IMG/VR virus record: IMGVR_UViG_3300043446_003778
Location: 1 to 33,037 of that record
From: a virus
DNA length: 33,037 nucleotides
Reading direction: 5' to 3' (one strand)
Part shown: positions 1 through 33,037 of the stretch, in pieces
Layout: the number at the start of each line of letters is the position of its first letter
Numbering within the stretch: position 1 is the first letter of the stretch
Notes under the pieces: generated by a model
What the model was told of the DNA's origin: nothing
Seen by the model: only the letters and a program-made list of their open reading frames with translations
Databases searched by the model: none
Position numbers and translations under genes: made by a program

Positions 1-1
1 C

Positions 2-298
2 CGCCTCTGCAAAATCTACGGCACGGATCGTTTCGAGGAATGTTTTCCCGGCTCGAATCCGAAACTGCCTATCACTTTTGCGGAGATCGACATCAAGAAC
101 ACTGAGACGCTCGAACCCACTTCGGGTAAGCTGCATGAAATCCCGCCGCTGTCTACACTTGCTTCTGGCGACGATGGCAGCGATATTGAATTGCCGAGTG
201 CAGCCGAGGCTGCCTTGAAGGCGAAGGTTGCCGAACTGGAGAAACAGTTGGCAGCTAAGAACGAGGACGTAAAGAAGTCCGACGGTAAAGGCAAGTAA
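2..298 (+). CDS. C-terminal part of an unidentified phage protein (5' truncated by the window edge)
   Basis: An open frame enters at base 2 with no start and ends at TAA 296-298, giving 98 codons. The visible part begins with a mixed segment (KIYGTDRFEECFPGSNP), then an acidic Gly/Ser linker and a short Ala/Lys/Glu helix (KAKVAELEKQL) that should form a coiled coil, and it ends in a Lys-rich tail. The next gene starts one base after the stop, so the two are probably co-translated. Its place just before the head-tail adaptor fits a head or scaffold-type virion protein, but no family is recognised and the function is open. Confidence 0.75.
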   Translation, partial: RLCKIYGTDRFEECFPGSNPKLPITFAEIDIKNTETLEPTSGKLHEIPPLSTLASGDDGSDIELPSAAEAALKAKVAELEKQLAAKNEDVKKSDGKGK

Positions 299-299
299 C

Positions 300-1034
300 A
301 TGGCGCGTCACACCCCATTGTCAACCTTGGTAACGATGCTCAAAGCGCAGCTAGGCCAGAGCCTGACTGTCGGCACGAGCAGCGATGCAATCTACAAACA
401 GTTGCTCGCGGACAAACAGAAATGGCTGGCCGGTGAATACGATTGGCCGTTTCTTGAAGACCGCTTTGATGTCACTGTTCCCGGCCAAGGCCGATACATC
501 GCGTTTCCCACGGCTGACGTGGGGGGTGGCGCAGTCTCTACGGCGATGAACCTCGAACGCCCATATCGGGCGGAGGTATTCTGGAACAACAAGTGGTCGG
601 AACTTGAGTACGGCATCGGCGCGGAAGAGTTCAACTATCTCAATTCCGACCAACCAGGCAACATCCAAGACCCCATCCAACGCTGGCGTTGGGCTGGCGA
701 TGTGAAGTATGATGAATCCTACTTCGAGGTTTGGCCGATGCCATCGACTTCGCAGACCGTCCGCTTCACCGGCCAACGCATCGTTGGGCCGCTTGTGGAG
801 GACACCGATACCTGCGACCTAGACGACCAGCTTTTGACTCTCACAGTCGGCGCGGAACTTTCGCTTCGCGCCAAACACGCTGATGCACAACTCAAACAAT
901 CCCTTGCCACCGAACGGTTGAGGGCGGTTCGTGCCAGCTATCCGGGCAGACCTACTGGTTTTGTCTTCGGTAAAGGTGGGGAAGATCGAGACCGAAAACG
1001 TCTTGTCTCCATCGCAGTTGCAGGTAATCATTAA
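300..1034 (+). CDS. putative head-to-tail adaptor protein
   Basis: 244 residues. The N-terminal helical segment, in which a Lys/Gln-rich helix is followed by EYDWPFL near residues 46-52, resembles the head-tail adaptors of short-tailed phages (T7 gp11 and SU10-type adaptors). In this family a helical core binds the portal and a beta insertion contacts the tail. Here a beta-rich middle (about residues 55-165) is followed by a helical C-terminal region rich in Arg/Lys. The ATG at 300 follows the previous stop by one base, and the purine stretch upstream is only a weak ribosome site. The gene lies upstream of the nozzle as in T7, but with a lysis-like cassette in between. The assignment rests on motif memory and position; a search of structure profiles would settle it. 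Confidence 0.6.
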   Translation: MARHTPLSTLVTMLKAQLGQSLTVGTSSDAIYKQLLADKQKWLAGEYDWPFLEDRFDVTVPGQGRYIAFPTADVGGGAVSTAMNLERPYRAEVFWNNKWSELEYGIGAEEFNYLNSDQPGNIQDPIQRWRWAGDVKYDESYFEVWPMPSTSQTVRFTGQRIVGPLVEDTDTCDLDDQLLTLTVGAELSLRAKHADAQLKQSLATERLRAVRASYPGRPTGFVFGKGGEDRDRKRLVSIAVAGNH

Positions 1035-1042
1035 GGAAATTT

Positions 1043-1816
1043 ATGCCAACGAGAACTATATCAACCTTGCAAAACAATCAGGTGCTTGACAATACGCACG
1101 GCTTAGTGTTGTCGTCGGGCGGCAAGGCCGTGAAGATTTTCAACATCGAGGGGTACGTCAACGGCGGTACGACTTCGACCAAGTATTACTTGCAGTTATT
1201 TGCGCGTACGGATTTCCCGTCCAACGGTGATGTGCCGTTGCGTTCATTGCAAGTGCTTGGTGCAAATGGTTTCACTTTCGCTTATCAACCCACTGGGTTG
1301 GATGCAATCACGTTGGGGACGGGCAGCGGTAATGATCTGACTTTCCCCAACAGCGGGGATTTGATCATCGTGGCAAGCAGCACCGAAGCTACGTTCACGG
1401 CGGTAGCGGCCAACGTGGATGTCAGCGTGGATATTGAGCAGTATGAGCAGGAGCAGCGGGGGTTGTTGCAGGTGGCCGATACTGCTGTCAACGAACTGAG
1501 CATCTGGTCAGATTCTGCGGCAAACTGCAAAAATCGTTTACATTCTGGAGTGTTCGTCAACACTGAAGCAATTGCCCGCTACATCATGTTGTTTGCGTAT
1601 GCTTCTCCCGCCACCGGAGCAACGCCCATCTGCCAATGGACACTGCCTGCCAGCGGTACGGTGAATCTTAATTTCGGCGATAATGAATCTGTTTTTTCTG
1701 TCACTTCCGACGGAGTGAAACATTATGGCTGCTACTTCGAGATCAGCTCAACGTCCGGAACATTCACATCTGATGGTGCGGTAGACGTCACAATCAACTA
1801 CTATTCCCAACAATGA
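1043..1816 (+). CDS. putative virion structural protein, unknown family
   Basis: 257 residues, preceded by a good ribosome site (AAGGAAA just upstream of the ATG at 1043). The protein is almost entirely beta-type sequence: short Thr/Ser/Gly-rich strands, no long helices, no membrane segment and no signal peptide. It ends in NYYSQQ. It lies between the adaptor and the LamG-like protein, and its stop overlaps the start of the next gene (ATGA, 1813-1816). The composition resembles phage tail or capsid-decoration proteins. I do not recognise a specific family, so 'structural' is an inference from composition and position. Confidence 0.55.
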   Translation: MPTRTISTLQNNQVLDNTHGLVLSSGGKAVKIFNIEGYVNGGTTSTKYYLQLFARTDFPSNGDVPLRSLQVLGANGFTFAYQPTGLDAITLGTGSGNDLTFPNSGDLIIVASSTEATFTAVAANVDVSVDIEQYEQEQRGLLQVADTAVNELSIWSDSAANCKNRLHSGVFVNTEAIARYIMLFAYASPATGATPICQWTLPASGTVNLNFGDNESVFSVTSDGVKHYGCYFEISSTSGTFTSDGAVDVTINYYSQQ

Positions 1817-3255
1817 AATACCTAATTGCGTTATTGATGACAGCTACCGCCTGCGTAGCTGGCCCATTAGCTGGTCCGTATCCTACTGGTGGCGGGAGTG
1901 GTGCTGGGTTTGATGGTAGCTATGGCGGCACGGCCACGTTTGGTGGTGTGACCAGCACCAACGACTTTGTCGGCAAAGCCAGACTGACATTGGGGACAAC
2001 GCAAAGCGATGCCGCTTCTGGCGCATTTGCCGCTAACGGTATTGGCGTGTACAACACAGGCGATGCCCACGTTTGGGCATGGTCTATTGGCGTGTCTAAC
2101 GCAACTCAAGATTTGCGTATCATCGAGCAGTATGTCGCTATGCATAAGAGCGCGGCAGACGCGACTCGTTTGGCAGCTTGTACCTACGGTTTGGACGGCG
2201 ACGGCACGATGTTTTTTTCGCACAACAACAACTGGGCTGGGCTTTCTACTGGAACTGGAAATGCCATTTTTAAGTGGGTCAATAACCAAAGCACTTATCC
2301 TCATGCCAATCTCATGGCATCAACGAACGGCAATATGTGGATCAGCGGAAGTTACTACGGCGACGGTTCTCAATTGACTGGCATCTCTGCAGGTACGAGC
2401 GCAGTTGGTCTTCTTATTACCAACGGATTGTTATATGATTTGGATTTTGAGGCTGGTCTCATCAACAAGAAGACTTGGTTGATGGCGACCAATAATTCCA
2501 GCGCAAACAATCCATGCATCCTGACCAACGGCGTGTATGGAAATGCGGTGCATTTTGACGGCAACAACGACCTCAAGCTGCAACCCAATACCCGTACCCT
2601 GATGAACAGCAACTTCACCATGACGGCGTGGGTGAAAGGTTCTGCAGATCGTTGGATCTATGCCACCGGCCCAGCCGCCAATGGAACTGAAGTCATCTAT
2701 GTCAGCACCGGCAATCTTCGTCTGTACGACTACACCAGCGCAACAGCATTGACCACCAGCGGCGGTACATTGTCTGATGGCAAGTGGCATTTCGTGGCCT
2801 GCACTCGCAACTTTGGAACAAACATCTCCATGATGGTCGACACCACTTGGACGAATTTCACTACTGGTTTTGCTTACAACTCGACGGCCAATACGCCCAA
2901 GTTGATGCACGATTACGGCGACACCGCGCACAAGTGCGAAATCGATAACTTCCAATATTACGATTACGCTTTGTCCCAGACAGACATACAGAACATCCGT
3001 GACGGCATTGCGTATTACAGCACAGCTACTACAGTCTACACCATTGCCACCACAGGCTGGACAAACACGACTACGGCCAACGCGCAAGTCAATTGGACTG
3101 GCACTGGCACAACGGCAACCATCAAAAATCCGGCCAACACAACGATGTACACAAGCGCATCCACCACCGGTGGCAGCTATGTGTTGCCTCCTGGCTGGGC
3201 GGTGACTCTTTCGGGAACTGGCGTGGCTGGCACTGCCTACTCCTTGAATAGGTGA
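1813..3255 (+). CDS. LamG-like (concanavalin fold) protein with signal peptide, tail-fibre-like
   Basis: 480 residues. Residues 1-16 form a typical signal peptide (MKYLIALLMTATACVA, with a likely cut after CVA). A Gly-rich linker and beta region follow. Near residues 181-192 is YYGDGSQLTGIS, a motif often seen in phage tail fibres. Residues about 205-398 match the LamG/concanavalin jellyroll pattern (GNAVHFDGNNDLKL, FTMTAWVKG, DGKWHFVACTR, IDNFQYYDYALS). The last 75 residues form a small Thr-rich beta domain. LamG domains usually bind sugars, so receptor or surface-polysaccharide binding is likely. A cleavable signal is unexpected on a virion part, because virions assemble in the cytoplasm. 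The protein could instead be exported to the host envelope. Confidence 0.65.
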   Translation: MKYLIALLMTATACVAGPLAGPYPTGGGSGAGFDGSYGGTATFGGVTSTNDFVGKARLTLGTTQSDAASGAFAANGIGVYNTGDAHVWAWSIGVSNATQDLRIIEQYVAMHKSAADATRLAACTYGLDGDGTMFFSHNNNWAGLSTGTGNAIFKWVNNQSTYPHANLMASTNGNMWISGSYYGDGSQLTGISAGTSAVGLLITNGLLYDLDFEAGLINKKTWLMATNNSSANNPCILTNGVYGNAVHFDGNNDLKLQPNTRTLMNSNFTMTAWVKGSADRWIYATGPAANGTEVIYVSTGNLRLYDYTSATALTTSGGTLSDGKWHFVACTRNFGTNISMMVDTTWTNFTTGFAYNSTANTPKLMHDYGDTAHKCEIDNFQYYDYALSQTDIQNIRDGIAYYSTATTVYTIATTGWTNTTTANAQVNWTGTGTTATIKNPANTTMYTSASTTGGSYVLPPGWAVTLSGTGVAGTAYSLNR

Positions 3256-3259
3256 TACC

Positions 3260-3472
3260 GTGCATGGTAAACTAAAAAGAGGGGCATACAAGAAACCGAC
3301 CATGAAGAACGACCACGATGTAGTCTTTGGGTTTTTGACTAGTGCAATCACGTTTATCGTGAGTCATTTCAATGCAATAATCGGTGGCTGCATCGGCGTG
3401 ATATCGCTCGGCATAATGCTGTTACGCCTACGGCGTGAATGGAAACACCGCAACGACCCACCTGAATCATGA
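3260..3472 (+). CDS. small two-helix membrane protein, candidate holin
   Basis: 70 residues from GTG 3260, with AGGTGA four bases upstream. There is an in-frame ATG at 3302 (Met15). Two hydrophobic segments are visible at about residues 22-36 (VVFGFLTSAITFIVS) and 40-56 (IIGGCIGVISLGIMLL), followed by a strongly charged tail (RLRREWKHRNDPPES). Size, two helices, charged tail and a position before a lipoprotein gene fit a class II-like phage holin. The optional 14-residue basic N-terminal extension recalls dual-start holins, where the longer form delays lysis. Its stop overlaps the next start (ATGA). No sequence family is recognised, so holin is an inference. Confidence 0.5.
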   Translation: MHGKLKRGAYKKPTMKNDHDVVFGFLTSAITFIVSHFNAIIGGCIGVISLGIMLLRLRREWKHRNDPPES

Positions 3473-3648
3473 ACGAAATACCCGGCCTCAACCTGTTGCC
3501 CGAAAAGATTCGCGGCCCAATCGCATTTGTACTTTTGATAAGCCCGTACATCACCCGAGCCTATCACGCCATCGTCAATGGTGGCGGCCTTCGTGGAGTG
3601 ATCAACGCTATTTGGTTTGGCACTAATGTTCCAAAGGATAAACAATGA
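3469..3648 (+). CDS. small membrane-associated protein, unknown (59 aa)
   Basis: ATG 3469 overlaps the stop of the upstream gene and TGA 3646-3648 overlaps the next start, so this frame fits exactly between two coupled genes. The product has one hydrophobic stretch (GPIAFVLLISPYI, about residues 16-28), then a Gly turn (NGGGLRG) and a second, weaker amphipathic segment (VINAIWFG). The tail is basic (PKDKQ). Similar short proteins occur near lysis and tail genes in other phages, but I know of no assigned function. An accessory holin or antiholin role is possible from context only. Confidence 0.6.
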   Translation: MNEIPGLNLLPEKIRGPIAFVLLISPYITRAYHAIVNGGGLRGVINAIWFGTNVPKDKQ

Positions 3649-4028
3649 ATCATGTCATCGCTTCGTTCTGTCTTGCAGTTCTGTTGGTTGGTTGTGCAGG
3701 GACTTCTGTGGGGGTCTCTGGTAATTCCGATAGTGTGTCTGCTTCTGTCGGTGTGCCTGTTGGCTCTGCTATTGTCACTGCTACTGGGCAGATCAACCCC
3801 CAAGACCCATCCCAATGGGAAGCGGGGATCGTCGTGGTATTCAAGTCACCGCCTTCCGCCGAGTCGTTGACCGCTTTGGCATCCGCCAATGCAGTAGTCG
3901 CCAACAACGACAACCAGAAGTTCTTTATCGCCCAAGCGCGTTCGCTCATCAAAGCTGACGCGGTGACGGCGGCGGTCACGGCCTGTTTGCATGACGGTGC
4001 ATCCATCTACACCATCACAAAAATATGA
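3645..4028 (+). CDS. phage lipoprotein, unknown function
   Basis: 127 residues. The N-terminus has a short hydrophobic run ending in a lipobox (LVGC, lipidated Cys17), so the mature protein should be a lipid-anchored, probably periplasmic protein. A Ser/Val/Gly-rich linker follows (residues 20-45), then a globular part with alternating strands and an Ala-rich helix (about residues 75-115). Both ends overlap neighbours by ATGA. Its place after two small membrane proteins is where an outer-membrane spanin subunit might sit, but at 127 residues and without the usual Pro-rich stretch it does not look like a classical Rz1-type spanin. The function is open. Confidence 0.65.
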   Translation: MNHVIASFCLAVLLVGCAGTSVGVSGNSDSVSASVGVPVGSAIVTATGQINPQDPSQWEAGIVVVFKSPPSAESLTALASANAVVANNDNQKFFIAQARSLIKADAVTAAVTACLHDGASIYTITKI

Positions 4029-4756
4029 TCGATCACTCCCTTCATGTGGGATTGAATTCTGTAGACCCGGCCAGCTATAACAACTGGTCGGGTTTTTTGA
4101 ATGCCTGCCACAACGATGCGGCTGGACTTGCCATCATGGCATCCCGCGTCGGCAGTACCGCATGGGGATTGAACACATCCGACACGGAAAAGAATCTACC
4201 AACCATCGCCAACTTCAAGGAGCAGGTCGCCACCTTGGCGGACATCACCAAGCCGGGGGAACTCGCCATGTTGTCTTACAGCGGCCATGGAGGTAGCGAC
4301 CAGTGGGGTGAATCGCTTTGTTTGTACGACGGCCTGCTGTACGAGCATGAACTCCGCAGCCTGCTGGCAAAGTTCAAGGAGGGGACGCGGTGGATATTTG
4401 TGCTGGATAGCTGCCACTCGGGTGGGTTAGATCGGGGTTTCATGTCACCCGCCCACCGTGCCGCACCGAGAGCCGCGTTGCGCGTTCAGGACGCGCCGAA
4501 GGCGTGGCCGTTCTCCGAGGCCGTGATCCCGTCCTCCGGCGTCCTTCTATGTGCCTGCCAGCCCGCCGAGGTCGCCTACGACGGTGACCAGTTCGGGGCG
4601 TGGACAGGCTCGTTGCTCCGTGCTTGGCCGGACGGTACAATCGGCCATACCGCGCAGACTTGGTTTGACCGCGCCTACGATTACTGTCCCGAGACTCAAC
4701 ATCCTGTGCTGCGGTTGCTTGGACAAAACCATGACTGGTTGCATCGTGCAATTTGA
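4025..4756 (+). CDS. caspase/metacaspase-fold cysteine peptidase (peptidase C14-like)
   Basis: 243 residues, the length of one caspase-like core. The N-terminal strand and loop (LHVGLNSVDPASYNNWSG...ACHNDA, residues 6-31) match the family start. The catalytic His is in YSGHGG (His88) and the catalytic Cys in LDSCHSGG (Cys130), the metacaspase form of the motif. A later strand (LLCACQPAEVAYD, 174-186) and GAWTGSLLRAW (191-201) match the conserved end of the domain. Both catalytic residues are present, so activity is plausible. There is no signal peptide or extra domain, so it should be cytoplasmic. It is the last gene of an ATGA-coupled cassette with two small membrane proteins and a lipoprotein. 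Substrate and role are unknown. The second half of the gene is noticeably more GC-rich than the first. Confidence 0.85.
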   Translation: MIDHSLHVGLNSVDPASYNNWSGFLNACHNDAAGLAIMASRVGSTAWGLNTSDTEKNLPTIANFKEQVATLADITKPGELAMLSYSGHGGSDQWGESLCLYDGLLYEHELRSLLAKFKEGTRWIFVLDSCHSGGLDRGFMSPAHRAAPRAALRVQDAPKAWPFSEAVIPSSGVLLCACQPAEVAYDGDQFGAWTGSLLRAWPDGTIGHTAQTWFDRAYDYCPETQHPVLRLLGQNHDWLHRAI

Positions 4757-4780
4757 CTTACTTTATCGGTTTAGTAGAAT
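4753..4780 (+). promoter_or_regulatory. candidate sigma70-type promoter ahead of the nozzle gene
   Basis: TTGACT (4753-4758) and TAGAAT (4775-4780) are separated by 16 bases and lie in the only real gap of this rightward block (4757-4790). The -35 box overlaps the caspase stop codon. Transcription would start near 4787, only a few bases before the ATG at 4791, so the transcript would be almost leaderless. No strong ribosome site is seen here, which is consistent with that. Confidence 0.45.
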
Positions 4781-4790
4781 GAATTGAACT

Positions 4791-7451
4791 ATGGCTTACA
4801 TCGCATTACAGAACTTCAACCGTGGGCTGGATAGTCGCAGATCAGAACTGACTTCCGCCCCCGGCACGTTGTCGCAATGTGAGAATGCCCATATCACCGT
4901 GGGTGGTGAGGTTGAAAAACGGAAAGCGTTTGTCGCTCAACGGTTCACAGATTCTAGCACAAAGCTCACCATGACTGTGGGAAGTACCACGGTAGACACG
5001 TCAACTACTGTTGCTAACTACTACAAAGTCAGTTGGAGTTTTGCGGAATTGGCTCTGAATTACGTCACAGTCGGGGCAACTACACAATTAACTTTTGTTG
5101 ATGCTTTCAGTTATGATTATGTAGCAGGAGACCACATCTGGATTGATGGTTTTACTGGTTCGTACGCCGCTATTAACGGATTGCATTACGTCACCGCTTG
5201 TGATGGGTATACCGTAACTATCGACTACAATAGCCTTGCTTTAACTTCTGGCAGTGCTTCTGGTTACATTTCACTACCTTTCACGCGATTGGATGGTTTT
5301 CGTAGTACTGCGTTAGGCAGACAAATGTTCACTAGTGATTATTTACACCACGGTGTGGTAGTTGCCGTAACTGACCAGATTGGCGCATCAGGTTATTACA
5401 AAACGGCTGTCCTTTATTCGGCTGATCCGTTTTGGGGAACGGCTACTTTTACCGCAGGCACTACTCTTTATGGGGAATTGTTTATCGGGGGATTGCAAGC
5501 TACTGACAGCGGATTGACTGTATTTACAAATAGCGGCACGACCATCACGAACACGAGCGTGATAAAACAAACGCTAACCAACCCCATCAACAGCAACTGG
5601 AAGCTGTACGACATCGTCACCTCCTGCAATTTTGGCGGCAAAGCATGGGTGGTCGCAAAGTTCTTCGACAGCACAACGGCATCGTACCCTGATGTGTTCG
5701 ACAGCATCAGCTACGTTTTCTATGATGGTGTTGCCTTGGGAGAATGGTGGGAGGGCTATCTCATCACGACGGCAAATTATCTGTCGCGGATGAAGGACAT
5801 CATTGAAGCCATCCCCGGCTTCACTACGGCCAATTATCTTGCTTCGACCACGGCCACATCAGGACTATTGGTCTCTAACCGCACATACAAAATCACCAAC
5901 TACGTCAGCGGTGATGACTTCACCAACATCGGCGGCACAAACACCACTGGCACAGTATTCACGGCTTCAGGTACAACTCCGACAACGTGGACACACAGTT
6001 CTACTCTTGTCAGCGAAGGTTACTTCGACGTGTATGCCGACTACGGCCTAGCTTTTTCTGTCGTCACTTCCGTTGTGTCAGGCACAACTACTGGCTACAC
6101 GGCGACCAAGATTGCAGGTTCAGTTGAACCTACACCAGGCTATGGCGCAGCCGCGCAATTCAAGATGACTGGCGGCACTTGCGACACACAGATCACCATT
6201 ACCGGCTTTACCAAAGGGGCAACCACAGTATATTTGGCCGCAGGTCATCAATACATTGTTGGTGACTGGGTTTACGTTTCTGGCTTTACCGGTGCGAACA
6301 CCGCGTTGAATGGGTTGAAACTCATCACCGCTATCAGTGCTGGTGTGTCATTCACCATTGCTTACGATAGTTCTGCGCTGACATCCGCCTCAACCACTGG
6401 CACATCAGCTATCCGTCCGGCTGGGCTGTTGTCGTTGCAAGTCGTCACGCCTTCCGCGACCTACTCGTTGTTCAACAACAACAGTGGAACAACCCCGCTG
6501 GCAATGCTTACCAACACTGGTGACGATGCTTCAAATGCGGAAAACTTTGCTGCGTATGTGGTGGCGACCATCAATGCGTATGCCGCGTCAACTGCCAATG
6601 GCTACACGGCCAAGAACAACAAGAACCAAATCGCCATCTACGCCGACCCTGCATTGGGGGTCGATGGCAACAAAGCCACGCTGGCTGTCACTACTATCAA
6701 CGATTGCTGCACCGACACAGTTGCTGTGCTGTTTGATGATACGACAGCTAGTGCAAACTGTGGCCCAATCACGCTTACAAAATATGATGGCACTACGGTT
6801 GATTTGCTAAATGGGACTACTGTCAGTTCTACCAACAGTGGTTCTTCGATGGCAAAAGCAGTGGCCGCAGAAATCGCCAAGCATCGCGCCACTACCGGCT
6901 ACACCGCAGCATACGTCCAACTGGTGGATACTTCCACCGGAGCAGTCGTTGTAACCCACAATGTGGTCATTTCTTCCGTGGTGCGTAACAGTAACGACCC
7001 GCAGCCAAAGAAAATCACGGTGACTTCTGCGGGGAGTACCGCAGTGATACAAGGCGGTTACGTCGGCAACGGTGTGTTTCCTACGGCAGTGATTGTGACT
7101 GTGGATGATTTTAACTATACTGCCGACAAGGGTTCACGCATCACAGTAACACCAAAACACGCTGGCGGCCAACCGGCTTACGCTTTTTACAACATATCTA
7201 TAGATACTTCTGGGCTGTACACTAAGCTCGTGGGTGGAACTTATGTCCAAACCATCACGGGATTTACCTATTATGTGACCAACGGAAAAGATGGATACAC
7301 TTTAACTTTGATTCCGCCCTTTCCGTCTAGCACTGGAGGCACGACACAAATTCAAGGTACATTGTTTGGGGTTGTAAAATATAGCGTAACTTCTAAGGAC
7401 TCGGTAGGCCAATTAGGCACAAGTAATACAGGAACGATAACGTACAAATAA
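4791..7451 (+). CDS. tail nozzle protein, N-terminal part, with inserted fibre-like repeats
   Basis: 886 residues. The N-terminus (ALQNFNRGLDSRRSELTSAP, then CENAHITVGGEVEKRKAF) is the characteristic start of podovirus nozzle proteins (the T7 gp12 / tail tubular B type). The expected propeller blades then appear in the next ORF rather than here. Much of this ORF (about residues 90-870) is Thr/Ser-rich beta sequence, including two copies of a ~65-residue unit (residues 94-160 and 475-541) and a segment often seen in tail fibres (TYKITNYVSGDDFTN, 365-379). The ORF ends TAA, one base before the ATG of the downstream part in another frame. It is probably one subunit of a two-chain nozzle, or an ancestral gene split by insertion. 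Confidence 0.6.
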   Translation: MAYIALQNFNRGLDSRRSELTSAPGTLSQCENAHITVGGEVEKRKAFVAQRFTDSSTKLTMTVGSTTVDTSTTVANYYKVSWSFAELALNYVTVGATTQLTFVDAFSYDYVAGDHIWIDGFTGSYAAINGLHYVTACDGYTVTIDYNSLALTSGSASGYISLPFTRLDGFRSTALGRQMFTSDYLHHGVVVAVTDQIGASGYYKTAVLYSADPFWGTATFTAGTTLYGELFIGGLQATDSGLTVFTNSGTTITNTSVIKQTLTNPINSNWKLYDIVTSCNFGGKAWVVAKFFDSTTASYPDVFDSISYVFYDGVALGEWWEGYLITTANYLSRMKDIIEAIPGFTTANYLASTTATSGLLVSNRTYKITNYVSGDDFTNIGGTNTTGTVFTASGTTPTTWTHSSTLVSEGYFDVYADYGLAFSVVTSVVSGTTTGYTATKIAGSVEPTPGYGAAAQFKMTGGTCDTQITITGFTKGATTVYLAAGHQYIVGDWVYVSGFTGANTALNGLKLITAISAGVSFTIAYDSSALTSASTTGTSAIRPAGLLSLQVVTPSATYSLFNNNSGTTPLAMLTNTGDDASNAENFAAYVVATINAYAASTANGYTAKNNKNQIAIYADPALGVDGNKATLAVTTINDCCTDTVAVLFDDTTASANCGPITLTKYDGTTVDLLNGTTVSSTNSGSSMAKAVAAEIAKHRATTGYTAAYVQLVDTSTGAVVVTHNVVISSVVRNSNDPQPKKITVTSAGSTAVIQGGYVGNGVFPTAVIVTVDDFNYTADKGSRITVTPKHAGGQPAYAFYNISIDTSGLYTKLVGGTYVQTITGFTYYVTNGKDGYTLTLIPPFPSSTGGTTQIQGTLFGVVKYSVTSKDSVGQLGTSNTGTITYK
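5070..5270 (+). repeat. protein-level repeat unit 1 inside the nozzle ORF
   Basis: Encodes residues about 94-160. The unit has the pattern GATTQLTF...YVAGDHIWIDGFTG...AINGLHYVTA...YTVTIDYNSLALTS. The same pattern returns at 6213-6413 with clear amino-acid similarity but diverged DNA, so this is an old duplication of a small beta domain and not a recent DNA repeat. Confidence 0.7.
6213..6413 (+). repeat. protein-level repeat unit 2 inside the nozzle ORF
   Basis: Encodes residues about 475-541 (GATTVYLA...YIVGDWVYVSGFTG...ALNGLKLITA...FTIAYDSSALTS) and matches unit 1 at 5070-5270 position by position. Such small beta modules are often swapped among phage tail proteins. Confidence 0.7.
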
Positions 7452-7452
7452 T

Positions 7453-8664
7453 ATGGCTGTAACCTCCGACATCCCGTTCGCGTTCTCTGCTCAATCCTTT
7501 AGCGGCGGACAAACGCTTGGTGTTGGCCGTGGCGATACTTGGCGCATTCGCATCACCGGACAGGGCGCAACCGACGACAGACTCAAGTTGGATTTTGTCG
7601 ACAACGGCAGCAACACCGTCTTGGCGGCAGGCGATGTCATCGGCTCTGCCCCGCTGTCAGCTATCGCGTTGAACAACCGCGTGTATTACATCAGCGGCAA
7701 CACGCTGTATTTTTCCGCCCTTGGCGACCCGACACAATTCGAGACCCAGGGCATCGGTGCTGGCTTCATCGACATGAGCAACAACTTTGCTCAAGCTGAA
7801 CCCCTCACGGGCATTGCGTCCTACCAAGGCAAGCTGGCTATCTTCGCCCGCAATAGCGCACAGATCTGGCAGATCAGCCCAGACCCTGCTGGGTTTGCCC
7901 AGATACAAGTCCTGCCGAACACCGGCACGATGGCATCGAAGTCGGTCAAGAGCATCGGCGACCTCGACGTGATCTACCTGTACGACACGGGTATCCGTTC
8001 CCTGCGGGTTCGGGACAGCAGCCTGAACGCGGTGCTGGTCGACGTTGGAACTCCGATAGACACGCTCGTGCAGGACGCGCTCTCGGGGGCTACGAGCTAC
8101 GCCAAGTCCACGGCTTGCGCCGTGGTCGAGCCGACGGGCGGGCGGTACTGGCTGTACCTCGACGGAACAATCTACGTCCTCTCGTACTACCCCAGCGCGA
8201 AGATTGTGGCGTGGTCAACTTATCTGCCAACTTACCAAAGCGGCTCGGCTCAATACGAGTTTGTGCCAGCCAAGTTCGAGGTCTACAACAACCAAGTGTA
8301 CGCCACCGATAACGTCGCCTTGTTCACCTACGGCGGCACATCCGGCACTACCTATGACAACGCCGTCGCCACGGTGCAAGTACCGTTCTTCGACATGAAG
8401 CGGCCAGCGCACAACAAGACCGCCGGTGGGATCGATGTCGACCTTTCCGGCTCATGGAACGTCGCCTGTTCACCAGATTGGATTGACGACAACATGATCA
8501 CCGCCTTGCAGGCGCAATCTACTCCAACCTTCGACAAGGGTTGGATTCCGTTCAACGCTACCGGTACGCATTTCACGTTCTACGCGCAGACCACCGGCTC
8601 GACGGCGGCCAAGATTTCCCAGCTCACTCTGCATTACCAAACCAACGACTCCCCATTTGAATGA
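7453..8664 (+). CDS. tail nozzle protein, C-terminal beta-propeller part
   Basis: 403 residues. The sequence carries the familiar run of podovirus nozzle blades: LNNRVYYISGNTLYFSALGD (residues 74-93), AGFIDMSNNFAQAEPLTGIA, GKLAIFARNSAQIWQ, QVLPNTGTMASKSV, DVIYLYDTGIRSLRVRDSS, then GGRYWLYLDGTIYVLSYYP. In relatives known to me these blades are in the same chain as the NFNRGLD-type N-terminus, which here is in the previous ORF. The ATG at 7453 follows the previous stop by one base and lies in a different frame. Its role is the lower tail tube that closes the DNA channel. The end overlaps the next gene by ATGA. A stretch at about 7960-8210 is much more GC-rich than its flanks. Confidence 0.75.
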   Translation: MAVTSDIPFAFSAQSFSGGQTLGVGRGDTWRIRITGQGATDDRLKLDFVDNGSNTVLAAGDVIGSAPLSAIALNNRVYYISGNTLYFSALGDPTQFETQGIGAGFIDMSNNFAQAEPLTGIASYQGKLAIFARNSAQIWQISPDPAGFAQIQVLPNTGTMASKSVKSIGDLDVIYLYDTGIRSLRVRDSSLNAVLVDVGTPIDTLVQDALSGATSYAKSTACAVVEPTGGRYWLYLDGTIYVLSYYPSAKIVAWSTYLPTYQSGSAQYEFVPAKFEVYNNQVYATDNVALFTYGGTSGTTYDNAVATVQVPFFDMKRPAHNKTAGGIDVDLSGSWNVACSPDWIDDNMITALQAQSTPTFDKGWIPFNATGTHFTFYAQTTGSTAAKISQLTLHYQTNDSPFE

Positions 8665-9008
8665 TAAAGATTACCCCCATACGGACAACTGGCGGCGTGG
8701 ACGCTGTGCAAGCGGCAGCCCAGGCTGATGGTCATGTGCTAATCGCCCCGTCTCATGCCATATTAAAGGATGGCAAGATACTCGGCAGTTTGAGTATGAT
8801 TCCGACAGCGATGATCTGGATGCATACCAAGGATGCCAAGGCGCGGGACACGCTGGAACTGCAATCGTTTATCGAGAATCATTTCTCGGCCAACGGTGGG
8901 ACGGCCATGTGCCTTCCTTGTACAAAAGAATCGCCCTACTTCAGCGTGTTGTCGAAGCTCGGCTATGTGGACATCGGACAATTCAACCTATTTGTGAAAG
9001 GACTTTGA
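8661..9008 (+). CDS. small GNAT-like protein, T7 gp13-position
   Basis: 115 residues with a strand-helix pattern like a reduced acetyltransferase fold: GKILGSLSMIP (residues 38-48), a helix rich in Asp/Leu/Glu, then PYFSVLSKLGYVDIGQFNLFV, which resembles the C-terminal strands of GNAT proteins. No clear acetyl-CoA loop (QxxGxG/A) is visible, so catalysis is doubtful. Small proteins of this type lie between the nozzle and the internal virion proteins in T7-like gene orders, where T7 gp13 sits. It is coupled to the nozzle part by an ATGA overlap. Confidence is good that it is a real gene and low for fold and function. Confidence 0.5.
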   Translation: MIKITPIRTTGGVDAVQAAAQADGHVLIAPSHAILKDGKILGSLSMIPTAMIWMHTKDAKARDTLELQSFIENHFSANGGTAMCLPCTKESPYFSVLSKLGYVDIGQFNLFVKGL

Positions 9009-9009
9009 T

Positions 9010-9621
9010 ATGTGTTTTGGAGGCGGCGGTGACGGTGGAGCAAGAGCGCGTCAGCTCGAACAAGAAGCAAAAATCAAGGCGGCGACAGAGGACATCAACA
9101 AGGTGTTCGCTGGTTACGGCCCTGCGTTCTATGCCCAGCGGGCAAAGGACTACGAGAATTACGCACTGCCCGAGCTGGCTCGTCAATTCGGCCAGCAGCA
9201 GAAGCAAGCCACCTACAAGCTGGCAGGCAGCGGCCTCGGCAAATCAAGTGCCGCCCGTGATCTGAACCAGCAATTGCAGTTCACCAAGTCGCAGCAGCAG
9301 CAGAACATCGCCAATGCCGCGATGGGGCAGGCCAATCAGCTCAAGCAGCAGATGGCACAGCAGCAGCAGGGGCTTATCAGCCAGGCCAACATGGCATCCG
9401 ATCCCGCCAGTATCGCCAACGCAGCCCTGACCACGGCATCGACGTACGCTGCGCCATCCGCGTTTGCACCCATCGGCGACTTGTTCAGCAACTTCGCCAA
9501 CCAATACCTGACGCGGCAGAATGCGTTCATGTATGGCGGTCAACCCACCCAACAAGGCGGGATGAACTTTAACCTCGGCACGAACTACGGAGTGCCTTCA
9601 ATGCTCAACGTCAAACGATAA
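9010..9621 (+). CDS. internal virion protein, T7 gp14-like
   Basis: 203 residues with a clear ribosome site (AAAGGA, about 10 bases before the ATG). The N-terminal MCFGGGGDGG followed by a long Lys/Glu/Ala helix, then YENYALPELARQFGQQQKQATYKLAGSGLGKSSAARD (with YALPEL and LAGSGLGKSS), matches the podovirus internal virion / ejection protein pattern of T7 gp14 relatives. The middle (about residues 95-125) is very rich in Gln and likely helical. These proteins leave the capsid with the DNA and form part of the trans-envelope channel. The gene lies directly before a second protein with a similar MC-start. Confidence 0.65.
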   Translation: MCFGGGGDGGARARQLEQEAKIKAATEDINKVFAGYGPAFYAQRAKDYENYALPELARQFGQQQKQATYKLAGSGLGKSSAARDLNQQLQFTKSQQQQNIANAAMGQANQLKQQMAQQQQGLISQANMASDPASIANAALTTASTYAAPSAFAPIGDLFSNFANQYLTRQNAFMYGGQPTQQGGMNFNLGTNYGVPSMLNVKR

Positions 9622-9623
9622 CT

Positions 9624-10388
9624 ATGTGTACCGGACTCGAATGGTTAGCCATAGCAGGCAGTCTTGGCGGCACCGGCCTCAGCATGGCTGGACAACAACA
9701 GGCGGCCAGTGCCATGCGTTCCAAGCAGGCAGCCGAAGCAGCCCGCCAAGCGGAGTACAGCAAGCAGGCGCAACAGCAGTTGGCTGAATCAATCGCCAAG
9801 ACCCGCCCCGAAGAACGTGCCAAGCAGAAGGAAGAAGGCACACAGAAAGCCTTGAGCGAATACGCCAAGGTGCAAGCTATCCCATTGTCGGTCTCCAGCG
9901 CAGCCAGCGATGCTGGGCCGATCAAAGCCAACATTGTCGACCCCGTCTCGGCGGCACGGCAATCCATGTCGAACGCGGCAGCCGCACCGATGCAAGGCTG
10001 GGATGAAGCAACGCTCCAGCAATGGCTAAAAGATATGCAAGCCAAGTCCGCCTTGGGGCAGATTTCAAGTCGCGCCCAAGCCTCTGCCAATGTGTTGCCC
10101 ATCGAGATGCAGGCCGCCCAACACGCCGGTGATGCACTCAGCGGCATCGGTTCATTGCTATCCACCGGCAGTGGATTGCTTGGCCTTTACGGTGCGACAC
10201 AAGCTCCGGCGGCAGCAGCAGCTCGGGCAGCAGGCCAACGTGCAGCTCAATCAGCAGCGAAACAAGCGATTACTCGCGGATTGTTTGGGGCGGTTAGTCC
10301 GATGCTTTCTCCTGTCGGGGATGTGTATAACTATGGAGTTAGTGGGTACAATTATTTGAAACCGTTTTTGAAACCGTATTTACCTTAA
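9624..10388 (+). CDS. putative internal virion / ejection protein
   Basis: 254 residues. It begins MCTGLEWLAIAGSLGGTGLSM, a short hydrophobic Gly/Ala stretch typical of phage ejection proteins that insert into membranes. A long Ala/Gln/Lys coiled coil follows (about residues 23-80), then a Gly/Ala-rich second half with a further hydrophobic stretch (GIGSLLSTGSGLLGLYG, about 174-190). The end (YNYLKPFLKPYLP) is aromatic and Pro-rich. No ribosome site is evident. The neighbours on both sides also look like ejection proteins. It was probably recruited as a second gp14- or gp15-type component. Confidence 0.55.
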   Translation: MCTGLEWLAIAGSLGGTGLSMAGQQQAASAMRSKQAAEAARQAEYSKQAQQQLAESIAKTRPEERAKQKEEGTQKALSEYAKVQAIPLSVSSAASDAGPIKANIVDPVSAARQSMSNAAAAPMQGWDEATLQQWLKDMQAKSALGQISSRAQASANVLPIEMQAAQHAGDALSGIGSLLSTGSGLLGLYGATQAPAAAAARAAGQRAAQSAAKQAITRGLFGAVSPMLSPVGDVYNYGVSGYNYLKPFLKPYLP

Positions 10389-10394
10389 AAATTT

Positions 10395-11273
10395 ATGGCT
10401 ATCGGATATTCACCTTGGACGGACGCAGCAGCCTATGGCAGGGGTCTAGGTTCTGCGCTGGGACAAATCTTAATGGAGCAACCGCAGCGGGCGTATCAGT
10501 TGCGCTTGCAGCAGGAGCAGGCTGCCCGTCAGGCGGCGGCATTGCCGTTGCAGATGGAATACCAGCGTTCACGCATTGCTGCGGAGCAGGCAGCGAGGGA
10601 TTACAACTTGGCTAGGATAAAGCACCTTAGTGATACCAAACAAGTAACACCGACGTTGCACAATGTACCAGAAGTGGGAGGCGCACAATACAACAAAGAT
10701 ACTAGAAAATGGGAAGTTGTTTTGCCTATCCCGCCAAAAACGCCACCGATCAAGCAACCTACGACAGGAGACACGTCTGCCATTCAGCGCAATGTGCGTG
10801 GTTTAGTGAACCAAGAAGCAGTAGGTCAAGGCATCGATTTAAAGGAAACCCCAGTCATGGTCGATCCCAGCGTACTGACCGAAGGGTTCAAATTGTTCAG
10901 CAGCGCGTTGCAAACCGAAGGCAATTCTATGGCTGGGATAGAATCGGTTTTGAATGAGCTTGAACCGCGCTTGCAGTTCAATCCAAACGTGGTGACAAAT
11001 CGGACAGTAATTCCTGCCGTGCGTGGTTTGTTTGGACGAACCACTCCCGCCCAAACCAATGAGACTTACACGACTAATGCGTACATTGCCAAATTGCTAC
11101 CGCAGTTACTAGCATCGACCAATGCGCCTGCGACCAATGCGCCTGCGACGGTAATGCCTAAATCGACTGCATCTCTGCCACCTCCAGAGCAACGGCCTAA
11201 AGGATTTAACTGGACTACCTCAAAAGGTACGTTTGTTTGGAATGGAACAGGTTGGGATGCTGTGACACAATAA
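10395..11273 (+). CDS. putative internal virion protein, Gln/Ala coiled coil
   Basis: 292 residues. The N-terminal SPWTDAAAYGRGLGSALGQIL and the following Gln/Ala/Arg helix (about residues 28-75) resemble other small podovirus internal proteins. The middle is less regular, and near residues 243-251 a short NAPAT tandem repeat is visible (DNA 11,126-11,155). The last 20 residues (FNWTTSKGTFVWNGTGWDAV) form an aromatic beta hairpin of the kind found at the end of phage structural proteins. The leader is A/T-rich (TTAAAAATTT before ATG) with no Shine-Dalgarno. The family is not recognised; the role is inferred from its place before the large ejection protein. Confidence 0.5.
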   Translation: MAIGYSPWTDAAAYGRGLGSALGQILMEQPQRAYQLRLQQEQAARQAAALPLQMEYQRSRIAAEQAARDYNLARIKHLSDTKQVTPTLHNVPEVGGAQYNKDTRKWEVVLPIPPKTPPIKQPTTGDTSAIQRNVRGLVNQEAVGQGIDLKETPVMVDPSVLTEGFKLFSSALQTEGNSMAGIESVLNELEPRLQFNPNVVTNRTVIPAVRGLFGRTTPAQTNETYTTNAYIAKLLPQLLASTNAPATNAPATVMPKSTASLPPPEQRPKGFNWTTSKGTFVWNGTGWDAVTQ

Positions 11274-11277
11274 CCCC

Positions 11278-14200
11278 ATGAATGATCTTGAAATTGGACT
11301 TCCTAGTACTGGGTTAAGCGACGCAGACATAGGCTTGCCAGTTGCTACCAGCATCCGCCGTACTGGCCTCAGCGATGCCGACATAGGCATAGCAGTTTCT
11401 CCGGCTGCCCCTGCGGAATTAAAAACATGGTCGCCCACGATGATGCAACGCTTGCAGGAAGCATTGCCTTCTGTGTTCGGGCCGACACAACAACCTGTAG
11501 TTGGTGGGCCGCGTGGGGCTGTCCCGGTATTAAGTGCGTTGACTGAGTCGCTGGCTAAAGGGCCGCCAAAAGAAGTTACGCAAGCCGTAGGTAAATTTTT
11601 AGTCGATTCTCCGCTTTTATCTACGATGAGAGACGAGCCTTTTGCTTTCCGGACTCATGCCTTGTCCGCCCAAGATGTGATCAACATGGGCAAACAACCG
11701 CCAACACAGACAGAACAACCGATGTCGCCGTTTCAACGTGGAGCGGCAAGCGCAATCAGCGAAGTGCTTGGCTTGGCATCACCGTTCAACATTGCACTTG
11801 GTGGTGGGTTATCCGAAATTGGCGCGATTGCAAAAGCGGGACAAGTAATTGGTGCTACTGCCGAGGCACAAAAAGCGGCACAGTTAGCCCAAGGCGCAAA
11901 AGCCGCAGCCGAAACTTACTTCTTCATGGAAGGTTTGAAAGGGCTTGGGCAGTCCTACGAAACAGCAACATCCGGTCAGCAATTATCGCCCGAACAAAAA
12001 GGGCAGCTTGCCGCACAGACACTTTTGTCTGGATTGATGGTTTACGCGCCAGTGGCAGAATTACGAGCTTCACAAGGTATTAAGCCTACAGGTGTCAAAC
12101 CTCAGATGACTCAATTGACTCCGTTGGAAGAATACATGGTCCGTAAAGGACGTCCGCCTGGGCCTCCTGCGGCGTTGCTGCCTGCGCCGGAAGGTATTTC
12201 TTTGGGCAAGATGCCCATCCGCCAGCAAGGGCCGTTCGTCGGAGAAGTCACCGGCCCTGTCTCCATTGCGCCTACGCAGCAACCATTCTCGCAAGCGGTC
12301 ATCACACCTACGCGTGAGATGATTGAGATGCAGTTACGCCGCCCAGAAGGACAAGTCCCTGAAGGCGCAATTCCTCCGCGTACACGCGCTCCGTTCGAGA
12401 CGCCCATCATCGGTGGGAAGGCCGCACCGCAGCCGTTCTCCGTGAACGTCGGGCAGGCGATAGCCGAGGCTTTGGGCAGGGAGCAACTCCAACCGCCCGT
12501 GCCAGTCGAACGCGGGACGGTACGCGCCGAACCGGCGGGGGGTCAGGTTTCCTTCGCAGCACCCGCCGAAGGCGGGGCGATACCCTCGGCCAGACAGACA
12601 GCCGTCGAGCAACCGCAACCGTCTCCTGCCGCAGGCCGAGTCATGTCCGGTGTCGATCCTACCGAATACATCAAGGCTTTGCGTCCCGCGTTGCGTTTGA
12701 TGAGTGGTACAGTCGTCGAAGGCAAACAGGGGCAATCTCATAATGATATAATCCGCGAGAACAACATCAGCCCAGACAACATCGACTCGCGGGTCTTTGT
12801 CAAAGCCGGTGACAAGACTCCAATCTCCCGCGAAGAAGCGGCAAAGTTAACTCAACTACCAACCAGCGAACCAGGCCGTCTGCATTCCAGCGACCTAGCG
12901 AAAGGACAAGATGCCAGCGCAATACGAAGCAATCAGGGACAGCCTTCTCCGGAAGGGGTACAAATCCAAGGACGCGAAGAAAATCGCGGCGGCAACCTAC
13001 AACAAGCAGCAGGGGCGCAAGAAGCACCCGCGTTACCTCAAGCCGGGGATGTAGGCAAACCAGATTGGGAACTCTATAGCGAAGAGCTTCGCGGCAATCT
13101 GGAATCATTCTCGCCTGCCCGCCATACCGGACAGATCAATTATGATATGATGGACGTGGCGGATTCTTTTGTGCAATACGCCGAAGCAAATGCCAAAGGT
13201 CGACCATTGACCGAGGTTGTCCGCGAGTTTGCCAAGTCGGCAGAAGGCACACCCAAGCAACTGCGTCAGCTTAAGGCATCGGTCAAGAGCATCGAAGACG
13301 CTAAGTTTGATTTCAGCACAAAACCTGAATCCGCCCGCCTCTATCCGCAAGCCGGGGATGTAGGCAAACCGGAGACAATGTCCGTTGGCGAACGTAGATC
13401 TCAAGCTTACGAAGGATTCAAATCTAGGTATCCAGAATCGCAAGCAGTCATGGTGAATGGTCGCCTTTACTCACCCGAAGCGAGGCAGATGTTGCAAGGC
13501 TTGCAAGAAGGCAAACCTTTGGATCGTGAAAAATTTGATGCCGTAATTAAACGCGATTTACCTTGGGATACAAAAATAGAAACGCCAACACAAAAATCAT
13601 TGCCTTCCAAAGAAACCATACTGAACGCTGTTACCAAAGATAAAGCTCCACGAGTAATGACAGCGGACACAATCCCAGCTGGTACAAAAATTACTTCCCG
13701 TCAAGATGTGCCAGCAATGCGGGATCATGGTATTGGGGTGGTGACGGTGGATTCGCCGTTAGGGAAACATTACGAAGCTGCTTTTGTCATCGACAATCCC
13801 GAACTAAAACCGACTGCCGGAATGGAAAAAGCTGGATTGCGTATTGGGGCAGGCAAAGAAAAAGAACCTACTATAGTTATACGCGGGACAAAAGCAGCTG
13901 ATCAAAGTCTGCCTAAAGATTTGGATACATGGACGCAAGCTGGGTACAACCCTGACCGGCATTCGTATATGTATGACCGGGCGACTGGAGAACCTATACT
14001 TTCAGGCAGTAAAGCAGTACAAATAGGGAACAGCATATTTGTCAAAGACCCTGTGCATGGCCCAGCCTCCGCCCGCGTCTACAGCGGCATCCCCATGCTG
14101 CCGAAGGAACACTTCGATAAAGCCATCGAGCGCATCAAGATTTTGGCGACAGGTACTATCGATGACTTCAAACGCCGTGGTACAAAGCAAGAACTATCGA

Positions 14201-16593
14201 TGCTCGACAATCGCATCGGCAACATTGCTAACACGGTTGCAACCCAGAATGCCAACACCATCAGCGGCCCGTTAAAGCGCACGTTCGGCAAACAAGAAAA
14301 ATTGGCTGATGTGGCGTTGTCGTTGGTGCGTGAAGTGGGTGAGGACAAAGCCAAGCTACAACAGCAACTCAATGACACTGCCACCAAGTTCACCGGCAAA
14401 CAACCAGCAGCCGAACGCTTGTGGAAACAGGCTGCTGAATTTGCGTTGAAAAATTTCGACCAGTTGCGTCCGTTGTCGGAGCAATACAAAGCCATCATGG
14501 ACATGACGCAGAAGCGTCAGCTTCAGGAAGGCTCGAACATCCCGTACCGGCAGAACTATGTCGAGCATCTGTTCCAAGATGAAGGTGGTTTGTTTGAACC
14601 GAGTTCAGGTGGAACTGGCGGTGGTGCTAAAAAGGCCAGAACCTACGACACGTTCTTTGACCGTATTGCCGATGGCAATGACCCAGTCAACATGACCTCT
14701 ACCGTGTTGATGAAGGATGCCATCGCCAAAGCACAACGGCAAATAGTGCAGCCTAGTCTGTACATCAAGACGATGTCCAAGGCCAACGACCCCATCAACG
14801 GTAAGCCGGTGATGATGCCGCTGACCGAGCAGATTCCGTTTGATCCAGCCAAACCAGCCCCTGCTGGGTACACTCTCGGCAAAGACCTGCTCGGCAACAA
14901 AGTGTGGGAACGCTCCAACATGGACTCCATCACACGCGGCCCAGGATTGCCGACTGATGTTCGCCCGCCAAAAGGCTACCTTGAAGTCAACGTGCGCGGA
15001 AAGAAGGCACTGGTTCAGGAAGCATATAAGCCATTGGTCGATGCGTTGAACGATACGTCGTGGTTTGATCGCAGTCGTCTGGGGAAGGCAACCACCAGCT
15101 ATGCGGGGGTCGCCAAACACGTTGACTTCTTGTTCGATGTGTTGCACCTGACTCGTATGTGGAAAGTGGCGGCGGGCATAAAACGCAATTTGTTTGTCAG
15201 CCCAACGAAAGGGCTGTACACTTTGGACTACACCCCTGGTGAACTACGCGCCAAAGCGGCAGCCGGTGAGATAAACCCAGCAGACTTGCCAGAATTGTTG
15301 CGGCGGCGAGACATCAACATGAAACTGTTGTCTGAAGGGTTTAATCCTGGCCGTGCGGCTGATGCGTTGCACCAGCATCTGTTAGACAAAATGTGGATTA
15401 CTGGGCCTGTTCAGCACTACATCTTCAACGTGTTTTCTCGTGGAGCAATGGCAGAAGTCGGTCCTGTGGTTTATGATCGCATCCGCGCACAGAATCCGAC
15501 GTGGACGGAACGGCAGGTGTTACAACAGGCCGCCAAGGATTTGAATCTTGAGTTCCGTAACGTAGGCAGCGAAGGATTCTTCAAATCAAAAACAGGCAAT
15601 GACATGATGCGTATCTTTATAGCTGCCCCGCGTTGGACAATGGGGACGATTGCCCGTGAATCTAAGGCGCTGGCAGGATTCCCTGTCGGTGTTTACAAGA
15701 CCGGCAAGACACTGGTCACTGAAGGAAAATTTCGTCCTCAGTTTAACACACATACATCCAGCATCGCCACTGTGTTGCTGGGGCAGTTGATTGCCAACCA
15801 GATCATCAACATCGCCACTACCGGACACACCACGTTCGAAAACGACGACGAGCATAAATTCTCGGCTGATCTCGGCAATGGCAAATGGCTTGGCCTGACC
15901 GAGGGCGGACTTGAAGCGACCAGTCGCATCATGGATGTGATTGAAAAGAACTCGACTTGGCTAGAAGCAGGAAAAGCGTTTGTCGGTCCAAAGTTATCAG
16001 TGCCAGCCAGAGCGGCGGCTACGGCAGTGACCGGCCAAGAATATGGACTCACCGGCCCGCTTATCCCTAAAGAAGAGGTTGGTAAAAAAGCCATCGGCAA
16101 ATTGCTGCCCGATCCAATCATTTTTCAAACCATCCGTAAAAAAGGAATTAAGGAAGCTGCGTTATCCGCATTGGAACTAGCGGGCAAACCAGAGGCGATA
16201 GCCAATCAGAAAACCTTGCAAGCGGTCAGCCGCTGGAAACAAGAAACCAAGATCCCCGAGCGCGAAGGTAAGTTTCCTGTATCCAGCTATGCTGCCCTCA
16301 CCAAGGCATTGCGCGACGGGGATACCGTGGCAGCGCAGGAGGAATACGCCAAGTTCACCACACCCGATGAAAAAGAACTGGCAGATCGTTACTACAAGAA
16401 CTACCAAGACCACGCGTTCACCGGCAGCGCAAAACACGAGAAGCAATACAAGGCATACATCGCCAATAAGCCTGCCTTAAAAAAAGCCTACGATGATGCG
16501 ATGGCGAGCAACAAATCCGTCAGCGAAAACTTCTTCAAGCTGCAAGGCAAAGCATTGCCCAAGAAGGGCAAAACGCCTACTGTATTCTTGTGA
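11278..16593 (+). CDS. large internal virion / DNA-ejection protein (T7 gp16-position)
   Basis: 1,771 residues, the largest gene here. The N-terminus has two copies of TGLSDADIG (residues 11-19 and 29-37). The first ~700 residues are Pro/Gln/Ala-rich and low in complexity, with short helices and a repeated QAGDVGKP segment. From about residue 950 the sequence becomes a long, mostly helical globular part (for example RLGKATTSYAGVAKHVDFLF and IAAPRWTMGTIARESKAL). This part resembles the C-terminal regions of giant phage 'polyvalent' or internal proteins that act on host entry. No lytic transglycosylase or protease motif could be seen. Size and order (gp14-like proteins, then this) match T7 gp16, but sequence similarity to gp16 is not claimed. 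Its stop overlaps the next start (GTGA). Confidence 0.6.
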   Translation: MNDLEIGLPSTGLSDADIGLPVATSIRRTGLSDADIGIAVSPAAPAELKTWSPTMMQRLQEALPSVFGPTQQPVVGGPRGAVPVLSALTESLAKGPPKEVTQAVGKFLVDSPLLSTMRDEPFAFRTHALSAQDVINMGKQPPTQTEQPMSPFQRGAASAISEVLGLASPFNIALGGGLSEIGAIAKAGQVIGATAEAQKAAQLAQGAKAAAETYFFMEGLKGLGQSYETATSGQQLSPEQKGQLAAQTLLSGLMVYAPVAELRASQGIKPTGVKPQMTQLTPLEEYMVRKGRPPGPPAALLPAPEGISLGKMPIRQQGPFVGEVTGPVSIAPTQQPFSQAVITPTREMIEMQLRRPEGQVPEGAIPPRTRAPFETPIIGGKAAPQPFSVNVGQAIAEALGREQLQPPVPVERGTVRAEPAGGQVSFAAPAEGGAIPSARQTAVEQPQPSPAAGRVMSGVDPTEYIKALRPALRLMSGTVVEGKQGQSHNDIIRENNISPDNIDSRVFVKAGDKTPISREEAAKLTQLPTSEPGRLHSSDLAKGQDASAIRSNQGQPSPEGVQIQGREENRGGNLQQAAGAQEAPALPQAGDVGKPDWELYSEELRGNLESFSPARHTGQINYDMMDVADSFVQYAEANAKGRPLTEVVREFAKSAEGTPKQLRQLKASVKSIEDAKFDFSTKPESARLYPQAGDVGKPETMSVGERRSQAYEGFKSRYPESQAVMVNGRLYSPEARQMLQGLQEGKPLDREKFDAVIKRDLPWDTKIETPTQKSLPSKETILNAVTKDKAPRVMTADTIPAGTKITSRQDVPAMRDHGIGVVTVDSPLGKHYEAAFVIDNPELKPTAGMEKAGLRIGAGKEKEPTIVIRGTKAADQSLPKDLDTWTQAGYNPDRHSYMYDRATGEPILSGSKAVQIGNSIFVKDPVHGPASARVYSGIPMLPKEHFDKAIERIKILATGTIDDFKRRGTKQELSMLDNRIGNIANTVATQNANTISGPLKRTFGKQEKLADVALSLVREVGEDKAKLQQQLNDTATKFTGKQPAAERLWKQAAEFALKNFDQLRPLSEQYKAIMDMTQKRQLQEGSNIPYRQNYVEHLFQDEGGLFEPSSGGTGGGAKKARTYDTFFDRIADGNDPVNMTSTVLMKDAIAKAQRQIVQPSLYIKTMSKANDPINGKPVMMPLTEQIPFDPAKPAPAGYTLGKDLLGNKVWERSNMDSITRGPGLPTDVRPPKGYLEVNVRGKKALVQEAYKPLVDALNDTSWFDRSRLGKATTSYAGVAKHVDFLFDVLHLTRMWKVAAGIKRNLFVSPTKGLYTLDYTPGELRAKAAAGEINPADLPELLRRRDINMKLLSEGFNPGRAADALHQHLLDKMWITGPVQHYIFNVFSRGAMAEVGPVVYDRIRAQNPTWTERQVLQQAAKDLNLEFRNVGSEGFFKSKTGNDMMRIFIAAPRWTMGTIARESKALAGFPVGVYKTGKTLVTEGKFRPQFNTHTSSIATVLLGQLIANQIINIATTGHTTFENDDEHKFSADLGNGKWLGLTEGGLEATSRIMDVIEKNSTWLEAGKAFVGPKLSVPARAAATAVTGQEYGLTGPLIPKEEVGKKAIGKLLPDPIIFQTIRKKGIKEAALSALELAGKPEAIANQKTLQAVSRWKQETKIPEREGKFPVSSYAALTKALRDGDTVAAQEEYAKFTTPDEKELADRYYKNYQDHAFTGSAKHEKQYKAYIANKPALKKAYDDAMASNKSVSENFFKLQGKALPKKGKTPTVFL
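13039..13061 (+). repeat. direct repeat copy A (23 bp) in the large ejection-protein gene
   Basis: An exact 23-base match to 13348-13370, encoding QAGDVGKP in the same frame. The copies are 309 bases apart (103 codons), so a segment may have been duplicated or be exchangeable by recombination. Confidence 0.8.
13348..13370 (+). repeat. direct repeat copy B (23 bp) in the large ejection-protein gene
   Basis: Second exact copy of the 23-base sequence at 13039-13061. Both encode QAGDVGKP, flanked by unrelated residues, which suggests a linker between interchangeable modules. Confidence 0.8.
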
Positions 16594-16979
16594 ACATCAA
16601 GATCGACATCATCGACCACAAGAAGCAACGCTACGACACCGTAGGCGATTGGTATTACGATGCCAACGGTACGTTGCACATCCATGTGTCCAAGCTGGCT
16701 GATGGTCGGCATGAGCATTTGGTCGCAATCCACGAACTCGTCGAGGCTTTGCTCTGCGAAGAAGCTGGTGTCGATGAGGAGGATGTGACAGCGTTCGACT
16801 TGGTCTATGAAGCCAACCGCAAGGCGGGCGACACATCTGAACCCGGCGACAGCGTGGCTGCGCCTTACTACAAACAACATCAAATCGCCACGGGCATGGA
16901 GAAAATCCTCGCTGCCCAGATGCACGTCGATTGGAACAGTTACGAGAGGGACATCAACCAACTTGTATGGAAGACCTGA
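16590..16979 (+). CDS. small protein with HExxE motif, unknown
   Basis: 129 residues from GTG 16590, overlapping the previous stop (GTGA). The first 40 residues form beta strands (KIDIIDHKKQRYDTVGDWYY, TLHIHVSKL). A helix then carries HLVAIHELVEALLCEEAGV, with His74/Glu75 and Glu78 in an HExxE pattern. An acidic segment (DEEDVTAFDLVYE) and further His residues follow. The motif could bind a metal ion, but it is not the full HExxH zinc-protease motif. Related short proteins occur in phages without assigned function. It is joined by a 13-base overlap to the ATP-grasp gene. Confidence 0.55.
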   Translation: MNIKIDIIDHKKQRYDTVGDWYYDANGTLHIHVSKLADGRHEHLVAIHELVEALLCEEAGVDEEDVTAFDLVYEANRKAGDTSEPGDSVAAPYYKQHQIATGMEKILAAQMHVDWNSYERDINQLVWKT

Positions 16980-18232
16980 AAAAGAAAACAGTCTGCTTCG
17001 TCGATAACGGCCTGTTCGTGTCGTTCGCTCGGCACGTTGCGCCAGCCTTCGGGCGGTGCTTGTACCACCGGCCTTTCCAATCCGCGTTCGTCCGGACGCA
17101 CGACCTGTCACCGGGCGCGGGGTTCCCCGAACTCGAGTGGTGCCGCGACCCCCTGGCGGTGGTCGACGAAGTCGACCTCTGGGTGTTCCCCGACCTGTAC
17201 CAAGTCGGTCTCCAGCTCCACCTGCGCGACATGGGTTGCCGCGTCTGGGGGGCGGGGGCGGGCGAGGAGATGGAGCTGGAACGCTACAAGTTCAAGGAGT
17301 ACCTCAAGAAGGTCGGCCTGCCGGTGCAGAAGTGCGAGCAAATCTTCGGATTCGACAACCTCCGCAAATACCTCAAATCCGCCAAGGGCAAGAAGTACGT
17401 CAAAACATCCTTCGTGCGTGGTGACTTTGAGACGTTCGGCGCAGACAGCTATGAGTCCTGCCAAGGCCGCATCGACCACATCGAGTACCTTGTCGGGGCA
17501 GCCAACAAAGACACCTATGAATTCGTTGTCGAAGACGCCATCCCTGACTGCGTGGAGATCGGCTACGATGGTTTCACCATCGACGGCAAGTTCCCCGACC
17601 TAGCGATGCAGGGATACGAAATCAAAGACTGCGGCATGGTGGCTACGGTTAAACCCTACAACCAGTTGTCCGACCCAGTCAAGCTGGTGAACAGCAAGAT
17701 GGTGGATGCCTTCAAGACTTACGGCTATCGTGGATTCTTCTGCACGGAAATCCGATACACCAAGGACAAGAAACCTTACTTCATCGACCCATGCTGCCGC
17801 CTCGGCACACCGAGCAACGAACTATTGCAGGAACTGTTCGGCAACTGGCCGGAAGTCTTGTGGTATGGCGCGGAAGGCAAGCTAGTCCCGATGAAGCAGA
17901 AGGCCAAGTATGGCGTTCTCGCCATGATTAACTCCGAGTGGGCGCAGCAGAACTGGCAACGTGTCGACTATCCCAAGGAACTCGACCCCCATGTGAAGCT
18001 GCGTTTCCATTGCCGCGCCAAGGACGGTGGCAACTATATTGTCCCACAACAAATAGGTCTCTCCGATATCGGTTGTGTAACCGGTACGGGAGAGACCATT
18101 GCTGCCGCCATCAAACAGTGTCAGGAACGGGCTGCCCAAATCAAGGGCATCCAGATCAAGGTGAACACAGAGGCACTTGATGAGGGGCTGGAAGTGATTG
18201 CTGCGGGGAAGAAGTTTGGGATCGAGTTTTAG
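16967..18232 (+). CDS. ATP-grasp ligase, phosphoribosylglycinamide-synthetase-like
   Basis: 421 residues from ATG 16967; a longer reading from TTG 16931 is less likely because it would overlap more of the gene before. The first ~95 residues look like the Rossmann-type pre-grasp domain. The ATP-grasp part starts at ERYKFKEYLKKVGLPV (about 105-120), with KGKKYVKTS (140-148) as the ATP-binding strand, a VVED strand (187-190), and YFIDPCCRLGTPSNEL (271-286) in place of the usual metal-binding loop. The last ~80 residues resemble the C-terminal domain of glycinamide ribonucleotide synthetase. In the family a carboxylate is joined to an amine with ATP; the substrate here cannot be told. Bases ~17,040-17,330 are very GC-rich. 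The 3' end overlaps the convergent helicase gene by 77 bases. Confidence 0.7.
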   Translation: MEDLKKKTVCFVDNGLFVSFARHVAPAFGRCLYHRPFQSAFVRTHDLSPGAGFPELEWCRDPLAVVDEVDLWVFPDLYQVGLQLHLRDMGCRVWGAGAGEEMELERYKFKEYLKKVGLPVQKCEQIFGFDNLRKYLKSAKGKKYVKTSFVRGDFETFGADSYESCQGRIDHIEYLVGAANKDTYEFVVEDAIPDCVEIGYDGFTIDGKFPDLAMQGYEIKDCGMVATVKPYNQLSDPVKLVNSKMVDAFKTYGYRGFFCTEIRYTKDKKPYFIDPCCRLGTPSNELLQELFGNWPEVLWYGAEGKLVPMKQKAKYGVLAMINSEWAQQNWQRVDYPKELDPHVKLRFHCRAKDGGNYIVPQQIGLSDIGCVTGTGETIAAAIKQCQERAAQIKGIQIKVNTEALDEGLEVIAAGKKFGIEF

Positions 18233-19406
18233 CCCAAGCCGCGTACCGCGTTGGCAGGAACACATACATCTTCTGACCATCCCGGTCTTTGATGATCTGC
18301 TCCGTTTCCATCAAGTGACGCAGCACGGATAGCTGCTCCATCGGGGTGAGGTCGCTGTTGACCTTCCGCATGAGTTCCTTCTCGGGCATCATGCCGCCGT
18401 TCTTCTCAATCAGCTCCAGCAGGCGTTGCTGCGGGATGGCAAGCTCATTGCGGCCTGCGGCCACCGATAGCTTCGGCATATTCACTTCGATGATGTCAAG
18501 CAGGGCGATGCCTTCCTCAAGCAGTTCTGGTGTCAGCGTCAGCGATGGCTTCTCCTCGGACAAGGCCAGCAGCATCGATATCTTCATCAGCATGATGTGC
18601 TTGGATTCATAGTAACCTTCCATGACTTCGTCGTCGGGGTACTTCAATCCCTGATACCACTTGTCGAAGAAGTCCTTGGCCGCCTGCGTCCACTCGAACA
18701 CGCCGACCATTTTGGACACCTTCTTCAAATGCTCAAGGCAACGTGCGCGGGCAGCCACCGCCTCTGGCGTGGGCATGGGGAAGGTAATCTTCTGTGCGCG
18801 TTCAGTCTCGTACACATAGATCATGCGGCGACTGAATCCGCCAGAGATGATGTTCATCTTCAGCTTGTCAGTGATCCACTTCGGGGTCTCGCAGGCAAGG
18901 ATGTTGATGCAGGGATTGTGAATCTCCTGCAACCCATGCTTGATGGTTGAAGCATCGAACTTGCGCCGGTCATAGATGTCGGTGAGGAACTCGATCATCG
19001 CACCAGGATTGATGGACAGGAAGTTCTTCAACTCGTTGACGAAGAAGGCACAGGGTTTCCACGACACCTGCGCTCCGGTGTGGTCGGTGTACACCCGTTC
19101 CATGTCGTCACCGGCGAGACGCTTCACGATGTCCTCACGGCTTTGCACGGACGCACCGATTGGGTAGTCAGGGAACGCTTCGCAGAACAAGTCGCGGGCG
19201 ATGTCTTTGGCGGTGGATTTACGAAAGCCCTGCCGTCCGACGAGGCAGACATAGAGGTTCGGGTGGATGTCGAAGTACCCATGCTTGATTAGTACTTTGC
19301 GTCCAGCCGTGGCAGCCAGCGTGACAAGGCCAGACCACAGATGGTAGTTGCGGGGGCATTCGTTGCCGCTGTTATAGAGGACGTAGTCTTGCAGAAATGT
19401 TGACAT
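18156..19406 (-). CDS. DUF3987-like P-loop ATPase, probable replicative helicase
   Basis: 416 residues. The N-terminal helix region (NYHLWSGLVTLAATAGRKVL, 20-39) leads to a Walker A-type loop GRQGFRKST (57-65). A Walker B-like strand ends in FFVNEL (Glu125), and GGFSRRM (189-195) offers an arginine finger. A helical middle and a C-terminal winged-helix-like segment (PQQRLLELIEKNGGMMPEKE, then LRHLMETEQIIKDRDG) follow. The order matches DUF3987-type proteins, which are related to phage primase-helicases; no primase motifs are visible. It lies at the end of the leftward block, after the polymerase. The last ~20 residues are Ser/Pro-rich, and its 3' end overlaps the ATP-grasp gene on the other strand. 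Confidence 0.65.
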   Translation of the reverse strand: MSTFLQDYVLYNSGNECPRNYHLWSGLVTLAATAGRKVLIKHGYFDIHPNLYVCLVGRQGFRKSTAKDIARDLFCEAFPDYPIGASVQSREDIVKRLAGDDMERVYTDHTGAQVSWKPCAFFVNELKNFLSINPGAMIEFLTDIYDRRKFDASTIKHGLQEIHNPCINILACETPKWITDKLKMNIISGGFSRRMIYVYETERAQKITFPMPTPEAVAARARCLEHLKKVSKMVGVFEWTQAAKDFFDKWYQGLKYPDDEVMEGYYESKHIMLMKISMLLALSEEKPSLTLTPELLEEGIALLDIIEVNMPKLSVAAGRNELAIPQQRLLELIEKNGGMMPEKELMRKVNSDLTPMEQLSVLRHLMETEQIIKDRDGQKMYVFLPTRYAAWAKTRSQTSSPQQSLPAPHQVPLCSP

Positions 19407-19407
19407 A

Positions 19408-19587
19408 TCAGATGACGAGGTTGGTCTTGCTGCTTCCGCTTTGTTCCTTCACCTGTACGCCACGCACCTTCTTTGGCTTGCGCTGGGCGATGGATACGTC
19501 CTCCGCCGTCAGGCGGGTGATGACCACGTTTACCTCGGACTCAGGGTCTGCACCCTGAAGTATCTTTATCAGTTCTTTCAGTTTCAT
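19408..19587 (-). CDS. small phage protein, unknown (59 aa)
   Basis: The ATG at 19587 overlaps the polymerase stop (ATGA) and has GGAG about nine bases upstream, so this start is preferred over one eight codons earlier. The product begins MKLKELIKILQGADPESEVNVVI, a short helix and strand pattern seen in many small phage proteins near replication genes, then a basic C-terminal half (QRKPKKVRGVQVK). No enzyme motif is present. The helicase gene follows after one base. Confidence 0.6.
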   Translation of the reverse strand: MKLKELIKILQGADPESEVNVVITRLTAEDVSIAQRKPKKVRGVQVKEQSGSSKTNLVI

Positions 19588-22091
19588 ATGCTGTACTCCA
19601 ATTTTCCCCAAGATGTGCCGTAGTTGCCCTCGAAAGGTATGACTATGGGGATACCGGCAATGGTTATTTCGTTATCAAAGTAGGATTTAATTTTGCCAAC
19701 CGCCCAATCGGCAGCTTCGATGCGGAACTGGCCGACGAGCGCGTCATGCACCTGGTGCAAAGGTTCGATGCGTAGCGAACCATCCGCGTTGCGATTCTCC
19801 GGATCATTCCACAACTGGAAGGCGGCGACGTTGGTTGCATAGGTGGTGTTGGCTTGAGGTTCATGCGCGAGTGCCTGCCCGAGTATCTCGGTGTAGCGGC
19901 CATAGAACCGGCGACGGAATCCACCGGCACTGCCCAGCATGGGATGCTTGCGCTTCGGGTCGCTCAAGCATTGGTCGAGATTGCGCTTCATCCAGTCGTG
20001 CCATGTCTTGACACGATACCGCACAAAGAACAGGTTCTGCAAGTCTTCGCATTCCTTGGCAGAAAGCGTGACCTTGCCTTCGCTCTGGATGAAGATGGCA
20101 TTCGATAGCCGCTGTGCGCCCATCAGGTAACATGAGCCGTGCTGACCGATCTTGCAGGCGAAGTAGTCCCAGTCTTTCGACGAGATGCTCTTGGTGAGCG
20201 CGAGGATTTCTTCACGGCTTTTACGAGCGAGACTGTGCGCTCCATGGCGGAGGAGGTAGCAGAGGACTTTGGCTGGCTTGATCCCGGCTTGATAATCCTC
20301 AAGCATGGTTGGGTCGCCAAGCGATGCACAGTGAGCAGCCACTGTCCAACCGTCAGCACCGGACAAGTCACACTGGAAGATAAAACACCCATCGTCGGCG
20401 ACAAATAAGTCGCGCATACCTTGATGGAGTGGGTGGTCTTTCGGGCGTAGGCTGGAGTCGCTCGGTATGGTTTGGAGATTGTAACCACTTCCGGTAGGAG
20501 AGGTGTAGCAGGTAAGCCGTCCCGTTTCAGTCCCGACAATATTATAGCCACACCGGATTCGCCTATCGTCATCTGCGTAAATTCCCAGCATTTGTGATCG
20601 AGTCCGTAGCTCACCAATCTCCATAGCAAGTTCGACGGCCTGATGAGGAGACTTCTTCTGAATTTTGAGTAGTGCCTCGTAATCCGTGGCGAGGTGCGCT
20701 TTGCCGGTCTTGGGGTCTTTCTTGATCTGCTTGGGGAGTTTGAGTTTTTCATACAATAGTTCCTTGAACATCGGGGACTTGGTGTTCATCGACTTCTCGC
20801 AGGAGAGGTTGATGTAGCCTTTGGCGATGTCATCCAATGGCTGGGCGAGGAGAGCTTGCACGTTCTTGTAGACTTCAACGTAGTCCTTCTTGGGGACTTC
20901 CGGCTTGCGCTTGTGGCAGATGGCGGCCTGCACCTGCGGCAGCACCGGCTGGCTGTAATCGAAACCACATCCGGCCAGCGTATCAAGCCTGTACTGATAT
21001 GCGTACAGGTGGTTGTGGACTTGTTGCAGCCGCTGGGCAGCCAGGTTGTTGTCGTACTTGATGCCGCGCATCTCCATGTAGAGAAGAATGTTAAGCATCG
21101 CCATGTTGAACAGATAGTGAGCGCGTTGTTCACCTATAAGGTAACCATCGAGCTTGCTTGAAATCTCATGAGTGATGGCGGAGTCTTTGCAGCAGTACAG
21201 GAAGTAGGTATCGAGGTCGTCGCTCTTGCGGTCACCTTTGTAGTAAGGTTCTTTGGTATGCAGCGAGGCTTGGAAACCCAGACCCTTCTCAAGTTCGCAG
21301 TACAGTTCCCAATGCTGGAGCATCGTATCGTGGACGACATTGTTCACCATCATGCCATAGGAGTACTGCATCACGAAGCGGTCATAGAGACTGTTCTGTA
21401 GAATCTTGGGTATCTCATACGAGGCAAGGATGGCTGACAATCTGCGCCAGATTTCAATCTCCTGCGCCTCATCATCCCAGTAATGGGAGTGGTCGCGCTT
21501 CGCCAGTGGCACTATGAAGCAGTAGTCCTTCGACGTGGCGATGGAGATGCAAGTCATCGCGTTGACGTAGCCTTCGATGTCGATGGCAATGGTCGGTTTG
21601 TTGATGAGGACTTTGTCCATCTCATGGATGAGATCCTCGAAAGAAGTCGGCACGATAAGGGTGCGCTTCGGAAGAACGAGTTCTGGAGCGTCAGCCTCGG
21701 CCACGGCCTTGGCGAGGTCGAACACAATCAGGGGCAGCTTTTCATAGGCCGCGAAACATTCCTGTGGCGCGTAGGTTGCAATACACTTCCGTCCGACGAA
21801 CGGGGGGCGATCACCGAGGAACAGGCTGCCCCGCCAGTTGTCGAGCTTCCGGACGGACTCCGATGCGGCGGCGAGTGCCGCCGCGCCCAGCAGGAGACAC
21901 ACGTTCGGGTGGGACGCGTCGAGCCTGGCCGAGAGGTCGGGCGAACCGGCGTACCCCACCAAGCAGTCTGTCCGCAGGACGCCGTGCCTGCCAAGCGCGG
22001 TGAGGAACATCCGGCCAGCGAGGCCAGACAAAGGGATGCCTTCATTCAGATCATCCTTCGTGGGGTGGTCAATTATTATGGCGATTCGCAT
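19584..22091 (-). CDS. family A DNA polymerase with N-terminal uracil-DNA-glycosylase-like and 3'-5' exonuclease domains
   Basis: 835 residues from ATG 22091; the frame extends 26 codons upstream, but that region overlaps the preceding gene more and lacks domain sequence. Residues 1-130 resemble a family 4/5 uracil-DNA glycosylase fold: NEGIPLSGLAGRMFL (16-30), LLLGAAALA (67-75), RGSLFLG, then TYAPQECFAAY, where HP(S) is expected. Exonuclease motifs follow: AIDIEG (Asp171, Glu173), NSLYD (Asn233, Asp237) and YCCKD (Tyr299, Asp303). Polymerase motifs are TETGRLTCY (521-529), motif A DLSGAD (575-580), motif B KIGQHGSCYLMG (Lys647, His651, Tyr655) and motif C QVHDAL (His782, Asp783). All polymerase carboxylates seem present. 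The missing His in the first domain suggests a structural or binding role there. Confidence 0.9.
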   Translation of the reverse strand: MRIAIIIDHPTKDDLNEGIPLSGLAGRMFLTALGRHGVLRTDCLVGYAGSPDLSARLDASHPNVCLLLGAAALAAASESVRKLDNWRGSLFLGDRPPFVGRKCIATYAPQECFAAYEKLPLIVFDLAKAVAEADAPELVLPKRTLIVPTSFEDLIHEMDKVLINKPTIAIDIEGYVNAMTCISIATSKDYCFIVPLAKRDHSHYWDDEAQEIEIWRRLSAILASYEIPKILQNSLYDRFVMQYSYGMMVNNVVHDTMLQHWELYCELEKGLGFQASLHTKEPYYKGDRKSDDLDTYFLYCCKDSAITHEISSKLDGYLIGEQRAHYLFNMAMLNILLYMEMRGIKYDNNLAAQRLQQVHNHLYAYQYRLDTLAGCGFDYSQPVLPQVQAAICHKRKPEVPKKDYVEVYKNVQALLAQPLDDIAKGYINLSCEKSMNTKSPMFKELLYEKLKLPKQIKKDPKTGKAHLATDYEALLKIQKKSPHQAVELAMEIGELRTRSQMLGIYADDDRRIRCGYNIVGTETGRLTCYTSPTGSGYNLQTIPSDSSLRPKDHPLHQGMRDLFVADDGCFIFQCDLSGADGWTVAAHCASLGDPTMLEDYQAGIKPAKVLCYLLRHGAHSLARKSREEILALTKSISSKDWDYFACKIGQHGSCYLMGAQRLSNAIFIQSEGKVTLSAKECEDLQNLFFVRYRVKTWHDWMKRNLDQCLSDPKRKHPMLGSAGGFRRRFYGRYTEILGQALAHEPQANTTYATNVAAFQLWNDPENRNADGSLRIEPLHQVHDALVGQFRIEAADWAVGKIKSYFDNEITIAGIPIVIPFEGNYGTSWGKLEYSI

Positions 22092-22254
22092 ACAGCAATA
22101 GTTGTTGTTGAGTGGTCTTGGGTAGTTTGTCGAAGTCGATGTCGTGGGGGAACTCGCTTTCGCCCACATAGACCGTGCAGGAAAGGACTACGCCATCACA
22201 TAAAGTAATGGCGTAGGTGTCAGGGCCGAGCGTGACTAAAGAGGTGCGTTTCAT
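22069..22254 (-). CDS. small protein, unknown (61 aa)
   Basis: Coupled by ATGA to the 28-codon frame before it, and overlapping the polymerase start by 23 bases. The product has a strand-rich N-terminus (TSLVTLGPDTYAITLCDGVVLSCTVYVG) and a helical, Gln-rich end (KLPKTTQQQLLLYANRHNN). No family is recognised. The layout of two adjacent coupled starts ahead of the polymerase suggests it is translated with it. Confidence 0.55.
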   Translation of the reverse strand: MKRTSLVTLGPDTYAITLCDGVVLSCTVYVGESEFPHDIDFDKLPKTTQQQLLLYANRHNN

Positions 22255-22337
22255 TTACTACGGGGGAGCAGGCATATCAGAGGCACAAGCAACATACACT
22301 CGCAGTAGACGTGCATCCAATGCGCCAGCTCATTCAT
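22251..22337 (-). CDS. candidate 28-residue single-helix membrane peptide
   Basis: This frame fills the gap between the Nmad1-like gene and the next gene: its ATG (22337) overlaps the Nmad1 stop by eight bases, and its TGA overlaps the start at 22254 (ATGA). The peptide begins MNELAHWMH and has a hydrophobic stretch with three cysteines (YCECMLLVPLICLLP) before a basic end (RSK). The fit at both ends matches the coupling used elsewhere, but a chance frame this short cannot be excluded. No homology is claimed. Confidence 0.4.
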   Translation of the reverse strand: MNELAHWMHVYCECMLLVPLICLLPRSK

Positions 22338-22665
22338 TCGGCCATTCGTTGTGCATCAACATGGCGGCGATGATGGCATAGTTGGAGATGTCCTGAAACG
22401 TATCCTCGACGGATTCGTTCTTCGTCTCGATGGGTTTCATGATGACGTTGCCGTTGCCATCCTTGCCCAGCGTGATGTTCTTCAGCCGCTCGAACTTGTC
22501 GTTCATCCGCACCAGCACACCGAAGAGGCCGAAGCTGGAGATGTTGCGAGAGCCGTAGTCTTGCTGCTTCTGGTCGAGCAGCTTCACATTGGCGAGAGCT
22601 TTTGCCAAGGCGGTGCGTCCCGCCTGCGTCTTGAGTCCGAGATATTCTTCAATCTGTTGTTGCAT
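22330..22665 (-). CDS. Nmad1/DUF1599-type protein (MazG-like fold)
   Basis: 111 residues from ATG 22665; a longer frame extends upstream but would run back through a terminator and another gene. The core YGSRNISSFGLFGVLVRMND (36-55) and SVEDTFQDISNYAIIAAML (about 83-101) match the all-helical nucleotide-modification-associated domain 1, a MazG-like family with acidic metal ligands. Related proteins bind or process nucleotides; the substrate here is unknown. The T-tract of a terminator abuts its start codon, and the GGGG of that hairpin is the only ribosome-site-like sequence, so expression may depend on hairpin opening or readthrough. Confidence 0.8.
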   Translation of the reverse strand: MQQQIEEYLGLKTQAGRTALAKALANVKLLDQKQQDYGSRNISSFGLFGVLVRMNDKFERLKNITLGKDGNGNVIMKPIETKNESVEDTFQDISNYAIIAAMLMHNEWPNE

Positions 22666-22710
22666 AAAAAAAGAAACCCCACCCAGCCGAAGCTGGGCAG
22701 GGCATTGGGG
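22666..22710 (-). terminator. intrinsic terminator after the SSB-like gene
   Basis: On the minus strand, a six-base stem CCCAGC/GCTGGG (22697-22692 and 22687-22682) closes a TTCG loop. It is flanked by a possible outer CCCC/GGGG pair (22710-22707 and 22680-22677) and followed by TTTC and a run of seven T (22672-22666). A very stable tetraloop plus T-run is the textbook form. The run ends at the ATG of the next gene (22665). Confidence 0.8.
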
Positions 22711-22717
22711 TTGGGGA

Positions 22718-23155
22718 TTAACCTTCGAGAACGATACCTTTGACTTCGTTCGATTCGGGGAACTCCGCAGTAGCCTGGCGGATGCCCACCTTGGCAATCA
22801 GCGTACGACCCACGAGCATCTCGGGGTTGTCCATGATCTGCTGGATGGTGGTCTCAACGGGGAGTCGGGCAGCACGTCCGAGACGAGCCACATCCTTCTT
22901 GATTGCGCCGAGGGGGCGGCGGTCACTCTCGGTGAGGCCGATGTACATCGTCAGCTTCACGCCAGACGGAACGACATCACCATGAGTGGATGTGCCGTCA
23001 GCCACGGTCTTGAAGTTGAGGCGGAGGTTGAAGCCAGTACCGGCTTTGTTCGGGATGCGCTCTGCGTTCTCGATGCCGACCTCGTAGTTGGAGGGCTGCA
23101 AACGAGGATAGGACAAGTCGACAGAGCCGATGGATTCAGTTAATGGTTGAGACAT
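22718..23155 (-). CDS. DUF669-like single-stranded DNA-binding protein
   Basis: 145 residues. The start YPRLQPSNYEVGIENAERI is followed by PNKAGTGFNLRLNFK, then a strand-rich domain (KLTMYIGL), a helical middle (residues about 80-108), and VGRTLIAKVGIRQ...SNEVKGIVLEG. This order fits the OB-fold DUF669 group of phage SSB-like proteins, found next to Sak4/RecT-type recombination genes, as here. Such proteins coat ssDNA during replication and recombination. It has its own strong promoter and terminator, so high expression is likely, as for T7 gp2.5. Its leader is A-rich (AACAAAAAGCAAAACT), without a Shine-Dalgarno. A family search would confirm. Confidence 0.65.
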   Translation of the reverse strand: MSQPLTESIGSVDLSYPRLQPSNYEVGIENAERIPNKAGTGFNLRLNFKTVADGTSTHGDVVPSGVKLTMYIGLTESDRRPLGAIKKDVARLGRAARLPVETTIQQIMDNPEMLVGRTLIAKVGIRQATAEFPESNEVKGIVLEG

Positions 23156-23229
23156 AGTTTTGCTTTTTGTTTTGTGTTTGATTGGCAGTCACGTTGCCAG
23201 CGTTCAAGGCTACAAGCCTCAAAGTGTTT

Positions 23230-23247
23230 GGACAATACGCGTTGTCC
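23230..23247. promoter_or_regulatory. operator-like palindrome over the -10 box
   Basis: GGACAA (23230-23235) and TTGTCC (23242-23247) form a perfect six-base inverted repeat with six bases between. It covers the -10 box and part of the spacer of the promoter above, where a bound dimer would block transcription. The helix-turn-helix protein encoded at 23438-23653 is an obvious candidate to bind it; this pairing is an inference. Half-site-like GGACAA also occurs at 24,434-24,429 on the minus strand. Confidence 0.5.
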
Positions 23248-23260
23248 TAAATTGTGTCAA
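23232..23260 (-). promoter_or_regulatory. sigma70-type promoter for the SSB-like gene
   Basis: On the minus strand TTGACA (23260-23255) and TATTGT (23237-23232) are separated by 17 bases, the ideal spacing. The start point would lie near 23225 and the leader would run about 70 bases to the ATG at 23155. The gap 23156-23264 holds nothing else that I can recognise. This is the clearest promoter in the window. Confidence 0.7.
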
Positions 23261-23264
23261 CAGG

Positions 23265-23441
23265 TTATTCTTCATTTTCGCGAATTCTTTTTGAGATGTT
23301 GCGCGACAGCACGGCGATGACCGCATCATCGTCCACGTCGTCATCGCGCTGGCCTGCTTCAGTGATGATATCGCAGTCGACTTCATCGCCACCCGATTCA
23401 TGGAACTTGTAAATGGTTGCGGTCAGGATATAAATTTTCAT
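23265..23441 (-). CDS. small acidic protein, unknown (58 aa)
   Basis: Starts at ATG 23441, overlapping the stop of the helix-turn-helix gene (ATGA). The product begins MKIYILTATIYKF, has an acidic middle (GGDEVDCDIITEAGQRDDDVDDDA) and ends SKRIRENEE. A longer frame upstream is rejected because it runs through the previous gene. No family is recognised; the strong charge could suit a DNA-mimic or nucleic-acid-related role, but nothing shows it. Confidence 0.6.
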   Translation of the reverse strand: MKIYILTATIYKFHESGGDEVDCDIITEAGQRDDDVDDDAVIAVLSRNISKRIRENEE

Positions 23442-23653
23442 TGCTTGATCCGGTATGCGGGGACGAGCCACTTCGACCCCCTCTTCCACACTTTTTCCAC
23501 TTTGCCTTCGGCGACCTGCTGCCTCACCCATCGTTCAATAGTCTTTGGGCTTTTACCGGCGCGTTTCGATATTTCGGTGATCGACTCAGCCGTGTCATCT
23601 ACTACCTTCTTGGGGTAGAGTGCGCTGACCAGTTGCTTGGACACATCATTCAT
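23438..23653 (-). CDS. helix-turn-helix DNA-binding protein
   Basis: 71 residues from ATG 23653, with GGAGG about eight bases upstream and an ATGA overlap with the metallophosphatase stop. The sequence ESITEISKRAGKSPKTIERWVRQQVAEGKVEKV forms a clear helix-turn-helix (about residues 23-48) followed by a wing-like basic hairpin (KRGSKWLVPAYRIK). Such small proteins act as phage transcription regulators. It is encoded just upstream of the promoter/operator at 23,230-23,260 and could control it. It might instead be an excisionase-type DNA-bending protein, though no integrase is seen. Confidence 0.65.
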   Translation of the reverse strand: MNDVSKQLVSALYPKKVVDDTAESITEISKRAGKSPKTIERWVRQQVAEGKVEKVWKRGSKWLVPAYRIKQ

Positions 23654-24381
23654 ATCGGCAGCCTCCATTCCACCTGACCCTGCGGTTGTTCGTGCAGCCA
23701 GCAAACAAGGCGGTCATCGCAGTACTCGCCCCACACCAGGCCGCCAGACCACGAGAGCGTGGAGCGTCGAACCGACGCGTATTCCATCGCTGGCACGTTC
23801 GACAGCGTGCCGACGCAATAGCCGGTGGGGCAGTCGTCCCGCCGTCCTTTTTGTACGCCAGCCCGGTGCGTGTGCGCGTGGATCACGTTGCCATGCGCCT
23901 CGGCGTGGTCTCGGCAGGCGTTCTCGCTGAACAGATAACCGTGCATCAGCTTGTAATCACCCAGCATGACGTGGGCGTGGATGCCCCACTCACGCACATA
24001 CAGCGCACCCAAGGCGGCAGCCTTTGTTTCAATCGACGAGATGATCCGGTTGGCGCAATCACTTACAATCGCATTGTGATTGTTCCGCAACCGCCACAAC
24101 CGAATCTCATGGTTGCCGTTCAGCAATATCGTCGGACGTAGCTTATCCAGAAATTGCAACCCAGCGTCGATGTCCGGTGCGATGGGTGTGTACTCGTCGT
24201 TGCTGCCGACTGCGCCGGAACGAAAGGCCGCCGTGTCGATGAAGTCACCGAGGTGGGCAGTCGTCTCTGGCCGCCATAGTTCTTTGAACCGCAACACCGC
24301 TGCGGCTGCATTGGCATCTATCTTGTCGCCGTGCGAGCAGCCAACGGCCATGAAGCGTTTCCAGTTTCTTATGACTTCCAT
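23650..24381 (-). CDS. calcineurin-like metallophosphoesterase
   Basis: 243 residues. The metal-binding motifs appear in order: GCSHGD (14-19) where DxH is usual, HLGDFID (43-49), LNGNHE (87-92), MHGYLF (146-151) and HAHTHRAG (168-175). The first motif lacks the canonical first Asp, but a Ser-His-Gly-Asp version with a nearby Asp may still coordinate metal. Family members hydrolyse phosphate esters of nucleic acids or nucleotides. An alternative start at Met11 has a better upstream purine run (GGAAA); the upstream start is less well supported. It is coupled to the helix-turn-helix gene. Its C-terminal third is GC-richer than its surroundings. Confidence 0.75.
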   Translation of the reverse strand: MEVIRNWKRFMAVGCSHGDKIDANAAAAVLRFKELWRPETTAHLGDFIDTAAFRSGAVGSNDEYTPIAPDIDAGLQFLDKLRPTILLNGNHEIRLWRLRNNHNAIVSDCANRIISSIETKAAALGALYVREWGIHAHVMLGDYKLMHGYLFSENACRDHAEAHGNVIHAHTHRAGVQKGRRDDCPTGYCVGTLSNVPAMEYASVRRSTLSWSGGLVWGEYCDDRLVCWLHEQPQGQVEWRLPI

Positions 24382-24416
24382 ACTTAGTGTTTGTTAAAAG
24401 TTATCCCCACCCACGG

Positions 24417-24518
24417 TCACGACTTGGCTTTTATTAGTGTTGTCCATACCCCTGCGAAACAGTCGCAAGAGCGGCTTAATAGTCCCGCCGTGCTGGCTAG
24501 GGTGGGGAGATTGTTCAT
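24417..24518 (-). CDS. candidate short peptide gene, 33 aa
   Basis: The frame begins with ATGA on the stop of the Cys-cluster gene and ends inside the gap 24,382-24,514. The peptide MNNLPTLASTAGLLSRSCD... is mostly uncharged with a Ser/Leu-rich centre and a Lys end. The coupled start matches the local style, but there is no ribosome site and no recognised family, so the gap may simply be a leader for the metallophosphatase. The rest of the gap shows no clear promoter. Confidence 0.3.
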   Translation of the reverse strand: MNNLPTLASTAGLLSRSCDCFAGVWTTLIKAKS

Positions 24519-24703
24519 TGTGTCCAATCTGGAAACCAGAGTAGATCCTTGATGAGCCGCTTCTCGATGGCACTGACCGTGCCGGTGTCGAGCCGCCCAT
24601 CGTATGCCTTCTTACTGCGGCATTCACGGTTGTCGCACCACACATGAGTCAGCTTACCCAGTGACTCGTTGCTCAACGGTTTGTCGCAGCATGGGCAGTT
24701 CAT
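24515..24703 (-). CDS. Cys-cluster mini-protein, probable zinc ribbon
   Basis: 62 residues. The N-terminus carries CPCC (residues 3-6) and CDNREC (23-28), two Cys pairs 20 residues apart, which is the zinc-ribbon layout. Charged helical sequence follows (SAIEKRLIKDLLWFPD). Such proteins in phage early blocks often bind nucleic acids or host RNA polymerase. The start overlaps the stop of the preceding gene by ATGA. No partner can be named. Confidence 0.65.
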   Translation of the reverse strand: MNCPCCDKPLSNESLGKLTHVWCDNRECRSKKAYDGRLDTGTVSAIEKRLIKDLLWFPDWTQ

Positions 24704-25071
24704 ATCGGTTTGTCCATGTCTGCGCCGACGAGACCCTGGTCGACTATCGACTTGACGTGCTTGGTCATCTCTTCGGTGTGCATCAGCGAAATGATGAACA
24801 CGAGTTCATCCTTGGTCAGAGAATTGAACTTGGAGTCGAACGCATCGCGCAGCAGCTTCATCGTCCCGACCATATCGTATGCCGAGGCGGATGGCAATGC
24901 TCGCAGCAACGGAACCGCTGTGGTAAGTTCAACCTCCCGCCAGAAGGCCCTGCACTTGGCGATGCACTGTTCTTCCGCCGTTGGCGGACGATTCTTACGG
25001 GCGTGGTATTCGCCCAAGGTTTTCTTGTCGATGAAGTCCTCAATCATCTGGCGGCGTTGGTCAGGGTTCAT
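24700..25071 (-). CDS. unknown helical protein (123 aa)
   Basis: Mostly helical and charged: MNPDQRRQMIEDFIDKKTLGEYH at the start, a Cys-containing helix (EEQCIAKCRAFWREVEL, 34-50) and a Leu-rich second half (GTMKLLRDAFDSKFNSLTKD). No transmembrane segment, signal or recognised motif. It is coupled by ATGA to the Sak4-like gene before it and to the zinc-ribbon gene after it, so it may belong to the recombination group, but no function can be assigned. Confidence 0.55.
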   Translation of the reverse strand: MNPDQRRQMIEDFIDKKTLGEYHARKNRPPTAEEQCIAKCRAFWREVELTTAVPLLRALPSASAYDMVGTMKLLRDAFDSKFNSLTKDELVFIISLMHTEEMTKHVKSIVDQGLVGADMDKPI

Positions 25072-25781
25072 AGATAGATTTGTTTCCAGTCGTTTGTGGT
25101 TGCGGGTGAAGTGAAGGAGAATGCTTTGTTGATAAGATGCGGGCAGCGGCTGCCGCAGTTGGCACTATCGGTGGTGATGAACGAGATCATCAGCTTGCCG
25201 TCCTTGTCGCGGTACGCATGGCCGATGGCATCCGTGTAGGCGCAGACGATGTTGCGAATCTTGCCGGTCAAGTCGAGGTCTTTCGACGTCACGTCCTTGC
25301 CATCCGCCGTCAGCATCTTGTCGCGGATGTGGCCGATGAATATCGCATTGGGTGCGAGGTTGCGGAGGCGGTTAAAATATTCATAGAACACATTCCGCAG
25401 ATGGAAGTAGCCACCGCCCTGTGGCAGTTCAAGTACGCTCTTGCCGCCAAAGCCTTTGCCCTGCGGCGATGCTTTGTACCTGGCTGTCGCCTCGACTTCG
25501 CACCATTCCTCGAGCTTGTCGAGAGTGTCGACGCAGACATACTTGTACGGAAACTTCGCCGCCTTCACGGCCTCTTCGAGACCATTCACTTGAAGGATGT
25601 TATCCAGCTTGACCTTCAAGGCGGTGACGAAGTTGCTGCCATTCTCGAGGTCAATGATGAGGCAGTCATCCAGCGCAGCTACGATGCTTGTCTTGCCGAT
25701 CTTGGGTGGGCCGTAGATGACCAGTGTCTTGGGGTTTGAATCAGTAGGTGGTAGTGGTTGGGTTGGTAGTTGTATTGGCAT
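25068..25781 (-). CDS. Sak4-like P-loop ATPase (phage recombination)
   Basis: 237 residues. A Walker A loop GPPKIGKT (24-31) follows the first strand (TLVIYG), and YVCVDT (81-86) is a Walker B strand with Asp85. IIDLENGS (42-49) fits the AAA_24/RecA-like ATPases annotated as phage nucleotide-binding proteins, whose members include Sak4-type single-strand annealing recombinases. IFIGHIRDK (about 147-155) would sit at the sensor strand. The neighbours are a RecB-like nuclease and an SSB-like protein, a common set. In the family, ATP-dependent ssDNA binding supports repair and recombination. A KaiC-like accessory role is the alternative. Confidence 0.7.
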   Translation of the reverse strand: MPIQLPTQPLPPTDSNPKTLVIYGPPKIGKTSIVAALDDCLIIDLENGSNFVTALKVKLDNILQVNGLEEAVKAAKFPYKYVCVDTLDKLEEWCEVEATARYKASPQGKGFGGKSVLELPQGGGYFHLRNVFYEYFNRLRNLAPNAIFIGHIRDKMLTADGKDVTSKDLDLTGKIRNIVCAYTDAIGHAYRDKDGKLMISFITTDSANCGSRCPHLINKAFSFTSPATTNDWKQIYL

Positions 25782-25788
25782 AAGATTG

Positions 25789-27189
25789 TTAGACTTTAGC
25801 TAGTTGTTTTTGGATGTCAATAGACAATGTTAAGAATGCTTTGGCTGCTGTGGCTGGGACGACTCCGTTGCCGAGGAGACGGAGTTCATCAGTTCGATTG
25901 TCACCGGAGACGCACAGCTTGGCATAGTCCAGCCCACAGGAAGACCCATCAGAGTTTCCACCCAGCGTGGGTTGAGTTTGCCGTTGTTCCTGTTCCACGC
26001 ACCAGTCTGTTCCACTTCCGTCTGGCTCGGCAGATCCGTTGATTTGCCGTTTCGGATCATTCGGCCTTCCGCTCCTTTCGCATCCCTGCTCTGTGGCGTT
26101 GCCCACGCCTTTACCTGCCTGTCCAGCTTTGGCGTCATGCTCCCGTCCTTCTGGCGATGCGCTCCGGTTGATACCGTTGCAGTCGCCCACGACGCGGGGC
26201 GGCTCCCATTCACCTTCTGGTAAATCTCCACCGACATCGGGTCTACCTGCTCCCGCAGATTTGACGGAGCAATCCTTCCGGCTCTCGCTCCGGTTGCTTG
26301 TTTCCAAACCCCCTCCGGTGTCCGTGTGTCCAGATGGTCGAGGGTATTTGGCGTTGCCCACGCCTTCGGGTTCGTCCCCTTGATTTCCTCCGCAAACACC
26401 TGGTCCACCGTTAGCATTTGCGTCTGCGCCTTCTCGCCGCTGACCAATGCCTTCACCACTTGACGGTGCGGAGTCATACCTCGGTTGTTCGTCCCCGGCG
26501 CAAAAGTCTGCCAGTTTTGAGGGGACTGCTCCAACAACCCTTGGCGGCTCCCATCCGTGCTGGGGTTCGCCGGGGCGGGAGGGCCATACATCACAACCGC
26601 CTCCAACGTATCCAGACGATGCTTCCCATCCTTCCTTTGCACCGCATTTCCACAACCCTTCCAATCCCGAGCTGCCGATGTCGGCCATGATGAACACCCG
26701 CTTCCGCTGGTGCGGTGCGCCGACTTCAGCCGCGCTGAATATTCCCCACGCCGTTGTGTAACCAATGCTTTCCAGTTCTTCAATGACGTTTCGGAGTCCA
26801 AGGCTGATGTGTCCTTCGACGTTTTCAAAGAAGCAGACTCTTGGTCGCATAGCCCGAATTCCATCTGCAATCCACGGCCAGAGATGTCGTGGGTCGTCTT
26901 TTCCGAGTCGCTTTCCGGCGGAACTGAATGGCTGGCAGGGATACCCTCCAGAGAGGATGTCCACCTTTCCACGAAACTCTGCCCAAGGGAAGGTTTTAAG
27001 ATCCGACCAGATAGGTGCTGCGTCCAAGAGTCCCGCTTCCATTTTTGCAACCAGGTTCGCAACGGCGAAACCTTCGATCTCACTAGCAGCGATGCAGCGC
27101 AGACTTGGCATGATTCGTTTGAGTCCAAGGTCAATGCCTCCGTATCCAGAGCAGAGGCTAACGTGTGTAATTGTTTTGGTAGTATCCAT
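25789..27189 (-). CDS. DNA cytosine-C5 methyltransferase (larger)
   Basis: 466 residues. Motif I SLCSGYGGIDLG (11-22), catalytic GGYPCQPFSSAG (81-92, Cys85), FENVEGH (121-127), GAPHQRKRVFIMAD (157-170) and the C-terminal LRLLGNGVVPATAAKAF (436-452) are all intact, so it should transfer methyl groups from S-adenosylmethionine to cytosine C5. The region between motifs VIII and IX, about 175-420, is unusually Gly/Asp/Pro-rich and low in complexity for a target-recognition domain (for example VGNAKYPRPSGHTDTGGG). The same DNA stays open in the +1 frame (25,830-27,194). Its likely role is to protect phage DNA from host restriction. The target sequence cannot be told. Confidence 0.9.
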   Translation of the reverse strand: MDTTKTITHVSLCSGYGGIDLGLKRIMPSLRCIAASEIEGFAVANLVAKMEAGLLDAAPIWSDLKTFPWAEFRGKVDILSGGYPCQPFSSAGKRLGKDDPRHLWPWIADGIRAMRPRVCFFENVEGHISLGLRNVIEELESIGYTTAWGIFSAAEVGAPHQRKRVFIMADIGSSGLEGLWKCGAKEGWEASSGYVGGGCDVWPSRPGEPQHGWEPPRVVGAVPSKLADFCAGDEQPRYDSAPSSGEGIGQRREGADANANGGPGVCGGNQGDEPEGVGNAKYPRPSGHTDTGGGLETSNRSESRKDCSVKSAGAGRPDVGGDLPEGEWEPPRVVGDCNGINRSASPEGREHDAKAGQAGKGVGNATEQGCERSGRPNDPKRQINGSAEPDGSGTDWCVEQEQRQTQPTLGGNSDGSSCGLDYAKLCVSGDNRTDELRLLGNGVVPATAAKAFLTLSIDIQKQLAKV

Positions 27190-27194
27190 GACAT
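25830..27194 (-). CDS. candidate overlapping frame inside the cytosine methyltransferase gene
   Basis: A +1 frame relative to the methyltransferase is open for 454 codons from ATG 27194, five bases upstream of the methyltransferase ATG, and continues upstream into the nuclease gene. It contains repeated W(P/A)T-type segments (WPTSAARDWKG, WATPNTLD, WATPQSRDAKG) and LNPRWVETLMGLPVGWT near its end. That ending pattern is familiar from phage methyltransferase-linked proteins. Part of the pattern arises from the conserved methyltransferase DNA itself (the HQRKRVF region reads as EYSARLKSAHRTSG here), so resemblance alone is not proof. It may be a real overprinted protein, an alternative target-recognition frame reached by recoding, or a by-product of biased base composition. 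Confidence 0.35.
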   Translation of the reverse strand: MSWILPKQLHTLASALDTEALTLDSNESCQVCAASLLVRSKVSPLRTWLQKWKRDSWTQHLSGRILKPSLGQSFVERWTSSLEGIPASHSVPPESDSEKTTHDISGRGLQMEFGLCDQESASLKTSKDTSALDSETSLKNWKALVTQRRGEYSARLKSAHRTSGSGCSSWPTSAARDWKGCGNAVQRKDGKHRLDTLEAVVMYGPPAPANPSTDGSRQGLLEQSPQNWQTFAPGTNNRGMTPHRQVVKALVSGEKAQTQMLTVDQVFAEEIKGTNPKAWATPNTLDHLDTRTPEGVWKQATGARAGRIAPSNLREQVDPMSVEIYQKVNGSRPASWATATVSTGAHRQKDGSMTPKLDRQVKAWATPQSRDAKGAEGRMIRNGKSTDLPSQTEVEQTGAWNRNNGKLNPRWVETLMGLPVGWTMPSCASPVTIELMNSVSSATESSQPQQPKHS

Positions 27195-27198
27195 AGTA

Positions 27199-28125
27199 TT
27201 ATTTAAGGGGTGACCAATCATTATCGATGAACTTATCGCTACGGAGTTCCGCTTCACGGGCATCCTCACGGCTGTAGCACACTTCATAGTACGGGCATTT
27301 GCCATACAGTGTGCAGGCTTTCTTCTTCATGGGCAGGTAGTCCTGCTCAAGGTGGAAAAACAATTCCTTGATGAGGTGGATGACGTTGCGCTTCCACTCA
27401 TCGATCTGACCGGGCTTGAGGTATTCTTTATGGCGGGCAAAGCCTTCCGCCCACCACGCATCCCAGCTACCACGAGGCTTGGCTGGCATCGCCTTGGTGC
27501 GAATGGCATTGATGCAGAAACCTGCCACACGCTGGCCGGTGAGCTGCTCGAATGCCCACGCATAGCCTTCGTACTGCGGGCTGACACGTTGGCCGTCGAA
27601 GTAATGATCACCCAGCATCGTGGTGGTCTTGTGATCCATCACGAACAGTTGTCCTTCCCACATCACCGGCAGGTCGATGCGCCCAGTGTACACCACCGGA
27701 ATGTCCTTGTAAGTGAACAGCGGCAGCGCGAATGAATTCTCCGCCATCACCTTGCCATGCTCGTCGGCGATGAGGTTGAACGGTTCAATGTGATAGACCG
27801 CATTGTAGCGGGTGATCATCTCGACAGCGAAGTCGAGTGTGCGGTGGTCGCCTTCTGCCGCTGGAGACTTGGCGAAATGTTCGACCAGGATGTTGCGCTG
27901 GGCATCCGCCTGCGCTGGTGATACCGGATTGCTTTCGCAGTTCTTGTAGCGGTATTCCAAGGCCGCATGGATTGCCGTGCCGAAAGACAAGGCTGGCTGA
28001 TCCGTAGCGGGTTTACGCTTAAGCAACCGATCGTATTGCAATGCCCGAGGGCAGGTGATCAATCGTTCGATGAATGAGTTGTCGACGAGCAATGCGCCAT
28101 CGACGAGTGGTAATGTTGTTTTCAT
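27199..28125 (-). CDS. RecB/Cas4-like PD-(D/E)XK nuclease with four cluster cysteines
   Basis: 308 residues. The nuclease core has a His (AIHAALE, His53), GRIDLPV (Asp151), FVMDHKTTT (Asp164, Lys166) and QYEGY (Gln184, Tyr188), the RecB-family QxxxY motif. Cys25 (ITCPR) and Cys271, Cys277 and Cys283 (CTLYGKCPYYEVC) form the four-cysteine pattern that holds an iron-sulfur cluster in AddB and Cas4-type nucleases. Expected activity is exonuclease or end-resection. With the Sak4-like ATPase and the SSB-like protein it forms a plausible recombination module. The start at ATG 28125 lacks a clear ribosome site. Confidence 0.85.
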   Translation of the reverse strand: MKTTLPLVDGALLVDNSFIERLITCPRALQYDRLLKRKPATDQPALSFGTAIHAALEYRYKNCESNPVSPAQADAQRNILVEHFAKSPAAEGDHRTLDFAVEMITRYNAVYHIEPFNLIADEHGKVMAENSFALPLFTYKDIPVVYTGRIDLPVMWEGQLFVMDHKTTTMLGDHYFDGQRVSPQYEGYAWAFEQLTGQRVAGFCINAIRTKAMPAKPRGSWDAWWAEGFARHKEYLKPGQIDEWKRNVIHLIKELFFHLEQDYLPMKKKACTLYGKCPYYEVCYSREDAREAELRSDKFIDNDWSPLK

Positions 28126-28140
28126 GGGGACGTAGTGTTG

Positions 28141-28335
28141 TCAGTTTTTGTTTGGTGTCAATGCTTTTTGATAGTGAGTGTTGTTATTGGTTATGAAGTG
28201 TTCGCATCGATCCGATGCTAGGTTGCGGTTGAATTCAGCATACGCTTGCCAGTCGTCATCGACCATCGAGGTGAAGCGTAGGCAATGTTCACGCATTGGG
28301 CAGTGTGAATCTAGGCATAAAGATAGGCTGTTCAT
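28141..28335 (-). CDS. Cys-rich small phage protein (64 aa)
   Basis: Starts at ATG 28335, inside the ATGA overlap with the previous gene; a longer upstream frame is a shadow. The product has CLDSHCPMREHC (7-18) and a later RCEHF, a four-Cys pattern found in many short phage proteins that probably bind a zinc ion or a small iron-sulfur cluster. The rest is charged (DDDWQAYAEFNRNLASD). It lies after a second Cys-cluster gene and before the nuclease. Function unknown. Confidence 0.65.
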   Translation of the reverse strand: MNSLSLCLDSHCPMREHCLRFTSMVDDDWQAYAEFNRNLASDRCEHFITNNNTHYQKALTPNKN

Positions 28336-28487
28336 AACCCCTCTTCTTCGTCTTCTTCCTCTGGTCGGCAATCTTGACAAAGCCCGTTGTCGTCCAATGC
28401 TTCGTAGTGAAATGTCTCGCCGCAATGCTGGCAATCGGACTGCTCGTCTGCTGCCCCTGGCGGTTTGAAGCGATCAAAGAAGCTCAT
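28332..28487 (-). CDS. zinc-ribbon-like mini-protein (51 aa)
   Basis: A frame too short for many gene finders, but well supported: ATG 28487 has GGAGA upstream and overlaps the previous stop, and its TGA overlaps the start of the next gene. The product starts MSFFDRFKPPG and carries CQHCGETF (19-26) and CQDC (38-41), two CxxC pairs as in zinc ribbons, then a very acidic tail (RPEEEDEEEGL). Proteins like this can bind nucleic acids or host polymerase, but nothing here shows which. Confidence 0.75.
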   Translation of the reverse strand: MSFFDRFKPPGAADEQSDCQHCGETFHYEALDDNGLCQDCRPEEEDEEEGL

Positions 28488-28654
28488 TTGCTCTCTCCTT
28501 TCTTCTCACGCTTTTCGCGGATGCTGCGTACTCGTTGCGCCAGAACAGTCTCGTCGCATTTGTGTAGGGGCTGGGGCGTCAGCCCGATCAACGGCAGCTC
28601 GAACCGCTCCGCTTCGTATTTCGCAATTGGCAATGTAGTCTTCGATGTTTTCAT
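28484..28654 (-). CDS. small basic phage protein, unknown (56 aa)
   Basis: The ATG at 28654 overlaps the stop of the frame 28651-29019, and the stop overlaps the next start, both by ATGA. The product begins MKTSKTTLPIAKYEAERFELP, then PLIGLTPQPLHKCDETVLAQ, and ends with a basic helix (RSIREKREKKGESK). No known domain. It overlaps another plausible gene (28506-28853) in a different frame for 149 bases. Confidence 0.55.
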   Translation of the reverse strand: MKTSKTTLPIAKYEAERFELPLIGLTPQPLHKCDETVLAQRVRSIREKREKKGESK

Positions 28655-28853
28655 ATCTGATATTCTGGTTGATGATTGATTGTTTGAGTTTCGCCAGCAG
28701 CAGATTGAGGGTGATCTGAATGCTGCCATGACGGGGCAGGTTGCGTTTGAGCCAAAGCAGTTCCTCCCTCGGGATGTCTGCCATCACTCGGCCATGTTTG
28801 GTTGAGTCGTACGCGCCTGCTAGAGGCCACGGGTTTTTGAATTCGTTTTTCAT
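28506..28853 (-). CDS. candidate small protein overlapping its neighbours (115 aa)
   Basis: ATG 28853 with GGAAA about nine bases upstream. The first ~75 residues look like real protein (NPWPLAGAYDSTKHGRVMAD, IPREELLWLKRNLPRHGSIQ, a Leu-rich helix), while the tail, which shares DNA with the 28484-28654 gene, looks less so. It is read in the same region as the 3' half of the 28651-29019 frame. The frames cannot all be conserved equally. The first part probably encodes a small DNA-binding or regulatory protein, by its charge and helices only. Confidence 0.5.
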   Translation of the reverse strand: MKNEFKNPWPLAGAYDSTKHGRVMADIPREELLWLKRNLPRHGSIQITLNLLLAKLKQSIINQNIRYENIEDYIANCEIRSGAVRAAVDRADAPAPTQMRRDCSGATSTQHPRKA

Positions 28854-29019
28854 AGATAGGTTTCCAGATGTCGGTCAGTCCACGGGAATCGGCGACGGAC
28901 TTCGCCGTCGCTTTTGAGAACGCCATGCGCTCGGACGGGTCGTACGCAACTCCATGCACAGAGAACACCGGAGGCGTTCGCCGGATATCACCGTACTGAT
29001 TGCGCCACGCGGGTCTCAT
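28651..29019 (-). CDS. small phage protein, unknown (122 aa, 3' half uncertain)
   Basis: Coupled at both ends by ATGA (29019 with the preceding stop, 28651 with the 28654 start), which supports the frame. The N-terminal ~60 residues are convincing (TPPVFSVHGVAYDPSERMAF, then KATAKSVADSRGLTDIWKP). The second half is Arg/Ser/Pro/Gln-rich, unlike its neighbours, and lies where another frame (28506-28853) looks better. A frameshift or a short true gene ending early is possible. No domain is recognised. Confidence 0.5.
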   Translation of the reverse strand: MRPAWRNQYGDIRRTPPVFSVHGVAYDPSERMAFSKATAKSVADSRGLTDIWKPIYEKRIQKPVASSRRVRLNQTWPSDGRHPEGGTALAQTQPAPSWQHSDHPQSAAGETQTINHQPEYQI

Positions 29020-29255
29020 GCGCCGAGTTCCTGGAGTCGGGCTTTGAGACGAGCGACCTCGGCCTGATTGTCGAAGAATGCCTCGATCTTGGCGAGCAGG
29101 GCGTCCTCGCTGCCAGCATCGAAAAAGTTAGTGTCAACGGCAGCCATGTATTCAATCCCTTCCGTGTGTACCGACGGCAGCCAATAGCGTCGAACGGTGA
29201 ACGACACATAGTCGTTCGGGAAACGTGCTTTGAGTTTTTCAAGTGAGTTAGTCAT
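29016..29255 (-). CDS. small phage protein with C-terminal coiled coil (79 aa)
   Basis: Starts MTNSLEKLKARFPNDYVSFT, has an aromatic beta segment (VRRYWLPSVHTEGIEYMAAV), then an acidic helix and a heptad-like tail (FFDNQAEVARLKARLQEL). The stop overlaps the next start by ATGA, and the leader is AAACAT, an A-rich type common in this block. Family unknown. Confidence 0.6.
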   Translation of the reverse strand: MTNSLEKLKARFPNDYVSFTVRRYWLPSVHTEGIEYMAAVDTNFFDAGSEDALLAKIEAFFDNQAEVARLKARLQELGA

Positions 29256-29259
29256 ATGT

Positions 29260-29478
29260 TTAGTCTGTTGTTGGTTTGGTGTTGTTCTGGATCTTGTGCG
29301 GTTGATAATTCCCCGACAGGGGATGGCTGCCGCTTCCGTAGTCCTGCGTCCGCCCCATGTCCCTGACCATCTCCAGTTGCTGTGGAGTGAAGAAGTAAAC
29401 TTTCCTTCCCTCGCAAATGCGGATGTCAGGTTGAAGCTGGGGCGGTAGCTTGTCCACGATAGCAGCGATGTTTTTCAT
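29260..29478 (-). CDS. small phage protein, unknown (72 aa)
   Basis: Starts MKNIAAIVDKLPPQLQPDIRI at an ATGA overlap with the 44-residue gene before it. A Tyr/Phe-containing segment (GRKVYFFTPQQLEMVRDMG) and a Gly/Ser/Pro-rich tail follow. The pattern could suit a DNA- or protein-binding adaptor, but nothing specific is recognised. Confidence 0.6.
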   Translation of the reverse strand: MKNIAAIVDKLPPQLQPDIRICEGRKVYFFTPQQLEMVRDMGRTQDYGSGSHPLSGNYQPHKIQNNTKPTTD

Positions 29479-29609
29479 TCAGCGTAATAGTAAAAGGTTG
29501 CGTACGATGCGTGGTCGAACACGTTGTATCGGATACCACGCTGGTCGAGGAATTTACAGAATGCTTTTGCGTTGTCAATACCTGCGATGATTATTTTTTG
29601 AAGTTTCAT
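29475..29609 (-). CDS. short phage protein (44 aa), unknown
   Basis: Found by reading between neighbours: ATG 29609 lies within the end of the MNGKGS-type gene (35-base overlap) and TGA 29475-29477 overlaps the next start. The product is MKLQKIIIAGIDNAKAFCKF, then LDQRGIRYNVFDHASYATFYYYAE, a beta-alpha-beta-like pattern. The leader is strongly A-rich. Confidence comes from the exact coupling and protein-like composition. Confidence 0.55.
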   Translation of the reverse strand: MKLQKIIIAGIDNAKAFCKFLDQRGIRYNVFDHASYATFYYYAE

Positions 29610-29712
29610 TTTTTGTTTTGGTTTTGTTTTTGTTGCCGAAAATGTTGTCCCAGTTTTTGTTGAACGTCTTTCGGTCTTTGACTGGGCGTTGGCGTGATCC
29701 TTTTCCGTTCAT
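29575..29712 (-). CDS. MNGKGS-type short phage protein (45 aa)
   Basis: ATG 29712 overlaps the methyltransferase stop by ATGA and has GGAGG about eight bases upstream, a good ribosome site for this block. The product begins MNGKGSRQRPVKDRKTFNKN and continues WDNIFG, then a basic, Asn/Lys-rich tail. Small proteins with the N-terminus MNGKGS and a WDxIFG segment are widespread in phages, with no agreed function. An alternative longer frame over the same bases (to 29884) is a shadow. Confidence 0.75.
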   Translation of the reverse strand: MNGKGSRQRPVKDRKTFNKNWDNIFGNKNKTKTKNETSKNNHRRY

Positions 29713-30320
29713 AATGTTTCCTCCATTGCGAGGCAGACATCCAACGCCAAAGCGTACGGAATCTTTGCTGCCGTTGCGCTGTCCATACCTTGTGTCCCAG
29801 TGGTCGAGCCGCGAGGCGCACGGTCATGGCACGGCATACCATTCTTGCATGGTGCTTTAAGCACCAGGCTGGGCGGAAATGCACCCCACAAATCAGTCGG
29901 TTTCATCCGGCGTTCGCCGTACTGGCAGTAGGTCACATTCCTCCGCTCGAGGTGAGCTAGATGCGGCATCCTCCTCATTTTGCCGACAGGATTCTCGAGG
30001 ATGAAGTGCCTCGGATTGATAGCTTGGATGACCTCAATTGTCCTGGTCAATAAGCGCAGGCCGAGCAATGCCTTTTCATTCTTGGGCTGATGGTCGTGCG
30101 TCCAGTTCCGGCCTATTTGCATCACACTGAAAGCGGTGCATGGCGGCGATGACAGCACGATGTCGGGCTGCCATGGCAGTTGTGACGGGTGGAAGTCGAA
30201 GATGTCCCGATGTTCCGCAGGAAATCGGGGATTGAGTTCGACCCGGTAGACATTGTGACCGCGTTCGCGAAATGGAGTCGACCAACCTTCGAGGCCGGAG
30301 AACAAATCGAGTACGTTCAT
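29709..30320 (-). CDS. compact DNA cytosine-C5 methyltransferase
   Basis: 203 residues from ATG 30320, which overlaps the exported-protein stop by ATGA. Motif I is MNVLDLFSGLEGWS (1-14), the catalytic loop SSPPCTAFS (57-65, Cys61), then FILENPVGKM (106-115, the ENP variant of motif VI) and QYGERRMKPTDLWG (133-146, in place of motif VIII). The final IPYALALDVCL replaces the usual motif X helix. At about 200 residues it is shorter than most enzymes of the family, but it matches a known phage group that lacks a separate recognition domain. Probably protects or marks phage DNA. A second, unrelated enzyme of the family lies at 25,789-27,189. Confidence 0.85.
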   Translation of the reverse strand: MNVLDLFSGLEGWSTPFRERGHNVYRVELNPRFPAEHRDIFDFHPSQLPWQPDIVLSSPPCTAFSVMQIGRNWTHDHQPKNEKALLGLRLLTRTIEVIQAINPRHFILENPVGKMRRMPHLAHLERRNVTYCQYGERRMKPTDLWGAFPPSLVLKAPCKNGMPCHDRAPRGSTTGTQGMDSATAAKIPYALALDVCLAMEETL

Positions 30321-30652
30321 TTCACGTCCCCCACGATGCGTTGAAAGTTGCTTTTCCAGTTGCGGTTGCCCACAGCATCGGCAGATGCTGGACACCACCT
30401 ATCAGCCATAAAGTCTCCGAACCGACCAGGCCGTCCGGCGGTTTCCCACCGCTTGTAGTTGTTCTTTATGCTCACAATGCAAACCCTACGCGGGTCTTTC
30501 GTCCGGACGCTCAGCACACCGTAAGGGTGTCTGGTCTTCGCACCACCCTCGATGCGGTAGATGCCGTCCGCGATGCGGTTCAGGTCGGGTTCACTCAAAG
30601 CCGCGCAGGCGCAGCCTGCCGCGCACAGGGATATCAATAGATGCTTAATCAT
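30317..30652 (-). CDS. exported small protein, conserved in phages, unknown
   Basis: 111 residues. The first 18 form a signal peptide with three Cys near its end (MIKHLLISLCAAGCACAALS), one of which sits in a lipobox-like setting. The mature part has IYRIEGGAKTRHPYGVLSV (31-49), a basic helix (CIVSIKNNYKRWETAGR), and FMADRWCPASADAVGNRNWK (81-100). This set of motifs recurs in short exported phage proteins of unknown function. It is encoded among cytoplasmic early genes and coupled by ATGA on both sides. A superinfection-exclusion or cell-surface role is one possibility, unsupported by sequence. Confidence 0.65.
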   Translation of the reverse strand: MIKHLLISLCAAGCACAALSEPDLNRIADGIYRIEGGAKTRHPYGVLSVRTKDPRRVCIVSIKNNYKRWETAGRPGRFGDFMADRWCPASADAVGNRNWKSNFQRIVGDVK

Positions 30653-31098
30653 ATCACACTCGCAGTTGTCGGGTTGATCCTGGCCAGACTGACATCATAC
30701 TGCTCTGCCAGTTCGAGCAATGCATTGAATTCATCATCACCAGTGATGGTGATGAAATGTTCTCCCGTCTTCCTGCGGTGGTGCAGGTCCTCGAACAGTT
30801 GCTTATTCGAGGGTGCAGCTGGTGCTGCCGGTGGCAGTGCGCGATTCTGCAGCAGTACTTTGCCGTCAGGCAGTTCAAGCGGTTTAATCACTCGCAACCA
30901 TGCTCCCGTTGGAATCACATCACTGGCATAACCGTATTTTTCAAAGCCTAGGCAGGCATCCTTGAAGCGGGCGCAGAATGTCACCGCTTTTAGCGGTGCT
31001 GGGTCGATGATGGTGCTTCCTTTCAGCGCAGCAGCGATGTGCTGCTCATATCGGCGGAAGGCGGGTTCGCGTAGGTCGGTTCTAGGTAGTGCGTTCAT
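30649..31098 (-). CDS. unknown phage protein (149 aa)
   Basis: Begins MNALPRTDLREPAFRRYEQH, with a basic helical N-terminus and a beta-rich middle (YASDVIPTGAWLRVIKPLEL), a Pro/Ala linker (ALPPAAPAAPSN, about 87-98) and a C-terminal helix-strand segment (FITITGDDEFNALLELAEQY). It may have two small domains joined by the linker. It is coupled at both ends by ATGA. No family is recognised. Confidence 0.55.
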   Translation of the reverse strand: MNALPRTDLREPAFRRYEQHIAAALKGSTIIDPAPLKAVTFCARFKDACLGFEKYGYASDVIPTGAWLRVIKPLELPDGKVLLQNRALPPAAPAAPSNKQLFEDLHHRRKTGEHFITITGDDEFNALLELAEQYDVSLARINPTTASVI

Positions 31099-31412
31099 AT
31101 GGTGGTAAGGATGGCTTTCGCCTGATTCAGTTTTCCGTTGATCCGAATGGCTTCAGCTTCAGCATTAGCCACCAGTCGCGTTGCCTCACGCTTCGCTTCG
31201 TTCGTGATGGTCTCGATGTGCAATCGGGTGTTCTCCCGTTGCATTTTACATTCCGCATACGTTGACACCGGATCAGCATAGGGAAAAATATCACTAGTGA
31301 TATCCTGCTTAACCGATGCGTAGACGCTGGTCAGCCACTTTTTCATGTAGCTATCGTCCGGCAATGAGGCGGTGAACTTTAGGAGCAGTTCTAACTCTTG
31401 TGATTTGGTCAT
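31095..31412 (-). CDS. unknown helical phage protein (105 aa)
   Basis: A charged helical protein with a long coiled-coil-like second half (TNEAKREATRLVANAEAEAI, about 70-89). The first half has a hydrophobic patch with Tyr and Trp (YMKKWLTSVYASV). Its leader ends AAAAAACAT, the A-rich type. The stop overlaps the next start (ATGA). The long helix suggests a multimer; no function can be stated. Confidence 0.55.
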   Translation of the reverse strand: MTKSQELELLLKFTASLPDDSYMKKWLTSVYASVKQDITSDIFPYADPVSTYAECKMQRENTRLHIETITNEAKREATRLVANAEAEAIRINGKLNQAKAILTTI

Positions 31413-31447
31413 ATGTTTTTTGATGTGAGAAGCGTGATTGCTTCAGT

Positions 31448-31473
31448 CTGCTGCCGCTAGGCAGCCGCAGCAG
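31448..31473 (-). other. hairpin with two alternative pairings in the intergenic gap
   Basis: The 71-base gap (31413-31483) holds GCTGCC/GGCAGC (31450-31455 with 31460-31465, loop of four), or alternatively an outer CTGCTGC/GCAGCAG pair (31448-31454 with 31467-31473). No T-run follows, so it is not an intrinsic terminator. It might be an RNA processing or regulatory element. Nothing else is seen in the gap. Confidence 0.35.
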
Positions 31474-31483
31474 AGTGAAACCA

Positions 31484-32302
31484 TCAATTCGCCGAAATCA
31501 CATTCAGCACATCCGAAAGCGGCTCATGTTTGATGACGCACCGTTCGTAAACTTCGCCGATGCGACCAGCATTGGTCGCAGCTGCCGCATCCCATAAGGT
31601 GCGGTTGATGTCCACGCTACGTTGGATGCTACGGATCGCCCGAATGCTCTGGCGGGGCGTGACACGGCCACCGGCAATGCAATTCTCTTGAATGCGGTTA
31701 AAGGTAGTCCACAGGTCATTGCTGGCATCCTCTTGGCGGCGAATGTTTTCAACCAAGCCGAGGCTGCGCTCGTGATGCACACTGCCAAAGCGAGCCACGC
31801 AAGCCACGGCGGCGAACGTGTGCCGCTCGGTTTCATTCAATTGGCGGGATTGCCATTCCTTTACTGTTTCACCGATGCGCGGGAAAGACTGTGTAAGCAG
31901 TTCCACGGCAGTGGTGATCTTGTGGCGGATGCTATCGACATTGCCGACATGGCGGACAGTTGCGGCTGCCAATGTTGATCCGACAACCAAGCCATTCGCG
32001 CAAGCGAAGCGATACAGCCCGCCCATGAGTTTGAACGAACTTCCGCCATCGTTGCGGTTCACTAGCAGAATTTCCGCTCGGTGTCCATCGATGGGCTGAA
32101 TGTCAGGATGGGAAAGCAGCAGACTGTGCTTTGTGAATTGCTGCCGCTCGGGTTTAGCTTTGCCTATTTTTTGCGATGTGATTTGCCAGCCGCTCGAAAG
32201 CAATGGCGTGATTGCGTCTTGGGTGCAAATCGGCACGAATTTTTCAGTCGTGGTATCGATGCACCGGACGTTATTGATGATGGATGGATGGATGTTTTGC
32301 AT
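31484..32302 (-). CDS. DUF932-like phage/plasmid protein
   Basis: 272 residues. The central AEILLVNRNDGGSSFKLMGG, followed by LYRFACANGLVVG (residues about 76-108), is the signature of the DUF932 family, found in phages and plasmids. Helical sequence with several Arg (RQSIRAIRSIQRSVD) forms the C-terminal half. Family members have no agreed function; some lie near replication or anti-restriction genes. The start is preceded by A10 (GAACAAAAAAAAAACATATG), not a Shine-Dalgarno. It is among the first genes of the leftward block, so early expression is likely. Confidence 0.7.
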   Translation of the reverse strand: MQNIHPSIINNVRCIDTTTEKFVPICTQDAITPLLSSGWQITSQKIGKAKPERQQFTKHSLLLSHPDIQPIDGHRAEILLVNRNDGGSSFKLMGGLYRFACANGLVVGSTLAAATVRHVGNVDSIRHKITTAVELLTQSFPRIGETVKEWQSRQLNETERHTFAAVACVARFGSVHHERSLGLVENIRRQEDASNDLWTTFNRIQENCIAGGRVTPRQSIRAIRSIQRSVDINRTLWDAAAATNAGRIGEVYERCVIKHEPLSDVLNVISAN

Positions 32303-32318
32303 ATGTTTTTTTTTTGTT

Positions 32319-32510
32319 CTATTGGTTTTGGATCAGTTTTTTGTCGGCTAAATACTTTTTGACCTCGTCCAATGTGGTAGCATTGAACATCACTTTTCTG
32401 CATTCTTGCAATTCAATCGCTAGGTCAGCCGCTAGGCTTTCAATTTGATAATGCCGCTGTTGCAGATTGTACAATCTTTCCTCAAGTTCTGTTGAATTGT
32501 CGAAAGTCAT
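32319..32510 (-). CDS. small coiled-coil protein (63 aa)
   Basis: A short helical protein beginning MTFDNSTELEERLYNLQQRH. Heptad-like Leu/Ile spacing continues to about residue 38, then a Lys-rich helix (LDEVKKYLADKKLIQ). It is separated from its neighbours by short A/T-rich gaps of 7-16 bases. Function unknown; a binding or regulatory role would fit its size. Confidence 0.5.
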   Translation of the reverse strand: MTFDNSTELEERLYNLQQRHYQIESLAADLAIELQECRKVMFNATTLDEVKKYLADKKLIQNQ

Positions 32511-32517
32511 TTTTGAT

Positions 32518-32742
32518 TCAGTCTTCTTGGTTCACGAGATTAAAGGCGATTTCGCATGGATCGTCTAACACAACGAAACATTCCGCCATACGCACATCGG
32601 CGAGGATGCATTCCTCAAGTGAAAATAATCCTTCAATGTCTTTTGCTGAGTCCTCGGGGTGATAAAGTTTTCCCGCCTTGTGCAATGCGGCGATGTAATT
32701 TTTTGCCTCTTCGGCTGTCGTTATTGGTTCATGTAGGTTCAT
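32518..32742 (-). CDS. first gene of the leftward block, unknown (74 aa)
   Basis: Acidic protein beginning MNLHEPITTAEEAKNYIAAL, with two Cys in the second half and ending AFNLVNQED. The leader is CAAAAACAT before the ATG, with no ribosome site, and a hairpin lies 33 bases upstream. It is the first gene downstream of the candidate early promoter. No family is recognised. Confidence 0.5.
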   Translation of the reverse strand: MNLHEPITTAEEAKNYIAALHKAGKLYHPEDSAKDIEGLFSLEECILADVRMAECFVVLDDPCEIAFNLVNQED

Positions 32743-32774
32743 ATGTTTTTGCTCGTGTTCTCTTGGTTAATTTT

Positions 32775-32789
32775 CAGCCCAGCGGGCTG
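32775..32789 (-). other. hairpin in the leader of the first early gene
   Basis: CAGCCC (32775-32780) and GGGCTG (32784-32789) form a six-base stem with a three-base loop, between the candidate promoter and the first start. No T-run follows on the minus strand, so it is not a terminator there. It might stabilise the 5' end of the early transcript. Confidence 0.4.
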
Positions 32790-32805
32790 TTGATGTGGAC
32801 AGTTA

Positions 32806-32832
32806 ATCATAGCTTCAAAACTCTGTCAACAA
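32806..32832 (-). promoter_or_regulatory. candidate early promoter (weak match)
   Basis: On the minus strand TATGAT (32811-32806) lies 15 bases after TTGTTG (32832-32827). A better-looking TTGACA (32829-32824) also exists but is only 12 bases away. Either reading is imperfect, so this is a weak call that rests partly on its place ahead of the first early gene. Confidence 0.3.
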
Positions 32833-32837
32833 GATTT

Positions 32838-33037
32838 CATGCAGAATCGCATGGATGCATTAACTTTCCCCCCCCCCCCCCATAGGTAGGAAGGGGGCAG
32901 TATGTATATAGAAATTTTTTTTTTTTTTTTTTTCATGCATATTTACACGCATGACTAGTTTTTTATATCTCTCGACATAGGGGGGGGGTATAACTTCGTG
33001 CATGCATGCGATTATGCACGATTAAAAAACAATTTTC
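32838..33037. other. non-coding region with ATGCAT repeats and homopolymer tracts (origin or early control candidate)
   Basis: No gene is visible in 32,743-33,037. The distal part carries C14 (32868-32881), T19 (32915-32933) and G9 (32980-32988), several CATGCAT/GCATG-type copies (32838-32843, 32849-32860, 32934-32940, 32949-32953, 33001-33010) and an inverted pair GTGCAT/ATGCAC (32998-33003 and 33014-33019). Phage origins often combine A/T-rich DNA with repeats like these. Long homopolymers are also where sequencing is least reliable, so the exact lengths should not be trusted. Confidence 0.4.

Follow-up and report, generated by a model that had tools for sequence, protein, structure and literature searches.

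A caspase-family peptidase encoded beside membrane-protein and lipoprotein genes in a phage structural operon, and its possible part in host lysis

The literature on bacterial caspase-fold proteases concentrates on their roles in host defence or programmed death, and a gene for one behind several small genes of a phage structural operon raises the question of what such an enzyme does for a virus. The stretch of DNA carrying this arrangement, called here the window, is the whole of the 33,037-base IMG/VR virus record IMGVR_UViG_3300043446_003778. From its letters, the original prediction had described a coupled cassette of two small membrane proteins, a lipoprotein and a caspase-like peptidase, the latter perhaps standing in for an endolysin.

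The four-gene cassette and its insertion site

Since the record is classed as linear, the window is possibly a fragment; its left end lies just ahead of the adaptor gene, and the terminase, portal and capsid genes are absent from it. The adaptor and nozzle genes are separated by a 3.7-kb insertion of six genes (1043-4756, Table 1). For the comparison of this junction we used 31 IMG/VR loci picked up with the C-terminal protein of the nozzle: wherever the junction was covered, the adaptor gene was directly followed by the nozzle gene and the insertion was absent, and none of the 31 records encoded a C14 protein. This absence from the junction-spanning relatives identifies the six genes as a lineage-specific accessory block, made of the 257-aa protein, the LamG-domain protein and the cassette. 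The LamG protein is likely a fibre or adsorption protein placed ahead of the cassette, and an ATGA overlap joins its gene to that of the preceding 257-aa protein.

Two observations concern the genes further downstream. The nozzle, which is a single ORF of 874-961 aa in the four relatives checked, is encoded in the window by two ORFs (4791-7451 and 7453-8664), through either a real split or a sequencing frameshift, and the first of them carries extra, beta-rich-looking sequence. A 421-aa protein encoded after the 1771-aa virion protein (16967-18232) has no family match and resembles, by eye, a ligase of ATP-grasp type.

The four genes of the cassette were recovered as predicted, all of them scoring as coding with self-trained codon usage and following each other through ATGA overlaps at 3469, 3645 and 4025. 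Such coupling was rejected as cassette-specific evidence: overlaps of 4 bases are common in the late operon (6 of 15 junctions, five with ATGA and one with GTGA), and alone they do not set the four cassette genes apart. The first product presents one clear transmembrane stretch, possibly a tight hairpin (best 17-aa Kyte-Doolittle mean 2.46), found no family match in Pfam and PHROG profile searches, and may act as a holin. Its gene has a possible dual start, the longer form gaining a basic N-terminal extension, for which the S107/S105 pair of phage lambda offers a parallel.

While the membrane label thus holds for the 70-aa protein, it is uncertain for the weakly hydrophobic 59-aa protein, whose matches to DUF7248 (Pfam E 0.011) and phrog_2401 (E 0.28) were below cut-off. 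The lipoprotein was confirmed by its lipobox and is devoid of a C-terminal transmembrane segment. As regards a spanin pair (inner-membrane coiled coil and outer-membrane lipoprotein) or a unimolecular spanin, no i-spanin was recognised in the cassette, and an Rz-like match to phrog_456 was weak (E 0.35). No holin or spanin family was matched by any of the three small proteins and no endolysin family by any of the four genes, and searches returned no significant relatives of the lipoprotein or of the 59-aa, 70-aa and 257-aa proteins. Compared with classical holin/endolysin/spanin cassettes, the one in the window has in common the small holin-like and lipoprotein genes, the overlapping starts and the place after a fibre-type gene, but it is without a recognisable endolysin or spanin pair and ends on a caspase-type peptidase.

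Table 1. Features of the window considered in the text, with the basis of each assignment.
Position	Strand	Feature	Basis
1043..1816	+	257-aa protein, family unassigned; first gene of the adaptor-nozzle insertion	No viral-contig relatives
1813..3255	+	480-aa protein with LamG/concanavalin-like domain and N-terminal hydrophobic signal-like segment	Pfam Laminin_G_3, E 1.5e-12
3260..3472	+	Holin-like protein, 70 aa (GTG 3260, AGGTGA upstream) or 56 aa (ATG 3302)	Hydropathy, charged C-terminus
3469..3648	+	Small protein, 59 aa, weakly hydrophobic (best 17-aa Kyte-Doolittle mean 1.32)	Sub-threshold family matches
3645..4028	+	Lipoprotein, 127 aa, signal peptide, lipobox LVG-C17, +2 Ala	Sequence signals
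4025..4756	+	Caspase-family peptidase (C14, GSU0716-like), 243 aa, without signal peptide	Pfam and PDB similarity
30317..30652	-	111-aa secreted protein, predicted lysozyme-superfamily fold, candidate peptidoglycan hydrolase	Signal-like N-terminus, model

The peptidase and its counterparts in other phages

The last gene of the cassette encodes a protein that matches Pfam Peptidase_C14 above cut-off (E 4.3e-13, residues 17-201). Among relatives of solved structure it is closest to GSU0716 of Geobacter, itself uncharacterised (PDB 3bij, E 4.3e-26), with a match spanning most of the 243-aa protein. By sequence, it belongs to caspase family C14 and within it to the prokaryotic GSU0716-like group (PF00656; orthocaspase/metacaspase-like), with which it shares full-length similarity, the SLHxGLNxVDP...W start, the YSGHGG and DSCHSG motifs, the catalytic dyad and the S1-pocket residues. 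His88 and Cys130, already singled out in the original prediction, sit in the SGHG and D-x-C-H-S-G settings and are invariant in the relatives. Structure prediction, which had been proposed as a check, was run on the single sequence with AlphaFold and proved uninformative (pLDDT 40); a caspase fold is predicted by homology to 3bij only.

For the metacaspase TbMCA2, an S1 pocket formed by Cys92, Asp95, Ser156 and Asp211 was proposed (PMC4357240). The window peptidase has C28, D31, S86 and D128 at equal motif spacings, and since all four equivalents are kept, cleavage after Arg/Lys is predicted for it. The enzyme differs from its GSU0716-like homologues, to which it is about 30-37% identical, by being phage-borne in a membrane/lipoprotein cassette, by a shortened loop after the catalytic His, and by the replacement of three nearly invariant Asp (columns 95, 107 and 108) by G95, E107 and H108. 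These are likely the columns of the Ca-site aspartates of TbMCA2 (Asp173, 189, 190 and 220), an equivalence based on motif spacing only, and if they do correspond to the calcium site, calcium control may have been lost in the peptidase. A tree built from 94 sequences places the window caspase on a very long branch, and this, with the changed loop residues and the lack of a signal peptide, means that its activity is not assured.

Single-sequence searches of viral and genome contigs returned no close relatives of the caspase, so that alignment searches were needed. These collected 71 IMG/VR loci with caspase genes, to which a second search added a few; caspase-fold genes are therefore not rare in phages. 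In bacteria, relatives occur on chromosomes and plasmids across many phyla. The six phage caspases closest to that of the window (L061, L062, L063, L064, L065 and L067) belong to its subfamily, and their surroundings uphold the likeness to a lysis cassette, since genes for endolysins, or for a holin-like protein and a lipoprotein, recur beside them. In L063, a small membrane gene, an 82-aa gene and a lipoprotein gene are followed by a TIGR02594 endolysin and the caspase, the last two overlapping by ATGA; in L064 the caspase comes behind an M15_4 endolysin, again with an ATGA overlap. These two caspases share with the window the subfamily and the direct overlap with lysis genes, but there the endolysin itself adjoins the caspase, and no homology was detected between their membrane proteins and lipoprotein and those of the cassette. 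In L061, a holin-like protein with two transmembrane segments overlaps a lipoprotein-like gene and the caspase follows, while L067 presents two small membrane proteins, the caspase and a protein that is lysozyme-like by eye (phrog_3108, function unassigned). The fibre-like proteins found before the L061 and L063 caspases resemble the window LamG protein by eye, and phmmer detected no homology between them. No endolysin adjoins the two remaining caspases, L062 having as neighbours a DUF1353 gene and one that resembles, by eye, a secreted nuclease, and L065 an endolysin far from the caspase. Among more distant caspases, lysis-like settings were found in L075 (SLT and holin-like neighbours) and in L127 and L113 (endolysins).

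In the tree, L063-L065 form one supported clade, and L061 and L062 arise elsewhere among bacterial sequences, from which it follows that phages acquired the gene more than once: judging from these branchings, the caspases of the window subfamily have probably been recruited several times from bacteria. L063 and L064, which belong to a common caspase clade, have endolysins of different families. A separate group, mostly of large phages (L079, L089, L097, L102, L114 and L119), presents the conserved gene order caspase, Hsp20, ClpS, and its existence indicates that the function of phage caspases is not uniform. This order ties a phage caspase to proteolysis adaptor genes.

To quantify the association, 50 caspase-bearing records were examined with seven endolysin families. 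Endolysin matches lay at 1 kb or less from the caspase in 4 of 14 cases (0.95 expected, P 0.011), and without the three cases that inspection by eye had already revealed, the count was 1 for 0.74 expected (P 0.54); in most of the 50 records no endolysin adjoins the caspase. Small membrane proteins are neighbours of the caspase at 14 of 66 loci (7.8 expected) and a lipoprotein gene lies just upstream of it in 4 of 50 (0.6 expected). All of them were chosen with examples already in view. The association that they describe is modest and partly post hoc; its best documentation comes from the subfamily of the window caspase, and for phage caspases generally it is suggestive.

On two bacterial plasmids (L055 and L059), caspase relatives adjoin cell-wall genes, a chitosanase and an L,D-transpeptidase in one case and a peptidoglycan-binding protein in the other. 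Metacaspases of bacteria have been reported that carry a fused Amidase_2 or peptidoglycan-binding domain (PMC3501461), and they provide an independent link between this class of enzymes and cell-wall breakdown. The open literature that we searched, with most subscription journals outside its scope, contained no article that deals with caspases as members of phage lysis modules.

Peptidoglycan hydrolases in the window and in a related isolate

Profile searches across the window found none of the known endolysin families, in agreement with the original prediction that it holds no classic endolysin. In Rhizobium phage RHph_N65, a related isolate, an endolysin is annotated upstream of the terminase, and we could verify that it is a GH108 protein; another lysin of this phage follows the injection genes. 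The region that would match the endolysin locus upstream of the terminase lies beyond the left end of the window contig. By tblastn, the RHph_N65 lysins were unmatched in the relatives and in the window, and no GH108 protein was detected in the IMG/VR relatives or in the caspase-bearing phages.

A candidate hydrolase is encoded at the other end of the window. The 111-aa secreted protein belongs to a family represented at 73 IMG/VR loci, in which Glu35 is invariant and for which no Pfam or PHROG match was found. Its AF2 model is confident (pLDDT 88). Sequence searches of the PDB gave nothing meaningful and Foldseek returned no significant match in the PDB or BFVD. A second structural comparison (VIA) ranked first the glucosaminidase domain of a Clostridioides endolysin (8yxk, 89 aligned residues, 3.2 A) with a Z score of 5.7, which is middling, the next match scoring 3.9. 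On the strength of the model, the protein is probably a hydrolase of the lysozyme superfamily, and its family a candidate new, apparently unnamed family of phage peptidoglycan hydrolases. This family was not found in the nozzle-related or caspase-bearing phages in a search run without a positive control. In the early region, two genes on the minus strand are cytosine-methylase-like, one by eye (25789-27189) and the other by Pfam/PHROG match (29709-30320).

What the peptidase may do for the phage

The explanation that we favour, although we would put it somewhat short of an even chance, is that the cassette is a lysis-associated module in which the caspase is an auxiliary protease working beside a separate peptidoglycan hydrolase. 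Its products would be, in gene order, the holin-like membrane protein, the 59-aa protein, the lipoprotein and a cytoplasmic cysteine peptidase of caspase type cutting after Arg/Lys. Along with the LamG-type fibre gene, the module would have entered the head-tail region of a phage that resembles a podovirus. The peptidase, synthesised late from a transcript shared with the membrane proteins, would assist the hydrolase in taking the host apart at lysis. Its targets would be proteins of the host envelope or cytosol, or a lysis protein, and it would cut them as the membrane opens or beforehand. The presence of the same kind of protease beside a cell-bursting enzyme in several unrelated viruses suggests such a helper and not a replacement.

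The main rival is a protease of host takeover or counter-defence, which would cut cytosolic host proteins, for instance defence proteins, and travel in a moron-like accessory insertion. We consider it unlikely, yet a serious contender: the insertion is absent from site-spanning relatives and its genes have no known relatives, the caspase lacks a signal peptide and weakly matches the PADLOC caspase model, and many phage caspases, including those of the large-phage group with Hsp20 and ClpS, lie far from recognisable lysis genes. What speaks for a function in lysis instead is the overlap of the caspase gene with holin-like and lipoprotein genes inside a structural, late-type operon, and that of its nearest phage relatives with endolysins.

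Two further roles seem improbable to us, to a similar degree. The position of the caspase between the LamG protein and a nozzle gene that is split here and whole in relatives would suit a protease that processes a protein of the tail, the fibre or the nozzle while virions assemble, but relatives have the same adaptor and nozzle without any caspase, and in other phages the neighbours of the caspase are lysis genes, not nozzle genes. A gene of host fitness (lysogenic conversion) or programmed death, acting outside lytic growth of a temperate phage, would fit with the integrases of the isolate relatives N65 and Mae-Yong1326-1 and with the chromosomal and plasmid location of bacterial caspase relatives in many phyla; against it, the caspase gene is overlapped within the structural operon with no transcription unit of its own apparent, and no integrase was recognised in the window.

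Finally, the idea in the original prediction that the caspase takes the place of the endolysin, and so brings down the envelope unaided, appears very improbable, in spite of the lack of known endolysin families in the window, because the contig is fragmentary, RHph_N65 keeps endolysins elsewhere in its genome, the window itself encodes the secreted lysozyme-fold candidate, the related caspases of L063 and L064 are coupled to recognisable endolysins, and a protein-cutting protease is not expected to open alone a sacculus made of glycan and peptide. That prediction was to be refuted by an endolysin elsewhere together with relatives whose cassette lacks the peptidase; relatives without the caspase were found, but the whole cassette is missing there. 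What we retain of it is the identification of a caspase and the resemblance to a lysis cassette.

Beyond this locus, the auxiliary lysis protease could be one case of a wider pattern, in which caspase-type peptidases are a recurrent and independently acquired component of phage lysis modules, supplying a proteolytic step, coupled to holin and endolysin, that takes apart host proteins or the envelope when virions are released and so executes the death of the host; we regard this generalisation as plausible but less likely than not. Virus-encoded caspases thought to act in host cell break-up are known from ascoviruses, whose executioner enzyme differs from the window peptidase in being a true caspase, of an insect virus and in an unrelated setting. 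If phages do repeatedly acquire caspases overlapped with endolysin genes, the enzyme class discussed in bacteria mainly for defence and programmed death would also serve the final killing step of infection, and the cassette would provide a defined genetic system for finding the first substrate of a large prokaryotic caspase subfamily.

Follow-up and report, generated by a model that had tools for sequence, protein, structure and literature searches.

M.EcoHK31I and M.EaeI are reportedly natural two-polypeptide cytosine-C5 methyltransferases, and the small polypeptide of M.EcoHK31I is said to be read within the large gene in a different frame, with both polypeptides needed. The large polypeptide of M.EcoHK31I carries motifs I to VIII and X and was assigned the predicted recognition domain, and only motif IX is located on the small polypeptide (PMC3404938). 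In M.AquI, the catalytic motifs lie on one polypeptide and the distal recognition part together with motif IX on another, motifs IX and X both belonging to the small subunit (PMC3404938). Nested gene pairs are already annotated in the Paenibacillus phages Bloom (Bloom_56/57) and Rani (Rani_50/51, 'g50 Internal gene') and in Escherichia phage K1ind1 (gp32/gp33). The literature on overlapping methyltransferase genes in phages yielded nothing beyond split enzymes, the Paenibacillus phage papers do not discuss the nested pair, and no precedent for a full-length overlap from twin start codons was found in the literature.

The locus described here lies in the window, the whole analyzed stretch of 33,037 nucleotides of the virus record IMGVR_UViG_3300043446_003778, between the upstream gene for a PD-(D/E)XK exonuclease (27199-28125) and the downstream gene for a Sak4-like AAA protein (25068-25781). 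Two long reading frames, termed A and B, share about 1.36 kb of doubly coding DNA in this dsDNA phage. The features of the locus, by window position, are as follows.

25789-27189, minus strand: gene A, catalytic chain of a C5-cytosine methyltransferase, 466 aa, motifs I to VIII and X (PF00145, phrog_363)
25830-27194, minus strand: gene B, +1-frame protein of 454 aa, proposed recognition subunit (open in relatives, ATG conserved, limits on synonymous change, phrog_1008)
27187-27194, minus strand: twin start codons ATGTCATG, with the B ATG at 27194-27192 and the A ATG at 27189-27187
26680-27189, minus strand: doubly coding 5' part, motifs I to VIII in A and the N-terminal region in B (4-fold divergence)
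26000-26687 (limits approximate), minus strand: WPT/WATP modules in B, disordered linker in A (sequence, pLDDT, both 4-fold rates reduced)
26533-26586, minus strand: A-frame conserved island WPSRPGEPQHGWEPPRVV (near-invariant in the alignment, A-type substitutions in codons 201-220)
25926-25976, minus strand: motif IX-like LNPRWVETLMGLPVGWT in frame B (4-fold sites, phrog_1008 positions 254-279)
25825-25884, minus strand: motif X LRLLGNGVVPATAAKAFLTL in frame A (phrog_1008 positions 291-317, A 4-fold 94/269)

The long +1 frame of 454 codons that the sequence-only reading had pointed out inside the methyltransferase gene was confirmed from the ATG at 27194 to the stop at 25830, in an ORF that is open upstream as far as 27305. 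Its WPT/WATP-type repeats are present, and so is LNPRWVETLMGLPVGWT. Frame B begins one base into the A codons (A1=B3, A2=B1, A3=B2), so that every third-position change that is silent in A hits a second position in B.

Compared by description, the locus resembles M.EcoHK31I in that motifs I to VIII and X are on one chain, A, and the IX-like motif is on a second chain. This second chain is read in another frame of the first gene, as is also said of M.EcoHK31I. Unlike in that enzyme, B is as long as A, spans the whole gene and starts 2 to 5 nt upstream of A; it also has variable WPTP modules, and the phages are (probably) those of Verrucomicrobia. As in M.AquI, the catalytic motifs and the recognition part with motif IX are on separate polypeptides, but the catalytic chain keeps motif X, the two genes overlap almost entirely, and motif X was located on the second chain only in the relatives L157, L047 and L038. 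The nested pairs of Bloom, Rani and K1ind1 have the same A/B arrangement with a B matching phrog_1008, but their B begins at about A codon 30-60 and not at the A start. The locus is best read as a two-polypeptide C5-methyltransferase like M.EcoHK31I, which is the closest functional precedent. As far as we found, the full-length overlap, the twin starts and the selection evidence for both frames are new, as is one family view tying together single-chain, tandem, nested and fully overlapped forms.

Close relatives of A in bacterial genomes were limited to five Verrucomicrobia loci (L159-L163) and one Woeseia locus (L164), which makes a verrucomicrobial host probable. A second, smaller C5-methyltransferase-like gene was found in the same phage (29709-30398, minus strand; phrog_757, 6.8e-24). 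The large plus-strand ORFs 11278-16593, 4791-7451, 7453-8664 and 1813-3255, one of them encoding 1771 aa, had no PHROG match at E 0.001, a sign of a poorly known phage group.

A search of both translations against protein profiles, proposed earlier, gave matches of A to PF00145 and phrog_363 and of B to phrog_1008; a Pfam match was obtained for A only. The match of A to PF00145 (1.3e-33) covers residues 8-169 only, and phrog_363 matched with 5e-55. Residues P84, C85 and Q86, E122, N123 and V124, and R162/R164 were invariant among 48 sequences. The chain carries motifs I to VIII (PCQ, ENV, QRxRxF) and, at residues 436-455, a motif X (LGNxVxP) under A-frame constraint; motif IX and the recognition region are absent from it, and IX-like sequence sits in frame B. 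Low complexity at the expected place of the recognition domain, remarked on from the sequence alone, was seen past residue 169. The AlphaFold2 model of A was confident for residues 1-170, except 87-93 and their neighbors, and for the motif X helix 445-465, and residues 185-440 mostly had pLDDT <50. In this model, A looks like a large domain with a long linker and the small domain absent. The low-complexity "recognition domain" of A is best read as an out-of-frame shadow of B.

An initial set of 76 relatives, collected with B peptides and therefore favoring B, was not used as the basis of conclusions. Because selection by B peptides could bias the sample toward B, a second set of 80 relatives was collected with A residues 1-170 only, and the conclusions rest on this A-selected set. 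A tblastn search with B found only phage C75C1.

Stop codons were evaluated by codon permutation, i.e., the shuffling of synonymous codons with the protein and codon usage kept. Across 58 A-selected loci, no B stop was seen in A codons 1-168 against 154 expected, and with B codons shuffled, no A stop was seen in the middle of the gene against 301 expected. The control frame C was near expectation in the same loci (410 versus 388 expected, and 437 versus 404). For the window alone, shuffling of A synonymous codons led to an expectation of 4.3 B stops, with none seen (P = 0.0014) and 21 stops in frame C; shuffling of B codons in the middle led to 7.5 expected A stops, with none seen, and 0 of 20,000 shuffles reached zero. 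GC-rich DNA, put forward earlier as a cause of the open B frame, is no explanation, since the permutation preserves both codon usage and protein and the B stops still fall far below expectation.

Frame B was open past the LMGxPxGW motif in nearly all A-selected loci, where the length of A is 258 to 586 aa, and frame C had about 8-31 stops over complete genes of this set. Homologs with an intact methyltransferase and a broken B were looked for in the A-selected sample, and B codons 1-155 were free of stops in every locus. The few exceptions beyond these codons were an HNH insert (L129 and L104), motif X in the other frame (L157, L047 and L038) and a fusing frameshift (L074/L075). A and B are almost certainly two coding genes on the same DNA; the overlapping pair is real and unusually long, and it is no chance shadow ORF.

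All 74 distinct A-selected loci have a B-frame ATG 2-11 nt ahead of the A start, at offsets of -2 (42 loci), -5 (29 loci), -8 (2 loci) and -11 (1 locus). Loci of the -2 class have ATGTGG, and A is forced to start at GTG; those of the -5 class are of the ATGACATGG type, the window itself having ATGTCATGG. Most loci have no other upstream start for A, and the stop codon of the exonuclease gene (27201-27199) lies four bases ahead of the B ATG. In the C72C1-like and Norbert-like families, a stop near A codon 50-64 is directly followed by the B start, which often has a Shine-Dalgarno-like sequence (GGGAGG or AAAGGAGG) ahead of it and speaks for separate initiation of B, and in Escherichia phage K1ind1 the annotated B start is at about A codon 30. 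The nested B begins sharply in the Norbert-like (L173-L252) and C72C1-like (L253-L332) loci, and the synonymous rate of A drops there.

To follow selection along the gene, 21 independent pairs from the window family were aligned at the DNA level irrespective of frame, and the proportion of 4-fold sites that differ was taken for each frame. In A codons 1-75, 4-fold change was 0.10 for A and 0.12 for B; in codons 76-135, where A dominates, it was about 0.29 for A and 0.08 for B. The 4-fold divergence of A was lower in codons 1-75 than in codons 76-135 (p = 4e-18), and within the doubly coding 5' part the constraint from B peaks at A codons 1-75 and 136-170. In the middle of the gene, both rates were reduced (A 0.11, B 0.18). 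At motif IX, 0 of 154 A 4-fold sites and 96 of 227 B 4-fold sites were changed, with amino acid divergence of 37% in A versus 4.5% in B; here B alone matters. From motif X to the end, 94 of 269 A 4-fold sites were changed, and A alone matters.

The C72C1-like and window families provide a natural experiment on the B start. In 30 C72C1-like pairs, the A 4-fold rate was 0.315 before the B start at A codon ~55 and 0.139 after it, followed by 0.039 in the middle, 0.008 at motif IX and 0.303 past the B end. Over A codons 1-55, the rate was 0.094 in the window family, where B covers them, versus 0.315 in the C72C1-like family, where B is absent (p = 5e-21). This pattern along the gene is the one expected for two overlapping coding genes. 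The comparison of substitutions per frame across homologs, suggested with the original observation, thus found both frames constrained and the dominance alternating along the gene.

B had no family among Pfam and NCBIfam profiles. The phrog_1008 profile matched every one of the 48 B proteins in the window family, the B of the window with 8e-20, and the N-terminal ~75 residues of B in this family are outside the match. On the window, profile positions 35-156 and 254-279 fall in frame B and positions 291-317 (motif X) in frame A. Elsewhere, nested B proteins are matched in Norbert (29-283) and K1ind1 (2-286), as is gp77 of Taquarus (163-318). The methyltransferase of mycobacteriophage Estave1 is one chain, with motifs I to VIII (phrog_363) and residues 203-366 matching phrog_1008 152-323 (E 9e-50). 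Estave1-like enzymes resemble the locus in having motifs I to VIII, LPTP modules, EWMMGWPAGW and motif X; unlike in the window, all of these are in one frame and one chain. From the shared phrog_1008 matches it follows that, in the single-chain relatives, the WPTP modules and LNPxWVExLMGxPxGW stand after motif VIII and ahead of motif X, where the recognition region and motif IX belong. On this profile evidence, the B modules are homologous to the recognition, IX and X part of single-chain phage methyltransferases.

A HMMER alignment placed the LNPxWVExLMGxPxGW stretch of B on M.HhaI 271-307 (LHPRECARVMGYP...FGNSVV), colinear and not significant alone. A PDB search with the 21-residue IX profile found no methyltransferase, and one with the profile of B gave nothing useful. 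From its position, the single-chain relatives and the weak M.HhaI alignment, LNPRWVETLMGLPVGWT is best read as motif IX. Over this DNA, frame A of the C72C1-like family is fairly conserved as well (EPxVGRVAxGIPxRVDRLK), and a separate substitute for motif IX may thus exist in A there. The AlphaFold2 model of B alone had a mean pLDDT of 52.5 and was poor except for the helix 132-162; a poor fold could be expected for a subunit with a thin alignment and is neutral to the two-chain model.

Parts of the enzyme shift between chains among the relatives. In the window family, motif X is in B and not in A in L157, L047 and L038, in which an indel between motifs IX and X puts X into frame B and A is truncated. 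In the actinophage-like loci L342, L345, L350 and L352, B ends just ahead of motif IX and A carries both IX and X; since B lacks motif IX in some actinophages, its required contribution is not fixed. Taquarus has the gene split into two tandem genes, gp78/gp77, and resembles M.AquI, with motifs IX and X both on the second chain. Such parts are interchangeable between chains or fused, for which one enzyme complex would be the best explanation, and the sequences point to it. In L074/L075 (3036-4001), a frameshift fusion brings motifs I to VIII into frame with the WPT modules and motif IX, and an A-type tail with motif X remains in the third frame. An HNH-endonuclease-like ORF (PF01844) lies inside the motif IX codons (LNPRWVCVLM|...) in L129:3881-4447 (contig of L028) and in L104 (contig of L029); in L129, frame A is open through the entire HNH insert (499 aa) up to motif X.

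The suggestion that the +1 frame is an overprinted gene is supported by the conserved B start codon, the lack of stops and the limits that B sets on synonymous change in A. The other suggestion, a recognition region readable in either frame, also agrees with the data: it is in the same frame as motifs I to VIII in Estave1-like phages and in the +1 frame here. Both alternatives are thus partly true.

A single stretch of DNA at the locus probably specifies both chains of a two-polypeptide phage cytosine-C5 DNA methyltransferase, which assemble into one enzyme, and B most likely supplies the missing DNA-recognition part. We infer from the sequences that both products are made, that they assemble, that the modules choose the target and that the enzyme has a role in the phage. 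Ribosomes arriving at the end of the exonuclease gene would start at either ATG and make B and A, as in a bicistron without spacing. A would contribute the catalytic large domain (I to VIII) and motif X with a long disordered linker between them, and would serve in cofactor binding and catalysis. B would be the small domain, in which variable WPTP-type modules replace the target-recognition region and are followed by motif IX. The modules would contact DNA and motif IX would organize them; that target recognition is carried out by the WPTP modules is somewhat more likely than not. The complex of A and B would modify the DNA of the phage itself, most likely as a defense against host restriction.

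An independent job of B outside the methyltransferase, e.g., as a regulator or an anti-restriction protein, would agree with the lack of a Pfam match, the failure of AlphaFold2 to fold B and the N-terminal ~75 residues outside phrog_1008 in the window family. It is nevertheless unlikely, as the B modules share one chain with motifs I to VIII in Estave1-like phages and L074, motifs IX and X move between A and B, and A alone is without a folded small domain. Ribosomes might instead shift from A to B after motif VIII and back before motif X, so that B is not separate and one complete chain results, in the Estave1 order of motifs I to VIII, modules, IX and X. This is improbable: the constraint on B reaches back past the point of any such shift as far as the start of B, and all 74 loci conserve the B ATG; a programmed frameshift product would have neither an own start nor upstream constraint. 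A shift out of A also needs no open A in the middle, where A is kept open with 0 stops against 301 expected.

The remaining explanations deny one of the two frames. B as an accidental open frame, arising from base composition and the conserved methyltransferase protein, is highly improbable. GC-rich genes often contain shadow frames of this kind, and the similarity of B in codons 76-135 is partly passive (A 4-fold 0.286), but permutation expects 154 B stops and none was seen, the B ATG is conserved, and at motif IX the A-synonymous sites are unchanged (0 of 154) and B third positions change freely. The chance ORF was rejected on the stop permutation, the ATG and this substitution pattern. Scarcely credible, too, is A as a relic of which only the N-terminal part matters, the middle and end being a by-product of B. 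The predicted disorder and the B-dominated substitutions of the A middle fit it, but against it stand the 0 A stops in the middle versus 301 expected from B codons and the constraint in A on motif X and the WPSRPGEPQHGWEPPRVV island.

There is about an even chance that in a phage lineage the small methyltransferase subunit was lengthened until two complete genes of ~450 codons shared their DNA, that the twin starts 2-5 bases apart keep the subunits in step, that the first ~55 codons of B were invented atop an existing catalytic gene, and that the WPTP modules make up a set of recognition elements, written in the other frame, that can be gained and lost. Outside small viruses, it is rare for long overlaps on the same strand to have both frames under selection, and phages infecting several bacterial phyla harbor nested relatives of this pair. 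Many annotated phage methyltransferases have a puzzling low-complexity recognition domain, which is explained here as another protein's shadow; genes of this sort are probably misannotated, and A cloned alone would appear inactive. The stepwise lengthening of B across the families is a direct record of overprinting.
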